In this document: one piece after another, positions 1-64,000 of the stretch | How positions within the stretch are numbered: the first letter of the stretch is position 1 | Layout: every line of letters begins with the position of its first letter | Source: Lysobacter enzymogenes | GTDB lineage: Bacteria > Pseudomonadota > Gammaproteobacteria > Xanthomonadales > Xanthomonadaceae | Direction of reading: 5' to 3' | Length of the DNA stretch: 64,000 nucleotides | Assembly: GCF_900106525.1 (NCBI RefSeq) | Contig: NZ_FNOG01000006.1 | Location: 129,390 to 193,389, forward strand | Made by a program: the position numbers and the translations under genes | Notes under the pieces: model-generated | Seen by the model: only the letters and a program-made list of their open reading frames with translations | Database searches by the model: none | Told to the model about the DNA's origin: nothing

Positions 1-1783
<1,783 letters not shown>

Positions 1784-1797
1784 AGCCTGGGAACGAG

Positions 1798-1855
1798 CGA
1801 AGAGGAGCGAGGAACCAAGGTCCCGCTCCTCTTCGGCTATTCCGAGGCCGTTTTT
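1798..1855 (+). promoter_or_regulatory. Hairpin and T-run between guaB and guaA
   Basis: A perfect 12-bp stem (1798-1809 with 1824-1835) closes a 14-base loop that can partly pair further. A second, short 4-bp hairpin (1834-1837 with 1847-1850) is followed directly by TTTTT at 1851-1855. This could attenuate or terminate guaB transcripts, or protect the 3' end of guaB mRNA. The function is inferred from structure only. Confidence 0.45.
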
Positions 1856-1897
1856 GTGTTTCGCGTTGCTCATTCCTCCCCATTCGTTGCTGGTTCC

Positions 1898-3466
1898 ATG
1901 ACCGACATCCATAGCGACAAAATCCTGATCCTCGATTTCGGCGCGCAGTACACCCAGCTGATCGCCCGCCGCATCCGCGAGCTCGGCGTCTACTGCGAAA
2001 TCTGGGCCTGGGACCACGATCCGGCCGAGATCGAAGCCTACGGCGCCAAGGGCATCATCCTGTCCGGCGGCCCCGAGTCGACCACGCTGCCGGGCGCGCC
2101 GAGCGCGCCGCAGCAAGTGTTCGACGCCGGCCTGCCGATCCTGGGCATCTGCTACGGCATGCAGACCATGGCCGCGCAGCTCGGCGGCGCCACCGAGGCG
2201 GCGGACCAGCGCGAATTCGGCCACGCCGAGGTGCAACTGGTCGCGCAGGACCGCTTGTTCGACGGCCTCAAGGACCATCCGGGCTCGCCGCCGCGGCTGG
2301 ACGTGTGGATGAGCCACGGCGACCACGTGTCCAAGGCGCCGGAAGGTTTCGTCGTCACCGCCAAGACCGACCGCATCCCGGTCGCCGCCTTCGCCGACGA
2401 CGCGCGCCGCTGGTACGGCGTGCAGTTCCACCCGGAAGTCACCCACACCAAGCAGGGCCAGACCCTGCTGCGCCGCTTCGTGGTCGATATCTGCGGCTGC
2501 CAGACGCTGTGGACCGCCGCGCACATCATCGACGACCAGATCGCGCGCGTGCGCGAGCTGGTCGGCAGCGACGAGGTCATCCTCGGCCTGTCCGGCGGCG
2601 TGGATTCCTCGGTCGTCGCCGCGCTGCTGCACAAGGCCATCGGCGACCAGCTGACCTGCGTGTTCGTCGACACCGGCCTGCTGCGCTACAACGAAGGCGA
2701 CCAGGTGATGGCGATGTTCGCCGAGCACATGGGCGTCAAGGTCGTGCGCGTCAACGCCGCCGACCGCTACTTCGACCGGCTCGCCGGCGTCAGCGATCCG
2801 GAAGCCAAGCGCAAGATCATCGGCAACCTGTTCGTCGAGATCTTCGACGAGGAATCGCACAAGCTCGGCAATGCCAAGTGGCTGGCGCAGGGCACGATCT
2901 ATCCCGACGTGATCGAGTCGGCCGGCAGCAAGACCGGCAAGGCCCACGTGATCAAGAGCCATCACAACGTCGGCGGCCTGCCCGAGAACATGAAGCTCGG
3001 CCTGGTCGAGCCGCTGCGCGAGCTGTTCAAGGACGAAGTGCGGCGCCTGGGCGTCGAGCTCGGCCTGCCGCGCGAGATGGTCTACCGCCATCCGTTCCCG
3101 GGCCCGGGCCTGGGCGTGCGCATCCTCGGCGAGGTCAAGCGCGAATACGCCGACCTGCTGGCCCGCGCCGACCACATCTTCATCGACGAACTGCGCAAGG
3201 CCGGCCTGTACGACAAGACCAGCCAGGCCTTCGCGGTGTTCCTGCCGGTCAAGTCGGTCGGCGTGGTCGGCGACGCGCGCGCCTACGAATGGGTGATCGC
3301 GCTGCGCGCGGTGGAGACCATCGACTTCATGACCGCGCACTGGGCGCACCTGCCGTACGACTTCCTCGGCACGGTGTCGAACCGGATCATCAACGAGCTG
3401 TCCGGCGTGTCGCGGGTGGTGTACGACATCAGCGGCAAGCCGCCGGCGACGATCGAGTGGGAATGA
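1898..3466 (+). CDS. guaA: GMP synthase (glutamine-hydrolysing)
   Basis: Converts XMP to GMP using ATP and ammonia from glutamine; cytoplasmic. The 522-residue product shows the class I glutamine amidotransferase domain first, with nucleophile elbow GICYGMQ (Cys85) and the downstream His/Glu motif FHPEVTHT. The ATP-pyrophosphatase domain follows with the P-loop LSGGVDSSV near residue 231, then the C-terminal dimerisation domain ending KPPATIEWE. The start at [15 protein letters not shown] matches the family; the longer in-frame start at 1856 would add 14 unconserved residues. It is read with guaB and ends at a strong terminator. Confidence 0.97.
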
Positions 3467-3503
3467 GCCCGCCGGCGTGACCGCGACCGACCGGTAATGC
3501 ACC

Positions 3504-3534
3504 AACAGGCCCGCTTTGCGGGCCTGTTCGTTTT
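3504..3534 (+). terminator. Rho-independent terminator of guaA
   Basis: A perfect 11-bp GC-rich stem (3504-3514 with 3518-3528) has a TTT loop and is followed by CGTTTT. It lies 37 bases after the guaA stop and separates the guaBA unit from the XRE-cupin gene. Confidence 0.85.
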
Positions 3535-3614
3535 CGCGCCCGGCGCGGACGGTGGACGCGCGCGCGGACCTGGCCTAGCCTTGGGCCGTCTTCGCTCAAC
3601 GTCCGCCATCGCCC

Positions 3615-4229
3615 ATGTCCCTGGGAGAGCAACTCCGCCAAGCCCGGCAGAAAGCGCAGCTGTCGCTGCGCGACCTCAGCGCGCGCGCCGGGATCTCGAT
3701 CGCCAAGCTGTCGAAGGTGGAGAACGGCCTGGCGACGCTGCGCCACCCCGAGCTGCTGACCCTGGCCGAAGCCCTGGCCGTGCCGGCCACGGCGCTGCTG
3801 GCGCCGCCCACGCCCGTGCCCGGCGCCGGCGCGCGGCGGACGCTGACCCGGGCCGATGGCGGGCGCAAGTTCGAGCACAGCCATCGCACCTACGAAATGC
3901 TGTGCAGCGAGCTCAGCGGCCAGTCCAACCTGTTCTGGCGGGTGACCGTGCGCGACAAGCCGCCCGGCGGCGAGGACGCGTTCGTGTCGCATCCGGGCGA
4001 GGAGTTCGTGTACGTGCTCAAGGGCAAGGTCGCGCTGCACACCGACGCTTACGAGCCGCTGGTGCTGGCCGCGGGCGACAGCGTGCTGTTCGACGCGCAG
4101 ACCCGTCATGCGTATTTCGCGGTCTCGCGCGAGGCGGTGCTGCTGATGTCCAACACCGTCGGCGAAGAAGGCGCGCGGGTGCAGAACGAAGCGGCGCGCG
4201 CCGGGTTGCGGCCCAAGCGCAAGCGCTGA
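3615..4229 (+). CDS. XRE-family transcriptional regulator with C-terminal cupin
   Basis: A 204-residue regulator with an N-terminal helix-turn-helix of the XRE/Cro type (about residues 7-61, including RAGISIAKLSKVENG) and a C-terminal cupin_2 beta-barrel (about 120-185, with HPGEEFVYVLKGKV). XRE-cupin proteins such as PuuR and PauR sense small metabolites and usually repress adjacent catabolic genes, notably gamma-glutamylated polyamine routes. It is followed convergently by a GMC dehydrogenase, then by a divergent operon starting with a glutamine-synthetase-like ligase, which fits that role. A palindrome in the divergent promoter (6094-6109) is its candidate operator. The specific ligand is unknown. 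Confidence 0.85.
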   Translation: MSLGEQLRQARQKAQLSLRDLSARAGISIAKLSKVENGLATLRHPELLTLAEALAVPATALLAPPTPVPGAGARRTLTRADGGRKFEHSHRTYEMLCSELSGQSNLFWRVTVRDKPPGGEDAFVSHPGEEFVYVLKGKVALHTDAYEPLVLAAGDSVLFDAQTRHAYFAVSREAVLLMSNTVGEEGARVQNEAARAGLRPKRKR

Positions 4230-4382
4230 GCCGTCGTCGCGCCGCGTCGCGGCAGCGCGGCTTTGAGTGCGGCGGATCGGCCGTGGCGCGGGGCGTTCGC
4301 CGCTTGAATCTCTCCACTCGAATCCCGCCGCTCGACTTTAGCGGCTCGAACTCGGCCGCGTGCAGTAAGCCGTACCGAGACG

Positions 4383-5990
4383 TCATCCGCCGAGCAGGAT
4401 CAGCTCTGCCGCCTTCTCGCCGATCATGATCGCCGCGGCGTTGGTGTTGGCGCTGACCAGGGTCGGCATGATCGAGGCGTCGGCCACGCGCAAGCGCTGC
4501 ACGCCGTGCACGCGCAAGTCCGGGCCGACCACCGCGAGCGCATCCACGCCCATGCGGCAGGTGCCGGCCGGATGGCTGAAGCGCATGCAGTGCTTGCGCA
4601 GGAACGCGTCCCACTCGGCGTCGCTGTCGACCTGCGCGCCCGGGCGCAGCTCGCGCTCGACATAGCCGCGCATCGCGCCGGTCGCATACAGCTGCCGCGC
4701 CAGCTTCGCGCCTTCGCGCAGCAAGCCGCGGTCGTGCGGATCGGCGAGCATTTCCAGGCGGATTTCCGGCAGCTCCGCCGGATCGGCCGAGCGCAGCCGC
4801 AGCGTGCCGCGCGCGCGCGGACGGCAGACATTGACCGCGATCACCACCGCCGGCACCGGCAGCAGCACCGGGCCGTCGCCGGAGGTGTTGTAGCCGATCG
4901 GCGTGAACACCAGTTGCAGGTCCGGCCGCTCGACTTGCGGCGCGCTGCGGGCGAAGGCCACGGCGTGGCCGATCGGCGTGGTCCCGGGGCCGCGGCCGCG
5001 CAACAGGAAATCCAGACCGTGGCGCAGCACCGACAGCGGGCCGGTCTCGACGTTGTAGGTGCGCATATTGACCTGCGCGGTGATCAGCGCGCCGGGATGT
5101 TCCTGCAGGTTCGCGCCGACGCCCGGACTGTCGCGGACCACGTCGATGCCGTGGCGCTCGAGTTGTTCGGCCGGGCCGATGCCCGACAGCATCAGCAGCT
5201 TGGGCGAGGCCAGCGCGCCGGCGCAGACGATGACCTCGCCTCGCGCGTGCGCGACCCGGCGCTGTCCGCGATGGCGATAGGCCACGCCGTGCGCGGCGTC
5301 GTCGGCGATCAGCAACCGTTCGACCAAGGCGCCGGTGACGATGTCGAGGTTGCGCCGCCCGCGCGCCGGCCGCAGGAACGCGCGCGCGGCGCTGTGGCGC
5401 CAGCCGCGCAACTGGGTCGCCTGCAGATAGCCGGCGCCGAACGGATCGCCGCCGTTCAACTCGTCGTTGCGCGGCAGCCCTAGTTCCTCGGCCGCGTGCA
5501 GGAAGGCCGCGGCGAGCGGATGCGGACTGCGCAGGTCGGCGACGCTCAGCGGCCCGTCGCCGCCGCGGCCCGGCCCGGCGCCGCGCGAGTTGCGCTCGCT
5601 GCGCAGGAAGCACGGCAGCACCTCGTCGAAGCTCCAGCCCGGATTGCCGGCGCGCGCCCAGTCGTCGTAGTCCTCGCGCGAACCGCGCAGGTAAATCATC
5701 CCGTTCACCGAACTGCTGCCGCCGAGCACCTTGCCGGCCGGCCAGTCCTCGCTGCGCCCGTCGCGACTGGGATCGGGTTCGGTGCGGTAGGGCCAGGTCA
5801 CCTTGCCGCTGGACAGCGCCATTTCCTCTCCGGCCGGCACATGGAGATAGGGATAGATGTCGGCCGGCCCGGCTTCGAGCAACAGCACCCGCACCTGCGG
5901 ATCGGCCGACAGGCGATGGGCGAGCACGCTGCCGGCCGAACCGGCGCCGACCACGATGTAGTCCCACGTGGGGAAGGAAGCCTGGTTCAT
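4383..5990 (-). CDS. GMC-family FAD-dependent alcohol dehydrogenase/oxidase
   Basis: A 535-residue glucose-methanol-choline oxidoreductase that oxidises a primary alcohol to an aldehyde with FAD. It shows the N-terminal Rossmann motif VGAGSAGSVLAHRL at about residues 14-27, the GMC signature region around GKVLGGSSSVNG, and the C-terminal active-site segments SHPAGTCRMG and SANTNAAAIMIGEKAA. The start MNQASFPTWDYIV is chosen because the 37 upstream in-frame residues are unconserved and Arg/Pro-rich. It is divergent from the glutamine-synthetase-like gene across 146 bases. It resembles choline dehydrogenases, but next to a gamma-glutamyl ligase and an aldehyde dehydrogenase a gamma-glutamyl amino alcohol is a plausible substrate (inference). 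Confidence 0.85.
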   Translation of the reverse strand: MNQASFPTWDYIVVGAGSAGSVLAHRLSADPQVRVLLLEAGPADIYPYLHVPAGEEMALSSGKVTWPYRTEPDPSRDGRSEDWPAGKVLGGSSSVNGMIYLRGSREDYDDWARAGNPGWSFDEVLPCFLRSERNSRGAGPGRGGDGPLSVADLRSPHPLAAAFLHAAEELGLPRNDELNGGDPFGAGYLQATQLRGWRHSAARAFLRPARGRRNLDIVTGALVERLLIADDAAHGVAYRHRGQRRVAHARGEVIVCAGALASPKLLMLSGIGPAEQLERHGIDVVRDSPGVGANLQEHPGALITAQVNMRTYNVETGPLSVLRHGLDFLLRGRGPGTTPIGHAVAFARSAPQVERPDLQLVFTPIGYNTSGDGPVLLPVPAVVIAVNVCRPRARGTLRLRSADPAELPEIRLEMLADPHDRGLLREGAKLARQLYATGAMRGYVERELRPGAQVDSDAEWDAFLRKHCMRFSHPAGTCRMGVDALAVVGPDLRVHGVQRLRVADASIMPTLVSANTNAAAIMIGEKAAELILLGG

Positions 5991-6093
5991 GCATGGACCT
6001 CGCCGGTTGGGCCGCCGTCCGTCGGCTGAGCCGGGGTGCGGCGGCGAGAGGGTTTGACACGCGGATCGCGATGAGCGAAAACTACCACGCGAC

Positions 6094-6109
6094 GTTTCCA
6101 TATAGAAAC
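6094..6109. promoter_or_regulatory. Candidate operator palindrome (GTTTC-N6-GAAAC)
   Basis: A near-perfect 16-bp palindrome, GTTTCCATATAGAAAC, lies in the 146-bp divergent region between the GMC gene and the ligase operon, 28 bases before the ligase ATG. It is AT-rich within an otherwise GC-rich gap. A second, weaker dyad (GGAAACGGTTCC, 6123-6134) sits next to the ribosome binding site. The obvious candidate binder is the nearby XRE-cupin regulator. Binding is inferred. Confidence 0.5.
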
Positions 6110-6136
6110 ATTGTTAATAAAAGGAAACGGTTCCGA

Positions 6137-7528
6137 ATGTCCGACCCCGCCCTCAGTTCGATCGCCACCGTCGAGGACGTCGTGCGCCTGATCCAGGCGC
6201 GCCGTCCCGACCACGTCAACGTCGGCTACGGCGACATGCCGGGCCAGCTGCGGGTCAAGTACGTGTCCACCGAGCGCTTCCTCAGCGCGCTGGACAAGGG
6301 CATCGGCTTCGCCGGCGCGGCGCTGGCGCTGGATCACGGCGATGTGCAGCGTCCGGCGCAGGGCGTCAGCAGCGGCGACGGGGTGATCTTCGGCGACCGC
6401 CTGTGCCGGATCGTGCCCGACAGCGTGCGCGAGATCCCGTGGGAGAGCCCCACGCGCAATCTGCTGTTCCTGGCCGATTTCGAGGAGCCCGAGGGCCCGC
6501 TGCAGCCGCGCAACGTCTATCGCCGGGTGCTGGCGCGAGCGCGCGCGCAGGGGCTGCGTGCGTTCCACTCCAGCGAATACGAATTCACCATGTTCGAAGA
6601 AACGCCGCGTTCGGTCCGCGAGAAGGACTACCGCGGCCTGCGCCTGGCCACGCTCGACAACTCCTATCACCTGATGCTGCGCCAGGGCGTCGGCAGCGGC
6701 TTCTACAACGCGCTGATGGACTGCTGCAAGCGCATGGACATCCCGCTGGAAGGCGTGCACGAGGAAATGGGCGCCGGCTTCATGGAAGCCGCGCTGGCCT
6801 ACGGCGAGGGCGTGCGCGCCGCCGACGACGCGATGCTGTTCAAGACCGTGGCCAAGATCGTCGCCCAGCGCCACGACAAGCTGATCACCTTCATGGCGCG
6901 CTGGTCCAACCAGGCCGACGGGCAGAGCGGCCACATCCACGTTTCGCTGCGCGACGAGCAGGGCGATCCGGTGTTCCACGATCCGAGCGAGCCGCGCGGC
7001 ATGAGCCGGACGATGCGCCATTTCGTCGGCGGCGTGCAGCGCCTGCTGCCGGAATTCCTGATCCTGTTCGGGCCGACGGTGAATTCGTTCCGCCGCTACC
7101 AGCCGTGGATCTTCTCGCCGGTGGCGGCGACCTGGGGTTGGGAGAACCGCACCTGCGCGCTGCGCCTGATCGGCGGTTCGCCGCATTCGCAACGCGTCGA
7201 ATGCCGGGTGCCGGGCGCCGACGCCAATCCCTACCTGGCCCTGGCTTGCGTGCTCGGCGCCGGGTTGTGGGGCATCGAGCAGGCGATCGAGCCGGGCGAG
7301 GAGTCGACCTGGAACGTCTACGAGAACCTCGACAAGGTCGCGCCGCACTACCGCTTCCCGCGCAGCTTCGCCGCGGCGATCGAGCGCTTCGACGCCTCGC
7401 GCGCGGCGCGCGAGCTGTTCGGCGACCGCTTCGTCGACGCCTACGTGGAGATGAAGCGCGCCCAGGACGAAGAGTTCGCCGCGCTGGTCACCGACGTGGA
7501 ACTGCGTCGCTTCTTCGAATTCGCCTGA
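6137..7528 (+). CDS. Glutamine synthetase-family gamma-glutamyl amine/amino-alcohol ligase
   Basis: A 463-residue member of the GS family, of the divergent PuuA/GlnA4/IpuC kind rather than GlnA of nitrogen assimilation. These enzymes use ATP to link the glutamate gamma-carboxyl to an amine. Visible family segments are the beta-grasp N-domain (about 1-110), the metal-binding EYEFTMFEETP region, the ATP/metal stretch GQSGHIHVSL and the C-terminal RLIGGSPHSQRVECRVPGAD. The start at 6137 follows AAGGAAA with 9-base spacing; upstream in-frame ATGs at 5993 and 6071 run through the promoter palindrome. It leads an operon with aldehyde dehydrogenase, hydrolase, permease and outer-membrane channel genes. 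Likely acceptors are ethanolamine-like or polyamine substrates; the exact one is unresolved. Confidence 0.88.
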   Translation: MSDPALSSIATVEDVVRLIQARRPDHVNVGYGDMPGQLRVKYVSTERFLSALDKGIGFAGAALALDHGDVQRPAQGVSSGDGVIFGDRLCRIVPDSVREIPWESPTRNLLFLADFEEPEGPLQPRNVYRRVLARARAQGLRAFHSSEYEFTMFEETPRSVREKDYRGLRLATLDNSYHLMLRQGVGSGFYNALMDCCKRMDIPLEGVHEEMGAGFMEAALAYGEGVRAADDAMLFKTVAKIVAQRHDKLITFMARWSNQADGQSGHIHVSLRDEQGDPVFHDPSEPRGMSRTMRHFVGGVQRLLPEFLILFGPTVNSFRRYQPWIFSPVAATWGWENRTCALRLIGGSPHSQRVECRVPGADANPYLALACVLGAGLWGIEQAIEPGEESTWNVYENLDKVAPHYRFPRSFAAAIERFDASRAARELFGDRFVDAYVEMKRAQDEEFAALVTDVELRRFFEFA

Positions 7529-7536
7529 GGCCGCCG

Positions 7537-8925
7537 ATGGACGCTTTCGAGATCGTTTCTCCGGTCGACGGCCGGTTGCTGTCGGTGGTGCGCTATGCGC
7601 GCGAGTCCGAGTCCGAACGCGCGCGGCAACGCGCGCAGGCCGCGCTGCCGCGTTGGCGTGCGCTCGGCCTGGATGCGCGCCTGGCCGCGATCGAGGCCTT
7701 GGTCGCGGCGATGGAGGCGCGGCGCGCCGAGTTCGCCGAACAGGTGCTGTGGCAGATCGGCCGGCCGCTGCAGTTCGCCGACGAATTGGGTCGGGTGCGG
7801 GCAGGCTGGGAGCGCACGCGCGCGCTGGCGCCGCAGTTGCTCGGCGAACAGATTGTGGACGGCGGCGACGGCATCCGCCGCGCGCTGCGGCGCGAGCCCA
7901 AGGGCATCGCGCTGGGCATCTGCGCCTGGAACTACCCGGTGGCGATGGCCGCGCAGATGGCGATCGCGGCGCTGGCCGCGGGCAATGCCTTCGTGCTCAA
8001 GCATGCGCCGCAGACCGCGTTGATCGCCGAGCTGATGGCGGAATGCGCGGACGCGGCGGGCCTGCCGGACGGCGTGTTCCAGGTGTTGCACCTGCCGCAT
8101 GCGATGGTCGAGCGGCTGCTGTCGCAGCGACGCTTCCAGGCGGTGCAGTTCATCGGTTCCGAGCGCGGCGGACGCGCGGTGCTGGCGGCCGCCAGCGCCG
8201 GGCTGGTCGCGGCCGGGCTCGAGCTGGGCGGCAAGGACGCGGCGTATGTGCGCGCCGACGCGGATCTGGACTGGGCCGCTGCGCAACTGGTCGAAGGCGC
8301 GTACTCCAATTCGGGCCAATCGTGCTGCTCGGTCGAGCGCATCTACGTCGACCGGCGCGTGTATCCGCGCTTCGTCGAGGCCTTCGTCGAGCGCGCACGC
8401 GCGTTGCGGCTGGATCATCCGCTGCGCGCGCCGGATCTGGGGCCGGTGGTCAGCGCCGCCGCGGCGCAGCGCATCGCCGGCGAAGTCGCCGCCGCCATCG
8501 CCGCCGGCGCGCGCGCCGCGCTGGCCGGACACCGCGCCGGCGAACTCGCCGGGCAGGGCGCCTATCTGTCGCCGGAAGTCCTGCTCGAGGTGAACGCCGA
8601 CATGGCCATCGAGCGCGAGGAAACCTTCGGCCCGGTGGCGACGCTGACCGCTGTGGACGGCGACGCGCAGGCGCTGGCGGCGATCAACGCCAGCCGCTTC
8701 GGCCTGACCGCGTCGGTGTGGACGCGCGAGCCGCAGGCGGCGGCCGGCCTGATCGATGCGATCCAGGCCGGCACCGTGTTCGTCAACCGCTGCGATCACG
8801 CCGACCTGCACCTGCCCTGGGGCGGCGCCAAGTGTTCCGGGCTCGGCCGCATCGGCGCCAGCGCGAGCTTCGACGAATGGGTGGAGCTCAAGTCCGTGCA
8901 CGTGCGCGAAACGGAGGCGAAATGA
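7537..8925 (+). CDS. NAD(P)-dependent aldehyde dehydrogenase
   Basis: Oxidises an aldehyde to the carboxylate; cytoplasmic. The 462-residue product has the Rossmann cofactor region around GICAWNYPVAMAAQMA, the general-base Glu in LELGGKDAAYV, the catalytic Cys in SNSGQSCCSVERIYV, and the C-terminal EETFGPV and PWGGAKCSGLGR signatures. It starts 8 bases after the ligase stop. In the proposed route it would oxidise the gamma-glutamyl aldehyde made by the GMC enzyme, as PuuC does in the putrescine pathway. The long in-frame extension back to 6403 overlaps the ligase gene and is rejected. Confidence 0.9.
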   Translation: MDAFEIVSPVDGRLLSVVRYARESESERARQRAQAALPRWRALGLDARLAAIEALVAAMEARRAEFAEQVLWQIGRPLQFADELGRVRAGWERTRALAPQLLGEQIVDGGDGIRRALRREPKGIALGICAWNYPVAMAAQMAIAALAAGNAFVLKHAPQTALIAELMAECADAAGLPDGVFQVLHLPHAMVERLLSQRRFQAVQFIGSERGGRAVLAAASAGLVAAGLELGGKDAAYVRADADLDWAAAQLVEGAYSNSGQSCCSVERIYVDRRVYPRFVEAFVERARALRLDHPLRAPDLGPVVSAAAAQRIAGEVAAAIAAGARAALAGHRAGELAGQGAYLSPEVLLEVNADMAIEREETFGPVATLTAVDGDAQALAAINASRFGLTASVWTREPQAAAGLIDAIQAGTVFVNRCDHADLHLPWGGAKCSGLGRIGASASFDEWVELKSVHVRETEAK

Positions 8926-9689
8926 ACACCGATCCGCTTGCGCTCGAACGCGGCGCGGCCTGGCCCGCCGGCGAGGTCTTCAACCCGGATGGGCGCGCGC
9001 CGCTGGTGCTGGTGTGCGAACACGCCTCCAACCGCATCCCGCCGGGCTACGCCGACCTGGGCTGCGACGCGCACGACTTGTCGCGCCACATCGCCGTCGA
9101 TCTCGGCGCGGGCGAACTCGCCCGCGGCCTGGCGCTGCATCTGGATGCGCCGGCGGTGCTGTGCTCGACCAGCCGCCTGTTCGTGGACTGCAACCGCGCG
9201 CCGTTCGAATCCGACTGGATCGCGCCGGTGTCGGACGGCAGCGCGATCGCCGGCAACGCCGACCTCAGCGCGGCGCAGCGGCATGCGCGTGCGCAGCTAG
9301 TGTTCGAGCCGTTCCATGCGTTGGTCGGCGAGACCGTCGCGGCCAAGCGCCGCGGCGACGGCGACCCGCTGATCGTCGCCGTGCACAGCTACGCGCCGTT
9401 CCTCGACGGCCTCGCGCGGCCGCCGGTGGCGGTGATCTGGGACCAACCGACGCCGGCGACGCAAGTCGTCGCGGCCTTGCGCCGCGAAGTGGAACCGGTC
9501 GGCGACAACACGCCCTACGACGGCCGCCTCGCACGCGGCTACACCTTCGACCGCCACGCGCGCCCGTTCGGCCTGCGCCGCTTCGCCATCGAAGTGCGCC
9601 AGGACTTGCTTGGCGAGGCCGGCGGGGTGGCGACGTGGACGCGGATCGTCGGCGAGGCGATCGCGGCGGCGATGCAAGCGCGGCAGTGA
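8922..9689 (+). CDS. N-formylglutamate amidohydrolase-family hydrolase
   Basis: A 255-residue protein of the N-formylglutamate amidohydrolase family (HutG/FGase type, zinc-dependent amide hydrolases). Typical segments are LVLVCEHASNRIP near the N-terminus, the DLSRHIAVDLGA region, the SRLFVDCNR motif and the AVHSYAP strand. Its ATG overlaps the aldehyde dehydrogenase stop by 4 bases (ATGA), so the two are translationally coupled. No other histidine-utilisation genes are nearby, so hydrolysis of the gamma-glutamyl amide in the last step of the proposed pathway is a better reading than histidine catabolism. That assignment is inference from context. Confidence 0.82.
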   Translation: MNTDPLALERGAAWPAGEVFNPDGRAPLVLVCEHASNRIPPGYADLGCDAHDLSRHIAVDLGAGELARGLALHLDAPAVLCSTSRLFVDCNRAPFESDWIAPVSDGSAIAGNADLSAAQRHARAQLVFEPFHALVGETVAAKRRGDGDPLIVAVHSYAPFLDGLARPPVAVIWDQPTPATQVVAALRREVEPVGDNTPYDGRLARGYTFDRHARPFGLRRFAIEVRQDLLGEAGGVATWTRIVGEAIAAAMQARQ

Positions 9690-9757
9690 TGCGAACCCAA
9701 TCCGCCGGCCGCGACGCGGCCGGCGCAGCAGGTCCAACCCGGGGAGGGGAGACGAAC

Positions 9758-11197
9758 GTGGACGGCAAAGCGGAAACGGTGGAACTGCGCAAAAACGCGC
9801 TGAGCTGGCTGCAGATCGTGTTCTTCGTCATCGCGACCAACGGCCCGCTGATCGGGCTGGTCGGCGCGGTGCCGGTGGCGATCGGCATGGGCAACGGCGT
9901 CGGCACCGCCGGCGCGTTCGTGCTGGCCGGCGCGGCGTACCTGCTTTTCAGCGTCGGCTTCGTCGCCATGAGCCGGCACATCGGCAATGCCGGCGCGTTC
10001 TATTCCTATGTCACCGCCGGGCTCGGCGGCGGCGCCGGCATCGTCGCCGCGTTCCTGGCGTTGGCGGCGTACTTCGGCATCCAGCTGGCTTGCTTCGCGA
10101 TGATCGGGTTCTTCCTCGAACAGGCGCAGCAGCAGTGGCTCGGCGCGGGCGCGGCGTGGTGGATCAACGCGCTGGCGGTGGCGGTGCTGGTGCGCGTGTG
10201 CGGCTACCGCAACATCGAGTTCAGCGGCCGGGTGCTGGCGGTGCTGATGCTGTGCGAGATCGGCATCGTGTTGTTGTTCGTGGCGGCGGTGCTCGCGCAC
10301 GGCGGCGGCCCGGAGGGGTTCTCGGCGGCGCCGCTGTTGCCGTCGCAGGTGTTCTCGGCCGGGCTCGGGGTGTCGCTGGTGTTCGTTGCCGGTTCCTATT
10401 TCGGCTTCGAGACCACCGCGATCTACGCCGAGGAAGCGCGCGACCCGCGCCGCAGCATCGCCATCGCCACCTACGTGGCGTTGGGCGCGATCACCGTGTT
10501 CCTGTCGCTGGCGACCTGGGCGATCACCGTCGCCTACGGCCCGCAGCAAGTGGTCGCGGCGGCGCAGGCCGATCCGGGCAATTTCTGGTTCGCGATGGCG
10601 GCCACGCTGACCGCGCCGCCGGTGGCGGCGGCGATGAACGCGCTGGTGATCACCAGTCTGTTCGCGTCGTTGCTGAGCCTGCACAACTCGGTTTCGCGCT
10701 ATCTGTTCGCGATGGGCCGCGAAGGTGTGCTGTGGCGCTGGCTGGCGCGGGTGCATCCGCGCCAGCGCACGCCGTCGGCGGCCGGCGCGACCCAGTTCGC
10801 CGCGTCGATCGCCTGCATCCTGGCCTTCGCCGCGATCGGCGCCGATCCGATGGCGGCGGTGCTGCCGGTGGGCTCGGCGGTGGCCTCGATCTCGATGCTG
10901 ACGGTGCAGGTGCTGGCCAGCATCGCGGTGCCGTTCTTCTTCCTGTCGCGGCCGCTGCCGCGGCGGCCGTGGACGACGGTGGCCGCGCCGCTGGCCGCGG
11001 CGCTGGTGCTGGCCGGGCTGATCGCGCTGATCTGCCAGAGCCTGCCGCTGCTGGCCGGCGGCAACGCGGCGTTCGTCGCGCTGATTCCCGCCTGCGTGAT
11101 CGCGGTGGCCGCGGCGGCCGTCGTCTATGCGGGGTGGCTGTGGCGCTACCGCGGCGAGTTCTACCGCAACCTCGGGCAGGCGCTCGAGCGCGTCTGA
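9758..11197 (+). CDS. APC-superfamily amino acid/amine permease
   Basis: A 479-residue inner-membrane transporter of the amino acid-polyamine-organocation superfamily with about 12 hydrophobic helices. The first contains the conserved unwound segment (VIATNGPLIGLVGAVPVAIG), and helix 6 is around SYFGFETTAIYAEEARDPRR, typical of APC/ethanolamine-type permeases. I chose the GTG at 9758 because GGGGAGGGGAG sits 6 bases upstream. An alternative ATG at 9689 overlaps the hydrolase stop and would add 23 residues of hydrophilic leader. It probably imports the amine substrate of the operon. Confidence 0.85.
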   Translation: MDGKAETVELRKNALSWLQIVFFVIATNGPLIGLVGAVPVAIGMGNGVGTAGAFVLAGAAYLLFSVGFVAMSRHIGNAGAFYSYVTAGLGGGAGIVAAFLALAAYFGIQLACFAMIGFFLEQAQQQWLGAGAAWWINALAVAVLVRVCGYRNIEFSGRVLAVLMLCEIGIVLLFVAAVLAHGGGPEGFSAAPLLPSQVFSAGLGVSLVFVAGSYFGFETTAIYAEEARDPRRSIAIATYVALGAITVFLSLATWAITVAYGPQQVVAAAQADPGNFWFAMAATLTAPPVAAAMNALVITSLFASLLSLHNSVSRYLFAMGREGVLWRWLARVHPRQRTPSAAGATQFAASIACILAFAAIGADPMAAVLPVGSAVASISMLTVQVLASIAVPFFFLSRPLPRRPWTTVAAPLAAALVLAGLIALICQSLPLLAGGNAAFVALIPACVIAVAAAAVVYAGWLWRYRGEFYRNLGQALERV

Positions 11198-11278
11198 GTC
11201 TGCGTCGAACCGCGCCGACGCGTGCGCGCGGAGCCGTGCGGCCCGGGTTCGGCCGTTTGCATCGCAAGGGGAACGATC

Positions 11279-12154
11279 ATGTCCGATCAGGAACGCCGCC
11301 GCGCCGGGCGCGGGCGGGCGGGGATGTGCGCTTTGGCGCTGGCGGCGGCATGGCCAGGCGGCGCGGCGTGGGCGATGAGCGCGCCGGATCCCGGCGACAT
11401 CCAGCCCGCGCCGCCGGGCATGGACGTGCTGCTGCTGTACGGCCAGCACCTGCGCGGCGACCGCGTCTACGCCGACGGCAAGCGCGCGTTCGATGGCCTG
11501 GATTTTCGCGCCGACGTGCTCGTCGCGCGCTATGTCCATTTCTTCGCGCTCGCCGGCAAGACCACCACCTTCGAAGTGATCTCGATGGGCAACCGCCAGC
11601 GCGACGCGTTCGACCGCGATGGCCTCAGCGGCATGGGCAACCTGGTCGTGGGCACCTCGTGGTGGCCCAAGGCCGACGAGAGCCGCGGCCGCTACCTGAC
11701 CTTCGCGGCCTATTTGAGCCTGCCGACCTCGCCGCGCGCGGGCGAGGGCCTGATCACCGGCGAGGACCGCTATACGCTGGAGCTGCAGGGCGGCTACATG
11801 GCCAAGCTGGCTGAGCGCTGGACCGCGGAATTCATGGGTCAGGCCGAGTTCTACACCCACGACGACAGCAGCCGCGTGCATCGCGACCCGATGTACCGCG
11901 CGGTCGCGCATCTGAGCTACAACCCGACGCCGGAGACGCGCTTCGCGCTGAGCGCGCGCCAGAGCTTCGGCGCGCGCGAGAGTTTGCACGGCGAGCGTCT
12001 GCTCGGGAGCAAGAACGACACCAACCTCACCCTGACCTGGGCGCAGCAGCTCAACGACAAGGTGCAAGTGCAGTTGCAGTACACCCGCGACCTGTCGGTG
12101 CGTGAAGGCCCGCAGATCGACGGCGTGCAAGGACGGCTGGCGCTGGCGTTCTGA
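11279..12154 (+). CDS. Outer-membrane channel of the MetA/phenol-degradation (transporter) family
   Basis: A 291-residue predicted outer-membrane beta-barrel. An Arg-rich N-terminus and a hydrophobic signal segment (about residues 12-31) are followed by repeated amphipathic strands with aromatic girdle residues, and the chain ends with a terminal Phe (QGRLALAF), the usual barrel C-terminal signature. The pattern matches the MetA_phenol_deg transporter-like family, often found with catabolic operons as a substrate porin. AAGGGGAA lies 5 bases before the ATG. It is 81 bases after the permease and is probably the last gene of the operon. Confidence 0.75.
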   Translation: MSDQERRRAGRGRAGMCALALAAAWPGGAAWAMSAPDPGDIQPAPPGMDVLLLYGQHLRGDRVYADGKRAFDGLDFRADVLVARYVHFFALAGKTTTFEVISMGNRQRDAFDRDGLSGMGNLVVGTSWWPKADESRGRYLTFAAYLSLPTSPRAGEGLITGEDRYTLELQGGYMAKLAERWTAEFMGQAEFYTHDDSSRVHRDPMYRAVAHLSYNPTPETRFALSARQSFGARESLHGERLLGSKNDTNLTLTWAQQLNDKVQVQLQYTRDLSVREGPQIDGVQGRLALAF

Positions 12155-12695
12155 GCGGCGCTGGCGGCGACGCCGGTGCGTGCGCGGCGCGCGCCCGCAG
12201 CGGCGGGCGAGGGCATTGCAGCCGTGGCAGAAGAAATGCGTGCGCTGGATGCGCGTATTCAGTGCCTGCATCGGTGCGCTTGGCGAACCGCTGCGTGCAC
12301 GCTGCGGCCCGCGATGGGTTGTGTGACCCGCACCGCGTTACCGCGCCAGGGCTGGGGGTAGGGTTTCGCCTTCGGCCGTGCGCCTGGTTCGCGCGGCAGC
12401 GCTCGAACATCGGAAGGTACGCAGTGGCCCGTCACCGACCTGTTGCCTCGCCCACTCGGTCCCGCTGTCGCGGCGGATCGGTTGCGGCGTCGCGCAGCGG
12501 CGGCCTGCGCGGTTCCGCGTGCGCTGCCGCGCCGGCACGCCCCGATCGCCTCGTCGGCCGCGCCTCGGTGCGGCCCGGCAAGGCGCCGTCGCGGATGGAA
12601 CCGCGACCCTGCGCCGAACGGCCGTCGCCGTCGGCGCTTTCGCCGCGCGCCGCCGGATGCGCGCGTACGGCCATCGCCACCGAAGACAGGAGTGC
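12155..12695. other. Intergenic stretch before the Cys-rich peptide gene
   Basis: About 540 bases without a supportable gene. The open frames here are Arg/Ala-rich in every direction and lack ribosome binding sites. The promoter of the downstream small peptide should lie near its end, but I cannot name boxes with confidence. Confidence 0.5.
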
Positions 12696-12857
12696 ATGAT
12701 GATGAGGATGTCCCGCGCCAAGCTGTTTTTGACTTGCTGTGCGTTCGCGTTCGGCCTGACCGTCAGTCTGTCCGCGTTCGCGCGGCCGTGCTGCAGCAAC
12801 TGCGATCCGGATCAGCCGGATTCGCGTTGCTGGGCGATCTGCTCGCCGGACTGCTGA
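12696..12857 (+). CDS. Small secreted cysteine-rich peptide
   Basis: A 53-residue (or 51, depending on which of three consecutive ATGs is used) peptide. It has a positively charged N-terminus, a hydrophobic signal segment (about 10-30) ending SAFA, and a short mature part of about 24 residues starting RPCCSNCDPD. The mature part contains six cysteines in a C-C-x2-C-x11-C-x3-C-x4-C spacing with the very C-terminal residue a Cys. AGGAG at 12688-12692 fits the second or third ATG. A strong terminator follows at 12873, so it is a monocistronic unit. I do not recognise the family. Disulphide-stabilised secreted peptide, toxin-like peptide and RiPP precursor are all possible. Confidence 0.65.
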   Translation: MMMRMSRAKLFLTCCAFAFGLTVSLSAFARPCCSNCDPDQPDSRCWAICSPDC

Positions 12858-12872
12858 GCCCCGGTTCGCGGC

Positions 12873-12907
12873 GAAAAGGGAGCGGGCGACCGCTCCCTTT
12901 TCGTTTG
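12873..12907 (+). terminator. Rho-independent terminator of the Cys-rich peptide gene
   Basis: A perfect 12-bp stem (12873-12884 with 12891-12902) has a 6-base loop. The stem foot gives TTTT, followed by CGTTT. It is 15 bases beyond the peptide stop, which strengthens the case that the small gene is real. Confidence 0.8.
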
Positions 12908-13255
12908 CGCCGAGCCGGTCTGCGCCTTGGCCTGGCGATCGGCCGGGGCGCGCCGATCCGCTAGATCTGGCGACAAGCCATCGCCGCGCGTCGCTCCGCC
13001 CCGCGCCTGGATTCGGGCTCCGGTCCGTACCCGTACCCTGATCCCGATTCGCGCCGATTGCGCGAATTAGGACAATTCCGGGCCGCAATGCCCCGTAGCC
13101 TGAGCGCGCTGGAGACGGCCCCGGCGCGCCACGCGCGCCGGCCGACGACGTTGTCCGAATCCGCATGTCGAATGCGCGCGTTCCGGTTCGTCGTCTTCTG
13201 GCAAGCCGGCCGAATGCCCCGCCGCCGGCGGTTCGAGCCCGATCAGGAGAAACGC
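12908..13255. other. Intergenic stretch
   Basis: About 350 bases with no supported gene. It includes tandem-looking low-complexity text (CCGTACCCGTACCCTGATCCCG near 13023) and presumably the promoter of the gene at 13256. An in-frame upstream start at 13058 for that gene gives an Arg-rich, unconvincing leader. Confidence 0.45.
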
Positions 13256-13564
13256 ATGGACAGGTACCTGCCGTTGGCCGCGGCGCTGCTGGCGCTGCCG
13301 CATTTGTTGTCGATCGCGATCCGCAACGAGCCGGCCGCGGCGGCGGTCGCGCGCACGCCGCGCGCGGTGGCGGCGCAGGTGCAGGCGCCGGCGCTGACCG
13401 CGCATTGCGCTGCCAGCGTGCCGCTCGCAGCGCGGCCGCGCCCGGTGCGCGCGCCCGCAACGGCGCAGGCGCCGATGCGGGCCTCGCTGCTGCAAAGCGT
13501 GCGTGCGCCGGCGCGCGCCGCCGGCGTCGCGGCGATCGCGCCCGGGACGTATCTGCAGCGCTGA
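13256..13564 (+). CDS. Small exported Ala/Pro-rich hypothetical protein
   Basis: A 102-residue protein of unknown function. The N-terminus MDRYLPLAAALLALPHLLS is a plausible signal or membrane anchor, followed by a low-complexity Ala/Pro/Arg/Val region with a single Cys. AGGAGAAA lies 5 bases before the ATG, which is the main support for this start over the in-frame start at 13058. It is convergent with the TetR gene 7 bases away. Composition is close to GC-rich noise, so the call is moderate. Confidence 0.5.
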   Translation: MDRYLPLAAALLALPHLLSIAIRNEPAAAAVARTPRAVAAQVQAPALTAHCAASVPLAARPRPVRAPATAQAPMRASLLQSVRAPARAAGVAAIAPGTYLQR

Positions 13565-13571
13565 GCCGCGC

Positions 13572-14282
13572 CTAGGCCGACGGCCACACCCGCAGGGCGG
13601 TGCGCAGCACCGCGCGCAACTGCTCCGCGCTGGCGCCGTCGCGGGCCTGGATCGACAGGCCTTGCAACACCGTCGACAGGAACTTGGCCAGCGCCGCCGC
13701 GTCCGCGTCGGCGGCCACGTCGCCTTCGCGTTGGCCGCGCTCGATCCGCGCGCGAAAGCCGGCCTCGATGCCGGCGCGGTGCGCGCCCAGCACCTCGCGC
13801 AACTGCGCGGCGGCGGCGCCGAGGCCGCCGGTCTCGGCCGCCACCAGCATGCAGCCCGAGCGGTCAGGACAGGCGGCGAAATCGCCGGCGAGCGCGTCGA
13901 ACAGGCGCGCGAACGCCTCGCGCGCGCTCAGGCCGGGCGCGGCCAGCGCGGCGCCGCGCTCGCTGCGGAACCGCTCCAGGTAGCGCTGCAGCGCGGCGCG
14001 GAACAGGTCGTCCTTGCTGCCGAACGCGGCGTACAGACTCGGCGCGGCGACGCCGATGGCGGCGGTCAGCTCGCTCATCGAGGTGGCTTCGAAACCGCGC
14101 TGCCAGAACATGCGCATCGCCGTTTCCAGCGCCTGCTCGCGGTCGAAGCCGCGCGGCCGGCCGCGCGGGCGGCGCGGTGCGGGTGTGTCGCTCGCGGGCG
14201 CCGCGCAAGCCGCGTCGTCGCCGCCGGCAGCGGGCGCAGGCGAGCCGCCGAAGCGCTCCGAATTCGCAACACCGAATTTCAT
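13572..14282 (-). CDS. TetR/AcrR-family transcriptional repressor
   Basis: A 236-residue regulator. After a disordered Ala/Pro/Arg-rich leader of about 45 residues comes the TetR DNA-binding domain (GFDREQALETAMRMFWQRGF ... MSELTAAIGVAAPSLYAAFG), then an all-helical ligand-binding domain with CMLVAAETGG. It is divergent from the DUF1993 gene across 128 bases. A 30-bp dyad overlapping its own start codon is a likely autoregulatory and target operator. The leader may mean that translation begins downstream, but there is no good internal ATG before the HTH. Confidence 0.85.
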   Translation of the reverse strand: MKFGVANSERFGGSPAPAAGGDDAACAAPASDTPAPRRPRGRPRGFDREQALETAMRMFWQRGFEATSMSELTAAIGVAAPSLYAAFGSKDDLFRAALQRYLERFRSERGAALAAPGLSAREAFARLFDALAGDFAACPDRSGCMLVAAETGGLGAAAAQLREVLGAHRAGIEAGFRARIERGQREGDVAADADAAALAKFLSTVLQGLSIQARDGASAEQLRAVLRTALRVWPSA

Positions 14283-14302
14283 AGCGATCGATAGTAAATT
14301 CG
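14273..14302. promoter_or_regulatory. Candidate TetR operator dyad
   Basis: An interrupted palindrome centred at 14287.5. CGAATTT (14273-14279) pairs with AAATTCG (14296-14302), and the same centre carries a perfect CGATCG core with extra TA/TA matches. It covers the tetR start codon and abuts TTGACC (14303-14308), which could be the -35 of the DUF1993 gene. The common symmetry axis makes chance less likely. Confidence 0.6.
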
Positions 14303-14410
14303 TTGACCCGTGCCGGGCAAGCGCTCAGACTCAGCCGGCCCGCGTAGCACGCGGGCGTTCCCAGCGTCGTTTCCCCGCCACGCTTCACGCCAGGAAAACC
14401 AGGAAACCCC

Positions 14411-14920
14411 ATGAGCCTTTCGCTCTACGACATCTCCGTGCCCGCGTTCCAGCGCGGCCTCGACGTGCTCTCGCACCTGCTCGAGCAGGGCGTCGCCCAC
14501 GCCCAGGCGCAGGGCCAGGATCCCGCGCAGTTGCTGACCGGCCGGCTGGCGCCGGACATGTACACCCTGATCGGCCAGGTCCAGTCGGCCAGCGACGCGG
14601 CCAAGTTCGGCGCCGCGCGCCTGGCCGGGATCGCGCCGCCGAGTTTCGCCGACACCGAGACCACGCTGGAAGAACTGCGCGAGCGCATCGCCAAGACCCA
14701 GGCGTTCCTGAGCACGGTGACCCCGCAGAGCATGGACGGCCAGGAAGAGCGCGAGATCGTGATCCGCCCCGGCGGCCGCGAACTCACCTTCGTCGCCCGC
14801 GACTACATCCGCGGCTTCGTGCTGCCGAACTTCTATTTCCACCTCACCACCGCCTACGGGATCCTGCGCCACCTGGGCGTGCCGCTGGGCAAGATGGATT
14901 ACCTGCGCGGCGCGGCCTGA
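14411..14920 (+). CDS. DUF1993 family protein
   Basis: A 169-residue protein matching the DUF1993 family in length and segments (SLYDISVPAFQRGLDVL at the start, TFVARDYIRGFVLPNFYFH and TAYGILRHLGVPLGK at the end). Its helical fold recalls DinB-like four-helix bundles. The function is uncharacterised. GGAAACCCC precedes the ATG. The divergent TetR gene and the shared dyad suggest inducible expression, perhaps by a small organic compound. Confidence 0.85.
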   Translation: MSLSLYDISVPAFQRGLDVLSHLLEQGVAHAQAQGQDPAQLLTGRLAPDMYTLIGQVQSASDAAKFGAARLAGIAPPSFADTETTLEELRERIAKTQAFLSTVTPQSMDGQEEREIVIRPGGRELTFVARDYIRGFVLPNFYFHLTTAYGILRHLGVPLGKMDYLRGAA

Positions 14921-15535
<615 letters not shown>

Positions 15536-15589
15536 GCGTGGCGGGGCGGTTGCGGGGATGGGCTGGCGTCGGCGCGATCGGATAGCCCG

Positions 15590-15669
15590 CGGTCGCGACT
15601 CGCGTCGCTCCTACAGGGCGAGCCCGTGGCCACGTCCGCTCCCTGTAGGAGCGACGCAAGTCGCGACCG
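15590..15669. repeat. Family B inverted repeat, copy 1
   Basis: Arms of 29 bases (15590-15618 and 15641-15669) pair with one mismatch. They carry the TGTAGGAGCGACGC...GTCGCGACC motif shared with copies at 20148, 37419 and 44813, and lie between tadA and a convergent gene. Confidence 0.85.
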
Positions 15670-15720
15670 CGACACAACGCCTGCGACGAACCCCGCCATC
15701 GCGCGGCGCCGCCCGCCGCC

Positions 15721-16332
15721 TCAGCGCAACGCCGCCAACGCCTTGCGCGCCTCCTCGCTGAAGCGCTGCGCTTCCTGCTGCGAATACAACTGCCCGGCGA
15801 GCTGGACGATGGCGCGCTGCGGGTCGCCGCCGGCGGCGTCGAAGGCTTCCTGGCACAGCATGCCGGCGATCGGGCCGAGATAATTCAGCGCGATCTGCTC
15901 CAGTGCCTGGCGCACGTGCGGATTGACCACGACCGCTTCCACCGCAGGCGCGCCCGCCGACGCGGCGCCCGGCGCCGGCGAGGGCACCGCCGCAGGCGCG
16001 TACTGGTATTGCTGTCCGCCCAGGTCGTGTTCGAACCCGCCCAGCAGCCATTCCACCGAGCTCTCGGCCAGCGGCGCGCGCCCGGACGGCAGCGCGGCGA
16101 TGCCGCTGCTTTCGAAGCGCATCTTGGCCGCGGCCACCATCGACAAACGCTGCACCGCCTCTTCGTTGCGCAGCATCCGGTACACCACTTCCTGCACCTG
16201 GCCCTGGTGCAGGCGCACGATGCAGGAATGGTTGTCCTCGGTGACGACGTAGGCGAAGCCGGACGAGCGCTTGTGCGCCAGCGACTTGAGCTCGCGCAGC
16301 ACCTGCACCAATGGTCGGAACTCGTTGCTCAT
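15721..16332 (-). CDS. DUF4388-like/PATAN-like hypothetical protein
   Basis: A 203-residue cytoplasmic protein. The N-terminal 80 residues (FAYVVTEDNHSCIVRLHQGQ) resemble DUF4388/PATAN-type regulatory domains seen in gliding, twitching and signalling proteins. A Pro/Ala-rich linker (about 112-135) leads to a helical C-terminal domain with IALNYLGPIAGMLCQEAF, similar to a small conserved domain found at the ends of bacterial kinases. It lies 43 bases downstream of the Cache-HAMP sensor gene and is probably co-transcribed, so it may be that sensor's cytoplasmic partner. Domain assignments are tentative. Confidence 0.65.
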   Translation of the reverse strand: MSNEFRPLVQVLRELKSLAHKRSSGFAYVVTEDNHSCIVRLHQGQVQEVVYRMLRNEEAVQRLSMVAAAKMRFESSGIAALPSGRAPLAESSVEWLLGGFEHDLGGQQYQYAPAAVPSPAPGAASAGAPAVEAVVVNPHVRQALEQIALNYLGPIAGMLCQEAFDAAGGDPQRAIVQLAGQLYSQQEAQRFSEEARKALAALR

Positions 16333-16375
16333 GCCGGGCTCCCTGGATCCCTAGGTTCGGCGTGGATGGACCGGG

Positions 16376-17512
16376 TCAACGCGAGAGCTTGGCCAGCCGC
16401 TCCATCGCCACGCGCACGCTGTAGGACAGGCGCGAGATGGCGCGGGCGAGCTTGCCGATCTCGTCCTTGAGTTCGGTTTCCTCGATGGTGTGGCCCCACT
16501 TGCCCACGCTCAGTTCCTCGGCCACCACGGCCAGGTGCTGGATCGGCTTGAGCACGCGGCTCCAGATCAGCGCCCACTGCAGGCCCAGGATCAGCGCGCA
16601 CACCAGCAGGCCGATGCCGCCGATCCACAGCGACTGGCGCGCGATCGCCTTGTCCACGTCGCTCTTGGGATAGGCCGAGACCAGGCTGAAGCCCCAGCCC
16701 GGCACTTCCTGGCGGCTGATCACCCAATTGCCCGGATTCTCATGGGCGATGCGGGTGATTTCGACCGGATCGGCGGTGGCGCCGGTCTTGGAGTGGAAGC
16801 GCAGCTTGTCCTTGCTGTCGAACACGGCGATGAAGCCCGAGTCGAGCACCTGGCTGCCGTCGACGACTTCGGCCAGCGCGTTGAGGTCGGTCTTGTAGCC
16901 CACGTACCACACGCCGATCGCGCGCTGCGCGTCGCTGTCGGCGAAGATCGGCTCGTAGCCGGTGACGTAGGGCGTGCCGAGGATGTCGACCACGCCGTAG
17001 AAGTTCTCGCCCTTGCGCATGCGCCCGATCACCTGGCCGAGCGGATCGAGCTGGGTGCCGATGGCGCGGCTGCCGTCGTCCTTGCGCACGTTGGTGGCCA
17101 CGCGCACGAAGTCTTCGCCGTCGCGCGCGAACAAGGTCGCGGTGCCTTGGGCGATGGCGGTGACGCCGTCGACCAAGGCGAAGTTGTTGGCCTGCGACAC
17201 GCCGCCGAGCACGAGGTCGTTGGTGGCGCGTCCGCCGACGGTGACGCGGCCGCCGAGGCTGGCCGTGCCGAGCCGGCGGCCTTCGGTGCGCAGCAGGCGC
17301 ATGGCGTCGTGGGTGCGGTCGAGCATCACCGAGCGGGTGACCGAGAACAGGCCCTGCAGCGCTTGCGTGCGCCGTTCGACGAATTGGTTGGCGTCGGCGC
17401 GGACGTGGCGCGCTTGAGTCATCGCCAGCACCACGGTCAGCACGACCACGGACACCAGCACCAGCGCGAGCACCGGCAACAGCAGGCGCACCCGCAACGA
17501 GTGAAGAAACAT
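16376..17512 (-). CDS. Cache-HAMP membrane sensor without output domain
   Basis: A 378-residue inner-membrane protein. One N-terminal helix (about residues 8-30) is followed by a periplasmic Cache-type sensing domain (about 35-300, with NFYGVVDILGTPYVTGYEP and WYVGYKTDLNAL), a second membrane helix (WIGGIGLLVCALILGLQW) and a HAMP region with coiled coil (VVAEELSVGKWGHTIEE). The chain ends within or just after HAMP at residue 378. The methyl-accepting or kinase domain expected in this architecture is absent, with a clean stop and no frameshift evident. The start at 17512 is the family-like MFLHSLRVRLLL; the upstream 30 in-frame residues are unlikely. It is coupled to the DUF4388-like gene. Confidence 0.8.
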   Translation of the reverse strand: MFLHSLRVRLLLPVLALVLVSVVVLTVVLAMTQARHVRADANQFVERRTQALQGLFSVTRSVMLDRTHDAMRLLRTEGRRLGTASLGGRVTVGGRATNDLVLGGVSQANNFALVDGVTAIAQGTATLFARDGEDFVRVATNVRKDDGSRAIGTQLDPLGQVIGRMRKGENFYGVVDILGTPYVTGYEPIFADSDAQRAIGVWYVGYKTDLNALAEVVDGSQVLDSGFIAVFDSKDKLRFHSKTGATADPVEITRIAHENPGNWVISRQEVPGWGFSLVSAYPKSDVDKAIARQSLWIGGIGLLVCALILGLQWALIWSRVLKPIQHLAVVAEELSVGKWGHTIEETELKDEIGKLARAISRLSYSVRVAMERLAKLSR

Positions 17513-18256
17513 CGGATTTATTCCCCTGGAGCGCGTTGATGAACGAATGCGTTTGCGGCCGACGCCGCGTATGTACGCGGGCGATGCGGCGAGGCGCTCC
17601 ATGCCCGATGCGCGCGCTCGCAGCCGGTCGGCGGTCGCAAGCGTGCGGCATCGTTTTTTCTTTCACAATGCGACGGCGTCGCGCACCGCGGGCGTCGCGG
17701 TGCGGCCGGAAAAGGCGGCCTGCGCAGATTCGATGCGGTGGGTGGACGGTGTTTGTGGAGGTAGTGCGCTGCGCGCGTGAGGCGGAAGAGTCGTTCGGTC
17801 ACGCGGAGCTGCAAGTTCGGTGTCGTTCGTGGGCGGAGCATATCGGGCGCGGTCCGCTGCGAATCGTGCGTACAGTCGCAGAAGGCTTTGCTGTCGCCGA
17901 GCTGTCGCGCGCGAACGCGGCGAACTGTGCGGAGCGCTGGATTGGCGTGTGCTGGAGGACACGCGGTTCAGCCAGCGGGTTCGGGCGTATCGTGTATACG
18001 CTCGTGCTTCGTGCGCATCGTTAGTGCCGAAACGATCTTCGTTCGAACTCGAAACGATGTCGCTTTGGCTCAGCGGTGCGCGTCGGTTGGCGGTCGGCGA
18101 AACCGACTACGCGTCCAGGGCGCACTCGCTACCACGCGGATACTGCGTATGTGTGCAGAAGTTGCGTATGCGGCTGCAGTAGCCCGCCTCGATGCGCCCG
18201 TTCGTAAGCTGTGACGCAGTTCCGTTTTGCCGCGAGCGCCGCGGCGAGCCGCCGGA
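17513..18256. other. Long intergenic region, no supported gene
   Basis: About 740 bases between a divergent-facing sensor gene and the end of a DUF2721 gene. Base composition is somewhat less GC-extreme than its neighbours. Open frames here lack ribosome binding sites and have Cys/Arg/Ser-rich, non-protein-like translations. The sensor promoter should lie at its left end (a TTTTTT-CTTTC stretch is at 17655). A decayed gene or an unrecognised RNA cannot be excluded. Confidence 0.45.
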
Positions 18257-18739
18257 TCAGTCGCGTTTCCTGCGTCCGTTGTCGCGGTCGAACTCGCGCT
18301 TCACTTCGGCGTCGAGCATGCTCACGCTCATGCGCGCTTCGCGGCCCATGTTGATGCAGGCGGCCAGCACCAGCAGCACGCCGCACATCGCGGTCGCGGT
18401 CGGCACGCCGTGCAGGCGGTAGTCGGCGAACTGGTCGATGCCGATGGCCAGGCTGGTGCCGACGAAGGCGGTCATCGCGCCGTAGAGCAGCTGCAGGCAG
18501 GTCAGGATCAGGCGCACGCGCCGGCGGTGCAGGATGATGCGCGCCTCCAGATAGTTGCGGGCGTGCTCGTCGACGGTCTCTTCCAGCGTCGCCAACTGCT
18601 GGCGCATGCGGTCGACCACGCGCGCCAGGCGGTTGTTCGACGACACCAGCAGCGAGGCGGTGGCGGTCAGGAAGAACGCCGGCGTGATCATCGCCGAGAC
18701 CACGGTGTAGTGCGAACTGAGCAGCAGCGGATCGGGCAT
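18257..18739 (-). CDS. DUF2721 family membrane protein (paralogue 1)
   Basis: A 160-residue protein of the DUF2721 family. Three hydrophobic segments enclose a charged helical hairpin: N-terminal [19 protein letters not shown], the conserved SSNNRLARVVDR motif, then two further membrane spans and a charged tail. Start MPDPLLLSSHYTVV replaces a longer Arg/Pro-rich frame. A second DUF2721 gene lies 233 bases upstream in the same orientation, with a large inverted repeat between them. Function unknown. Confidence 0.8.
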   Translation of the reverse strand: MPDPLLLSSHYTVVSAMITPAFFLTATASLLVSSNNRLARVVDRMRQQLATLEETVDEHARNYLEARIILHRRRVRLILTCLQLLYGAMTAFVGTSLAIGIDQFADYRLHGVPTATAMCGVLLVLAACINMGREARMSVSMLDAEVKREFDRDNGRRKRD

Positions 18740-18842
18740 GGCGTAGGCGCGCAGGCGCGGAGCGGGGCGCCGTCGGCGCCGTGGAGGCGGGGCCTCCATG
18801 ATGCCGCAAGCGCGGCCGGCCGTTGCGGAGCCAGGCCGGCTG

Positions 18843-18960
18843 TTGTGGGAGGGGCTTCAGCCCCGATGCGTTCGGCTCAGGTTGCGACGGGCATCGGCGG
18901 CGGATCGAAGGCGGATTGGCGGCGGATCGAACAGCGTCGGGCCTGAAGGCCCTCCCACAA
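18843..18960. repeat. Family A inverted repeat, copy 1
   Basis: A left arm TTGTGGGAGGGGCTTCAGCC... (18843-18870) and an inverted right arm ending CCTCCCACAA (18935-18960) surround a spacer with internal repeats of GCGGATCGA-like units. The arms are imperfect compared with the copy at 33250. It separates the two DUF2721 paralogues. Confidence 0.8.
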
Positions 18961-18972
18961 GGCCGCCGGTCG

Positions 18973-19458
18973 TCAGCCTCGGCTCTTGGCCCAGCGCTTG
19001 ACCGCGCTGGCGTGGCCGTGGTCCATCTCCTCGTTGACCGCTTCCACCGCCAGCGAGGATTCGCGCGCCAGCAGCAGGCTGGCGGCGAACATCGACAGCA
19101 CGCCCAGCGCGGCCAGGACGGTCGGCACCAGGCCCAGGCGGTAGCCGAGCACGGCGTCGCCGGCCACGGTCAGGCTGGTGCCGACGAAGAAGCTGATCGC
19201 GGTGTAGAGCAACTGGCTGCCGCGCAGGATGATTCGGCTGCGCTTCTTCTGGCGCAGGATGTGGCGCTCGATCAGCTCGCGCTCCTCGGCGTCCTCGGTG
19301 TCGGCCAGTTCCTTGAGCAGCACCCGGGCGCGGTCGATGACCCGGGCCAGGCGGTTGTTGGCCGACAGCAGCAGCGAAGCGGTGGCGGTGAGGAAGAACG
19401 CCGGCGCCAGCATCGCGGTCAGGATGGCGTAGTGGACGTCGGGGGCGTTGGGGCTCAT
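18973..19458 (-). CDS. DUF2721 family membrane protein (paralogue 2)
   Basis: A 161-residue paralogue of the neighbouring DUF2721 protein. It shares the opening block [20 protein letters not shown] and the [12 protein letters not shown] motif, but has a distinct cytoplasmic loop ([18 protein letters not shown]) and tail. Three membrane segments are visible. It is divergent from orn with only 64 bases between the start codons, so the two promoters must be packed tightly or overlap. Function unknown. Confidence 0.8.
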
Positions 19459-19522
19459 CGCAGCGCAGCCAGCGGGGGCGGGTGGGCTATCATGCCGCGA
19501 CACGGATACGTACGGCGAGACC

Positions 19523-20107
19523 ATGAGCGAACACCCCGGACACGAGCGGCACGGACACGAGCACCGGCTGATCTGGATCGACCTGGAGATGACCGGCCTG
19601 GACACCGACCGCGACTCGATCCTGGAGATCGCCACCGTGGTCACCGACGCCCAGCTCAACGTGCTCGCCGAGGGGCCGGAGCTGGCCATCGCCCATCCGC
19701 AGGAGCGGCTGGAGGCGATGGACGAGTGGAACCGCAACCAGCACGGCAAGTCCGGGCTGTGGAAGCGGGTGCTGGAGCAGGGCGTGGCGATGGGCGAGGC
19801 CGAGCGGCTGACCCTGGAGTTCCTGGCCCAGTGGGTCGCGCCGAACACCTCGCCGATCTGCGGCAACTCGATCTGCCAGGACCGCCGTTTCCTGCACCGC
19901 TGCATGCCCAAGCTGGAGAAGTACTTCCACTACCGCAACCTCGACGTCAGCACGGTCAAGGAACTGGCGCGGCGCTGGTCGCCGGAGGTATTGGCGGGCA
20001 TGAACAAGGACAGCAAGCACACCGCGCTGAGCGACGTGCACGATTCGATCGCCGAGCTGCGGCATTACCGCGGCTTCATGGGCAAGCTGGGCGGGCTCGG
20101 GGCTTAA
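19523..20107 (+). CDS. orn: Oligoribonuclease
   Basis: A 3'-5' exoribonuclease that degrades di- to pentaribonucleotides, including pGpG from cyclic di-GMP breakdown. The 194-residue product has the DEDDh motifs: [10 protein letters not shown] (Exo I) near residue 18, [11 protein letters not shown] (Exo II), and the His/Asp region [12 protein letters not shown] (Exo III). A short His-rich N-terminal extension ([12 protein letters not shown]) precedes the usual family start, so translation could also begin slightly later, but ATG 19523 is the only good start. The gene is followed by a perfect hairpin (20115-20138). Confidence 0.95.
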
Positions 20108-20114
20108 GCCTTTC

Positions 20115-20138
20115 TTGCGGCCTCGCACGAGGCCGCAA
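20115..20138. terminator. Hairpin after orn
   Basis: TTGCGGCCTCG (20115-20125) pairs with CGAGGCCGCAA (20128-20138). There is no T-run, so this is a possible 3'-end-stabilising hairpin rather than a proven intrinsic terminator. Confidence 0.4.
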
Positions 20139-20147
20139 CGCAGCGAT

Positions 20148-20283
20148 TGTAGGAGCTGCGCAAGCTGCGACCGCGAACCTCGCGAACCGGCGCTGGCGTG
20201 AAGTCGACGCGACGCGGCTATACGCGCGATCCAGGTTTCGCCGCAGCTGCATTTGCGCGGTCGCAGCTTGCGCAGCTCCTACA
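20148..20283. repeat. Family B inverted repeat, copy 2
   Basis: Perfect 28-base arms (20148-20175 and 20256-20283) of the TGTAGGAGCTGCGCAAGC type are separated by 80 bases. It sits between orn and the convergent mscS-type gene. The arms differ from other copies by compensatory changes that keep base pairing. Confidence 0.85.
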
Positions 20284-20343
20284 GGGAGATACCCGCCTGC
20301 GCGGCGAAGGGGAGGGCAGGCGCCGCTCCCCGCGCGGGAGGCC

Positions 20344-21339
20344 TTATTTCTTCGCGGGGGCTGCGGGTTTCGCCACGTCCCCATCGTCTGCGACTGCTTT
20401 GGTGAGCACCTCGCCGATCGGCCGTCCATCCGCATCGTGGTGGTACACGTGCAGGTCGCGCTGCGGATACGGGATGTTGAGGCCCTTGCCGATCAGCTCG
20501 TTGCGGATGCCTTCGACCAGATCGCTCTTGGTGTGGAGCAGGTCGCCGGTCTTGGCCCAGGCGCGCAGCTCCAGGTTGACGCTGCTTTCGGCCAGCGCGG
20601 TCACCAGCACTTCCGGGGCGGGATCCTTGAGCACCTTGGGATGCGCCGCGGCCAGCGCCAGCAGCGTGTCCTTGGCGACCTTGAGGTCGTCGTCGTAGCC
20701 CACGCCGACGGTGAGGTCGATGCGGCGCTTGGGATTGGCGGTGAAATTGACGATGACCGCGGTGGTGATCAGGCTGTTGGGCAGCACGATCACGCGGTTG
20801 TCGACCGTGCGCAGGCGGGTCTGGAACACCCGGATCTGCTCGACCGTGCCCTCGATGCCGGCGGCCTGCACGTAGTCGCCGGCGCGGAACGGGCGCAGCA
20901 CGATCAGCATCACGCCCGAGGCGATGTTCGACAGCGAATCCTTCAGCGCCAGGCCGATGGCCAGGCCGGCGGCGCCGAGCACCGCCAGCACCGAGGTCAT
21001 CGGCACGCCGAGCTGTTGCAGCGCCGCCACCGCGACCACCACCACCATCACCGCATAGGCGATGTTGCGCAGGAAGCCGCGGAGGGTGACTTCCATGTTG
21101 GCGCGGGTCATGACCCGCTCCAGCGCCTGCGACAGCCGCTTGGCGATCCACAGGCCGATCAGCAGGATCGCCAGCGAGGCCAGCAACTTCAGGCCTTGGG
21201 TCTGGGCCCAGGCCATCAGCTTGTCGAAGTCGAAGCCGGCGCCGAGCCCCAGCAGGGACTCGGACGCCTGCGCCTTGGCGGCGGCGGCTTTCGCGGCGGT
21301 GGTCTGGGCGGCGTCGGTTGCGGCCTGGATTTTCGCCAT
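20344..21339 (-). CDS. Small-conductance mechanosensitive channel (MscS family)
   Basis: A 331-residue inner-membrane channel that releases solutes on osmotic downshift. After an Ala-rich leader come three membrane helices (LKLLASLAILLIGLWIA; then AYAVMVVVVAVAALQQLG), the pore helix SVLAVLGAAGLAIGLALKDS, the conserved beta-domain (VLRPFRAGDYVQAAG, RTVDNRVIVLPNSLI) and a C-terminal alpha/beta region. It starts 8 bases after the ppsA stop, suggesting an operon. The longer in-frame extension lies inside ppsA and is rejected. It ends with a Lys/Ala/Pro tail. Confidence 0.9.
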   Translation of the reverse strand: MAKIQAATDAAQTTAAKAAAAKAQASESLLGLGAGFDFDKLMAWAQTQGLKLLASLAILLIGLWIAKRLSQALERVMTRANMEVTLRGFLRNIAYAVMVVVVAVAALQQLGVPMTSVLAVLGAAGLAIGLALKDSLSNIASGVMLIVLRPFRAGDYVQAAGIEGTVEQIRVFQTRLRTVDNRVIVLPNSLITTAVIVNFTANPKRRIDLTVGVGYDDDLKVAKDTLLALAAAHPKVLKDPAPEVLVTALAESSVNLELRAWAKTGDLLHTKSDLVEGIRNELIGKGLNIPYPQRDLHVYHHDADGRPIGEVLTKAVADDGDVAKPAAPAKK

Positions 21340-21347
21340 GCCGGTAC

Positions 21348-23726
<2,379 letters not shown>

Positions 23727-23820
23727 GACACACAATCTCCGAGGGGGGCTAGGACGCGTCCGGGCGCGGCCAAGAGGATATGATCGCCCGTGCGTCCGGG
23801 GCATACAAGCTTGATCTGTC

Positions 23821-23862
23821 GGGCTTTTTGGGTTGGCACCCGGGCTTTTTGGACTGGCACCG
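23821..23862. repeat. Tandem 21-bp repeat in the ppsA/ppsR divergent region
   Basis: Two adjacent near-identical units, GGGCTTTTTGGGTTGGCACC and GGGCTTTTTGGACTGGCACC, start at 23821 and 23842. The 21-bp period is two helical turns, so both would present the same DNA face. They lie just upstream of the ppsR ribosome binding region and may be a regulator site or transcript element. Confidence 0.65.
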
Positions 23863-23883
23863 TTTTCTTAGACGAGGTTATCG

Positions 23884-24705
23884 ATGGCAGGCACCCGCCC
23901 GGTCTTCTACATTTCCGACGGCACCGGCATCACCGCCGAGACCATCGGCCACAGCTTGCTGACCCAGTTCACCGAGACCCGTTTCGTCACCGACCGCATC
24001 GCATTCGTGGATACGGTGGAGCGGGCGCAGGAAGTGGCGGCCAAGATCCGCGAAGCGGCGATCAGCTACGGGGTGCGCCCGGTGGTCATCAATTCGTGCA
24101 TGGACGGCGAGGTCGGCGCGGCCCTGGCCGAGAGCGGGGCGCTGATGCTCGACGTTTTCGCGCCGTTCATCGAACCGCTGGAGCGCGAGCTGCACGAGAC
24201 CCGCCAGCGCCGCATCAACCAAGCCCACGGCATCGTCGACTTCGACAGCTACCACCGCCGCATCAACGCCATGAACTACGCCCTGACCCACGACGACGGG
24301 CAGAGCGTGGACTACAACGAGGCCGACCTGATCCTGGTGGCGGTCTCGCGCGCCGGCAAAACCCCGACCTGCGTGTACCTGGCCCTGCACTACGGCGTGC
24401 GCGCGGCCAACTACCCGCTGACCGAGGAAGACCTCGAGCACGACCGCCTGCCGCCGAGGCTGAGGCCGTTCCGGCAGAAGCTGTTCGGGCTGACCATCGA
24501 CCCGGTCCGGCTGCAGCAGATCCGCCAGGAGCGCCGGCCCAATTCGCGCTACGCCAAGTTCGAGACCTGCAAGAGCGAGGTCGCCGCGGCCGAGGCGATG
24601 TTCCGCGCCGAGCGCATTCCGACCCTGAGCACCACCCATACCTCGATCGAGGAGATCGCCAGCAAGGTCATGACCACGCTGGGGATCCATCGCGAGATGT
24701 TCTGA
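23884..24705 (+). CDS. ppsR: PEP synthase regulatory protein (bifunctional kinase/pyrophosphorylase)
   Basis: A 273-residue DUF299 family protein that inactivates PEP synthase by ADP-dependent phosphorylation and reactivates it by Pi-dependent dephosphorylation. It opens with [20 protein letters not shown], includes the [20 protein letters not shown] segment, and has the P-loop-like [10 protein letters not shown] near residue 155, then FGLTIDP. Its divergent placement next to ppsA across a 157-base gap supports the assignment. Confidence 0.95.
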
Positions 24706-25093
24706 AACGAGGCGCGGGCAAGAGCTGCGGCGCGCTGCATGGCGCGCTTCGGCTCGTGCGCTTGCGAGCCGCGCGTTGAAGTGCATGCGTTGAACGGGTC
24801 GGACTGTTCAGGACGGCCGTTGCGGCTCGCCGCGAGCGCGGCCAAGCCGTTTCCATGGCGCCTCGGGCGCTGTCGCGGCCGGCGCGATGCGCGCAGGCGA
24901 AGCTGCCGGCGACGAGGCGGCTCAGAAGCGGGGAGATGGGAATGCGCGATGCTGAATGGAGGCGGGCGGGGCGCGCGTTTCGCGAGGCCTTCCGTCGAGC
25001 CTGCCGGCATTGCGAAAGAGCCTATAATTTAAGGGTTTTTCGTCATTCCGTCAATCCTGCCGCGAACGCTGCGCAGCGTGTAGGATCGCGTGC
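24706..25093. other. Intergenic region with promoter-like element before DUF1249
   Basis: About 390 bases without a supported gene. A perfect TATAAT at 25023-25028 stands out in this GC-rich gap, 66 bases before the DUF1249 ATG, but no matching -35 at normal spacing is evident. The left two thirds is featureless GC-rich sequence. Confidence 0.5.
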
Positions 25094-25645
25094 ATGACCC
25101 AAGCCGCTTCCCGTTTCGCGCGCATCCCCAAGCTCAGCCGTTTCGGCTGGCTGATGGGCCTGTACGCCGAGAACCACGAACGCCTCACCCGCATGTTCGA
25201 GCCGGCCGGGCTCGCGCGCGGCGTGTACCTGTCGCAGGTCGGCGACGGCCTGGACCTGCGCCTGGACGTGCTGGAACAGCATCGCTACACCACCGAAATG
25301 CGCTTGACCTACGCATTGCTCGATCCGCTCACCGGCGAGCCCGATCCGTCGGCCTATGTGCGCCTGTACCACGACGCGCATCAGGTCGAGGCGACTCACT
25401 GTTACGTGGGGCGGCGCTGGCAGGACGCGATCGGCATGTATCCGCCGCCGGCGCAGGTGCTCGGCCATCGCATGCGCATGAATACTTTTTTAGGAAAGTG
25501 GCTCGAGTATCTAGCCGAACGCGGGCATGGCATGACAAGATTGCGCCCCGTCGAACTCGACCCGGCGCCGCCCGGTTCCAGCGAGGATGATCCTCACGGA
25601 ACAGGGCACACCGGAGCGGCAAAAAATTCAGCGATGAATGCTTGA
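25094..25645 (+). CDS. DUF1249 family protein
   Basis: A 183-residue cytoplasmic protein of the DUF1249 (YqiB-like) family. Recognisable blocks are FGWLMGLYAENHERL near the N-terminus, the central YTTEMRLTYALLD, the ARLYHDA-like stretch VRLYHDAHQVEA, and the C-terminal NTFLGKWLEYLAERGHG. The family is conserved across gammaproteobacteria without an established function. It lies directly upstream of the tRNA-Ala/tRNA-Glu pairs. The last 30 residues are Pro/Ser/Asn-rich and less conserved. Confidence 0.85.
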   Translation: MTQAASRFARIPKLSRFGWLMGLYAENHERLTRMFEPAGLARGVYLSQVGDGLDLRLDVLEQHRYTTEMRLTYALLDPLTGEPDPSAYVRLYHDAHQVEATHCYVGRRWQDAIGMYPPPAQVLGHRMRMNTFLGKWLEYLAERGHGMTRLRPVELDPAPPGSSEDDPHGTGHTGAAKNSAMNA

Positions 25646-25690
25646 CGACTTCGCTGAACGCCCGCTAAGATGTTCGTCTTTCCAGCCCGT

Positions 25691-25766
25691 GGGGCCATAG
25701 CTCAGCTGGGAGAGCGCCTGCATGGCATGCAGGAGGTCGCCGGTTCGATCCCGGCTGGCTCCACCA
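25691..25766 (+). tRNA. tRNA-Ala (anticodon GGC), copy 1
   Basis: 76 bases fold into a complete cloverleaf. The acceptor GGGGCCA pairs with TGGCTCC, the anticodon loop ATGGCAT reads GGC, the T loop is TTCGATC, and CCA is encoded. It is identical to the copy at 25988. Confidence 0.95.
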
Positions 25767-25824
25767 ACTCTTCGAACGCGTGAAAGGGTTTCGAAAAGTT
25801 TCGCGGTTACTCCAAACCAGTTTT

Positions 25825-25900
25825 GTCCCCATCGTCTAGAGGCCTAGGACATTACCCTTTCACGGTAGCGACCGGGGTTCGAATCCCCGTGGGGACGCCA
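25825..25900 (+). tRNA. tRNA-Glu (anticodon TTC), copy 1
   Basis: 76 bases, acceptor GTCCCCA with TGGGGAC, anticodon loop CTTTCAC reading TTC, T loop TTCGAAT, encoded GCCA end. It lies 58 bases after tRNA-Ala copy 1 in the same transcript and is identical to the copy at 26122. Confidence 0.95.
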
Positions 25901-25987
25901 CACACTAAAACCCCCTGGCCACGCGGATAGATATTGAAGCCCTGCGATTTTGGGGTTTCATCGCGACACCCAGAGTTTCCAGCGCGT

Positions 25988-26063
25988 GGGGCCATAGCTC
26001 AGCTGGGAGAGCGCCTGCATGGCATGCAGGAGGTCGCCGGTTCGATCCCGGCTGGCTCCACCA
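25988..26063 (+). tRNA. tRNA-Ala (anticodon GGC), copy 2
   Basis: An exact duplicate of copy 1, 297 bases downstream. The flanking TTTCCAGC-CGT sequence immediately 5' is also shared with copy 1, marking the left edge of the duplicated unit. Confidence 0.95.
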
Positions 26064-26121
26064 ACTTTTCGAACGCGTGAAAGGGTTTCGAAAAGTTTCG
26101 CGGTTACTCCAAACCAGTTTT

Positions 26122-26197
26122 GTCCCCATCGTCTAGAGGCCTAGGACATTACCCTTTCACGGTAGCGACCGGGGTTCGAATCCCCGTGGGGACGCCA
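26122..26197 (+). tRNA. tRNA-Glu (anticodon TTC), copy 2
   Basis: An exact duplicate of the first tRNA-Glu. The 58-base spacer from tRNA-Ala copy 2 differs from the first spacer at a single position near its start. It is followed by a strong terminator. Confidence 0.95.
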
Positions 26198-26208
26198 ATC
26201 AGTACAAG

Positions 26209-26244
26209 CGCTTGGGGCCGCCGAAAGGCGGCCCCAAGTGTTTT
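26209..26244 (+). terminator. Terminator of the tRNA-Ala/Glu operon
   Basis: A 12-bp perfect stem (26211-26222 with 26227-26238) with a GAAA tetraloop is extended by G-T and C-G pairs and followed by TTTT. It lies 12 bases after tRNA-Glu copy 2. Confidence 0.88.
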
Positions 26245-26418
26245 GCGCGGGCGGAATTGCGTTGCGGCCGGGCGATGCGCTCGTCCATGGCCGCGCCATC
26301 GCGCCGTTCCGCGGGCAAGCCGGGCGATTTACGCTTGGCCTCGCGGCCTGGGACAGGTGCGACGCTCCATGCGACGTTGCGGCGGCCCGCCAGCGAACCT
26401 CGACCAAGGAACGATCGA

Positions 26419-27057
26419 ATGCGACAAGCCGGCCGGATCTGCGAGTGGAACGACGACAAGGGCTACGGTTTCGTCGCTGCGCACGACGGCGGCGCGCGCG
26501 CGTTCGTGCACGTCAAGGCGTTCCAGGCCGGTTCGCGCCGGCCGGCGGTCGGCGATCTGGTTTCGTATCGGGTCGCCAACGACGCCAAGGGCCGCGCCAA
26601 TGCGGTCGAACTGCGTTTCGCCGGGCAGCGGATCGAGCGGCGGCCGTCGTCGTCCGCGTCGCCTTCGCCGCTGCGCCGCATTCCGCGACGGGCCTTGGGC
26701 GTGTCGGCCTTGCTGGCGGTCGCGGCGCTGGGCGCGCTGGGTTGGGTGCCGGTCGCGGTGCCCTTGGTGCAGGGAGTTTTCAGCTTCGCGTCCTACATCG
26801 CCTATTGGTGGGACAAGGATGCGGCGGGCGCGGATCGGCGCCGCACGCCCGAAACCACGTTGCATCTGCTCGATGCGTTGGGCGGCTGGCCGGGCGCGTT
26901 GATCGCGCAGCAGCAGTTCCGCCACAAGACGGTGAAGGCTTCGTTCCAGGCGATGTTCTGGGTGACGGTGTTGCTCAATCTAGCCGTCGTGGCCGCCGCC
27001 GTGCATATGGGCTGGGCGCGCGCGTTGACGGGGTTGTTGCTCGACGGCCGCGTGTAG
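26419..27057 (+). CDS. Cold-shock domain-DUF1294 fusion membrane protein
   Basis: A 212-residue protein. Residues 1-66 form a cold-shock/OB domain with RNP1-like KGYGFV. After an Arg/Ser-rich linker comes a DUF1294 membrane domain (about 90-205) with three hydrophobic helices and the hallmark YWWDKDAA and LLDALGGWPGALIAQQQFRH blocks. This fusion is known in Proteobacteria, but its role is unclear; nucleic-acid sensing at the membrane is a guess. AAGGA lies 8 bases before ATG 26419. The in-frame upstream frame to 26212 runs into the tRNA operon terminator. Confidence 0.88.
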   Translation: MRQAGRICEWNDDKGYGFVAAHDGGARAFVHVKAFQAGSRRPAVGDLVSYRVANDAKGRANAVELRFAGQRIERRPSSSASPSPLRRIPRRALGVSALLAVAALGALGWVPVAVPLVQGVFSFASYIAYWWDKDAAGADRRRTPETTLHLLDALGGWPGALIAQQQFRHKTVKASFQAMFWVTVLLNLAVVAAAVHMGWARALTGLLLDGRV

Positions 27058-27128
27058 CGGCGAATCGCCGACGTTGGGCGAGGCGCATCGGTAGCCCGAG
27101 CGGCCCGCAGGATCTTCGTGCAGGCCTC

Positions 27129-27165
27129 AAAGCAAAACCCCCGGCATGGCCGGGGGTTTTGCTTT
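27129..27165. terminator. Bidirectional terminator
   Basis: A perfect 17-bp stem (27129-27145 with 27149-27165) with an ATG loop has A-rich left and T-rich right flanks, so it can end both the plus-strand CSD-DUF1294 transcript and the minus-strand gene at 27192. Confidence 0.9.
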
Positions 27166-27191
27166 CCAGCGAAGTGATTGCAGCGACGGAT

Positions 27192-27938
27192 TTACTCGGC
27201 CGCGGCCGCGTACATGCCGTTGTGCACCGTCTCGACGATATCGTCGGCGGCGCCGGTGGACCAGGGCTGGCCCTTGGCCGGGGCGTACAGGGTCAGTTTG
27301 GCCGGGATCGTGCGGCTGCCGGCCTGGCCGAGCGCGCGGTCGAACTCGGCGACGCCTTCGAGCAGCTTCTTGGTCTTGAGCTTGGCCGGCGCGCCCTTGC
27401 TCGCCAGCACCTCCTGCAGGCGCGCGTTCAGCGCGGGCACGGTGCATTCCATCGCGACTTCGGCGATGCGGCCGTTCTTGACGTACTCGTTGGCGTATTC
27501 GCGGCTCGACAGGCTGCGGCACTCGGCGCCCGAGGCGAGCAGGTTGACCCGCTTGATCGCCGCGGCGACGGCCGGCTTGGCCTTCTTCTTGTCGACCTTG
27601 GGCATGTCCTCGAGCATGGCGTCGGCGAAGCCGTCGTACTGCGCGTCCATGGCCGCCGCGTCGGTCAGGGTGATCGGGGTTTCGCCGTTGGCATACAGCG
27701 GCTTGAGGTAGTCGTTGAGCTGGGCGGTGGCTTCGGCGTCCTGGCGCAGCGAGATGCGTGCGTACAGCTCGGCGACCTGTTCGGGCTTGAGCGTGTTCTT
27801 CGGCGCGACGGCCTTGGCCGCCTTGGCGGCCTTGGACTTCGACGGCTTGGCGGCGTGGGCCGGAACGAACGCCGGCGCCAGCGCGGCCGGGATCAGCAGG
27901 GCGGCGAGAAGCGCGTTGCGCAGGGAAGGGGAGGGCAT
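27192..27938 (-). CDS. Secreted hypothetical protein
   Basis: A 248-residue exported protein of unknown function. A clear signal peptide (residues 1-29, ending PAHA) is followed by a Lys/Ala-rich stretch (about 30-50) and a mostly alpha-helical domain with two Cys (AECRSL, AMECTV) that could form a disulphide. I do not recognise a family. It lies 90 bases downstream of the STM4011-like gene on the same strand. The gap is GC-rich without an obvious terminator, so read-through from the operon is possible, though membership in that system is unproven. Confidence 0.7.
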   Translation of the reverse strand: MPSPSLRNALLAALLIPAALAPAFVPAHAAKPSKSKAAKAAKAVAPKNTLKPEQVAELYARISLRQDAEATAQLNDYLKPLYANGETPITLTDAAAMDAQYDGFADAMLEDMPKVDKKKAKPAVAAAIKRVNLLASGAECRSLSSREYANEYVKNGRIAEVAMECTVPALNARLQEVLASKGAPAKLKTKKLLEGVAEFDRALGQAGSRTIPAKLTLYAPAKGQPWSTGAADDIVETVHNGMYAAAAE

Positions 27939-28028
27939 GGCTGCGGTCCTTTGCGAAAGGTGGGGGCGGGGCCGCTCGATGCGGCGGCCTGGGAGGATGA
28001 GGCGGCGGCCGGACGGTCGCCGCTACAG

Positions 28029-28880
28029 CTAGACGAACGAGGGCACGCGTTCCAGTACGCCGCCGGCGTAATCGCGTTGGAACGGCAGGTCCGGGCGGTG
28101 GGCGTAGCCGATGTAGCAGTCGCAGCGCGCGTTCGGGCAGGCGCGCGCGCGCAACTGCGCGGCGAAGCTGCCGTCGTAGAGGTTGCCCAGCGGCTCGGAC
28201 ACGAAATGGCAGCGGCGCACCTCGCCGTCGCCGTCGACCGAGACTACGTTCTCGCCGGTCAGGCAGGGCGCGCCGAAGCTCGGCGGGGGCGCGAGGTTGT
28301 AGCGGAAATGCGCGTCGATGGCCTCGATCCGGGCGATCTGGGCGGCATCGTAATAGTTCGGCGGGCGCGGGTCGAAGGCGTTGACCCACATCGGCGTCGC
28401 CGCCGGCAGCTCGCGCCGCATCGCCTCGATTTCGTCGAGGTCTTCGATCAGCCCGACCATGCCGACGCTGTGGCGCACGCCGCGCCGGCTCAGTTCGCGG
28501 CAGCGGGCGAGGAAGGCGGCGCGGGTCACCTGGGTCGGGTGGTAGGTGCACCACAGCGCGAGCTTGTCCAGGTCGGCCTGGTCGAGCCAGCGCAGGCCGA
28601 CGCACAGGTTGGTCTGGATCGCGGCCCGTCGCACATGCGGCATGCGGCTCAGCGCGACCAGGGCGTCGCGGTAGTGGCGGCGCACCAGGCCCTCGCCCCA
28701 GGGGGTGAACAGCACCGACAGCTCCATGCGCTGCTGCCCGGCCCATTCGACGAAGCGGGCGAGGTCGGCGGCGTCGCGGCGCAGCGCCTCGCGGCTGTCG
28801 TAGGTCTTGGCGAACGGGCAGTAGCCGCAGTCGTAATTGCAACTGCTCAGGCGACCGCGATAGAGCAGGGACAGGTGCAT
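28029..28880 (-). CDS. STM4011-family radical SAM protein
   Basis: A 283-residue radical SAM enzyme. The 4Fe-4S motif CNYDCGYC places cysteines at 14, 18 and 21, very near the N-terminus. The barrel continues with LFTPWGEGLVRRHY and WCTYHPTQV. The C-terminal third has five further cysteines (PCLTGEN, RRCHF, ACPNARCDCYIGY), suggesting an auxiliary Fe-S cluster as in SPASM/twitch proteins. It is the last gene of the operon, starting 3 bases after the STM4012-like stop. The family is named after Salmonella STM4011 and, to my knowledge, has no assigned substrate. Confidence 0.85.
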   Translation of the reverse strand: MHLSLLYRGRLSSCNYDCGYCPFAKTYDSREALRRDAADLARFVEWAGQQRMELSVLFTPWGEGLVRRHYRDALVALSRMPHVRRAAIQTNLCVGLRWLDQADLDKLALWCTYHPTQVTRAAFLARCRELSRRGVRHSVGMVGLIEDLDEIEAMRRELPAATPMWVNAFDPRPPNYYDAAQIARIEAIDAHFRYNLAPPPSFGAPCLTGENVVSVDGDGEVRRCHFVSEPLGNLYDGSFAAQLRARACPNARCDCYIGYAHRPDLPFQRDYAGGVLERVPSFV

Positions 28881-28883
28881 GCG

Positions 28884-30260
28884 TCAGCCCAGGCGGTAGT
28901 CGCGCATGCGTTCGACGATGGCGGCCGAAGCCAGCCACGGGCCGATGGTGTCGGCGCGGGCGAGGCCGGCGTCGGTGAGTTCGATCAGCTCGCCGTTTTC
29001 CACCGCCAGCGCGTGTTCGAACAGTTCGCGCAGCTGCGGCAGCTGCTCCAGGCAGTCGGCGCCGAAGCGGCGGCGATAGTCGGCGCGGTCCAGGCCGGGG
29101 CGGATCAGCAGCGACTGGATCGCATGCCGGCGCCGGCGCTCTTCCTCGCCCAAGGCGATGCCGTAGTCGGCGGCGGCGAACGAGGCGGCGTCGCGTTCCA
29201 GGTAATGATCGAGGATCTCGGCGACGCTGCGCCGGGCTACCCCATACTCGCTGGAGTAATGCAGGGTCGAAGTGTACGAGCGCGCGCCGCAGCCGATACC
29301 GACCATGCCGTCGCTCTGGCAGCAGTACACCGGCGCGGCGATGTCGGGCGCGTGCGGCGCGCGGAACATGCGCATCGACACCTGCTCGTAGCCGGCGGCG
29401 AGCAGGCGGTCGCGGCCGGCTTCGTACAGCGCGAGGCGTTCGTCCATCGGCTCGGCCTGCAAAGGCAGGCGCGTGCCGGCCTTGGCTTCGATCCGGCCCA
29501 GGCCGGTCAGCGGGCGCACGTACAGCGGATACAGATACAGCTCCTGCGGGCGGTGTTCGAGCGCGCTGTCGATCGAGGCGAGGAAGCTGGCGACGGTCTG
29601 CCCGGCGATGCCGTAGATCAGGTCGAGGTTGAGCGTGGCGATGCCGGCGGCGCGGATCGTAGCGATGGCCTGCTCGACCACGGCGCGCTGCTGCGGCCGC
29701 ACCAGCGCGCGCACTTCGGCCTCGCTGAAGCTCTGGATGCCCATGCTGACCCGGTCGATGCCGCGTTCGCGGCACAGCGCCATTTTTTCCGCGTCGACGG
29801 TTTCCGGCGAGACTTCGATGCCGGCCGGGATCGCGCGCAGGTCGATGCGGGCATGGCGCTCGACCATGTCGAACAAGCGCCGCAGCTGCGCCGCATCGAG
29901 ATAGCTCGGGGTGCCGCCGCCGATGGCGAAGCGAACGAAGCGGTGCTCGCCGAGCGCCTCGCAGGTCGCGCGCAGCTGCTGCTCCATCTGTGCGAGGTAG
30001 CGCTCGACCTTGGCCGGTTCCGGCCGCGCCAGCGCGAACAGGTTGCAGAAGCCGCAGCGGTAGCTGCAGAACGGCACGTGCAGGTACAGGAACAGCGAAT
30101 CGCGCGGCTCGCCGGCCCACAGCTCGCGCAGGCCGCGCGGCGGCTGCAAGGGGCGGTAGGCGGTCTTGTGCGGATAGGAATACGAATAGGCCTGGTACGG
30201 CGGCAGCCGCAACAGGTCGCTCAGGCTCGGTGCGGCGGTTTGGTGGACGACGGCGTTCAT
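28884..30260 (-). CDS. STM4012-family radical SAM protein (HemN/HemW-like)
   Basis: A 458-residue radical SAM protein related to coproporphyrinogen dehydrogenase-like enzymes. The cluster motif CSYRCGFC puts Cys at 65, 69 and 72, and it lacks the fourth Cys of true HemN. GGGTPSYLDAAQLRRLF and GIQSFSEAEVRALVRPQ are HemN-superfamily hallmarks. A C-terminal HemN_C-like helical domain follows (about 370-450). The start ATG at 30260 overlaps the STM4013-like stop by 4 bases, and the longer frame to 30980 is rejected. It is unlikely to serve haem synthesis in this context. Confidence 0.85.
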   Translation of the reverse strand: MNAVVHQTAAPSLSDLLRLPPYQAYSYSYPHKTAYRPLQPPRGLRELWAGEPRDSLFLYLHVPFCSYRCGFCNLFALARPEPAKVERYLAQMEQQLRATCEALGEHRFVRFAIGGGTPSYLDAAQLRRLFDMVERHARIDLRAIPAGIEVSPETVDAEKMALCRERGIDRVSMGIQSFSEAEVRALVRPQQRAVVEQAIATIRAAGIATLNLDLIYGIAGQTVASFLASIDSALEHRPQELYLYPLYVRPLTGLGRIEAKAGTRLPLQAEPMDERLALYEAGRDRLLAAGYEQVSMRMFRAPHAPDIAAPVYCCQSDGMVGIGCGARSYTSTLHYSSEYGVARRSVAEILDHYLERDAASFAAADYGIALGEEERRRRHAIQSLLIRPGLDRADYRRRFGADCLEQLPQLRELFEHALAVENGELIELTDAGLARADTIGPWLASAAIVERMRDYRLG

Positions 30261-31090
30261 GGATCGATAAAGAAATGCGCGTAGGGCACGGTCATCACTG
30301 TGTCGTGGGCGAGGCGATGGCCGTGGAAGCCGTCCTCGCCGTAGGCGGTGCCGTGGTCGGAGCAGACGATGGCGAAGGCGCCGCCGCGCGCGCGCAGCGC
30401 GTCCAGCAGCGGCGCCAGCGCGGCGTCGACGTAGCGCAGCGCGGCGCGATGGCTGGCGTAGCCGTCGGCCTGCGCGCCGGGCAGGTAGTGGCGGTTGGGT
30501 TGGTGCAGGGCGGAGACGTTGATGAAGACGAAGCACGGCGTATCGCGCGCCTCGTCGCTGCCCAGGCGCTCGCAGGCCAGCGCGACCTGGCGCTGCGTCG
30601 AGTCCGCAGCGGTCACGCCCAGGCCGGGATGCCAGTGGCTTTCGTCGAACAGATCGGGAAACTGCGAGCCCAATGGGTTGCGCTTGTTGAAGAAGCCGAC
30701 CCCGCCGATGCAGATCGTGCGATAGCCGGCGTCGCGCAGGCCCGAGACGATGTCGGCGCGGTCGCGGAACACGTGGGTGCCGGTGGCGGTGGTCTCGCTG
30801 CCTTCGAACTCCAGCGCGAACAGGCGCGGATGCGGCCCGGGCCGCGCCGGCGTGGGCAGGAAGCCGGCGAAGAACGCGGCGTGCGCGGCGTAGGTGAAGC
30901 TGCCGGGGGTATGGCGGCGTTCCCAACCCAGCGAGTGCAGATGCGCGGACAGCACCGGCAGTTCGCCGCGCTCGAAGCATTCCTGCGCGGCGTCGTAGCG
31001 CAGCGTGTCGAGGGTGATCAGCAGCAGGTCGCGCTGGCCGACCACGGCGCGCATGTCGGGATTGTCATAGCGGGCGCCGGGCTCAGGCAT
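30257..31090 (-). CDS. STM4013/SEN3800-family hydrolase (alkaline phosphatase superfamily)
   Basis: A 277-residue metal-dependent hydrolase or transferase. It has the N-terminal metal motif LLITLDTLRYDA, a nucleophile-region TPGSFTYAAHAAFFAGFLP as in sulfatase-like enzymes (Thr or Ser rather than Cys), and the C-terminal metal motif CSDHGTAYGEDGFHGH. It could act on a sulphate, phosphate or phosphonate ester or transfer a phospho-group. Its start overlaps the STM4014-like stop by 8 bases. It has no signal peptide, so unlike periplasmic sulfatases it appears cytoplasmic. Confidence 0.83.
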   Translation of the reverse strand: MPEPGARYDNPDMRAVVGQRDLLLITLDTLRYDAAQECFERGELPVLSAHLHSLGWERRHTPGSFTYAAHAAFFAGFLPTPARPGPHPRLFALEFEGSETTATGTHVFRDRADIVSGLRDAGYRTICIGGVGFFNKRNPLGSQFPDLFDESHWHPGLGVTAADSTQRQVALACERLGSDEARDTPCFVFINVSALHQPNRHYLPGAQADGYASHRAALRYVDAALAPLLDALRARGGAFAIVCSDHGTAYGEDGFHGHRLAHDTVMTVPYAHFFIDP

Positions 31091-32249
31091 GGACGGGCTC
31101 CGGCGCGTGCGGCGCAAGCGGCGCGTCGGGCGCGGGCACCGCGCGCAGCAGGGCTTGGTCCTGGTAGGTGCTCAGGCCCTGCCAGGGCAGGTCGAGCAGC
31201 AGGTCGCCGAAGGCGTTGGCTTCCAGCACCCAACTGCGGCCCTCGCGCAGGATCAGGTCGAAACCGATCATGCGGCTGCGCGGGAACGCCATCGCCGCCT
31301 GTTGGGTCGCGGTTTCCAGCGCGTGCATGGCGGCATCGTCGAGCCAGTGCGCCAGCGCGCCGCGGCGGTTGCCCAGGTGCAGATTGGTCAGCGGGCCGCG
31401 GCCGACGCGGGCGACGCGGTGGCGCAGGAAACCGTCGAGCGCGACCGCGCGGATGTCGTAATGCGCGCCGCCGTAGCGATCGCCCTGGCTGCCGGGCGCG
31501 CGCGGCTTGGGAATCCAGCGTTCGACGTAGGCGCCCTGCGCGGCGATCGCGTCGATCAGTTGGGCGATGCGCGCGCCGTCGTCGTAGCGGCGCGGCTTGA
31601 GCGAATTGAACACCCGCGTGCGACCGCCGTCTTCGCTCAGCTCGGCCGAGCCATAGGCGGCTTCGCGCCCGCTGCGGTTGCGCCGGTACGCCAGCACGCC
31701 GGCGCCGGAGGAGCCGTATCGGGCCTTGACGAAGACTTGCCCGGCGTCGTGTTCGCGCAGCAGCGTTTGCAGCGATTCGTAGCCGTCGATTTCGCCCAGC
31801 AGCGGCGGGATCGCGATGCCCTGCGCGCGCAGGCGACGCTGGCAGGCGAGCTTGTCGCTCATGCCGGCGATGTCGTCGGGCGGGTTCAGATAGCCGGCGC
31901 GCGCGGGCAGGGCCTGCAGCAGTTCGCGAAAGCCGGCGTACCAATGGTGCTGGTGGGCCAGCTCGCCGTGTTCCAGCGGCTGCGGCGGCGCGCCGACGGC
32001 GCCGAGCGCGCGCCAGCCGCGTTCGATCAGCGCCGCGTGCAGGGCCGGCGCCTCGCCCGGCGATTCGATCTTGACCAGCGCGCGCGGCCGCGCAGCGATC
32101 TGCTCGGCCGCGCGTTGCGGCGCGGCGAGCAGGTCTTCGTAATGCAGCTCTTCGGCCGCGGCCACGCCGCGCTCGCGCAGCGCCTGTTGCAGCCCGCGCA
32201 GGCGACGGCTGCCGCGCGGGCCGATCAGCAGCCAGGCCGGCGGGGTCAC
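31083..32249 (-). CDS. STM4014-family ATP-grasp protein
   Basis: A 388-residue protein with an ATP-grasp fold. An N-terminal Rossmann-like domain (WLLIGPRGSRRLRGL) is followed by the ATP-binding Lys and glycine loop VFVKARYGSSGAGVLA at about 175, and the metal-binding end MIGFDLILREG...VLEANAFGDLL near 350. ATP-grasp enzymes usually form carboxylate-amine or carboxylate-thiol bonds through acyl phosphates, so this is the probable ligase of the pathway. The start is GTG at 32249, 4 bases after the STM4015-like stop. The substrate is unknown. Confidence 0.83.
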   Translation of the reverse strand: MTPPAWLLIGPRGSRRLRGLQQALRERGVAAAEELHYEDLLAAPQRAAEQIAARPRALVKIESPGEAPALHAALIERGWRALGAVGAPPQPLEHGELAHQHHWYAGFRELLQALPARAGYLNPPDDIAGMSDKLACQRRLRAQGIAIPPLLGEIDGYESLQTLLREHDAGQVFVKARYGSSGAGVLAYRRNRSGREAAYGSAELSEDGGRTRVFNSLKPRRYDDGARIAQLIDAIAAQGAYVERWIPKPRAPGSQGDRYGGAHYDIRAVALDGFLRHRVARVGRGPLTNLHLGNRRGALAHWLDDAAMHALETATQQAAMAFPRSRMIGFDLILREGRSWVLEANAFGDLLLDLPWQGLSTYQDQALLRAVPAPDAPLAPHAPEPVHA

Positions 32250-32253
32250 GTCC

Positions 32254-33165
32254 TTACTCGGACACCGCCACGTAGCGGTCGCCGTCGTCCTCTTCTTCCG
32301 GATCGTCCAGCACCACCGCGCACGGCAGCGCGCGCAGCTTGGCCTGCCATTCTTCGGAGATGTAGTGATGGCTCAGATCGATGCGCTCCAGCGCGCCCAG
32401 GTGCGGGCTTTCGGCCAGCGCCTGCGCGCCGGCGTCGCCGATGGTGCCCAGCGACAGGTCCAGGCTCTGCAGCGAGCCCAGCCACGGCTGTTGCGCCAGC
32501 CACACGGCCAGTTCGTCGCTGATTTCCGAATCGCGCAGGCCCAGGTAGCGCAGGCGCTCGGGGCCGATCTTGGCGAGCAGGTTCTGATAGTCGGCCAGGC
32601 TGCCGTCGAACCCGTAGTTGTCGCTGCCCAGCCACAGCTCCAGATGCTTGAGCGCGGGCAGGGTGGAGCCGGCGACGGCGTCGACGATCTTGCTCGGCAG
32701 GCCGCCGCATTCGATCGCCAGTTCCTCCAGCGCGGCGTGCGAGAACGCCTGCAGCTCCAGGTTGGTCGAGCCGCGCACGCGCAGCGACTGCAGTTGCGGG
32801 TAGGCGGCCAGCAGCGGGTTGTAGGAGGTCTGGATGATCCAGGAGACCTCGCAGTCCTCGTAGGTCATGTCGCCGACGAACAGGGCGTTGAGCTTGGGCA
32901 GACGGGCGCGGTATTCGATCAGCGCGTCGAGGTAGCCCTGCGGGCCTTCGTCGTGGGCTTCGCTCCACGGGCCGACGATCAGCGTTTCCAGGCCGGCCGG
33001 GTCGACCTTGGCGAGGAAGTCGTCGAGCAGGTCGCGCTGGCTCTCTTCGCTGTCGTAGTCCTGAGTCAGCCGGTAGACCACGTCGCCGCCGTCGGGCGTG
33101 GCGCCCATGCGGAATTCGACGACGCGTTTGCCGCGGTAGATCTGCGAGTACTCGCCGATGGTCAC
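32254..33165 (-). CDS. STM4015-family leucine-rich-repeat protein
   Basis: A 303-residue protein whose centre and C-terminus carry degenerate leucine-rich repeats of about 23-28 residues (LPKLNALFVGDMT, YPQLQSLRVRGST, LPALKHLELWLGS, LRYLGLRDSEIS, LQSLDLSLGTIG, LERIDLSHHYIS), with an acidic tail rich in Glu and Asp. No signal peptide or catalytic motif is seen, so a scaffold or substrate-recognition role for the operon enzymes is plausible. It is the first gene of the five, with a GTG start at 33165, and the promoter must lie in the 85 bases before the family A repeat. Confidence 0.82.
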   Translation of the reverse strand: MTIGEYSQIYRGKRVVEFRMGATPDGGDVVYRLTQDYDSEESQRDLLDDFLAKVDPAGLETLIVGPWSEAHDEGPQGYLDALIEYRARLPKLNALFVGDMTYEDCEVSWIIQTSYNPLLAAYPQLQSLRVRGSTNLELQAFSHAALEELAIECGGLPSKIVDAVAGSTLPALKHLELWLGSDNYGFDGSLADYQNLLAKIGPERLRYLGLRDSEISDELAVWLAQQPWLGSLQSLDLSLGTIGDAGAQALAESPHLGALERIDLSHHYISEEWQAKLRALPCAVVLDDPEEEDDGDRYVAVSE

Positions 33166-33249
33166 GTGGGGCTCCTTGCCTGCGTTGGTAAACGAGGGCG
33201 AAGCATACCTAAGGAGCGAGGACTGTTGTAACCATCGCCGGCGGGCGGC

Positions 33250-33356
33250 TTTTGTGGGAGGGGCTTCAGCCCCGATGCTTTTCGCTCAGGTCGCGACGAT
33301 CTGACACAAAAGCATCGGGGCTGAAGCCCCTCCCACAAAAAAGCCCCTCCCACAAA
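33250..33356. repeat. Family A inverted repeat, copy 2 (most intact)
   Basis: Perfect 33-base arms (33250-33282 and 33308-33340) of TTTTGTGGGAGGGGCTTCAG... flank a 25-base spacer. A truncated third arm, AAGCCCCTCCCACAAA, follows to 33356. It ends against the gntP-type stop at 33359, so it could act as its terminator. Confidence 0.9.
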
Positions 33357-33358
33357 CG

Positions 33359-34756
33359 TCAGACCAGGCCGGTGGCGTAGAACGTCGCGATCACCACGAA
33401 CACCGCCGCGGTCTTGATCAGGGTGATCGCGAATACGTCCTTGTAGGCCTGGCGGTGGCTCAGGCCGGTCACCGCCAGCAGGGTGATGACCGCGCCGTTG
33501 TGCGGCAGGGTGTCCATGCCGCCGGAGGCCATCGAGGCCACGCGGTGCAGCACTTCCATCGGGATGCTGGCGGCCTGGGCGTTGGCGATGAAGGTTTCCG
33601 ACATCGCCGCCAGGGCGATGCTCATGCCGCCGGAGGCCGAGCCGGTGATGCCGGCCAGGGCGGTCACCGTCACCGCTTCGTTGACCAGCGGGTTGGGAAT
33701 CGCGCCGAGCGCGTTGGCGACCACCAAAAAGCCCGGCAGCGCCGCGATCACCGCGCCGAAACCGTATTCGCTGGCGGTGTTCATCGCCGCCAGCAGGGCG
33801 CCGCCGATGGCGGCCTTGCTGCCTTCGGCGAAGCTTTGGGTCACCGGCTTCCAGGCGAACGCCAGCACCGCGGCGATGCCCAGCAGCAGCGCGCCTTCCA
33901 CCGCCCAGATCGCGGCGATCTTGGACACGTCCTGGACCACCGGCGCGGCGTCGCCGATCACCGCCGGGTCGAAGCTGTGCTGCTTGCCGTAGGCCTGCGG
34001 CAGCCAGGTGCTGAACAACTTGTTGGCCACGCCGACCACGACCAGCGGCGCGATCGCCACCAGCGGGTGGGCGAGCTTGCCGCCGGCGAACGGCGCCGGC
34101 TCGTTGAGCAACTGCGTGCCGTAGCCTTCGCCGGCCTTGAGCGCGGCGCGGCGGCGCCAGTTCAGATACGCAAGGCCGACGATCAGGATGAACACGCCGC
34201 CGATGGTGCCCAGGATCGGCGCGGCCCAGGTGTCGGTGCCGAAAAACGCGGTCGGGATGATGTTCTGGATCTGCGGCGTGCCCGGCAGCGCGTCCATGGT
34301 GAAGGTGAACGCGCCCAGGGCGATGGTGCCGGGGATCAGCCGCTTGGGGATGTCGCTCTGGCGGAACAACTCGGCGGCGAAGGGATACACCGCGAACACC
34401 ACCACGAACAGCGACACGCCGCCGTAGGTCAGCAGCGCGCACACCGCGACGATGGCGAGCATGGCGCGTTCGCGCCCGACCAGGCGGATGGTCGCGGCGA
34501 CGATGGATTTGGAAAAACCCGAAGTCTCGATCAGCTTGCCGAAGATCGCGCCGAGCAGGAACACCGGGAAATACAGCTTGAGGAAGCCGACCATCTTGTC
34601 CATGAACAGGCCGGTGAACATCGGCGCGACCAGCGACGGATCGGTCAACAGCACCGCGCCCAGCGCCGCCACCGGCGCGAACAGGATCACGCTGTGGCCG
34701 CGGTAGGCGACGTACATCAGGAAGCACAGCGCGGCCAGCACGATCAAAAACGCCAT
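33359..34756 (-). CDS. GntP-family permease
   Basis: A 465-residue inner-membrane permease with about 12 hydrophobic helices, matching the GntP (gluconate:H+ symporter) family. Visible blocks include VSLFVVVFAVYPFAAELFR, the conserved FTFTMDALPGTPQIQNIIP, LLAAMNTASEYGFGAVIA, and TGSASGGMSIAL near the C-terminus with MASGGMDTLPHNGAVITLL. Members transport gluconate, and related proteins transport 3-hydroxybutyrate and other hydroxy acids. With PHB-oligomer hydrolase and PHA synthase genes nearby a hydroxy-acid substrate is possible, but no catabolic gene is adjacent. Confidence 0.85.
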   Translation of the reverse strand: MAFLIVLAALCFLMYVAYRGHSVILFAPVAALGAVLLTDPSLVAPMFTGLFMDKMVGFLKLYFPVFLLGAIFGKLIETSGFSKSIVAATIRLVGRERAMLAIVAVCALLTYGGVSLFVVVFAVYPFAAELFRQSDIPKRLIPGTIALGAFTFTMDALPGTPQIQNIIPTAFFGTDTWAAPILGTIGGVFILIVGLAYLNWRRRAALKAGEGYGTQLLNEPAPFAGGKLAHPLVAIAPLVVVGVANKLFSTWLPQAYGKQHSFDPAVIGDAAPVVQDVSKIAAIWAVEGALLLGIAAVLAFAWKPVTQSFAEGSKAAIGGALLAAMNTASEYGFGAVIAALPGFLVVANALGAIPNPLVNEAVTVTALAGITGSASGGMSIALAAMSETFIANAQAASIPMEVLHRVASMASGGMDTLPHNGAVITLLAVTGLSHRQAYKDVFAITLIKTAAVFVVIATFYATGLV

Positions 34757-34986
34757 CGGTTCGGATTCCCCTCATTGCGGCGCGGGCGTCGGGCCCGGCT
34801 GCGCGCAGTGTCGGCAATGCGGGCGCGCGGCCGGCATTGTCCGAAGGTACAGCTGCCGGCCGCGGCGGCCGGCTCCTAGGCTGTGCGCCATGACGGGGGA
34901 CTGCGCGGCGCGAGGGGCGCTGCGCGCGACTTCCGCACCCGCATTCGCATCTTTCGCATCGAGCTCCCGGGGGAGGGACAACCAAC

Positions 34987-37245
34987 GTGATCCGCATCGA
35001 CCGACACTCCCGCCACTACCACCGCGGCCGCCGCGCCGCGCTCGCCTCGGCCGTGGCCCTGGCGCTGCTGGCGCCGGCGGCCTGGGCGCAGGACGCCGCA
35101 CCGGCCGCGGCCGAAGCCCGCGACGCCAAGACCCTGGGCGGGTTGACCGTCACCGCGCGCAAGCGCGAGGAAACCCTGCAGGAAGTGCCGGTGGCGATCA
35201 CCGCGTTCACGCCCGAGGCGCTGGACCGGCTCAACATCGAGGACCTCAGCGACCTCGACGCGCAGGTGCCGAACCTGACCATCTACGCCGCGCGCGGTTC
35301 CAGCAGCACCATCACCGCCTACATCCGCGGCGTCGGCCAGTCCGATCCGCTGTGGGGCGTGGATCCGGGCGTGGGCATCTACATGGACGATGTCTACATC
35401 GCCCGCCCGCAGGGCGCGCTGCTGGACGTGTTCGACGTGGAGCGCATCGAAGTGCTGCGCGGCCCGCAGGGCACGCTGTACGGCAAGAACACCATCGGCG
35501 GCGCGATCAAGTACATCTCGCGCGGCCTGCCGACCCAGTTCGGCGGCTTCGCCTCGGTGACCGCGGGCAACTACGGCCAGCTCGACGTCAAGGCGGCGGT
35601 GGCCGGCCCGATCGGCGGCGCGACCCAGGGCGGCGACGCCACCTTGCGCGGCCGTTTGTCGGTGGCCAGCCTCAACCGCGACGGCTTCGGCAAGAACCGC
35701 TTCACCAACCAGGAGGTCAGCGACAAGGAAGTGCTGGCGCTGCGCGGCAGCCTCGGCGCCTACGTCAGCGACTCGCTCGACATCCAGTTCGCGTTCGACT
35801 GGATGGACGACCAGTCCGGCGTGCGCGGCGCCCGGATGCTCGCGCCCAACCGCTTCGCCCCGGGCCTGCTGCCGCTGGACGACCGCTACGACATCCGCAG
35901 CGGCATGCCCAACGTCAACGACACCACGATCAAGGGCGCCTCGGCCGTCGTCAACTGGCGCGCCAACGAGGACTGGACGTTCAAGTACGTGCTGGCCAAG
36001 CGCGAGTCCGACACCGAGACCAACATCGACTTCGACACCCTGCCGAACAAGATCGCCGACGTGAAGGCGTTCTACAGCGATCAGCAGGTCAGCCACGAGT
36101 TGCAGGCCAATTACGATGGCGGCGGCCGCGCGCGCGGCGTGATGGGCATCTACGCCTTCGACGGCGAAGCCGGCGGGCAGGTGCTCAACAACTTCTTCAA
36201 CCTCAGCTTTGGCGACACTCAGGGCACGGTCTACACCGAGTCGTTGGCGTTCTACGCCGACTGGACGTTCGACCTGACCGACAAGCTCAAGCTCGACGTC
36301 GGCGCGCGCTACACCGACGAGGACAAGCGCGCCAAGGTGTTCAACCAGGGCTACCGCGACGCCAACTTCACCCTTCCCAGCGGCGTGATCGCGGCCAATT
36401 TCGACCGCAAGATCAACTTCAAGAACACCTCGCCGAAGGTCTCGCTGGACTACCAGTTGGCCCCGGACATCCTGGTCTACGGGCTGGCCACGCGCGGCTT
36501 CAAGTCCGGCGGCTACAACATCCGCGCCCAGGCCGCGGCGGTGCCGCGCTCGGCCGAGCCGTTCGACGACGAGGTCGTCGACAGCTACGAGCTGGGCAGC
36601 AAGATGGCCTTCTTCGACCAGCGCGTGTTCCTGAACCTGTCGTACTTCCACAACAAGTACAAGGACATCCAGCTGTCGGTGTTCACCGCCTACGACAGCA
36701 ACGGCGACGGCACCAACGACGCGTTCTTCGGCGATTTCACCAACGCCGGCCAAGGCACGGTGCAGGGCCTGGAAGTCGAGTACCAGTGGCTGCCGAACCA
36801 GAACTGGCTGATCTCGGGCAACCTGGCCTGGCTGGACGCCAAGTACGACGAATTCATGTACGCCGGCGTCAACATCGCCAAGGAACAGGAATTCACCAAC
36901 GCGCCCGAGTTCTCCGGTGCGCTCAACGTCGAGTACCGCACCGATCTGTCCGACGGCAGCAATCTGTCGGCGCGGGTGGGCTACAGCTACCAGAGCGAGG
37001 TGGTGGCGACCACCGAGATCGTGCGCACCGGCGCGCTGCCGATCACCCAGGACGGCTACGGCCTGGTCAACGCCGGCGTCACCTGGAAGAGCCGCGGCCC
37101 GTGGACGGTGTCGCTGCAGGGCAGCAACCTCGCCGACAAGGAATACCGCACCACCGGCTACAGCCTGAACTCGGCGCTGGGCGTGTACACCGGTTTCTAC
37201 GGTCCGCCGCGCCAGTACTCGCTGACGGTCAAGTACGACTTCTGA
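34987..37245 (+). CDS. TonB-dependent outer-membrane receptor
   Basis: A 752-residue receptor for energised uptake across the outer membrane. A signal peptide (about 1-35, ending AWAQD) is followed by a short linker, the plug domain starting LTVTARKREETLQEVPVA and reaching VLRGPQGTLYGKNTIGG, and a 22-strand barrel with typical GLATRGFKSGGYN and YELGSKMAFFDQ blocks, ending in the aromatic terminal signature LTVKYDF. The start is GTG at 34987 after a GGGGGAGGG site. The type is that of iron-complex/unknown-substrate receptors abundant in this family; the ligand is not evident. It is divergent from the gntP-type gene and ends at a terminator. Confidence 0.92.
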   Translation: MIRIDRHSRHYHRGRRAALASAVALALLAPAAWAQDAAPAAAEARDAKTLGGLTVTARKREETLQEVPVAITAFTPEALDRLNIEDLSDLDAQVPNLTIYAARGSSSTITAYIRGVGQSDPLWGVDPGVGIYMDDVYIARPQGALLDVFDVERIEVLRGPQGTLYGKNTIGGAIKYISRGLPTQFGGFASVTAGNYGQLDVKAAVAGPIGGATQGGDATLRGRLSVASLNRDGFGKNRFTNQEVSDKEVLALRGSLGAYVSDSLDIQFAFDWMDDQSGVRGARMLAPNRFAPGLLPLDDRYDIRSGMPNVNDTTIKGASAVVNWRANEDWTFKYVLAKRESDTETNIDFDTLPNKIADVKAFYSDQQVSHELQANYDGGGRARGVMGIYAFDGEAGGQVLNNFFNLSFGDTQGTVYTESLAFYADWTFDLTDKLKLDVGARYTDEDKRAKVFNQGYRDANFTLPSGVIAANFDRKINFKNTSPKVSLDYQLAPDILVYGLATRGFKSGGYNIRAQAAAVPRSAEPFDDEVVDSYELGSKMAFFDQRVFLNLSYFHNKYKDIQLSVFTAYDSNGDGTNDAFFGDFTNAGQGTVQGLEVEYQWLPNQNWLISGNLAWLDAKYDEFMYAGVNIAKEQEFTNAPEFSGALNVEYRTDLSDGSNLSARVGYSYQSEVVATTEIVRTGALPITQDGYGLVNAGVTWKSRGPWTVSLQGSNLADKEYRTTGYSLNSALGVYTGFYGPPRQYSLTVKYDF

Positions 37246-37289
37246 TTTCGTTCCAAGCAGGCATGGGGAGTGCGGCCGGGACGCCGCGT

Positions 37290-37324
37290 CGGGCCTGCGT
37301 CCGGGGGACGCAGGCCCGGGTTTT
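37290..37324 (+). terminator. Terminator of the TonB-dependent receptor gene
   Basis: A 13-bp GC-rich stem (37290-37302 with 37306-37318) with a GGG loop is followed by GGTTTT, 44 bases after the stop. Confidence 0.8.
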
Positions 37325-37418
37325 CCAAGGTGGCCGCGCACGATGCGCGGCCGCGGGGGTTTAGGGGCTGGGGCAGGGACGCCCCGCTCGCTTTTATGGC
37401 GGTCGGCGCGCAGCGAGT

Positions 37419-37516
37419 GTAGGAGCGGCGCGAGCCGCGACTGCGACGACGCAACTACGACGAATCTTTCGCCGCGCCTGGTGGCCCCGCGGTCGCGGCT
37501 TGCGCCGCTCCTACAG
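37419..37516. repeat. Family B inverted repeat, copy 3
   Basis: 24-base arms (37419-37442 and 37493-37516), TGTAGGAGCGGCGCGAGC type, have one mismatch and are separated by 50 bases. It lies directly upstream of the hybrid kinase gene, leaving about 70 bases for its promoter. Confidence 0.85.
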
Positions 37517-37584
37517 GTAGATACCGCGGCTGCGCTGTTCCGGGCTGCTTGCCGCCGCTATCCTGCGCCGATGCGCCGCACCTC

Positions 37585-40500
37585 ATGCCCATGCTGAGCC
37601 TCACCGCCGTCGCCCTGGCCAGCTTGGCGTGGCTGGCGCTGATGTTCGGCACCGCGCTGTTCGCCGAACGCCGGCCGAACGTGCTGGCGCGCCACTGGCA
37701 TCACATCTACGCGCTGTCGCTGGCGGTGCACTGCACCTCGTGGACTTTCTACGGCACCGTCACCCAGGCCGCGCGCTACGGCTGGCCGCTGCCGCCGACG
37801 TTTCTGGGCTCGATCCTGTTCTATGCGCTGGCCGTGGGCTTCATGGTCAAGCTGGTGCGGCTGGCGCGCGAGACCAACGCCACCTCGCTGGCCGACCTGA
37901 TCGCGACCCGCCTGGGCAAGGACGCGTGGCTGGCGGCGCTGGTCACCCTGGTCGCCGCGCTCGGCCTGATCCCCTACATCGCGCTGCAGCTCAAAGCGGT
38001 GGCGATGAGCTTCGCCATGCTCACCACCCGCGCCACCGACGGCGCCGCATTGCCGGCCTGGCGCGACAGCGCGCTGTACGTGGCGCTGGCGATGGCGCTG
38101 TTCGCGATGCTGTTCGGCACCCGCCGCGCCAGCGCCGCCGAGCACAATCGCGGGCTGGTGCTGGCGATGGCGTTCGAGTCGGTGTTCAAGCTGGCGGCGA
38201 TGCTGGCGCTGGGCGCGTTCGTCTGGTTCGGCCTGGACGCGCTGCCGCCGGCGCCGGCGATGCCCGCGCCGGCGAGCGATCCGGCCGGCGGTTTCTTCCC
38301 GCTGGTGCTGCTGGGCGCGCTGGCGATGTTCATCCTGCCGCACCAGTTCCATGTCGCCGTGGTCGAATGCCGCGACGAGCGCCACGTGCGCACTGCGCGC
38401 TGGCAGTTCCCGCTGTATCTGCTGCTGATCGCCGCGCCGGTGCTGCCGGTGGCGATGCTCGGCCAGCGCCTGCTCGGCGCGCAGGTGCCGTCGGATCTGT
38501 ACGTCCTGGCGCTGCCGCTGGCGCAGGGCCAGCAGGCGCTGGCGCTGTTCGCGTTCCTCGGCGGGCTCAGCGCCGCCACCGGCATGGTCGTGGTCAGCAC
38601 GCTGACCTTGAGCCTGATGATCGGCAACCACTGGTTCGCGCCGAACCTGCTGCGCGGCGCGTGGTCGCACAACCGCGACCTGCGCGGACGGGTGCTGGCG
38701 CTGCGCCGCGGCGGCATCGTCGCGATCATGCTGCTGGCCTGGGGCTATAGCCGTCTGATCGCCGGCAGCGAGGCGCTGGCCGATGTCGGCGCGGTGTCGT
38801 TCTCGGCGCTGGCGACGCTGGCGCCGGCGCTGGCGTTCGCGGTGTGGCGGCCGCAGACGCCGGCGCGCGCGGCCATCGCCGGCATCGCCGCGGGCTTTGC
38901 GGTGTGGTGCTGGACCTTGCTGCTGCCGATGCTGTTCGAAGCGCGCGGGGCGATGCCGGCCTGGGTGGTGCAGGGGCCGCTGGGGCTGGAGTGGCTGGCG
39001 CCGGAGCGTTTGTTCGGCCTGACCGGCTGGAGCCGGCTCGGCCGCGCGGTCGGCACCAGCCTGTTCGCGGGGACTCTGGTGACCGTGCTGGCGGCGCTGT
39101 GGCGGCGCGAGCCGGCGCGCGATGCGCGCCGCGGCCTCGACGCGCAGACCCTGCGCAACGCCGGCCTGCGCTTCCTGCCGCGCGAGCGCGTGGCGCAACT
39201 GCTCGACGGCGTGCCCACCGGCGCGCCGGTGGCGGCGGCGGTGGAAGCGGGGGTCGAGCGCGAACTGGCGGCGGTGCTGGGTTCGTCGTCGGCGCGGGTG
39301 TTGCTCGACGCGGCGCGGCGCGAGGCCGGGCGCGATCTCGACACGGTCGCCGCCATCGTCGGCGAGGCTTCGGCCGACCTGCGTTTCAACCAGCGCGTGC
39401 TCGAAGCGGCGCTGCAGAACATGAGCCAGGGCATCAGCGTGGTCGACGCGCAACTGCGCCTGGTGGCATGGAACCGGCGCTACGTCGAACTGTTCGATTT
39501 CCCGCCCGGACTGCTGCAAGTCGGCCGGCCGATCGCCGATCTGGCGCGCTGGGCGATGAATCGCCTGCCGTTCCAGGGCGATCTGGAGAGCGCGTTGCAG
39601 CGGCGCCTGGCGTACATGCGCGCGGGCACCGCGCACCTGTCCGAGCGCGTGCTCGCCGACGGCAGCATCCTGGAAATCCGCGGCAATCCGATGCCCGGCG
39701 GCGGCTTCGTCGCCACCTTTACCGATGTCACCGCGTTCCGCCGCGCCGAAGCCGGATTGATCCAGGCCAACGAAACCCTGGAACAGCGCGTGGCCGAGCG
39801 CACCGCCGACCTGGAAGTGGCCACCCAGGAAGCGCAGCGCGCCAACGAGGCCAAGAGCCGCTTCCTCGCCGCGGTCGGCCACGACCTGATGCAGCCGCTG
39901 CACGCCGCGCAGTTGTTCGCCGACGCGCTGAGCCAGCAAGCGCTCGACCCGGCCCAGCGCGACACCGTGGCGCGCATCGGCGGCGCGCTGGAATCCACCG
40001 GCGACCTGCTGACCGGCTTACTCGACATGTCGCGCCTGCAGGCCGGCGGGCTGGTGCCGCAGCCGCGCGAGTTTCCGCTGGCCGAAGTGCTCGATCCGCT
40101 GGCCGCGCAGTTCGCCGCGATCGCCGCCGCGCGCGGCCTGCGCTTTCGCTACGTGGCCACGCGCGCATGGACGCGCAGCGACCCGCAACTGCTGCGGCGG
40201 GTGCTGCAGAACTTCCTCGCCAACGCGGTGCGCTACACCGCGCAGGGGCGGGTGCTGCTGGGCGTGCGTCGCGCCGGCGACGGCCTGCGCATCGAAGTGC
40301 ACGACACCGGCCCGGGCATCGAACCGGCCCAGCGCGAAGCGATCTTCGAGGAATTCCGCCGCGGCGAGGACGCGCCCGGGCAAGGGCTGGGCCTGGGCCT
40401 GTCGATCGCCGACCGCATCGCGCAATTGCTCGACGCACCGCTGAGCCTGCGCAGCCGGGTCGGCCGCGGCACCGCGTTCGGCGTGCGCGTGGCCGCGGTG

Positions 40501-40923
40501 CGCGCGGCGCAGGCGCCGCTGCCGGCCGGCGCGCGCGGCGCGCTGGCGGGGCTGCGCGTGCTCGCGGTCGACAACGACGCGCAGGCGCTGGCGGCGCTGA
40601 GCGAAGTGCTGCAGCGCTGGGGCTGCGAGGTCGCCCGCGCCGCCGACGAAGCCGGCGCGCGCGCGGCGCTGCGCGCGGCGCCGGCGCAGCTGTGGCTGTT
40701 CGACTACCACCTCGACCGCGACGACACCGGCGTGGCCCTGGCGCAACGCCTGGAGCCCGAGTTCGGCGCGACCCCGTGCCTGCTGCTCAGCGCCGACGGC
40801 GGCGCGCAGGTGCGCGCGGCGGTGCACGCGGCCGGGCGCTCGCTGCTGGCCAAGCCGGTCAAACCGCTGGCGTTGAAGTCGGTGCTCGACCGTCTGCTGG
40901 CCGCCGCCGCGGCGGCGCGCTGA
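37585..40923 (+). CDS. Hybrid sensor kinase with N-terminal sodium/solute symporter domain (CrbS/MxtR-like)
   Basis: A protein of about 1112 residues. Residues 1-500 form an SSS (SLC5-type) transporter-like membrane domain of about 13 helices. Then come a PAS domain (about 620-745, MSQGISVVDAQLRLVAWNRRY), a coiled coil, HisKA with GHDLMQPLH (His766), HATPase_c (NFLANAVRYT, DTGPGI, GLGLGLS) and a C-terminal receiver with acceptor Asp1040 (LWLFDYHLD). This is the architecture of CrbS and MxtR, which control acetate and ethanol utilisation. The start may be ATG 37585 or 37591; no strong ribosome binding site is seen. Its likely partner regulator is the convergent gene at 41251. Confidence 0.88.
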   Translation: MPMLSLTAVALASLAWLALMFGTALFAERRPNVLARHWHHIYALSLAVHCTSWTFYGTVTQAARYGWPLPPTFLGSILFYALAVGFMVKLVRLARETNATSLADLIATRLGKDAWLAALVTLVAALGLIPYIALQLKAVAMSFAMLTTRATDGAALPAWRDSALYVALAMALFAMLFGTRRASAAEHNRGLVLAMAFESVFKLAAMLALGAFVWFGLDALPPAPAMPAPASDPAGGFFPLVLLGALAMFILPHQFHVAVVECRDERHVRTARWQFPLYLLLIAAPVLPVAMLGQRLLGAQVPSDLYVLALPLAQGQQALALFAFLGGLSAATGMVVVSTLTLSLMIGNHWFAPNLLRGAWSHNRDLRGRVLALRRGGIVAIMLLAWGYSRLIAGSEALADVGAVSFSALATLAPALAFAVWRPQTPARAAIAGIAAGFAVWCWTLLLPMLFEARGAMPAWVVQGPLGLEWLAPERLFGLTGWSRLGRAVGTSLFAGTLVTVLAALWRREPARDARRGLDAQTLRNAGLRFLPRERVAQLLDGVPTGAPVAAAVEAGVERELAAVLGSSSARVLLDAARREAGRDLDTVAAIVGEASADLRFNQRVLEAALQNMSQGISVVDAQLRLVAWNRRYVELFDFPPGLLQVGRPIADLARWAMNRLPFQGDLESALQRRLAYMRAGTAHLSERVLADGSILEIRGNPMPGGGFVATFTDVTAFRRAEAGLIQANETLEQRVAERTADLEVATQEAQRANEAKSRFLAAVGHDLMQPLHAAQLFADALSQQALDPAQRDTVARIGGALESTGDLLTGLLDMSRLQAGGLVPQPREFPLAEVLDPLAAQFAAIAAARGLRFRYVATRAWTRSDPQLLRRVLQNFLANAVRYTAQGRVLLGVRRAGDGLRIEVHDTGPGIEPAQREAIFEEFRRGEDAPGQGLGLGLSIADRIAQLLDAPLSLRSRVGRGTAFGVRVAAVRAAQAPLPAGARGALAGLRVLAVDNDAQALAALSEVLQRWGCEVARAADEAGARAALRAAPAQLWLFDYHLDRDDTGVALAQRLEPEFGATPCLLLSADGGAQVRAAVHAAGRSLLAKPVKPLALKSVLDRLLAAAAAAR

Positions 40924-41250
40924 ACGGGTTGCGGGCGGCCCGGCGGCCAGGGCAGGGCGGTTCCAGGGGCGGTCTGAGGGCGCGAGCGGGGTTTCGCGAC
41001 GACGGTCGAAAATCGGTTGGCGATTTTTTCGCCAAATCTGTTGCAACGCTTATGTAACAAAGGCTCCAGGGCCTTCCAACCCCTGCTGTCCGCAGGTTTG
41101 TCCACAGGCTGTGTGGACAACACCGCCGGTCGCGGTGAGCCCCGGAGAGCTTGACGTGAGCGTGGGTGAGCGGTTAGGCGGTCCGAATCGAGGCATCGGG
41201 ATCGGCACGGCGATCGCGACGGAACCGCTCGCGCCGCTCGCCGCCGCCGG
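40924..41250. other. Convergent intergenic region with DnaA-box-like inverted pair
   Basis: 327 bases between the kinase and the convergent regulator. A small hairpin with an internal T-run (41017-41035) may terminate the kinase transcript. At 41098-41120 is a perfect 9-bp inverted repeat, TTGTCCACA with loop GGCTG. Each arm is one base from the DnaA box TTATCCACA and equals the form preferred in some high-GC bacteria. No gene is supported. Confidence 0.55.
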
Positions 41251-41913
41251 CTACTCGATCCGCCGCGCCGGATCGGCCAGTTCCAGCTCGCGCAGCACCA
41301 CCCCGGCCTGGGTGCGGTTGCGCACGCCCAGGCGGTCGAAGATCGCCGACAGATGCGCCTTGACCGTGCGCTCCTGGACGTCGAGCCGGTCGGCGATCTG
41401 TTTGTTGAGCAAGCCCTGCGCGACCAGGCTCAGCACCCGGAACTGCTGCGGCGACAGGCTGGCCAGGCGCGAGGCGAGGTCGGCGTCGCCGCGCTCGCTG
41501 TGGGTGCGCGCGACCGCCGCGCGCAGCGAGGCCGGCAGCCATTGCTCGCAGGCCAACACCGCGCGGATCGCGTCGCGCAACTCGTCCAGCCCTGAGCTTT
41601 TGGGCAGGTAACCGGCGGCGCCGTGGTCGAGCGCGCGCCGGACCACGCGCGGATCGTCGTTGGCCGACACCACCGCCACCGCGGTGCCGGGAAACTGCGC
41701 GCGGATCGCGGCCAGCCCGGCCAGGCCGTGGTTGCCGGGCATGTGCAGGTCGAGCAGGACCAGGTCGATGCCGGGCTCGGCTTCCAGCGCGGCCAGCGCG
41801 TCGTCGAGGGTGCCGGCTTCGCGCACCACGGTCTCGGGCACCGCATCGGCGGCGGCCTGGCGCAGTGCGGCGCGGAACAGCGGGTGGTCGTCGGCGATCA
41901 GCAGGGTCGGCAT
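41251..41913 (-). CDS. LuxR-family response regulator (CrbR/ErdR-like)
   Basis: A 220-residue response regulator. The receiver domain opens MPTLLIADDHPLFRAALRQ, has phospho-acceptor Asp55 in LVLLDLHMPGN and the conserved switch Lys in GYLPKSSG. A C-terminal LuxR/NarL helix-turn-helix (about 152-210) shows VLSLVAQGLLNKQIADRLD and ERTVKAHLSAIF. It matches CrbR/ErdR/AgmR-type regulators that pair with SLC5-fused kinases and activate acs and related genes. It is convergent with that kinase gene. The longer frame to 42150 is rejected as unconserved. Confidence 0.88.
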   Translation of the reverse strand: MPTLLIADDHPLFRAALRQAAADAVPETVVREAGTLDDALAALEAEPGIDLVLLDLHMPGNHGLAGLAAIRAQFPGTAVAVVSANDDPRVVRRALDHGAAGYLPKSSGLDELRDAIRAVLACEQWLPASLRAAVARTHSERGDADLASRLASLSPQQFRVLSLVAQGLLNKQIADRLDVQERTVKAHLSAIFDRLGVRNRTQAGVVLRELELADPARRIE

Positions 41914-42035
41914 CGGTTCAAGCCTAGCAGGCCGCGGGCGCGGCGCCGCGCGCAGAGGTGGCGGGCGCGGATTCATCGGGCACGGATGTACCAAAGTACG
42001 ATGAGCGCGCGCCGGCGTAACGCTAACCTGCAACG

Positions 42036-43973
42036 ATGAGCGCCTATTCCTTACCTGCCGCGGCCCTGGCCGCCTCCTTGCTGCTGGCCCTCGCGGCCGG
42101 CCCCGCCAGCGCCGCGCCGGCGCGCACCGCCGCCGCCAGGCCGGCCGCACAGGACTCCGCCGCGATGTACACGCAGGAACGCCAGACCGACCACCGCGAG
42201 CGCGACGACCTGCTGACCGCCGGCCTGGGCCTGGACGGCCTGCGCGCGATGGTGCCGCCGGCGTTCGCCGACGCCGCCCATCCCAGCGCCGCCGAACTGC
42301 GCCGGCGCGCGCTGTGGTCGAACTGGCGCGGCATCGCCGACCTCGCCCCGGGCGGCGGCTACGGCGAGCTCTACGGCAGCCTGGCCGCGGTGCCCGGACG
42401 CGAGTACAGCGCGTTCGCGCGCGTGCCCGGCGCGCATCAGCCGCATCGCGTGTTGGTCCAGGTGCCGGACGGTTTCGATCGCGACAAGCGCTGCATCGTG
42501 GTCAGCGCCTCGTCGGGTTCGCGCGGCATCTACGGCTCGATCGCCGTGGCCGGCGCCTGGGGCCTGCCGAAGGGCTGCGCGGTGGCCTACACCGACAAGG
42601 GCGCGGGCACCGATTACTTCGATCTCGACGCCGGCGTGGGCGTGCGCGCCGACGGCACCGTCGGCAAGCCCGGCGAGGGAGAACTGGCGTTCCTGCCCGA
42701 CGCGCAGGCGCGCAAGGCCGGCGGCGTCGCGTTCAAGCACGCGCATTCGCAGGACAACCCCGAAGCCGATTGGGGCCGGCACGTGCAGCAAGCCGCGCGC
42801 TTCGCGCTGCGCGCGCTGGACCGCGCGTTTCCCGAGCAGGCGCCGTTCACCTGGGCCAATACGCGGGTGATCGCGGTCGGCATCTCCAACGGCGGCGGCG
42901 CGGTGCTGCGCGCGGCCGAACTGGACGAGGAACCGTGGCTGGACGCGGTGGTCGCCGGCGAGCCCAACGTCTATGTGCGCGGCGCGCGGCCGTTGTACGA
43001 CTACACCACCCAGGCCGCGCTGCTGATGCCGTGCGCGCTGCTGCACAAGCCGCTGGGCGCGATGCCGGTGGCGCCGCTGACCGGCGACAGCGCGCAGTCG
43101 TTCTGCGATTTCGCCGCCGAGCACGGCTTGCTCGGCGAGGCCGCGCGCAGCGGCGACACCGCCGCGCGCGCGCAAGCCGCCTACGAGCGCATGCGCGGCG
43201 ACGGCTGGAGCGACGACGCGCTGCGCGCCGGCGCGCTGTCGGTCAACTTCGATCTGTGGCGCGCGGTCGCGGCCACTTACGCCTCGGCCTACGGCCGCTA
43301 CGCGCCGGCCGCGCGCGAGGCCGGCGCCGCGGCGAACCAGCCGTGGGTGAGTTACGTCTATTCGGCGGCGACGCCGGCCGGCCCCGACGCGCCGCCTGTG
43401 GCGCGCGCGGCCAGCGAGGCCGAGCGCGCGGCGTGGTGGGCCGACGCCAGCGGCATTCCGCCCGGCGCCGGCGTGCAGTTGTTCGGCCCGGCCGGCGCCT
43501 CGCGCCTGCAGGCGATGGCCGGCCTGCGCGAGCTGTGGACCGGCCAGCCGCTGCGCGCCGACGCCGACAGGGCGGCGCTGAAGGCCGCCGGCGAGCGCGT
43601 GCGCAAGGGCGTGGAGCAAACCCGCGCCGGCGCGCCGCGCAAGGGCTTGCCGGTGGTGGTGGTGCACGGCCTCGACGACGGCCTGATCCCGCCGGCGTTC
43701 ACCAGCGCGCCGTATGTGGCGATGGCGCGCAAGGCCGGGGCGCGGGTGAGCTATTGGCAGGTCAAGAACGTCCAGCACTTCGACGCCTTCCTCGGCCTGC
43801 CGGCGCTGGGCGCGCGTTATCTGCCGCTGCTGCCTTACGTGTACGCGGCGCTGGACCGGGTCGATGCGCATCTGGCCGGCGGCGCGGCGCTGCCGGGCGA
43901 TGCGGTGGTCGAGACCGTGCCGCGCGCGCAAGGGCAGGGCTTGCAGGCGCAGAACCTGGCGCTGCCGAAGTAA
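42036..43973 (+). CDS. 3-Hydroxybutyrate oligomer hydrolase
   Basis: Hydrolyses oligomers of D-3-hydroxybutyrate, the breakdown products of polyhydroxybutyrate, to monomer. The 645-residue product has an N-terminal signal peptide (about 1-26, ending PASAAP) and the conserved SSGSRGIYGSIAVAGAWGLP and HSQDNPEADWGRHV blocks. The serine nucleophile is in GISNGGGA (Ser284), with a late His-containing region VKNVQHFDAFLG and GLDDGLIPP for the acid. The exported form suggests periplasmic or extracellular action. It fits the phaE-phaC genes 1 kb downstream. Confidence 0.9.
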   Translation: MSAYSLPAAALAASLLLALAAGPASAAPARTAAARPAAQDSAAMYTQERQTDHRERDDLLTAGLGLDGLRAMVPPAFADAAHPSAAELRRRALWSNWRGIADLAPGGGYGELYGSLAAVPGREYSAFARVPGAHQPHRVLVQVPDGFDRDKRCIVVSASSGSRGIYGSIAVAGAWGLPKGCAVAYTDKGAGTDYFDLDAGVGVRADGTVGKPGEGELAFLPDAQARKAGGVAFKHAHSQDNPEADWGRHVQQAARFALRALDRAFPEQAPFTWANTRVIAVGISNGGGAVLRAAELDEEPWLDAVVAGEPNVYVRGARPLYDYTTQAALLMPCALLHKPLGAMPVAPLTGDSAQSFCDFAAEHGLLGEAARSGDTAARAQAAYERMRGDGWSDDALRAGALSVNFDLWRAVAATYASAYGRYAPAAREAGAAANQPWVSYVYSAATPAGPDAPPVARAASEAERAAWWADASGIPPGAGVQLFGPAGASRLQAMAGLRELWTGQPLRADADRAALKAAGERVRKGVEQTRAGAPRKGLPVVVVHGLDDGLIPPAFTSAPYVAMARKAGARVSYWQVKNVQHFDAFLGLPALGARYLPLLPYVYAALDRVDAHLAGGAALPGDAVVETVPRAQGQGLQAQNLALPK

Positions 43974-44187
43974 GCGAGCTGAACCGAACGCCTGAGCTCC
44001 GCGGGCCCGCGCGGCCCGCATCGCGCCGGGGCGCGTCGGTTTGGGCCGCATGCGACGCGATCGCCGCCTCGCAGACGCCGCGCGCGTCGCGCTTGCGACT
44101 TGCGCCCCTTGCGGCGCACGCGCCGGCTTTGGCAGGCTGAACGCCTTCGGGCGGCCGCGCGGCCGCCTCGCCACGGAGCTGCGCCGC

Positions 44188-44802
44188 ATGCCGCGTCACT
44201 TTTCGATGCTCCGCGAGTTTCACCTCGCGGACTGGTTCACCCTCGCCAACGCCTTCTGCGGCACCGGCGCGATCTTCGCTGCGATGCGCTTCCTGCAGGA
44301 CGGCGAGGTGCGCAACCTGATGATCGGCATGGCGCTGATCCCGCTGGCGTTCGTGTTCGACGCGCTCGACGGCCGGGTCGCGCGCTGGCGCAAGTCCTCG
44401 TCCACGCTCGGGCGCGAACTCGATTCGCTGGCCGATGTGATCTCCTTCGGCGTCGCCCCGGCCGCGCTGGCCTACGCCTGCGGCCTGCAGGGCGGCTGGG
44501 ATTGGGTGGTGCTGAGCTATTTCGTCGGCTGCGGCGTCAGCCGGCTGGCGCGCTACAACGTCACCGCCGAAGCGCTGGCGGGCGATGAAGGCAAGGTCAA
44601 ATACTTCGAAGGCACGCCGATTCCGACCAGCCTGCTGCTGGTGATCGTGCTGGCGGTGGCGGCGTGGCAGGGCGCGATCGGCGATCAGCTGTGGTTCGGC
44701 GGCGTGCGCATCGGCCCGTGGCTGTTCCATCCGATGGTGCTGATGTTCGCGCTGTCGGGATCGCTGATGATCAGCAAGACGCTGCACATCCCGAAACCCT
44801 GA
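44188..44802 (+). CDS. pssA: CDP-diacylglycerol-serine O-phosphatidyltransferase
   Basis: Forms phosphatidylserine from CDP-diacylglycerol and serine, the first step to phosphatidylethanolamine; inner membrane. The 204-residue product has the CDP-alcohol phosphotransferase motif DALDGRVARW...GRELDSLAD (D-x2-D-G-x2-A-R-x8-G-x3-D-x3-D), then SFGVAPAALAYACG and YFEGTPIPTSLLLV typical of PssA, with about six membrane helices. ATG 44188 follows CGGAG. The extended frame to 44041 is Arg/Cys-rich and rejected. The membrane-bound subclass II type fits the size. Confidence 0.93.
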   Translation: MPRHFSMLREFHLADWFTLANAFCGTGAIFAAMRFLQDGEVRNLMIGMALIPLAFVFDALDGRVARWRKSSSTLGRELDSLADVISFGVAPAALAYACGLQGGWDWVVLSYFVGCGVSRLARYNVTAEALAGDEGKVKYFEGTPIPTSLLLVIVLAVAAWQGAIGDQLWFGGVRIGPWLFHPMVLMFALSGSLMISKTLHIPKP

Positions 44803-44812
44803 CCGCAGCCCT

Positions 44813-44899
44813 TGTAGGAGCGGCGCGAGCCGCGACCGCAGGGCTTCAATCTCGCGCCGCACGCCGCGATTCGCGGTCGCGGCTCGCGCCGCTCCTACA
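44813..44899. repeat. Family B inverted repeat, copy 4 (perfect)
   Basis: Perfect 27-base arms (44813-44839 and 44873-44899) of TGTAGGAGCGGCGCGAGC... are separated by 33 bases, between pssA and phaE. Confidence 0.9.
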
Positions 44900-45022
44900 G
44901 GGAGCGACCGGATCTGCGCGTAAATCGCCACCCCGCGCGTTCACGCCGTTGTGTGCCTCACGACACAGGCAGCGCCCGGCAACACGCGGTTGCTATGATC
45001 GGGACAAACCCTGGAGGCGGCG

Positions 45023-46351
45023 ATGGCGAATTTCGGTTTCGGCTCGAACAATCCCGGCGATTTCGGCGCCGGCTCAGCTTTCAACCCGCAGGACTTCGAA
45101 CGCCTCGCACGTCAGTACTGGGGCGCATGGGGCGAGATGATGCGCGGCGCGCAGCCGCAGCAGCCCGCGCAGCCGTCGATGCCGGGCTGGAACGAGGCGC
45201 TGAACTGGTGGTCGCAACTGGCCCGCGGCGGCGCCCAGCCGCAGGTCGAGGATACGCTCGACCGCTTCAACAGCCAGGCGCGCGGCTGGTTCGGCGAAAT
45301 TCAGAAACTGGCCGCGCAGTTCGCCGGCCGCGACGCCTCGGCCGGCGACATCGCCGGCGCCTGGAAGCAGGCGCTGGGCGGGCAGGGCGCCAATCCCTTC
45401 GCCGACGTGTTCGGCGCGATGCGCGGCCCGGGCCAGCAGGATTTCGCGCGCTGGGTCGAACAGGTCAAGCCGCTGCTGGAGCGCTTCCAGCACGGCGGCA
45501 GCAGCCTGCTCGGCCTGCCCGCATTCGGTTTCGCGCGCGAGCACCAAGAGCGCGTGCAGCAACTGGCCCAGTCCTATCTGAACTATCAGCAGCAAAGCCA
45601 GGCCTACAACGGGCTGATGGCCGAGGCCGGCCAGGACGCGTTCAAGCGCTTCGAGGACAAGCTGGCCGAACGCAGCGAGCCGGGCCGTCAGATCGGCAGC
45701 GCGCGCGCATTGTTCGACCTGTGGATCGACGCGGCCGAGGACGCCTACGCCGAGATCGCGCTGTCGCCGCGTTTCCGCGACGCCTACGCGGCGCTGGTCA
45801 ATTCGCAGATGCGTTTGCGCGCCGGCGTGCAGAAGGAAATCGAGCAGGCCAGCGGCCAGTACGGCATTCCCACCCGCACCGAGATCGATGCGGCGCACCG
45901 CAAGATCGTCCAGCTCGAGCGCGAGTTGCGCCGCCTGCGCGACGAGGTGTTGCAGTTGCGCGGTAACGACAACGCGGGCGAGGCCGCCGCCAAGCCGCGG
46001 CCGGCGGCGAAGAAAAGCGCCGCCCAGCCGAAGCCGCGCGCGGCGCAGGCCGCCGCGTCCGCGCCCAGCGTTTCGGCCGCTGCGGCGGCCAAGCCCGCTG
46101 TCGGCAAGCCGGCCGCTTCCAAGCCGGCCGCTTCCAAATCCGCAAGCGCGAAACCTGCGGCCAAGAGCGCGGCCAAGAAAACCGCGATCGCCCGCCCGCA
46201 GCCGCCGGCCAAGCCCGCAGCGGTGAAGTCCACCGCGACGAAGGCCGCTGCCAAACCCGCCGCCGCCAAGGCGGCCGCGCCGTCCAAGCGCGCCGCTGCG
46301 GCCAAGCCGTCGCTGAAGCTGGGCAAGTCCGCCAAGCAGGGAGCGCGCTGA
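45023..46351 (+). CDS. phaE: Class III PHA synthase subunit PhaE with Ala/Lys/Pro-rich tail
   Basis: The non-catalytic subunit of class III polyhydroxyalkanoate synthase; it activates PhaC at the granule surface. The 442-residue protein has the PhaE core at about 1-310, with the conserved late block IGSARALFDLWIDAAEDAY and a C-terminal coiled coil (AHRKIVQLERELRRLRDEVLQL). Residues about 320-442 are a low-complexity Ala/Lys/Pro tail with repeated KPAA/KSAA units resembling PhaF or histone-H1-like DNA-binding tails. A GGAGG site precedes the ATG. phaC starts one base after its stop. Confidence 0.92.
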   Translation: MANFGFGSNNPGDFGAGSAFNPQDFERLARQYWGAWGEMMRGAQPQQPAQPSMPGWNEALNWWSQLARGGAQPQVEDTLDRFNSQARGWFGEIQKLAAQFAGRDASAGDIAGAWKQALGGQGANPFADVFGAMRGPGQQDFARWVEQVKPLLERFQHGGSSLLGLPAFGFAREHQERVQQLAQSYLNYQQQSQAYNGLMAEAGQDAFKRFEDKLAERSEPGRQIGSARALFDLWIDAAEDAYAEIALSPRFRDAYAALVNSQMRLRAGVQKEIEQASGQYGIPTRTEIDAAHRKIVQLERELRRLRDEVLQLRGNDNAGEAAAKPRPAAKKSAAQPKPRAAQAAASAPSVSAAAAAKPAVGKPAASKPAASKSASAKPAAKSAAKKTAIARPQPPAKPAAVKSTATKAAAKPAAAKAAAPSKRAAAAKPSLKLGKSAKQGAR

Positions 46352-46352
46352 G

Positions 46353-47423
46353 ATGACCGCACCGATCAACTTCACCGCCGAATCATTGGCCCAGGAAGCG
46401 CTCACCGCCCAGCGCAAGCTCAGCGCCGGGCTCGACACGCTGCAGGAAGTCGACAACATCGACTACGGCGCGACCGCGCGCGAGGAAGTCTGGCGCGACG
46501 GCAAGGTCGTGCTGTACCGCTTCCGCGGCGAGCACGCGCCGACCGCCAAGGCGCCGCTGCTGATCGCCTACGCCCTGGTCAACCGGCCGTACATGGTCGA
46601 CCTGCAGGCCGACAAGTCGATCGTGCGCGGCCTGCTCGAGCGCGGCCAGGACGTGTACATCCTCGACTGGGGCTATCCCGACCGCTCCGACCGTTATCTG
46701 GAGCTGGAGGACTACATCCAGCGCTTCCTCGGCGGCGCCGTCGACCATCTGCGCCGCGAGTACCGCCAGGACGCGATCAACCTGCTCGGCATCTGCCAGG
46801 GCGGCGCGTTCTCGCTGTGCTACAGCGCGTTGAATCCGGCCAAGGTGCGCAACCTCATCACCATGGTCACGCCGGTGGATTTCCACACCCGCGACAACAT
46901 GCTGTCCAACTGGACCCGCGGCCTGGACGTGGACCAGTTCGTCGACACCCTCGGCAACGTCCCGGCCGACGTCATGAACTGGTGCTACCTCACGCTCAAG
47001 CCGTGGCGGCTGTTCGTGCAGAAGTACGTCGGCCTGATCGACATCCTCGACGACAAGCGCGCGCTGGAAGATTTCCTGCGCATGGAAAAGTGGATCTTCG
47101 ACTCGCCCGATCAGGCCGGCGAAGCCTTCCGCCAGTTCATCAAGCAGTTCTACCAGGGCAACGGCTTCGTCAACGGCGGCATCGACATCGGCGGGCGCGC
47201 GGTCGACCTGGGCTATGTCGACATGCCGGTGCTCAACATCTACGCCGAGCAGGACCATCTGGTGCCGCCGGCGGCGTCGAAGGCGCTCAAGGATCTGGTC
47301 GGCAGCGACGACTACAGCGAACTGTCGTTCAAGGGCGGCCATATCGGCATCTACGTCTCCGGTCGCGCCCAGCGCGAAGTGCCTGGCGCGATCCACGACT
47401 GGCTGACCCAGCGCTCGCGCTGA
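46353..47423 (+). CDS. phaC: Class III polyhydroxyalkanoate synthase catalytic subunit
   Basis: Polymerises 3-hydroxyacyl-CoA into PHA; works as a PhaC-PhaE complex on granules. The 356-residue length is that of class III PhaC. The lipase-like box GICQGG carries nucleophile Cys148, with Asp301 in YAEQDHLVPP and His330 in KGGHIGIYVS, matching the known Cys-Asp-His triad positions. Other family blocks are ILDWGYPDRSDRYLELEDY and VTPVDFHTRDNML. It is translationally coupled to phaE (one-base gap), and a hairpin follows. Confidence 0.95.
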   Translation: MTAPINFTAESLAQEALTAQRKLSAGLDTLQEVDNIDYGATAREEVWRDGKVVLYRFRGEHAPTAKAPLLIAYALVNRPYMVDLQADKSIVRGLLERGQDVYILDWGYPDRSDRYLELEDYIQRFLGGAVDHLRREYRQDAINLLGICQGGAFSLCYSALNPAKVRNLITMVTPVDFHTRDNMLSNWTRGLDVDQFVDTLGNVPADVMNWCYLTLKPWRLFVQKYVGLIDILDDKRALEDFLRMEKWIFDSPDQAGEAFRQFIKQFYQGNGFVNGGIDIGGRAVDLGYVDMPVLNIYAEQDHLVPPAASKALKDLVGSDDYSELSFKGGHIGIYVSGRAQREVPGAIHDWLTQRSR

Positions 47424-47437
47424 AGCCTCGCGCCCAT

Positions 47438-47467
47438 CGGCCCGCGATGCGCTTGCATCGCGGGCCG
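47438..47467. terminator. Hairpin after phaC
   Basis: A perfect 13-bp stem (47438-47450 with 47455-47467) with a GCTT loop lies 15 bases after the phaC stop. The T-rich tail is weak (CTTTCT), so termination is likely but not certain. A degenerate half of the family A repeat follows at about 47512-47545. Confidence 0.6.
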
Positions 47468-47616
47468 GCTTGCGCTTTCTGACCAAGCGCAACGCTTGCG
47501 GGAGGCCCTTTCTGTGGAGGGCCTACAGGCCCGACGCCTTGCGTTCCGATCGCCGCGCCCCTGCCGCCTTAACGCACTCCCGGTTACTCTTCCCGCATCC
47601 CCAACGGAGCCCGCGA

Positions 47617-48339
47617 ATGCGCCGTGTCCTGCTGCCGCTGCTGCTGATCCTGCTTGCCGCCTGCGCGTCCGCGCCGCCGCACAACGCCGCCCACGCCGAA
47701 CTCCCCACGCCCGCCGGCACCGCGCCGCGCGACCCGGCCGAATGGGAACCCACCGTGCGCGCCTGGGAAGCCGAAGACGCGCGCGTGCGCCGCATGCCCG
47801 GCGCGGTGGTGTTCGTCGGCAGTTCCTCGATCCGGCTGTGGACCACGCTGGCCGACGATTTCCCCGGCGTGGTCCTGATCAACCGCGGCTACGGCGGCTC
47901 GCGCGCTTATGATGCGGTCTACTTCGCCGACCGCATCGTCAACGCCTACCAACCGCGCGCGGTGGTGTTCTACGCCGGCGAGAACGACTTGCACGAAGGC
48001 CGCACCCCGCGCCAGGTGCGCGACGATTTCGCCGCGTTCGTGCGCAAGGTCCAGGCGGCGACGCCGAAGGTGCGCATCGCCTTCGTCTCGATCAAGCCCA
48101 GCCCGTCGCGCGCGGCGATCCTGCCGCAGGTGCGCGAGGCCAACGCGCTGGTGCGCGATTTCGCCCGCGGCGTGCGCGGCGTCGATTACCTCGACACGTT
48201 CACGCCGATGCTCGGCGCCGACGGCGCCGCGCGCGAGGAGCTGTTCGTCGGCGACCGTTTGCACATGAACCGCACCGGCTACGAACTGTGGACCGGCGTG
48301 GTCGGTGCGTGGTTGGCCAAGCTGCCGGCGCCGCGATGA
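47617..48339 (+). CDS. SGNH/GDSL-family hydrolase lipoprotein
   Basis: A 240-residue predicted lipoprotein. The signal peptide ends in the lipobox LLAAC (Cys at about residue 15). The SGNH blocks are VVFVGSSSIRLW (GDS-like Ser), NRGYGGSRAYD (Gly block), YAGENDLHEG (Asn block) and the C-terminal GDRLHMNRTGY (Asp-x-x-His). It probably acts as an esterase or acylhydrolase at the envelope. ATG 47617 follows CGGAG; the longer frame from 47470 is unlike a protein. The next gene overlaps its stop by 4 bases. Confidence 0.88.
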   Translation: MRRVLLPLLLILLAACASAPPHNAAHAELPTPAGTAPRDPAEWEPTVRAWEAEDARVRRMPGAVVFVGSSSIRLWTTLADDFPGVVLINRGYGGSRAYDAVYFADRIVNAYQPRAVVFYAGENDLHEGRTPRQVRDDFAAFVRKVQAATPKVRIAFVSIKPSPSRAAILPQVREANALVRDFARGVRGVDYLDTFTPMLGADGAAREELFVGDRLHMNRTGYELWTGVVGAWLAKLPAPR

Positions 48340-48713
48340 ACGCGAAACTCGCCATCGCTGCCTTGTCGCTCGCGCTGCTCGGCGCGGCCACTGCGGCCCA
48401 GGCCGCGCCTTCGCCGCAGGCCGAGCGCGAAACCGAGCGCCTGATCCAGGCGCTCGGCCAGTCGGGCTGCCAGTTCGAACGCAACGGCAGTTGGTACGAC
48501 GCCGCCCAGGCGCAGGAGCACCTGCGCAAGAAACTCGCCTACCTGCGCAAACGTGGCCTGGCCGACACCGCCGAGCTGTTCATCGAGCGCGGCGCCAGCC
48601 AGAGCAGCTTCAGCGGCCAGCCGTACCACGTGCGTTGCGGCAAGGCCGCGGCGACGACCTCGGCGGCGTGGCTGCAAGCCAAACTCGTTCAGCTACGCGC
48701 GGCGGCGCCGTAG
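48336..48713 (+). CDS. DUF5329 family exported protein
   Basis: A 125-residue protein with a signal peptide (about 1-23, ending AQAAP). Its mature part matches DUF5329-like proteins: ERLIQALGQSGCQFERNGSW, the EHLRKKLAYLRKRG helix, ELFIERGASQSSFSGQPYHV and a second Cys in VRCGKA, probably disulphide-bonded to the first. It is translationally coupled to the SGNH lipoprotein through an ATGA overlap, suggesting related envelope roles. Function unknown. Confidence 0.82.
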   Translation: MNAKLAIAALSLALLGAATAAQAAPSPQAERETERLIQALGQSGCQFERNGSWYDAAQAQEHLRKKLAYLRKRGLADTAELFIERGASQSSFSGQPYHVRCGKAAATTSAAWLQAKLVQLRAAAP

Positions 48714-48774
48714 ACGCCGCCGTCGCTTCGACGCGCTAGACTGCCCGCGAGTCCCGCCGGAGCGCCCGCAAGCG

Positions 48775-48978
48775 ATGAGCAGCGCCACCCGAACCCTGTG
48801 CCGGTCGCGCCACGACCGCATGATCGCCGGCGTCTGCGGCGGTCTGGCCCTGCGCCTGCGCTGGAACCCGGTGCTGGTGCGCGCGGGCTTCGTCGTGCTG
48901 GCCTTGGCCACCTTCGTGTTGCCGGTGGCGCTGGCGTATCTGGTGCTGTGGCTGTTGATGCCCGAAGAGGGCTGCTGA
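48775..48978 (+). CDS. PspC domain-containing membrane protein
   Basis: A 67-residue protein consisting of a single PspC domain: the basic start CRSRHDRMIAGVCGGLALRL, then RWNPVLVRAGFVVLALATF and a second hydrophobic part LAYLVLWLLMPEEG. PspC domains take part in envelope-stress signalling of phage-shock systems, but short stand-alone forms like this are common and uncharacterised. CCGGAG lies upstream of the ATG. The following gene begins at or just after its stop, so they are probably coupled. Confidence 0.88.
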   Translation: MSSATRTLCRSRHDRMIAGVCGGLALRLRWNPVLVRAGFVVLALATFVLPVALAYLVLWLLMPEEGC

Positions 48979-49002
48979 CTGAGCGCGCCGCTGCCAAGCG
49001 CG

Positions 49003-49434
49003 TTGCGCGCGGCCGGCACCACGCTCGGCCTGATCTGGACCTCGCCTGTCACCGCGGCCGGCCTGCTCGCCGGCCTGCTGGCGCTGCCGTTCGGCGCACG
49101 CGCGCGGCTGCGCCGGCGCGATCTGGCCCTGGTGTTCCAGCACTGGCCGTGGGGGCCGGGCGGGGCGATCACCCTGGGCAACGTGATCCTGCACACCGGC
49201 GGCGATCTGGATTCGCCGTGCCACACCTACGCCCACGACGCCGGCCACGGCGAAGAGCCGCCGATCTGCCTGGCCGATCACGAACGCGCCCATGTCTACC
49301 AGTACATGGTGCTGGGGCCGCTGTTCCTGCCGCTGTACCTGGCGTGCGGCGGCATCAGCGTGCGCAACCGCTTCGAGCGCGCGGCCGATCGCTACGCCCG
49401 CACCGGCCGCGGCTGGTGGCCCTGGCCGGGCTGA
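49003..49434 (+). CDS. Small membrane protein with HExxH-like motif
   Basis: A 143-residue protein with a hydrophobic N-terminal helix (LIWTSPVTAAGLLAGLLALP), a short beta-rich middle, the motif DHERAHVYQYMVLGPLF and a second hydrophobic segment (FLPLYLACGG), ending in an Arg/Trp-rich tail. HERAH fits HExxH, the zinc-protease signature, placed against a membrane segment, but no third ligand is certain. The start is uncertain: TTG at 49003, or a CTG at 48979 directly abutting the PspC stop with GAGGG upstream. The pair with PspC looks operonic. Confidence 0.65.
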   Translation: MRAAGTTLGLIWTSPVTAAGLLAGLLALPFGARARLRRRDLALVFQHWPWGPGGAITLGNVILHTGGDLDSPCHTYAHDAGHGEEPPICLADHERAHVYQYMVLGPLFLPLYLACGGISVRNRFERAADRYARTGRGWWPWPG

Positions 49435-49559
49435 GCGCGTGCGCCGCGGCGTGAGCCGTTTTGCGCATCGAACGCGAGTACCTCGAAGCCGGCGCCGCGA
49501 TGCGCCGGCCCGGCGTCCACGACGGACGCCGCGAACCGCATCCGACGAGGACACAACCG

Positions 49560-50120
49560 ATGACGTTCAAAGCGATCGCGCTGGCGCTGATCGGCGCCGC
49601 CGCTGTGGCGCACGCCGCCGCGGCCCAGGCCCAGACTTCCTACAGCCAGGGCCCGTTCGCCAGCGAGCAGGCGCTGGGGGCGTACTGGCAGGGCCAGAAC
49701 TTCGGCCAGACCGAGATCTTCCTGGACGGCCGCAAGGTCCACGCGCGCACCACCGGCTTCGGCCCGCCGCTGACCGAGATGTACTTCACCTGCAAAAACT
49801 CCAGTCTCGACATCCGCGTGCATTGCGGCCACTACAAGGATCCGGACTACGACCTGGCCGGCCTGATCGATCTGTTCGACACCAACAACCACACCCGCCC
49901 GGCGTACCTGCGCGACGCCTATCTGGACGGCCAGTTGTTCGTGGATATCGCCAGCAGCACCAACGGCACCGGTTCGTACTGGAAGACCTGCATCGGCGAT
50001 CCCAGCCGCAACTATCCCAGCGGCATTCCGTACTACCTGTTCCAGGCGGTGGTCCCGGGTTTCAGCCCGGCGCCACCGGTGCCCAAGTGCCCGCCGCGTT
50101 CGTCGCAAAAGCTGCGGTGA
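49560..50120 (+). CDS. Secreted hypothetical protein
   Basis: A 186-residue exported protein. The signal peptide (about 1-24, ending AAAQAQ) precedes a mature domain with three or four Cys (YFTCKNSSLDIRVHCGHY, WKTCIGDPS, VPKCPPR), compatible with disulphides, and many Tyr/Gly/Asp residues. I do not recognise the family. ATG 49560 follows GACGAGGA. The C-terminal PGFSPAPPVPKCPPRSSQK is Pro-rich. A structured RNA candidate or terminator lies 90 bases downstream. Confidence 0.7.
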   Translation: MTFKAIALALIGAAAVAHAAAAQAQTSYSQGPFASEQALGAYWQGQNFGQTEIFLDGRKVHARTTGFGPPLTEMYFTCKNSSLDIRVHCGHYKDPDYDLAGLIDLFDTNNHTRPAYLRDAYLDGQLFVDIASSTNGTGSYWKTCIGDPSRNYPSGIPYYLFQAVVPGFSPAPPVPKCPPRSSQKLR

Positions 50121-50208
50121 GCCTGAACCGGCCGCGCGCAGGCGCGATTATCGTCGCGCTCACGCGGGTTTGACCGCTGCCTAACGCGGCCGGCGCTAGG
50201 CTGCGGGC

Positions 50209-50310
50209 GTCGGAGAAAAACCAGCGGATTAACCTCTTTCGCTGGAGCCGCTCCGACAACGGAAGGCCCGGACACCCGAGGAACACCTCGAGGCCTGGGC
50301 CTTCTCATTT
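50209..50310 (+). ncRNA. Candidate structured small RNA
   Basis: Stem 1 pairs GTCGGAG (50209-50215) with CTCCGAC (50251-50257) and encloses a second stem, CCAGCG (50221-50226) with CGCTGG (50240-50245). A long terminator-type hairpin follows, GAAGGCCC (50262-50269) with GGGCCTTC (50297-50304) and an inner CGAGG/CCTCG stem, then TCTCATTTC. TTGACC at 50170-50175 and TAGGCT at 50197-50202 are promoter-like, though the spacer of 21 is long. It sits between convergent genes. It may be a free sRNA or the 3' leader and terminator of the upstream gene; I do not recognise a known family. Confidence 0.5.
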
Positions 50311-50364
50311 CTGCGGGATCGAGCGCGCAGCGCGACCTGCGCGAACGACTGCGCTTGCGTCCCG

Positions 50365-51198
50365 CTACGCGCCGATGCGCAGACGCACCGCGCTTTCGCC
50401 GCCGTGCGCGCCGCCCGGCCCGTAGCGCCGCTCGATGAAGTCGATTCCGTCCGCGTCGATCAGCACGATGGTGCTGCAGCGCGTGCCGTAGGTGTCGCCG
50501 AGCACGAACGGCGGCGACAGCAAACGCTCCAGCTCCAGACCGACGCCGGTATCGGGCAGGGCTTCGTCCGGCGCGATGGTGGTGTCGGCCATCGCCGCCA
50601 ACAGCATCGCCAGGCCTGGATCGGCGCTGGACGGCGCGCCGTCGTCGCCGCGCGACGGCGGTTGCCGCGACGCCGGCGAATCCAGCCACGCCGACAGCGC
50701 GCGCGTGGCCAGGCCGCTCTTGGGCCAGGCCGCGTCGAAGGCGCCGTTGGTCATCGCGTGCACGCCGGCAGCGACGGCGAAGGTCTGGAACGGGCCGTGG
50801 CCGGCCGGCGGATGGTTGCTGCCGAAGCGCAACTGCGCGCCGTCCCACAGCAACAGATTGAAGCGGCCGAACTGCGCCGCCGGCGCGCGCAGCGTTTCCA
50901 GATACTGCTCGGCGCTCATCGACCCGCGCACGAATTCGCGCACCAACGCGCCGCGCGAACGCGGCGCGGTTTCGAGCTGGCGCCCGTCGCGCACGTTGGT
51001 CACCGCGGCCAGGCGGCCGCGCGCGGACACCATCAGCCAACTGCCGCCTTGCGACAGGTCGCGGCCGCCGAAGACCTGCGGGTCGTCGGGGTCGGCGCCG
51101 GCGGGCGCGGTCGGGCGGGCGTGCGCTTCGTCGCGGTTGGCGATCAACGCCAAGCGGTAGCGGGGATGGTGTTGCCAGGCGAGGGCGATCAGGCACAT
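50365..51198 (-). CDS. NRDE (TANGO2-like) family protein
   Basis: A 277-residue protein beginning with the invariant MCLIALAW Cys2 and the NRDE signature LIANRDEAHARPTAP. It also has FGGRDLSQGGSWLMVS and VTNVRDGRQ, typical of NRDE/TANGO2 proteins, an Ntn-hydrolase-like fold. Eukaryotic TANGO2 is linked to haem and lipid handling; the bacterial function is unsettled. The C-terminal block FVLGDTYGTRCSTIVLID is also conserved. It is monocistronic and faces the RNA candidate. Confidence 0.9.
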   Translation of the reverse strand: MCLIALAWQHHPRYRLALIANRDEAHARPTAPAGADPDDPQVFGGRDLSQGGSWLMVSARGRLAAVTNVRDGRQLETAPRSRGALVREFVRGSMSAEQYLETLRAPAAQFGRFNLLLWDGAQLRFGSNHPPAGHGPFQTFAVAAGVHAMTNGAFDAAWPKSGLATRALSAWLDSPASRQPPSRGDDGAPSSADPGLAMLLAAMADTTIAPDEALPDTGVGLELERLLSPPFVLGDTYGTRCSTIVLIDADGIDFIERRYGPGGAHGGESAVRLRIGA

Positions 51199-51405
51199 CG
51201 GCGCATTCTAGTCCCGCCATCGCCGCATAGTTGCTCACAGCCGCGCGCGCGCCACAACCGGCAAGCGACCGATCGGCACACGGACCTATGGCAGAGGCCG
51301 CCGCGGCGCGCTGGCCATATTCTGGCCACCGTCTCATCGACTGAGACCCGCCCCCGTTTTCCTAGCCGGCTTGTCGGCCAGCCGGCTCAGAGGGGAGGGC
51401 AATCG

Positions 51406-51735
51406 ATGAATCGTGGCGCCAGGATGTCGTTGCAGTTGTTCGCGCCGGCCGCGGTGGTGGCCGCGCTCGCGCTCGCGGCCGGGATCGTGTCGGCCGACGC
51501 CGGCGCGGCCGCGCTGCCGGGCGGGTCGTATGCGCGGCTGGCGCAGTGCCTGCAGTTGGGCGGTCTCGGCACGGCCGCGACCATGCTCGTCCATTCGTTC
51601 TGGCGCCTGTGGCGCTGGGAACGCGGCAGGGAGCCGCAATGCCCGTGCGGTGGCCTGTTGTCGCGGCCGCGGCGCAGCCGCCACGGGCGCCTGCGCCGTT
51701 GCCTGGGATGCCGCCGCCCACATCCGGAGACCTGA
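51406..51735 (+). CDS. Small membrane protein with Cys-pair (zinc-ribbon-like) tail
   Basis: A 109-residue protein. Two hydrophobic stretches (LFAPAAVVAALALAAGIVS; LGGLGTAATMLVHSFW) precede a basic cytoplasmic tail in which CPCGG and CLGCRR are separated by about 16 Arg-rich residues, resembling a small zinc ribbon. GGGGAGGG lies 6 bases before the ATG. No family is recognised. The short frame at 51739 follows after 3 bases. Confidence 0.55.
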   Translation: MNRGARMSLQLFAPAAVVAALALAAGIVSADAGAAALPGGSYARLAQCLQLGGLGTAATMLVHSFWRLWRWERGREPQCPCGGLLSRPRRSRHGRLRRCLGCRRPHPET

Positions 51736-51738
51736 CCC

Positions 51739-51912
51739 ATGCTCACCGCCGCCGCCATCCGTTGCACCGTCGGCCTGTGGCCGCTCGCGGCGGCCGGCGC
51801 CGCAGCGGGCGAGGCCGGCGCCACCGAAACGGCCGCGCGCAGCGACCGCGACCGCGCGGCCGCGCCGCCGGCCGCGCCCGAACCTCCAGGCGAACCGCCG
51901 CGTCCGAACTGA
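51739..51912 (+). CDS. Possible very small exported peptide
   Basis: A 57-residue frame starting 3 bases after the previous stop. A short hydrophobic N-terminus (AAIRCTVGLWPLAAAGAAAG) is followed by an Ala/Pro/Arg/Glu-rich tail. There is no separate ribosome binding site, so it would rely on coupling. The composition is close to GC-rich random sequence, so this is a weak call. Confidence 0.25.
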   Translation: MLTAAAIRCTVGLWPLAAAGAAAGEAGATETAARSDRDRAAAPPAAPEPPGEPPRPN

Positions 51913-51965
51913 CCGCGACGGGGGCAGACGCCGGCCTTCGAGCTGGGTATAATGCGCGGCCCGCT

Positions 51966-52052
51966 GCCGGAGTGGCGGAATCGGTAGACGCAGCGGACTC
52001 AAAATCCGCCGCCCTTAAAAGCGTGTGGGTTCGAGTCCCACCTCCGGCACCA
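51966..52052 (+). tRNA. tRNA-Leu (anticodon CAA)
   Basis: 87 bases with a long variable arm. Acceptor GCCGGAG pairs with CTCCGGC, the anticodon loop CTCAAAA reads CAA, the T loop is TTCGAGT, and CCA is encoded. A terminator follows 44 bases later. Confidence 0.95.
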
Positions 52053-52095
52053 CAAACTGGCCGCAGCGGTTCGCTACGGTCGGCTCGATGAGAGA

Positions 52096-52121
52096 AGAAG
52101 CCCCTTTTCAGGGGCTTTTTT
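52096..52121 (+). terminator. Terminator of tRNA-Leu
   Basis: GAAGCCCC pairs with GGGGCTTT around a TTTTCA loop, followed by a run of T ending at 52121. It is a classical intrinsic terminator. Confidence 0.88.
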
Positions 52122-52250
52122 GTTGCCTGGAATCCGTCGCAGGCGGCTTGCGACCCCAGGGCCTGCGGAGGCAGGATCGGAGCATCCACAAGCATCTGAG
52201 CCCAAATAAGGCGCCCGTCGTGCGCCTATCGCTGGGCATGGGCGAGCCAA

Positions 52251-52625
52251 ATGTCCGAAATGGTCTCTACGTTGAGCGTCACCGCGATCGCCCTGCTGCC
52301 GGTCGGCGCGACGGCTTATTTCGGGTATCGGTATGGTTATCGCCAGCAAATAAAGATCGCCGGCTTCGTTTGGCGAGCGGTGCTGCTGAGCGTCGCGTTG
52401 AGCTGGTCGCTGGTGGGCGGAACTTCGCACGATGCAGGCTGGGCGCTGATCCTGCCGAACCTTCTCGTTGCCGTGCTGCCGGGCTTCGCAGGCGCGGGCG
52501 GCGGCGTGCATGTGCTGCCGCCGCTTTGGATCGCTCCGTTGGCGCATCTGCTCGTGTTCGCGGGCGCGGTGGCTTACGGCTACCGAAGCCGGGAACGCGA
52601 GTACTCGAAATTTCCGCCGAGCTGA
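52251..52625 (+). CDS. Hypothetical integral membrane protein
   Basis: A 124-residue protein with about four hydrophobic helices (LSVTAIALLPVGATAYFG; IAGFVWRAVLLSVALSW; WALILPNLLVAVLPG; LWIAPLAHLLVFAGAVAYG), short polar loops and a charged C-terminus (YRSREREYSKF). No family is recognised. The start could be the ATG at 52251 or the one at 52263. It lies after the tRNA-Leu terminator and opens the less GC-extreme accessory stretch. Confidence 0.6.
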   Translation: MSEMVSTLSVTAIALLPVGATAYFGYRYGYRQQIKIAGFVWRAVLLSVALSWSLVGGTSHDAGWALILPNLLVAVLPGFAGAGGGVHVLPPLWIAPLAHLLVFAGAVAYGYRSREREYSKFPPS

Positions 52626-52683
52626 CGCGCCCGGGAAGCGAGCGCGCCGATGCGGTTTAGGCGCGATGCTCCGCCGGCGCCGG

Positions 52684-53469
52684 CTAGTCCTGATCGTCCA
52701 ATGCCTCCAACACCAACTGCGCCGCCAAATCGCTGCTGTATTGCTGCTGCCCGGTGATCAACCGCCCATCGCGAACGGCGAAAGGCCGGTTCGGTTCGCC
52801 GCAGACGTAACGGGTGGTCGGGATCCGCCGGGCTTCGGATTCGATCGTGTAGGCGTTGACTTTGATGCCGAACGCTTTGTCGATTTGCGCTTCTTCCGCA
52901 TCCGAAAACCCGGTCCAGGTCTTGTCCTGGGCGAGCGCCTGGCCGTCGGACAGACGCGCCCACAGCAGCAGCGACGAGCCGTGGCAGACCAGCGCGACGA
53001 CTTTGTCGCGTTCGTAGAAATCGGCGATCAGTTTGTGCAAGAGCAGATCGTCCTTGAAGGTGAGCAACGGCGCGCCGCCGCCGGCGACCCAGACGGCGTC
53101 GAAGTCGGCGACCTTCACGGCGTCGATCGACACGGTGTTCTGCATCAGCGCTGCGAAGCGCGGATGGCTGACGAAGCCGAGGCTGACCAGATCGTCCGCG
53201 TACGGGCCGTTCGGCGTTCTCGGATCGCTGTGGGCGTCGAACACGACCTCGCCGCCGCGCGGGGACGCCAGCTCGATCCGATGTCCCGCTTTCATGAACG
53301 CGTAGAACGCCGCGGTCAGTTCTTCGGCGAAAAAACCGACGGGCGCGCCGTGCAGCGTGGCCGGGTTGGACACGATCATGAGAATGCGGCGAGGCGCGTA
53401 GTCGCGCCCCAGCCGGGTTTCAATCTTTCGGTCGATCGCCTTCATCTGGGTGTTGTCTCCGGATTGCAT
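52684..53469 (-). CDS. DJ-1/PfpI family protein (class I glutamine amidotransferase-like)
   Basis: A 261-residue protein with the DJ-1/PfpI/Hsp31 fold. It has RILMIVSNPATLHGAPVGFF at the N-terminus, the acidic site region HRIELASPRGGEVVFDAHSDP, WVAGGGAPLLTF, and the nucleophile elbow VCHGSS with the reactive Cys. Relatives act as glyoxalase III or chaperone/deglycase-like stress proteins. The start is ATG 53469, or MKAIDRKIE eight residues later. It is divergent from an AraC-type regulator across 346 bases, a common arrangement for inducible members. Confidence 0.85.
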   Translation of the reverse strand: MQSGDNTQMKAIDRKIETRLGRDYAPRRILMIVSNPATLHGAPVGFFAEELTAAFYAFMKAGHRIELASPRGGEVVFDAHSDPRTPNGPYADDLVSLGFVSHPRFAALMQNTVSIDAVKVADFDAVWVAGGGAPLLTFKDDLLLHKLIADFYERDKVVALVCHGSSLLLWARLSDGQALAQDKTWTGFSDAEEAQIDKAFGIKVNAYTIESEARRIPTTRYVCGEPNRPFAVRDGRLITGQQQYSSDLAAQLVLEALDDQD

Positions 53470-53815
53470 GTGTCCGATGCCGCGATGGTCATCGGTTTGA
53501 TCGAAGCGCGATTCGAGCAGGTCGCTCGGCGCCCATCAATCCATAAAGCGAAACGCTATCCATCGGGCGAAACGGTGAAATTCAACGCGTGCGGGGTTTT
53601 ATTAAGTGCGATTCGGGCGTCCGGCTGTACACACATTTTCGATGGCGTCAATGTAGGGACAAAATAGCGCGGAGCGTTTATATCTGGAGCGAATAGCGCA
53701 AGAAAATCGTTCGATCGCAGGCGATTTCGGCGCGTATTCATGTTGCTGATTCGCGGTCTGCGGGCCGCGCGCATCGGTGCTTCAAGACGATTCCAGCAAC
53801 GCTCAGGGCAGTCCC
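53470..53815. other. Divergent promoter region of DJ-1-like and AraC-like genes
   Basis: 346 bases, clearly more AT-rich than the flanks. The octamer GCGAAACG occurs twice as a direct repeat (53548-53555 and 53567-53574, 19 bases apart), a plausible half-site pair for an AraC-type activator. No gene is supported here. Confidence 0.5.
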
Positions 53816-54787
53816 ATGTTTCGAAAATTGCTTACCAACGATCCCGACCAGGTTGCCCGAGCGATATTCGATGCATTCGGGGAATACGACCTGAGCTTTC
53901 CCAGGCGGCAGCAGCGGGTCGACGCCGGGATCGTTATCGCGCCGGATGAGCCCGTGGCGATATCCGTTTCCTGGTTCGGCACGGCGACTCGCCAGGTATT
54001 TTCGGAACAGCAGCGCGAGTTGTATGGCTTCACCACCTGTCTGCGCGGGCAGGGAAGCATGACCCAGCACGGAGTGGATCTGGCTTGGAAGAAAGGCGTG
54101 ACCTTGCCGCTTCAGCCGCTCGGGCCGTTGCGCCTGGAAACGGACGATGCGTTCAAATGCAGGGACGTGGTTTTCGACAAGGCCATGCTGCACGACTTCT
54201 ATGAGCGATGGTCGGGCCGGCCCTTGGACAAGCAGGCGCTGGTTTTCGCTCTCGCGCCGTTCGACGGTTATCTGGCAGCGAAATGGGAGCAAGCGATGCA
54301 TGTGCTCGGGCCTTCCGGCGGTGGCTGCGATCTGCCGCCGCTGGCCAAGGCCACCTTCGCCGAATACCTGATGGCGCTGCTGCTGGAATGCCACCCGCAC
54401 AGCCGACGCACCTTGTTCAGTCGCCCCGCGCCCAGGCGCGCGGTGCGCGATGCGGTGCGCTATATCGAAGACAACGCGCGTCAAGCGTTAAGCATCGGCG
54501 AAGTGGCGCAGGCCAGCGGATGCAGCATCCGGTCGTTGCAGATCGGGTTTCGCTGCGACTTGGGTACGACGCCTCACGCGTATCTGGCTAAGGTGCGCAT
54601 GGCGCTCGCCAAGAACGATCTGGAACGAGGCGAGGGCGCCGCCACGGTCGCGGATGTGGCGTACGAGCTGGGATTCAGGCACCTCGGGCGGTTCTCGTCG
54701 GAGTTCCGTTCCCGGTTCGGGGAATATCCCTCGGAAGTCCTGCGCAAGAATCGGGCGCGCAGCAACAAGCCGCGCGACCGCGTCTAG
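53816..54787 (+). CDS. AraC-family transcriptional regulator
   Basis: A 323-residue regulator. The N-terminal 200 residues form an AraC_binding_2-like sensing domain (VDAGIVIAPDEPVAISVSW, TTCLRGQGSMTQ). The C-terminal 100 residues carry two helix-turn-helix units: ALSIGEVAQASGCSIRSLQ, then VADVAYELGFRHLGRFSSEF with the family-typical FRSRFGEYPSEVLRK ending. ATG 53816 is preferred to the GTG at 53777. It probably controls the divergent DJ-1-like gene and itself. Confidence 0.88.
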   Translation: MFRKLLTNDPDQVARAIFDAFGEYDLSFPRRQQRVDAGIVIAPDEPVAISVSWFGTATRQVFSEQQRELYGFTTCLRGQGSMTQHGVDLAWKKGVTLPLQPLGPLRLETDDAFKCRDVVFDKAMLHDFYERWSGRPLDKQALVFALAPFDGYLAAKWEQAMHVLGPSGGGCDLPPLAKATFAEYLMALLLECHPHSRRTLFSRPAPRRAVRDAVRYIEDNARQALSIGEVAQASGCSIRSLQIGFRCDLGTTPHAYLAKVRMALAKNDLERGEGAATVADVAYELGFRHLGRFSSEFRSRFGEYPSEVLRKNRARSNKPRDRV

Positions 54788-54820
54788 GCCGGCGTCGCTT
54801 CGGACGGTTCGCCCGATGCT

Positions 54821-55762
54821 TTACGGTGCGGGATCGGCTCGCCCGAACCAGGTCGTTCTTTGATGGCGGGGACGCCAGCAGTTGCCCGTGACTCCTGCAT
54901 CGAACTGGCCGCCGAAGGTGACGCCTTGGCGCTTGCCGTCCAAGGTCGTCCAAGCACCGCCGGAGTCGGCGCTGTCCGCGCAGGCGTCTGACTGACTCAA
55001 GCCCGCGACGATGCCGCGGCCGCCGTAGCGGACGCTCACGTTCTTCGCGGTGATGGTGCCGCAGTCGTAGCCGCGTTGCGCGCGCGGACGGCAGACGATC
55101 GCCCCGATCGGCGCCTGCTCGCTCTTTGCCGAAGCGATGGATGCGCTATCGCGAATCGGGACGATGGTTTGGGGAATGCCGGGGAAGGTGGCGAATTGAG
55201 CGATGTCGGTGTCGGCGCCGCCGGCATGGATGAAGTCCTGCGCGGATTTTTCAGACCCCATGGCGAAAGAAACCACCACCATGTTCAATCGGGGATCGAC
55301 GTACCACGCATTCACTCCGTCGAGCGATCCATCGGTGCCGTTCGCGCGTTGGCGCGCAACGGCTTCGAGCGCGTCGAAAGTGCGTTGCAGTTGTTCCAGG
55401 CTGTGGCGAAACCGGCGAAGTTCCACGGCTGGCTGCTCGGCGATTTTCGCGTCGGGGCTCGATGTCCCGATCACATGCCTGAACGAGCTGTCCCTGCGGT
55501 GTTCGATCCAGTCGCCGGCATAACTCGATCCGAGCGAACGTTTGGCGGCGACGCTGCGTTGCTCGGCGGAACGTTCCAGGCGCAGATACTCGGCGTAACG
55601 CGTTGGCGCTATGCCTAGATCCCGCGCGAGAGCCTCCTCGAGGAGCGGGTCGAAGCGGTCGGACGCATGGACTAGACCCGGCGATAACGCTGCGCCGGCG
55701 ATGGCTATGCACGCCAGCAGGTGCGAAAAGATGCCTGGTTTGAAATCGGAGGCGATATGCAT
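54821..55762 (-). CDS. S1 (alpha-lytic type) protease homologue lacking the catalytic His/Asp segment
   Basis: A 313-residue secreted protein. The signal peptide (about 1-34, ending GLVHASD) is followed by an alpha-lytic-type pro-region (DLGIAPTRYAEYLRLE; SLGSSYAGDWIEH; DGVNAWYVDPRLNMVVV). The mature part then starts directly in the C-terminal lobe (IVCRPRAQRGYDCG; DACADSADSGGAW, Ser267; GVTGNC). Compared with the complete paralogue at 59052, about 80-90 residues are absent, including the whole TAGHCG His and ADRAW Asp segments, with the frame kept open. The terminal helix is also replaced by an Arg-rich end. It cannot be an active serine protease as read. It may be a decaying gene or a secreted pro-region acting as foldase or inhibitor (inference). 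Confidence 0.8.
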   Translation of the reverse strand: MHIASDFKPGIFSHLLACIAIAGAALSPGLVHASDRFDPLLEEALARDLGIAPTRYAEYLRLERSAEQRSVAAKRSLGSSYAGDWIEHRRDSSFRHVIGTSSPDAKIAEQPAVELRRFRHSLEQLQRTFDALEAVARQRANGTDGSLDGVNAWYVDPRLNMVVVSFAMGSEKSAQDFIHAGGADTDIAQFATFPGIPQTIVPIRDSASIASAKSEQAPIGAIVCRPRAQRGYDCGTITAKNVSVRYGGRGIVAGLSQSDACADSADSGGAWTTLDGKRQGVTFGGQFDAGVTGNCWRPRHQRTTWFGRADPAP

Positions 55763-56074
55763 GGAGTGTCGACCTGGTTGCGGTGCAAGCGAGCGGCATG
55801 TCCGTCGGCCAACGTGGGGGAGGGCGTTTCGGATACGAGCGTCGGTGCGTTGCTCATGCCGGTTGGTTTCAGCCGGGATCATCCGGATTGCGCGCTCGTG
55901 CGCTAAGTCCGATAGGCGCAGGGCGGTCCGAAACGCGAAGCCGGTTGCGCAGCGTTCGGTCGTGGGATCGATTGGAGGGTACGACTCGTGGCTGTTGCTC
56001 GCGCTCGCAATCCAAGCGCACGCAGACGCGCAAACAGCCGGCAACGACGCCTGCGACGATTGCGGATCGGACGA
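55763..56074. other. Upstream region of the truncated protease gene
   Basis: 312 bases between the protease start (minus strand) and the stop of the next minus-strand frame. No gene is supported. The long open frame extending the protease to 56044 lacks a signal-like start and is probably non-coding. It should hold the protease promoter. Confidence 0.45.
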
Positions 56075-56374
56075 TTAGTGGCGAATCTGCCGATCGATCC
56101 GGCTCATGCGTTCCCACGCCGACCAGATCACCGGGATCGCGCTTTTCCACGGCAGCGCGGACACGCCGCGCACGCTCGGGTATCTGAGGCTCAGCTTGGG
56201 CAGCAGGAATTCGAACGGACTGTCCGGCAATGCGACGAAGCCGGAGATACCCAGATACAACGCGGGCGCGTAATCGCTGAAGCGCAGGCCGGGGCGATGG
56301 AACGAGGCTTCCTGATAATGCAGGGCCCAATAGGCCAAGCCGCCACGGTTGCGGCTGTGGACGGGCGGATTCAT
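56075..56374 (-). CDS. Hypothetical protein (ORFan)
   Basis: A 99-residue frame with natural-looking composition (Tyr, Phe, Trp and Leu well represented): GLAYWALHYQEASFHRPG, FSDYAPALYLGISGFVALPD, PKLSLRYPSVRGVSALPW. It may be the C-terminal part of a longer ancestral protein. There are no signal peptide, clear domain or strong ribosome binding site. It lies in the ORFan-rich stretch between the two protease genes. Confidence 0.45.
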   Translation of the reverse strand: MNPPVHSRNRGGLAYWALHYQEASFHRPGLRFSDYAPALYLGISGFVALPDSPFEFLLPKLSLRYPSVRGVSALPWKSAIPVIWSAWERMSRIDRQIRH

Positions 56375-56656
56375 GGGCGGGAGCCGGCGCGGGTGGAGTC
56401 CGAGCGTGCGCCTGCGCGCGCTACCGGACTGTGACGAGCGCGGATGATTCGCAAGACAGCCGACGAACGGGCGCGCTAAGCGCAGCGCACACAACGCGTC
56501 CGATAATGCGGCGCACGCAACAGGTGTGTGGATGCTCGCTATCCCACCCTACGCTCATGCCCGGGTTCGCGCCAGTTATTTATTTTCTCCGCATATCGAC
56601 TGAATCCAGCATGGCGGCGCGCATACTGGTGTCTCTATTGCGGAGTGTCGACGCCT

Positions 56657-56926
56657 GTGGAGCATCACGTTGAGTGGTTCCAGTTCACCCTCCCGACGGA
56701 CCAGACGATAGGTCCAGAAGCGTTGCGCTTGATCTGGATGAAGGCGTGCGGTTCCACCAACATCTCGGTCCAGCGCAACAGCCGCACCATCCTCGGCCGC
56801 AGGACGCCGGTCTATTCGCTTCGCGCGTCTTCGCGATTATCCGGGCTTTCGTTGATCGAAGCCCGATTGCGCGGCCTGATGCAGGAAGCCCGATTGAACA
56901 GCAAGCTCACGCTTGTTTCGCGCTGA
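56657..56926 (+). CDS. Hypothetical protein, first of a two-gene unit
   Basis: An 89-residue frame from a GTG with GGAG 11 bases upstream. The translation is protein-like (HHVEWFQFTLPTDQTIGPE, LRLIWMKACGSTNISVQ, LSLIEARLRGLMQEARL). An upstream ATG at 56528 in the same frame is possible, but the intervening DNA has an AT-rich, promoter-like patch (TTATTTATTTTC near 56575). The family is not recognised. The next gene starts 7 bases after its stop. Confidence 0.45.
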   Translation: MEHHVEWFQFTLPTDQTIGPEALRLIWMKACGSTNISVQRNSRTILGRRTPVYSLRASSRLSGLSLIEARLRGLMQEARLNSKLTLVSR

Positions 56927-56933
56927 GGCCGTC

Positions 56934-57311
56934 ATGGCGGAAAGCTTCGACATTGCGATAGGACGCTGCGAATCGGTCAGCGACGATGAAGTGGTGGTCG
57001 AGCTGGACACGGCGATGGTCAGCCGATTGGTGCCCGGGCATCCCTGGCATCGCAGCGGAACCAGCAAGCTCAAGCTCGCCATCAATCTGTGCAGCGCGCT
57101 GCGTCCGCCGCAGGCGGGACGCGAGACCTTCCTCAACCGCGACGCGATCATGAAAAATCCGTCCGGGCGTTTCGATCTGCTAGGCGACGGGCAGTACTCG
57201 GCGGTGAGGCTGAAGGCCTTGGCGGCGAATACCGATCCGCAACCGCCCATGCCGACGACGAAGTCGAGCTGGACCGAGCGCGCGCCGCGCAGGCGTTCGT
57301 CGCGCGGTTGA
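56934..57311 (+). CDS. Hypothetical protein, second of a two-gene unit
   Basis: A 125-residue frame with balanced composition. It has the acidic strand-rich start AESFDIAIGRCESVSDDEVV and the central VELDTAMVSRLVPGHPWHRS, with FLNRDAIMKNPSGRFDLLGD later and an Arg-rich end. It is cytoplasmic (no signal or membrane segment). It follows the upstream hypothetical by 7 bases, suggesting co-translation. No family is recognised; the pair could encode an accessory two-component module of unknown role. Confidence 0.45.
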   Translation: MAESFDIAIGRCESVSDDEVVVELDTAMVSRLVPGHPWHRSGTSKLKLAINLCSALRPPQAGRETFLNRDAIMKNPSGRFDLLGDGQYSAVRLKALAANTDPQPPMPTTKSSWTERAPRRRSSRG

Positions 57312-57779
57312 CGCGCAGTTGATTGGCGCGCGCATCGCGCGCGTATGGCGGTCCGGTATCGGTCGCTCGGCTCAGCCTATGCAGAAGATCGCATCGGCGC
57401 GACGTCCGAGGATCTCGGCCATGCTTTTTTGATGTTGCCGAAGCGCCGTTCGACGAGCCGTCGTTCCGCCTCGTTTTGCGGGGCGTCGACTATGACGGTG
57501 ACGGACATCGCGGCTGCATCCTGATCGAAACGGGGTAGGCGGCAGCGTAGTGAGCGCCGCAGTCCTGGCCCGGACCGGGAGGTGCCGGCGTCGCAGCCGG
57601 AGCCCCAAACGCAAGCCGGCGCTGCGCCCGGCCACGCGCCGCAGGTCCGGCGGCGCCCGCTCCGCTTGCGCCGCGCGCCGGCCGCAAGCGGCACGCGACG
57701 ATCCGACCGACGCCTAGTTTTTCGGCCCGCGGCCTGGGTTAGGCTGGCGCGACCGACTACCTGCCACATGGGGAACGAC
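57312..57779. other. Intergenic region with possible gene remnants
   Basis: About 470 bases without a firm gene. A plus-strand stretch (about 57415-57538) encodes protein-like FRLVLRGVDYDGDGHRG before a stop, and the opposite strand gives an equally plausible 45-residue frame starting MSVTVIVDAPQNEAERR. One of them is probably the remnant of a degraded gene, but I cannot choose. The right half is Arg-rich GC noise. Confidence 0.4.
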
Positions 57780-58070
57780 GTGACCGAACACGCCGCGCTG
57801 CAGGAGCTCAAAGAGGGGATGCAGTACATGCAGCAACAGCTGCAGTTCATGGCCGAGGACCTGGCCCGGATGAAGGGCGAGTGCGCGGCCTATCGCGAGT
57901 TTTCGATGGAGCTGATCGTGCGCGCGGCGCCGGGCGATTCGTCCGCGGCGCTGGGCACGGTGCGCGACCCGCGCCAGCTGGCGAACGCGCCGGACCTGTT
58001 GTTCCGCGAAGGCCTGAGCCAGGCGATCGCGCATCTGGCGCATGCGGTGGGGCAGCAGACGCCGATCTGA
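57780..58070 (+). CDS. Small coiled-coil hypothetical protein
   Basis: A 96-residue cytoplasmic protein. The N-terminal half is a strongly predicted helix or coiled coil (AALQELKEGMQYMQQQLQFM), followed by LARMKGECAAYREFSMELI and a C-terminal helix (GLSQAIAHLAHAVGQQ). The GTG at 57780 has GGGGA 5 bases upstream; the alternative ATG at 57768 would place that site inside the gene. Family not recognised; an adaptor or regulator is possible. Confidence 0.6.
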   Translation: MTEHAALQELKEGMQYMQQQLQFMAEDLARMKGECAAYREFSMELIVRAAPGDSSAALGTVRDPRQLANAPDLLFREGLSQAIAHLAHAVGQQTPI

Positions 58071-58447
58071 GCGTGCGATCCGGACGCGGCGGGTCCACCG
58101 TCGGATCCGGCCCGCAGGGTGCGCAATACGAGGATGCAGCGCGTCGCGCTCGCCGGTTCGGGCGGATCGCGTTTTTCGCATGGCCGGCATGCATTCTCCG
58201 CGCTGTCCCCCGGTACGCCTCGATAGGTAGGCTGTAGCGCACACGGGGTCGCTCGCGCGATGCGGTCGACGGCACGCGCGCAGGCGACCCGTTCGCCTGT
58301 GGGCCCGGTCCGCGCGCGGCGCTTGCTGGATTCGGGCGAATGATCGCCGCCTGGTCAAAATGTGATTGATGTAAGCAGGCGCGATGATCGGGAATTAGTA
58401 CGATCCGCCCGACATCGTTCCCCCACGCGCCGTCCAAAGGAGTTGCC
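58071..58447. other. Intergenic region upstream of the DUF2845-like gene
   Basis: 377 bases with no supported gene. The right part is relatively AT-rich (GGTCAAAATGTGATTGATGTAA, about 58353-58374, and GGAATTAGTACGAT) and is the likely promoter zone of the following gene. Confidence 0.45.
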
Positions 58448-58714
58448 GTGCGCCAGATCCTCGCTTCCGTGCTGCTTGCCGCGCTGTCGTTCGCGGCGTT
58501 CGCCCAGACCGTCGCTTTCGGCAACAAGGTCATCCGCGTCGGCGATCCGGTCGGGCGGGTGTTCGAGGTCGCCGGCCAGCCCAGCCGCACCGTGCCGGTG
58601 GAGAACAAGTACGGCGCGCACGAGGGCGAGCGGCTGGAGTACTTCCTCGGCAACAAGACCGTGCTGATCACCGTGCGCGACGGCAAGGTGACCCAGGTGC
58701 AGGAAGTGTTCTGA
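58448..58714 (+). CDS. DUF2845-like exported small protein
   Basis: An 88-residue protein with a signal peptide (about 1-19, ending AFAQ) and a short beta-rich mature domain (FGNKVIRVGDPVGRVFEVAG, VENKYGAHEGERLEYFLGN, VLITVRDGKVTQVQ) resembling DUF2845 proteins. The start is GTG after AAAGGAG with 6-base spacing. Its role is unknown; these small envelope proteins are common in the group. Confidence 0.78.
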   Translation: MRQILASVLLAALSFAAFAQTVAFGNKVIRVGDPVGRVFEVAGQPSRTVPVENKYGAHEGERLEYFLGNKTVLITVRDGKVTQVQEVF

Positions 58715-59051
58715 GCAAGGGCGCCGGCGCGTCGCCGGCGCGGTCAAACGTGGTTGACCGTAGCGGCGCCTGTTGCGCCGAAGAGTGCCGTGCATCGGCT
58801 TCTATCGCGGGCGCACCGCGACACACCTGAATCGCCGCCCACGCGCAGCGTGATGCAGCGCGCGAATGCGTCACCCGCGCGCGGCGCTGCGCCGCCTTCT
58901 GTGACCTGCGCAAGTGCATGAGCCGCCGCGACGCGATTAGCTGGGCGCGCATCCGCACGCGGTTCACCGGAACGACTGCCGCGATGGATGCGGCCGCGCC
59001 CCAGGCGCGGCCCGGCGTTCCCCCGCACCGCATCCAACAGAGGAGGTTCGT
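58715..59051. other. Intergenic region upstream of the S1 protease gene
   Basis: 337 bases without a gene. A GC-only hairpin (58721-58729 with 58733-58741) follows the DUF2845-like gene but lacks a T-run. The remainder is the protease leader, ending in a perfect AGGAGG at 59041-59046. Confidence 0.5.
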
Positions 59052-60254
59052 ATGCCCGCCGTCCAATCGTGGCCGCGTCTTGCCCGCGCTCGCATCGTGG
59101 TTTCGTCCTTGTTGTTTCTCACTGCGTTCGGGACTGCGGCCTCGCCCTCGGTCAGCCCGTCCTTGCACAGCGCCGCGCAACGCGATCTGGGCCTGTCGCC
59201 GACGCAACTGGATCGATGGCTGCAGATAGAGCGCGAAGCGCCGCAGCGCGCGGCGCTGGCGCAGCGGCGCCTGGGCGCGTACTACGCCGGCAGTTGGATC
59301 GAACGCGGCGACGACGGCGCGGTGCGGTTGATCGTCGCCTCGTCCGACCCGCGCGCTGCGAAGCTCGGGCCCGGCGTGGAGCTGCGCCAGGTGCGCTACA
59401 GCCTGGCCGAGCTGGAAGCGGCCAAGGCGCGCCTGGATGCCGGCGCGCGCTTGCGCCTGCCCGGGATCACCCGGCCGATCGACGGCGTCTACGCCTGGCA
59501 TGTCGATCCGGCGAGCAATTCGGTGCTGGTGCGAATGGCGCCGCAGGCGCTGGAACGTGCGGTCGATCTGGCCGCGTACAGCGGCGCCGACAGCGGCGTG
59601 TTGCGCTTCGAGCGCATGGACGTGGCGCCGCAGGCGACCGCGCAGGTGTATTCCGGAATCGCCTACCAGGACCGCAACGGCGGTTCGTGCTCGATCGGTT
59701 TCGCGGTCCGCCAGGGCGCGACCAAGGGCTTCGTCACCGCCGGCCATTGCGGCGTGGCCGGCGAGTCGATCTGGATGAACGGCGCGCCGGTCGGCTATAT
59801 CGCCGGGTCGGAGTTTCCGGTCGCCGACCGCGCCTGGGTCGCGATCGGCGACCAGCACGAACTGCTGCCGCTGGTCACCAATCACGCCGGCGCTTTCTTT
59901 TTCGTGCGCGGCAGCTACGAGTCGTTCCACAGCTCGGTGGTGTGCCGCTCAGGCTACCGGACCGGCTATCAGTGCGGCTTCGTCAACGCCAAGGACGTCA
60001 CCGTCAATATCGCCCCCAACAGCAGCGGCATCGGCGGGCTGGTGTACGGGCTCACCCAGACCAACGCCTGCGCCGGCTTCGGCGATTCGGGCGGCGGCTG
60101 GATCGACACCTACGAACATGCGCAGGGCGTGACCTCGGCGTCGAACATCCCGGCCGGTTCGCCGCACAACTGCGGCATGTTCGGTGCGTTCACCTGGTTC
60201 CAGCCGGTCAATCCGATCCTGGAGCGCTACGGCCTGACCTTGGTCACGCTGTAA
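59052..60254 (+). CDS. Secreted S1 serine protease, alpha-lytic protease type, with pro-region
   Basis: A 400-residue preproprotease. Signal peptide about 1-34; pro-region about 35-195 (DLGLSPTQLDRWLQIE, LGAYYAGSWIERG, DGVYAWHVDP), needed for folding in this family. The mature chymotrypsin-like domain of about 200 residues has the triad His232 (TAGHCG), Asp259 (ADRAW) and Ser346 (GDSGGG), with Cys pairs around SCSIG, GHCG, VVCRSG, YQCG, NACAG and HNCG. The perfect AGGAGG site predicts strong expression. Lysobacter alpha-lytic enzymes lyse competing bacteria and degrade proteins. It is paralogous to the damaged or truncated gene at 54821. Confidence 0.95.
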   Translation: MPAVQSWPRLARARIVVSSLLFLTAFGTAASPSVSPSLHSAAQRDLGLSPTQLDRWLQIEREAPQRAALAQRRLGAYYAGSWIERGDDGAVRLIVASSDPRAAKLGPGVELRQVRYSLAELEAAKARLDAGARLRLPGITRPIDGVYAWHVDPASNSVLVRMAPQALERAVDLAAYSGADSGVLRFERMDVAPQATAQVYSGIAYQDRNGGSCSIGFAVRQGATKGFVTAGHCGVAGESIWMNGAPVGYIAGSEFPVADRAWVAIGDQHELLPLVTNHAGAFFFVRGSYESFHSSVVCRSGYRTGYQCGFVNAKDVTVNIAPNSSGIGGLVYGLTQTNACAGFGDSGGGWIDTYEHAQGVTSASNIPAGSPHNCGMFGAFTWFQPVNPILERYGLTLVTL

Positions 60255-60341
60255 GCGCGCGATCTGCGGCGGTCGCCGCGGCGAGGTTGCGCACGCATCG
60301 GTTGCGGCCGCTGCGCGCGTGGCTTCGCTGCGCGCGGCCGC

Positions 60342-60890
60342 TCAGCGCGGCAGCGCGAAGGCGCCGCTGGCGAGGGCGTCCACGACTCGCTCCAAGGCCT
60401 GCTCCGGTGTCGCCTCGCCGGTGGCCAGCGCGTGCGCGCGCAGCTCGCCCAGGTCCGCAAGCTGCGCGTGCAGCGCGGCGACGGCGGACGCATCCGCGAG
60501 GCCGTAGCCGCGTTCGCGGCAGCGCGCGATCGCGGCCTCCAGCGGCGGTTGCAGCACCAAGTAATGCACCGGCGCGGCGAGGCGGCGGAACGCCGCGAGG
60601 AACCACGGCCCGATCACGCCGTCGACGATGGTCAGCAATCCGCCCGCGGCATAGGCCTGCGCGGCGGCGGCCAGGGCCTCGATCACGACCGCGTTGCGCG
60701 CGTGCGCTTCGGGCCGGTACGGCGATATCGCGCCGTGCTTGATCGCATGGAAGAAATCGTCGGCGTGCAGATGCGCCTTGCTCGAACCGGGCAATGCGGC
60801 GAGGCGGCGCGCGAGCGTGGTCTTGCCGGCGCCGGGCGAGCCCGACAGGATCAGGATGTGGCCGGCGAAGTCGACTGCGGCGGTGGCCAT
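60342..60890 (-). CDS. P-loop NTPase, small-molecule kinase-like
   Basis: A 182-residue cytoplasmic AAA_33-type kinase. The Walker A motif LSGSPGAGKTTLARRL lies at about residues 15-30, then an acidic substrate-region LHADDFFHAIKHG, the IVDGVIGPWFL strand and a lid with RCRERGYGL. Relatives include shikimate/gluconate kinase-like and chloramphenicol or streptomycin phosphotransferase-like proteins; the substrate is not evident. It is followed 19 bases downstream on its upstream side by the DUF2214 gene, so the two may form an operon. Confidence 0.82.
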   Translation of the reverse strand: MATAAVDFAGHILILSGSPGAGKTTLARRLAALPGSSKAHLHADDFFHAIKHGAISPYRPEAHARNAVVIEALAAAAQAYAAGGLLTIVDGVIGPWFLAAFRRLAAPVHYLVLQPPLEAAIARCRERGYGLADASAVAALHAQLADLGELRAHALATGEATPEQALERVVDALASGAFALPR

Positions 60891-60909
60891 GCGCGGGCGG
60901 TGGACCGGC

Positions 60910-61362
60910 TCAGAAGCCGCCGTAGCGCGCCATCGCCGCGGCGCAGACGAAGATGCCGGCCACGGCCACCAGCTCCAGCCGGATCAGCAGGCGCAGCGCG
61001 CCGAGCTGGTGCGCGTCGGGCAGGAAGCCCGGGTCGCGCTTGAGCGCGCGGCGCCAGCGCAGGAAGCGCACGGTCGGCAGGATCGACAGCAGCGCGACCA
61101 GCACGAACAGGCCGAACTTGGCGTGGAACCAGGGATTGTGCTGGTAGAAGTCCATGCCCTTGACGCCGTACAGCAGCCGCGACACGCCCACCGCCAGCAA
61201 CAGCACCGCGCTCATGCCGTAACCGGCGTCGAGCCCGGCCAGGCGGCGCACGACGGCGGCGTCGACGGGGCCGCGCAGCAGCACCGATTCGGCCACCAGC
61301 ATCGAGATCAGCGCGAAGACCAGCAGGTGATGGGCGATGGCGAGGAGCAGGTCGGTGAGCAT
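60910..61362 (-). CDS. DUF2214 family membrane protein
   Basis: A 150-residue inner-membrane protein with four hydrophobic helices (LLAIAHHLLVFALISMLVAE; MSAVLLLAVGVSRLLYG; AKFGLFVLVALLSILP; LIRLELVAVAGIFVCAAAM) and the family blocks AHHL and HNPWFHAKFG. Conserved His residues in helices 1 and 3 suggest haem or metal binding. The longer frame to 62016 is an antisense shadow of the cysteine dioxygenase gene. It precedes the P-loop kinase by 19 bases. Confidence 0.85.
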   Translation of the reverse strand: MLTDLLLAIAHHLLVFALISMLVAESVLLRGPVDAAVVRRLAGLDAGYGMSAVLLLAVGVSRLLYGVKGMDFYQHNPWFHAKFGLFVLVALLSILPTVRFLRWRRALKRDPGFLPDAHQLGALRLLIRLELVAVAGIFVCAAAMARYGGF

Positions 61363-61466
61363 GGGCTGGCCTGTGCGGGCGGGCGGTGGTTGGCGGCTAT
61401 CGTAAACGTTGCGGCCGACGCAGCGGCGCGGGCGCCACGGCGGGATTCGGGCGCAAGCGCAAAAAG

Positions 61467-61502
61467 AAAACGGGCAAGCGCGCGAGGCGCTTTGCCCGTT
61501 TT
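61467..61502 (-). terminator. Terminator of the metX-cysteine dioxygenase operon
   Basis: The perfect 11-bp stem AAAACGGGCAA (61467-61477) with TTGCCCGTTTT (61492-61502), read on the minus strand, is followed by a T-rich tract (complement of AAAAAG at 61461). It lies 42 bases after the cysteine dioxygenase stop. Confidence 0.85.
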
Positions 61503-61544
61503 GTACTCGTCTCTTGCTCGTTCCGGTTCGATCCGGCCGCCGGA

Positions 61545-62141
61545 TCAGGCCGCCTCGTCGGTCTCCAGCGCCTTGTCCACGCGCTGGAACCACTCGCCCT
61601 CGCGCGGGACGAACATCGAGCAGCACTCCATCGGCGCCTTGTAGATGTGCAGCGACACGGCCACGGCGTCGTTGCTGGCGTTGCGGATGGTGTGGTACTC
61701 GTGCGGCGGGATCAGGCTGCCGGCACTGCCGGGGCCGGCGTGCATGCCGCCGGCGGCGCGGAAGCGGAAGTTCTCGCCGCTGCGCTCGAGCAATTCGTAC
61801 TGGGTGATCTCCAGCTCGCCGTCCCACACGCCTTCCACGCACCACAGGCCGCTGTGGTCGTGCATCGGCGTGCCCTGGCCGGGGCCCCAGGTCATCGCCA
61901 CCACGCTGTAGCCCAGCTCCGGGCTGCGGTAGAGCTCGCGGCGGGCGTAGTGGTCGTGGATCGGGTCGAACACGCAGTCGGGCAGGTTCACGTCGCGGTC
62001 GCGGATCATCTTGCACAGGGTGTTGCGCAAGGCCGCGGTGACCGCGTGTTCGTCGCCCGCGGCGACCGCGGCGTCGATGGCGGCGACCAGCTTGTCGTGG
62101 CCGGGGAAATCCAGGTCGGGCAGGGAATCGGTGGCGTTCAT
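61545..62141 (-). CDS. Cysteine dioxygenase family protein
   Basis: A 198-residue cupin-type non-haem iron dioxygenase. The metal-binding cupin motifs are GTPMHDHSGLWCVEGVWDGE and, later, LIPPHEYHTIRN. Cysteine dioxygenases oxidise cysteine to cysteine sulphinate, but related thiol dioxygenases use other thiols, so the exact substrate is uncertain. Its ATG overlaps the metX stop by 4 bases. Co-expression with the acyltransferase of sulphur amino acid synthesis suggests balancing of cysteine levels. Confidence 0.88.
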   Translation of the reverse strand: MNATDSLPDLDFPGHDKLVAAIDAAVAAGDEHAVTAALRNTLCKMIRDRDVNLPDCVFDPIHDHYARRELYRSPELGYSVVAMTWGPGQGTPMHDHSGLWCVEGVWDGELEITQYELLERSGENFRFRAAGGMHAGPGSAGSLIPPHEYHTIRNASNDAVAVSLHIYKAPMECCSMFVPREGEWFQRVDKALETDEAA

Positions 62142-63298
62142 GCCACCGATTCTACGCCCGTCCGCAGTTCGCTGAGAAATCCGCCCACGGCCGGGCCGAA
62201 ACGGCCGATGTCGACCAGGAAGGCATCGTGGCCCTGCGGCGATTCCAGCGGCAGGAACCGCGCGTCGGCGCCGCCGGCGCGCAGGCCTTCGGCGATCTCG
62301 CGCTGCTGCTGCAGCGGGAACAGGATGTCGGTGTGCACGCCGATGGCCAGGGCCTTTTCGACCCGGATCGAGGCCAGCCCGCGCCGCACCTGTTCATCAT
62401 TGTCGAGGCCGTCGCTGGCGCCGCAGTAATCACCGATGTCGAACCAGTCCATCGAGCGGCTCAGGTACAGGTAGCAGTTGGGATCGAAGCGGCGCACGAA
62501 GCGGCGCGCGTGGCCTTCCAGGTAGCTTTCGACCTCGAACTCCAGGCCGAAGGGCTCCTCGTCGAGGCGGTCGGAATCCAGCCGTACGCGGCCGAAGCGC
62601 CCGTCCCACTCCAGCGCCGAGCGGTAGGTTATGACGCCGAGCTTGCGCGCCATGCGCATGCCCGATTCGGGGTAGTCGGTTTCGTCGTAGCGGCCCTGGT
62701 TCCACTTCGGGTCCAGGCGGATCGCCTCGCGTTGCAGCGAGCGGATCGCGATCGAGAACGGCAGCGCGCGCGCCGCGCCGGAGATGTTGATGTGGGTGCG
62801 GGCCAGGCCCGGATGGCGCACCAGCAGCGCCAGCGCGGTCATGCCGCCCATCGAGTTGCCGATCACGCAGGCCAGCCGCTCGATGCCGAGCGCGCGCACC
62901 ACGTGCGCGGCGGCGTCGGCGCCGTCTTCGATCGACAGTTCGGGGAACTCCAGCCGGTAGAGATCGCCGCTGGCGGCGTCGACCGAGGCCGGGCCGGTCG
63001 AGCCTTTGCAGCTGCCCAGCGAGTTCACGCAGATCACGAACCAGTGGTCGCTGTCGATCGGCTTGCCCGGGCCGAGCATCGCTTCCCACCAGCCCGGCTC
63101 GGGATTGGCGGCGTTGGCGGCGGCGTGCGCGTCGGGCGACAGGCCGGTGACGATCAGCACTGCGTTGTCGCGCGCGGGGTTGAGTTCGCCCCAGGTCTCG
63201 TAAGCGATGCGCGCGCCGGTCAGGGCGCCGCCGCGTTTCATCGCGAACGGCGAGGGCAGGTCGATATGGCGGGTGCCGGGCGGGATGAATTCGGTCAT
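62138..63298 (-). CDS. metX: Serine/homoserine O-acyltransferase (MetX family, probable serine O-succinyltransferase)
   Basis: A 386-residue alpha/beta-hydrolase acyltransferase. The oxyanion and nucleophile region is GNSMGGMTALALL, with C-terminal Asp in GVHTDILFPLQQQ and His in SPQGHDAFLV. The MetX family acylates homoserine or serine. The segment NSLGSCKGSTGPASV, as in the Xanthomonas enzyme characterised as serine O-succinyltransferase, differs from the usual GGCQGTTGP of homoserine acetyltransferases and points to succinylation of serine for cysteine synthesis. That specificity is inference. It heads a two-gene operon with the cysteine dioxygenase. Confidence 0.9.
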   Translation of the reverse strand: MTEFIPPGTRHIDLPSPFAMKRGGALTGARIAYETWGELNPARDNAVLIVTGLSPDAHAAANAANPEPGWWEAMLGPGKPIDSDHWFVICVNSLGSCKGSTGPASVDAASGDLYRLEFPELSIEDGADAAAHVVRALGIERLACVIGNSMGGMTALALLVRHPGLARTHINISGAARALPFSIAIRSLQREAIRLDPKWNQGRYDETDYPESGMRMARKLGVITYRSALEWDGRFGRVRLDSDRLDEEPFGLEFEVESYLEGHARRFVRRFDPNCYLYLSRSMDWFDIGDYCGASDGLDNDEQVRRGLASIRVEKALAIGVHTDILFPLQQQREIAEGLRAGGADARFLPLESPQGHDAFLVDIGRFGPAVGGFLSELRTGVESVA

Positions 63299-63687
63299 GC
63301 CTTGCTCGTGTGGCCGGCGCGGGGCCGGCGGGCGGGCTGATGGGGCGCGGCGCTGCGGATGCGCGCGACGGTCGCGGTGCAGCCTAAACCATCGCCGCGG
63401 CAGGCGAGTGCGACGGGAACGGCGAATGCGTTATCGCGATATGGCCGGCAGGCGGGGCGATGGGTTTTTCTGCGGGATTTTCCGCCCCCGCAGGCCGCTC
63501 TCGTGGGAGGGACTTCAGTCCCGATGCTTTTCGGTCGGGTCGCGGCGATCTGGCACAAAGGCGTCGGGACCGAAGTCCCTCCCACAGGAAGGTCCCTCCC
63601 ACAAGCAGGCGCCTCTCATAAGGGGGCTCTCCCACACGGGCGAGCTTCAGGGCCGAAGCCTTTCCCGCAGCGCGGACCGGCAGCGGA
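63299..63687. other. Intergenic region upstream of metX containing family A repeat copy 3
   Basis: 389 bases. The left half should hold the metX promoter. The right half carries a family A repeat with arms at 63503-63531 (GTGGGAGGGACTTCAGTCCC...) and 63557-63585, followed by a partial arm GGTCCCTCCCACAAG (63591-63605) and a further decayed CTCTCATAAGGG/CTCTCCCACA stretch. No gene is supported. Confidence 0.75.
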
Positions 63688-64000
63688 TCACTCGACCACG
63701 CGGTCGATCACCACCACCACCGTGTCCTTGCTGTCGCTGGCCACCGTCTTCGGCGCCGAGGCCAGGTCGCCCGGCTGCGGCATCGCGTTGCCGGATGCCG
63801 AGACCCGCGCCAGCACCTGCACTTTCGGCGACTGCGAGAGCTTCATCGTCGGCATCGGGCCGTCGCCGTCGTCGAGCACGACCTCGAGCGGGAACGCCGA
63901 CAGCGGGTGCTTTTCCACCGCCAGCGGCATCGGCGGGCCGCCGTCCTGGCGCGCGAGCACGAACACGCTGGCCTGGGCCGGCAGTTTGGCCTTGAGCGCC
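63688..64000 (-). CDS. ccmI: Cytochrome c biogenesis protein CcmI, C-terminal part (runs off the window)
   Basis: The last 103 residues of a minus-strand gene whose 5' end lies beyond 64000. The sequence VFVLARQDGGPPMPLAVEKH, then FPLEVVLDDGDGPMPTMKLS and VLARVSASGNAMPQPGDL match the periplasmic C-terminal domain of CcmI/CycH, which holds apocytochrome c for haem attachment. The rest of the ccm operon would be expected upstream, outside this window. Confidence 0.85.
   Translation of the reverse strand, partial: ALKAKLPAQASVFVLARQDGGPPMPLAVEKHPLSAFPLEVVLDDGDGPMPTMKLSQSPKVQVLARVSASGNAMPQPGDLASAPKTVASDSKDTVVVVIDRVVE

Follow-up and report, generated by a model that had tools for sequence, protein, structure and literature searches.

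The ATP-grasp enzymes RimK, LysX/ArgX, MptN and CofF are ligases that extend a terminal glutamate. The acceptor of RimK is the C-terminal Glu of ribosomal protein S6, while the other enzymes of the LysW pathway are a kinase, a reductase, an aminotransferase and a deacylase (LysZ, LysY, LysJ and LysK). The pearlin carrier is loaded by PEARL, an aminoacyl-tRNA-dependent ligase. LysW-type systems rely on electrostatic recognition of an acidic/basic sort, and the pearlins, or 3-thia-amino acids built on carrier peptides, are a case of C-terminal protein-tethered chemistry that includes a radical SAM enzyme (PMC9303977). We analysed a window of 64,000 nucleotides from Lysobacter enzymogenes, the whole stretch of DNA considered here, which carries the following features.

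32254-33165, minus strand: STM4015, leucine-rich-repeat (LRR) protein, GTG start, 303 aa, acidic (NF038076)
31083-32249, minus strand: STM4014, ATP-grasp enzyme near the RimK/LysX/ArgX group, GTG start (NF038074)
30257-31090, minus strand: STM4013, alkaline-phosphatase-superfamily hydrolase, ATG start (NF038075)
28884-30260, minus strand: STM4012, HemN-like radical SAM protein with Cys65/69/72, ATG start (NF006067)
28029-28880, minus strand: STM4011, radical SAM protein with a SPASM/twitch-like C-terminal Cys cluster, ATG start (NF038073)
32257..32277, minus strand: C-terminal heptapeptide R297-Y-V-A-V-S-E303 of STM4015, the proposed modification site (terminal Glu303)

The five genes are contiguous in the order 4015-4014-4013-4012-4011, and all their products exceed the curated NCBIfam cut-offs (STM4015, 325 bits versus 275; STM4014, 322 versus 175; STM4013, 385 versus 250; STM4012, 580 versus 380; STM4011, 372 versus 200). 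The original prediction had described a complete, tightly packed STM4011-STM4015 operon on the minus strand at 28029-33165, with Cys65/69/72 in the HemN-like enzyme and a Cys-rich C-terminus in the second radical SAM protein, and our analysis agrees in each of these details. Going from STM4015 to STM4011, successive genes are separated by 4 bases, overlap by 8, overlap by 4 and are separated by 3; none of the three STM4012 Cys varies among 33 sequences, and both Cys14/18/21 and the C-terminal Cys206, 224, 248, 253 and 255 of STM4011 are invariant in 34. The model names STM4011-STM4015 are placeholders that give no function, and they are the only names borne by a gene set that spans six phyla. 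As the prediction, which knew of no assigned function, had implied, we found no functional study of the set in the open-access literature.

The five-gene unit is real and not a chance grouping. Of the 87 loci having enough flank (six loci too short upstream were left out), 85 have all five genes on one strand and in this order, and the unit spans at least six phyla among the matches listed, with 80 of at least 420 relatives kept in one wide search. Conservation as a unit and co-occurrence across genomes, both raised by the original prediction, were thereby confirmed, and co-occurrence holds within Xanthomonadaceae as well: among 52 genomes taken from 247 (all 29 with an STM4011 match above 100 bits plus 23 others), STM4015 exceeded its cut-off in exactly the 28 with STM4011 above cut-off. 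Genome G525, with an STM4011 match of 162.6 bits, retained the C-terminal half alone. In 47 further genomes of the STM4011 survey there were only weak matches (about 19-24 bits), which we took to be other radical SAM proteins. A phylum-wide draw of 299 genomes gave STM4015 above cut-off only in the Lysobacter enzymogenes genome of the window itself, one other genome having a match of 33.6 bits. STM4015 was found in 51 of 101 sampled genomes of the Streptomyces family, and STM4014 was above cut-off in 48 of these 51 versus none of 20 STM4015-negative genomes (drawn from 50). The remaining three (G555, G572 and G612) have an STM4015 with the Glu end, yet neither STM4014 nor STM4011 above cut-off. 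In G544, STM4014 lies outside the operon, directly behind a truncated STM4015 whose end F-V-V-V-G-E is kept. No near match to a 4012-base Salmonella stretch was found in E. coli complete genomes.

What is new here is the near-invariant terminal Glu of STM4015: among 205 distinct C-termini, 204 have it at the very end (counted over complete ORFs no shorter than 100 aa and scoring at least 100 bits, identical last 150 residues collapsed; close relatives are included, so that the sequences are not independent). The sole exception, which ends in V, is the diverged STM4015 of G567. Below that threshold lie L226 and L239, short pieces of STM4015 that both end in E, and a 60-bit LRR protein with H as its last residue (L230); at a 60-bit threshold, 71 of 73 STM4015 ended in E. 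The usual end is RYVAV[S/G/A]E, preceded by an acidic linker of variable length (measured from a landmark located in 96 of 112 STM4015), and Tyr or Phe stands five residues ahead of the Glu in 199 of 204 tails. The Glu codon is GAG in 141 cases and GAA in 63, followed by all three stop codons. At the same loci the last residue of the other four operon proteins is unconserved, the commonest residue reaching only 16-50% (leaving out the divergent L039 minus-strand copy, which ends in E), and none of six complete, motif-picked non-STM4015 LRR ORFs of G541 ends in E (one cut ORF uncounted). Searched as a DNA pattern, the tail had one match in the genome of the window, at STM4015, with none for the reversed control. 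Across 11 genomes it was found at STM4015 in 10 (none in G548, one extra match elsewhere in G499), and the reversed control gave one match. Other proteins of these loci have conserved ends as well: STM4012 has Met at position -7 in 84%, DUF6745, a protein encoded beside many of the loci, ends in Thr in 88% of 50, and for its companion of about 100 aa the last residue is Asp in 98% of 49.

A genome with one enzyme set can have as many as eight LRR paralogues with the tail, including arrays of five and six tandem genes upstream of one set, and tail-bearing STM4015 are also found away from the operon in genomes having it; one enzyme set can serve up to eight paralogues. In 25 tandem-paralogue pairs the mean identity was 53% in the bodies versus 72% in the last seven residues. 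The AF2 model of STM4015 has a pLDDT of 91.6, and its best fold match is 2ra8 (E 1.1e-18). Confidence is fairly high for residues 291-300 (pLDDT 84) and drops to a poor level only at 301-303 (50), and therefore the tail may be partly packed on the LRR body.

By most but not all searches, the nearest relatives of STM4014 appear to be RimK, LysX/ArgX, MptN and CofF. After their own family, 33 STM4014 most often matched the NCBIfam models RimK_fam (32), LysX_arch (22), MptN (20), rimK_rel (15) and CofF (10); the best PDB profile matches were RimK and LysX, and the best structural matches ArgX-LysW, LysX and LysX/ArgX with LysW-gamma-AAA, followed by RimK. Pfam differs, with ATPgrasp_ST (32 of 33), YheC/D (23) and ATP-grasp_3 (18) versus RimK (8). 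The kinship is only distant: identity to RimK/LysX is 15-18% in structural alignments, the STM4014 of the window scored 12.6 bits against RimK_fam (TIGR00768), far below the cut-off of 143.4, and its best non-own family was PurK-type (E 0.002), whereas RimK-type families gave E values of 0.05-0.07. In the structural comparison the RimK/LysX entries lead glutathione synthetase, PurK, DcsG and Ddl by no more than 1-3 Z units, and PsnB, a graspetide ligase, ranked fourth in Foldseek.

PF00884 was matched by all 33 STM4013 and PF01663 by 30 of 33, with D28, T66, H196, D245, H246, H258 and H262 invariant in 33 sequences. The nucleophile position, as in NPP/sulfatase-like enzymes, aligns with Thr66, which we take to be the NPP nucleophile; a formylglycine sulfatase was rejected because this residue is not Cys/Ser. 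STM4012 matched HemN (1olt, 4.4e-57) and NocN (9p2u, 3.8e-36) in PDB profile searches, and was rejected both as HemN (TIGR00538; 140 bits versus a cut-off of 325) and as HemW (TIGR00539; 155 versus 205). In PADLOC it gave one weak candidate-system match (8.9e-11), with none for the other six proteins submitted. The C-terminal region of STM4011 matched SkfB (6efn, E 3.6e-4), and several members showed weak matches to peptide-maturase models.

For the loci clustered, a conserved precursor-peptide gene beside the operon was rejected. The original prediction had seen no obvious precursor among the five genes and pointed to conserved short ORFs nearby as worth a search; when the 1939 ORFs of 20-79 aa lying within 2.5 kb upstream and 2 kb downstream at 88 loci were clustered, no conserved short precursor emerged, the widest cluster covering 7 loci that are closely related, going by names. 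Among ORFs of at least 80 aa (loci L033-L125 longer than 8 kb), no conserved extra gene was found apart from DUF6745 and its partner of about 100 aa; the clusters in more than ten loci were only apparent antisense shadows of operon genes and of DUF6745, judged from position and strand. DUF6745 is present in 49 of 87 loci, always with its partner, which occurs once without it. The pair is not core, because the close relatives of the window lack it.

With moderate confidence, we propose that the operon serves to mature STM4015, an LRR protein that would be a substrate or carrier modified at its terminal Glu. In the pathway that we infer, STM4014, as a RimK/LysX-type ligase, would activate a carboxylate of Glu303 as an acyl phosphate and join this to an amine, for which glutamate or another amino acid is the likeliest candidate. 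STM4011, with its auxiliary cluster, and STM4012 would then alter the tethered residue or the adjoining tail (RYVAVxE), and STM4013, a putative metal-dependent phosphoesterase/phosphodiesterase, would trim a phospho group or free the product. Per 100 aa the median net charge is -9.5 for STM4015, which is thus strongly acidic, and +1.3 for the slightly basic STM4014, both medians being computed without de-duplication. For this model we count the Glu end, the tail identity in paralogues, the kin of STM4014, the charges, co-occurrence, the G544 arrangement and unlinked STM4015. Against it we count the distant RimK/LysX kinship, the PurK-type and Pfam rankings, the near Z rivals and the rank of PsnB, as well as G555/G572/G612, the V end of G567, conserved ends elsewhere, the AF2 tail and the kinship among sequences. 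STM4015 could be a carrier like LysW or a permanently modified LRR protein, and the latter is slightly favoured because tandem and unlinked tail-bearing paralogues share one enzyme set.

The same enzymes could instead form a RiPP-like system, in which the STM4015 tail would be a core peptide, STM4011 and STM4012 would crosslink or methylate its Tyr, Val and Glu, STM4014 would close a graspetide-like macrolactam or lactone ring, and the modified peptide would be cut off. The SkfB and peptide-maturase matches of STM4011, the NocN match of STM4012, the Foldseek rank of PsnB and the Tyr or Phe of the tail point in this direction. But the graspetide-type model GRASP_SAV_5884 was matched by only one of 33 STM4014 (families shown), among the clustered loci no gene for a protease or an exporter recurred in over ten, the tail has by eye no consistent Ser/Thr/Lys-plus-acid ring pattern, and its sole nearly invariant position is the terminal Glu, which makes this reading unlikely. 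We regard as still more doubtful that tail and Glu recruit the maturases, while another part of STM4015, or a third partner, would undergo the chemistry: an exact last residue in nearly all sequences exceeds, in our judgement, the usual need of a docking motif, and the operon ligase has relatives that use a terminal Glu as acceptor, even if tail and linker resemble a short linear motif, tail-bearing paralogues lie away from the enzymes, and the LRR body is conserved too (W109, G180, Y184 and others).

Both alternatives of the original prediction, the LRR protein itself or a metabolite, must also be weighed. A free small metabolite made by the two radical SAM enzymes, the ligase and the hydrolase would fit the enzyme content, and also a HAD phosphatase: this is fused to STM4011 in a Bacteroides record, and in Salmonella records its gene and the end of STM4011 overlap. 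However, an LRR protein that is only a passive scaffold explains neither the terminal Glu nor the five- and six-gene arrays before one enzyme set, and we consider this reading very improbable. The evidence favours the LRR protein as substrate, because of its Glu ends and the grouping of STM4014 with terminal-Glu ligases; a product might yet be released from an LRR carrier. If the terminal Glu is the acceptor, then substrate, residue and first enzyme are named and the pathway becomes testable at once. A bolder and rather unlikely extension of this maturation model is a bacterial protein-arming system, in which shared enzymes would attach a group made by radical SAM chemistry to the C-terminal Glu of an LRR repertoire of up to eight members per genome and so arm it, the LRR choosing the partner and the tail carrying the chemistry. 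The propionates of the porphyrinogen are where HemN acts, and in the boldest form HemN-like STM4012 might, by analogy, act on a glutamate, either the terminal or the added one, through its propionate-like side chain.

Compared with the described systems, the proposed maturation of STM4015 resembles LysW with LysX/ArgX in that the partner is an acidic protein with a nearly invariant C-terminal Glu. STM4014 may also belong to the LysX/ArgX/RimK group of ATP-grasp enzymes, the nearest by PDB profile, fold and NCBIfam member counts, though it is far below equivalog cut-offs and Pfam ranks other families first. The proposed system differs in that STM4015 is an LRR protein of about 300 aa and not a small LysW-type carrier, and in that the other enzymes are radical SAM proteins and a phosphoesterase. 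The weak RimK_fam matches of nearly all STM4014 point to RimK and ribosomal protein S6, whereas here the proposed substrate is an LRR protein, further enzymes follow, and STM4014 is far below the RimK_fam cut-off. Like SkfB and similar radical SAM/SPASM RiPP maturases, STM4011 has a C-terminal Cys cluster region, but no conserved short precursor gene was found and it is a folded protein, the LRR protein, that stands as candidate substrate. The likeness to the pearlins would be one of chemistry: protein-tethered reactions at a C-terminus with a radical SAM enzyme, here with an ATP-grasp enzyme as candidate loader. If the model is true, the STM4015 pathway would be a further case of protein-tethered chemistry beside LysW-type carriers and pearlins, one in which a folded LRR protein is what the radical SAM enzymes act on.

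The original prediction took five closely packed minus-strand genes to be one complete STM4011-STM4015 set, and this observation is confirmed in the window, where every member scores above its NCBIfam cut-off:
28029-33165, minus strand: STM4015 (leucine-rich-repeat, LRR, protein), STM4014 (ATP-grasp enzyme), STM4013 (hydrolase), STM4012 (HemN-like radical SAM protein) and STM4011 (radical SAM protein), in that order
Going from STM4015 to STM4011, the genes are 4 bases apart at the first junction, overlap by 8 and by 4 bases at the next two, and are 3 bases apart at the last. Relatives were drawn from 13 plasmid records and from species genomes (80 loci kept among at least 420 matches), and the five genes proved to be a real unit, with the same order and strand in 85 of 87 loci that were long enough to judge. 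They occur in Pseudomonadota, Actinomycetota, Deinococcota, Bacillota and Bacteroidota, and in a Gemmataceae genome, which we take to belong to Planctomycetota; the closest named STM4011 relatives among the matches listed are from Lysobacter (80-81% identity), so that the host probably belongs to this genus or close to it. Upstream of the operon lies a REP-like palindrome (33220-33370), whose 23-base core GGGAGGGGCTTCAGCCCCGATGC is present in 180 copies (91 + 89, at most 2 mismatches) in the 6.26 Mb genome, against 0 for the reversed control. A tRNA-Ala(ggc)-tRNA-Glu(ttc) pair stands twice in tandem at 25691-26197.

The two exceptions to the five-gene order are informative. Of STM4013 and STM4012, a Bacteroides plasmid copy (L038) retains just the start of the former and the end of the latter, as if an internal deletion had occurred. 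The operon of the other locus (L082) lacks STM4014; this gene lies at another place in that genome, immediately following a truncated STM4015 whose end is still Glu. Of 247 genomes from the window's family, probably Xanthomonadaceae, 28 have STM4011 over cut-off, and among the 52 tested for STM4015 exactly these 28 carry it. In the family of one Streptomyces genome, 51 of 101 genomes have STM4015 over cut-off, with STM4014 over cut-off in 48 of these 51 and in 0 of 20 tested STM4015-negative genomes. Three genomes (G555, G572 and G612; loci L237, L243 and L244) have STM4015 with a Glu end, and neither STM4014 nor STM4011 over cut-off. Genome G525 keeps only the C-terminal half of STM4011 (L245 7453-8961, 71% identical), and the 16 kb covered there contains no other gene of the set; it is the remnant of an operon that other members of the genus retain.

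The last residue of STM4015, invariant in a first alignment of 14 sequences, is Glu in all 113 listed complete copies, in 28/28 from the window's family (its own counted), in 71/73 of a further Streptomyces-family set, and in 204/205 after duplicate removal. The commonest tail is R-[YF]-[VTI]-[AES]-V-[SGA]-E, and deviating tails retain the Glu (Salmonella YMNAMYTE, Bacteroides WYYPMITE, Paenibacillus RYPSLTE). The Glu is encoded by either of its codons and followed by any of the three stop codons, and the C-terminus lies 52 to 71 residues from an LRR landmark (located in 96 of 112); the constraint is on the protein level, at the terminus. The last residues of STM4011-STM4014 are unconserved, the commonest reaching 16-50%, even though position -7 of STM4012 is Met in 84%. 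In the Gemmataceae genome, six LRR proteins that are not STM4015 have last residues other than Glu. The solved B. fragilis relative, 2ra8, also aligns with a Glu, at residue 354 of its 362-residue chain, the last eight residues being assumed to be a tag.

Conserved ends are also seen in two companions, a DUF6745 protein and a partner of ~100 aa, which are found next to it at 49 of 87 operon loci (e.g., L033 424-2046, L034 7890-9187 and L035 1316-2641). The partner has the motif GE[VL]TGH[SA]H, has Asp as its last residue in 98% of 49 and occurs once without DUF6745; a Pfam scan of two such proteins gave no match. Among other additions, STM4011 carries a fused HAD phosphatase in the Bacteroides plasmid record (L038 6965-8527), while in two Salmonella records (L037 7834-8568 and L045 7834-8568) the phosphatase has its own gene, overlapping the end of STM4011, the Bacteroides STM4015 (L038 4513-5583) has an N-terminal WGR domain (Pfam, 6.1e-18), and an ORF between STM4013 and STM4012 in genome G578 (L223 14056-14601) looks by eye like an ECF sigma factor.

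STM4015 could serve purely as a carrier or be modified permanently. Two Streptomyces-family loci (L223 and L221) have five or six tandem STM4015 genes upstream of a single enzyme set, and tail-bearing copies also lie in enzyme-free stretches (L222, L224 twice, L225, L227, L232, L233 and L235) of genomes holding one STM4011 over cut-off; G578 has eight copies in total, all with the Glu end. A set of diverged LRR bodies would be superfluous in a pure carrier, so we slightly favour permanent modification of several LRR proteins.

In STM4011, CX3CX2C and five C-terminal cysteines are invariant, and the C-terminal region has a match to SkfB (E 3.6e-4). STM4012 is related to HemN over its full length (4.4e-57), scoring below the cut-offs of both the HemN and HemW models, and has a further match to the methyltransferase NocN (3.8e-36); its weak PADLOC match (28884-30260; candidate defence model PDC-M51A, 8.9e-11, residues 96-248) probably reflects the shared radical SAM fold. 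STM4013 belongs to the alkaline-phosphatase superfamily of hydrolases, and its residues D28, T66, H196, D245, H246, H258 and H262 are invariant. Its nearest profile neighbours are NPP phosphodiesterases (2.1e-6), with an arylsulfatase close behind (3.7e-6); since T66 aligns with a Thr of the NPP chain, a formylglycine sulfatase appears unlikely.

Searches of open-access papers on radical SAM, LRR, ATP-grasp, RiPP and carrier topics listed nothing on the five-gene system, and no paper on 2ra8/Q64V53, although subscription papers may have been missed. Searches by locus name led to two papers: one tabulates STM4013 as a sigma54 binding site (PMC3844500), and in the other STM4015 is an entry in a selection table (PMC2784778). 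We hypothesize that STM4014 would couple an amine to the terminal Glu and that the radical SAM enzymes and the hydrolase would elaborate the adduct, a proposal with about an even chance of being right. Of the new facts, the most useful is that the LRR protein has a nearly invariant glutamate at its end and is encoded beside a ligase, STM4014, that most searches, though not all, group with terminal-glutamate ligases.
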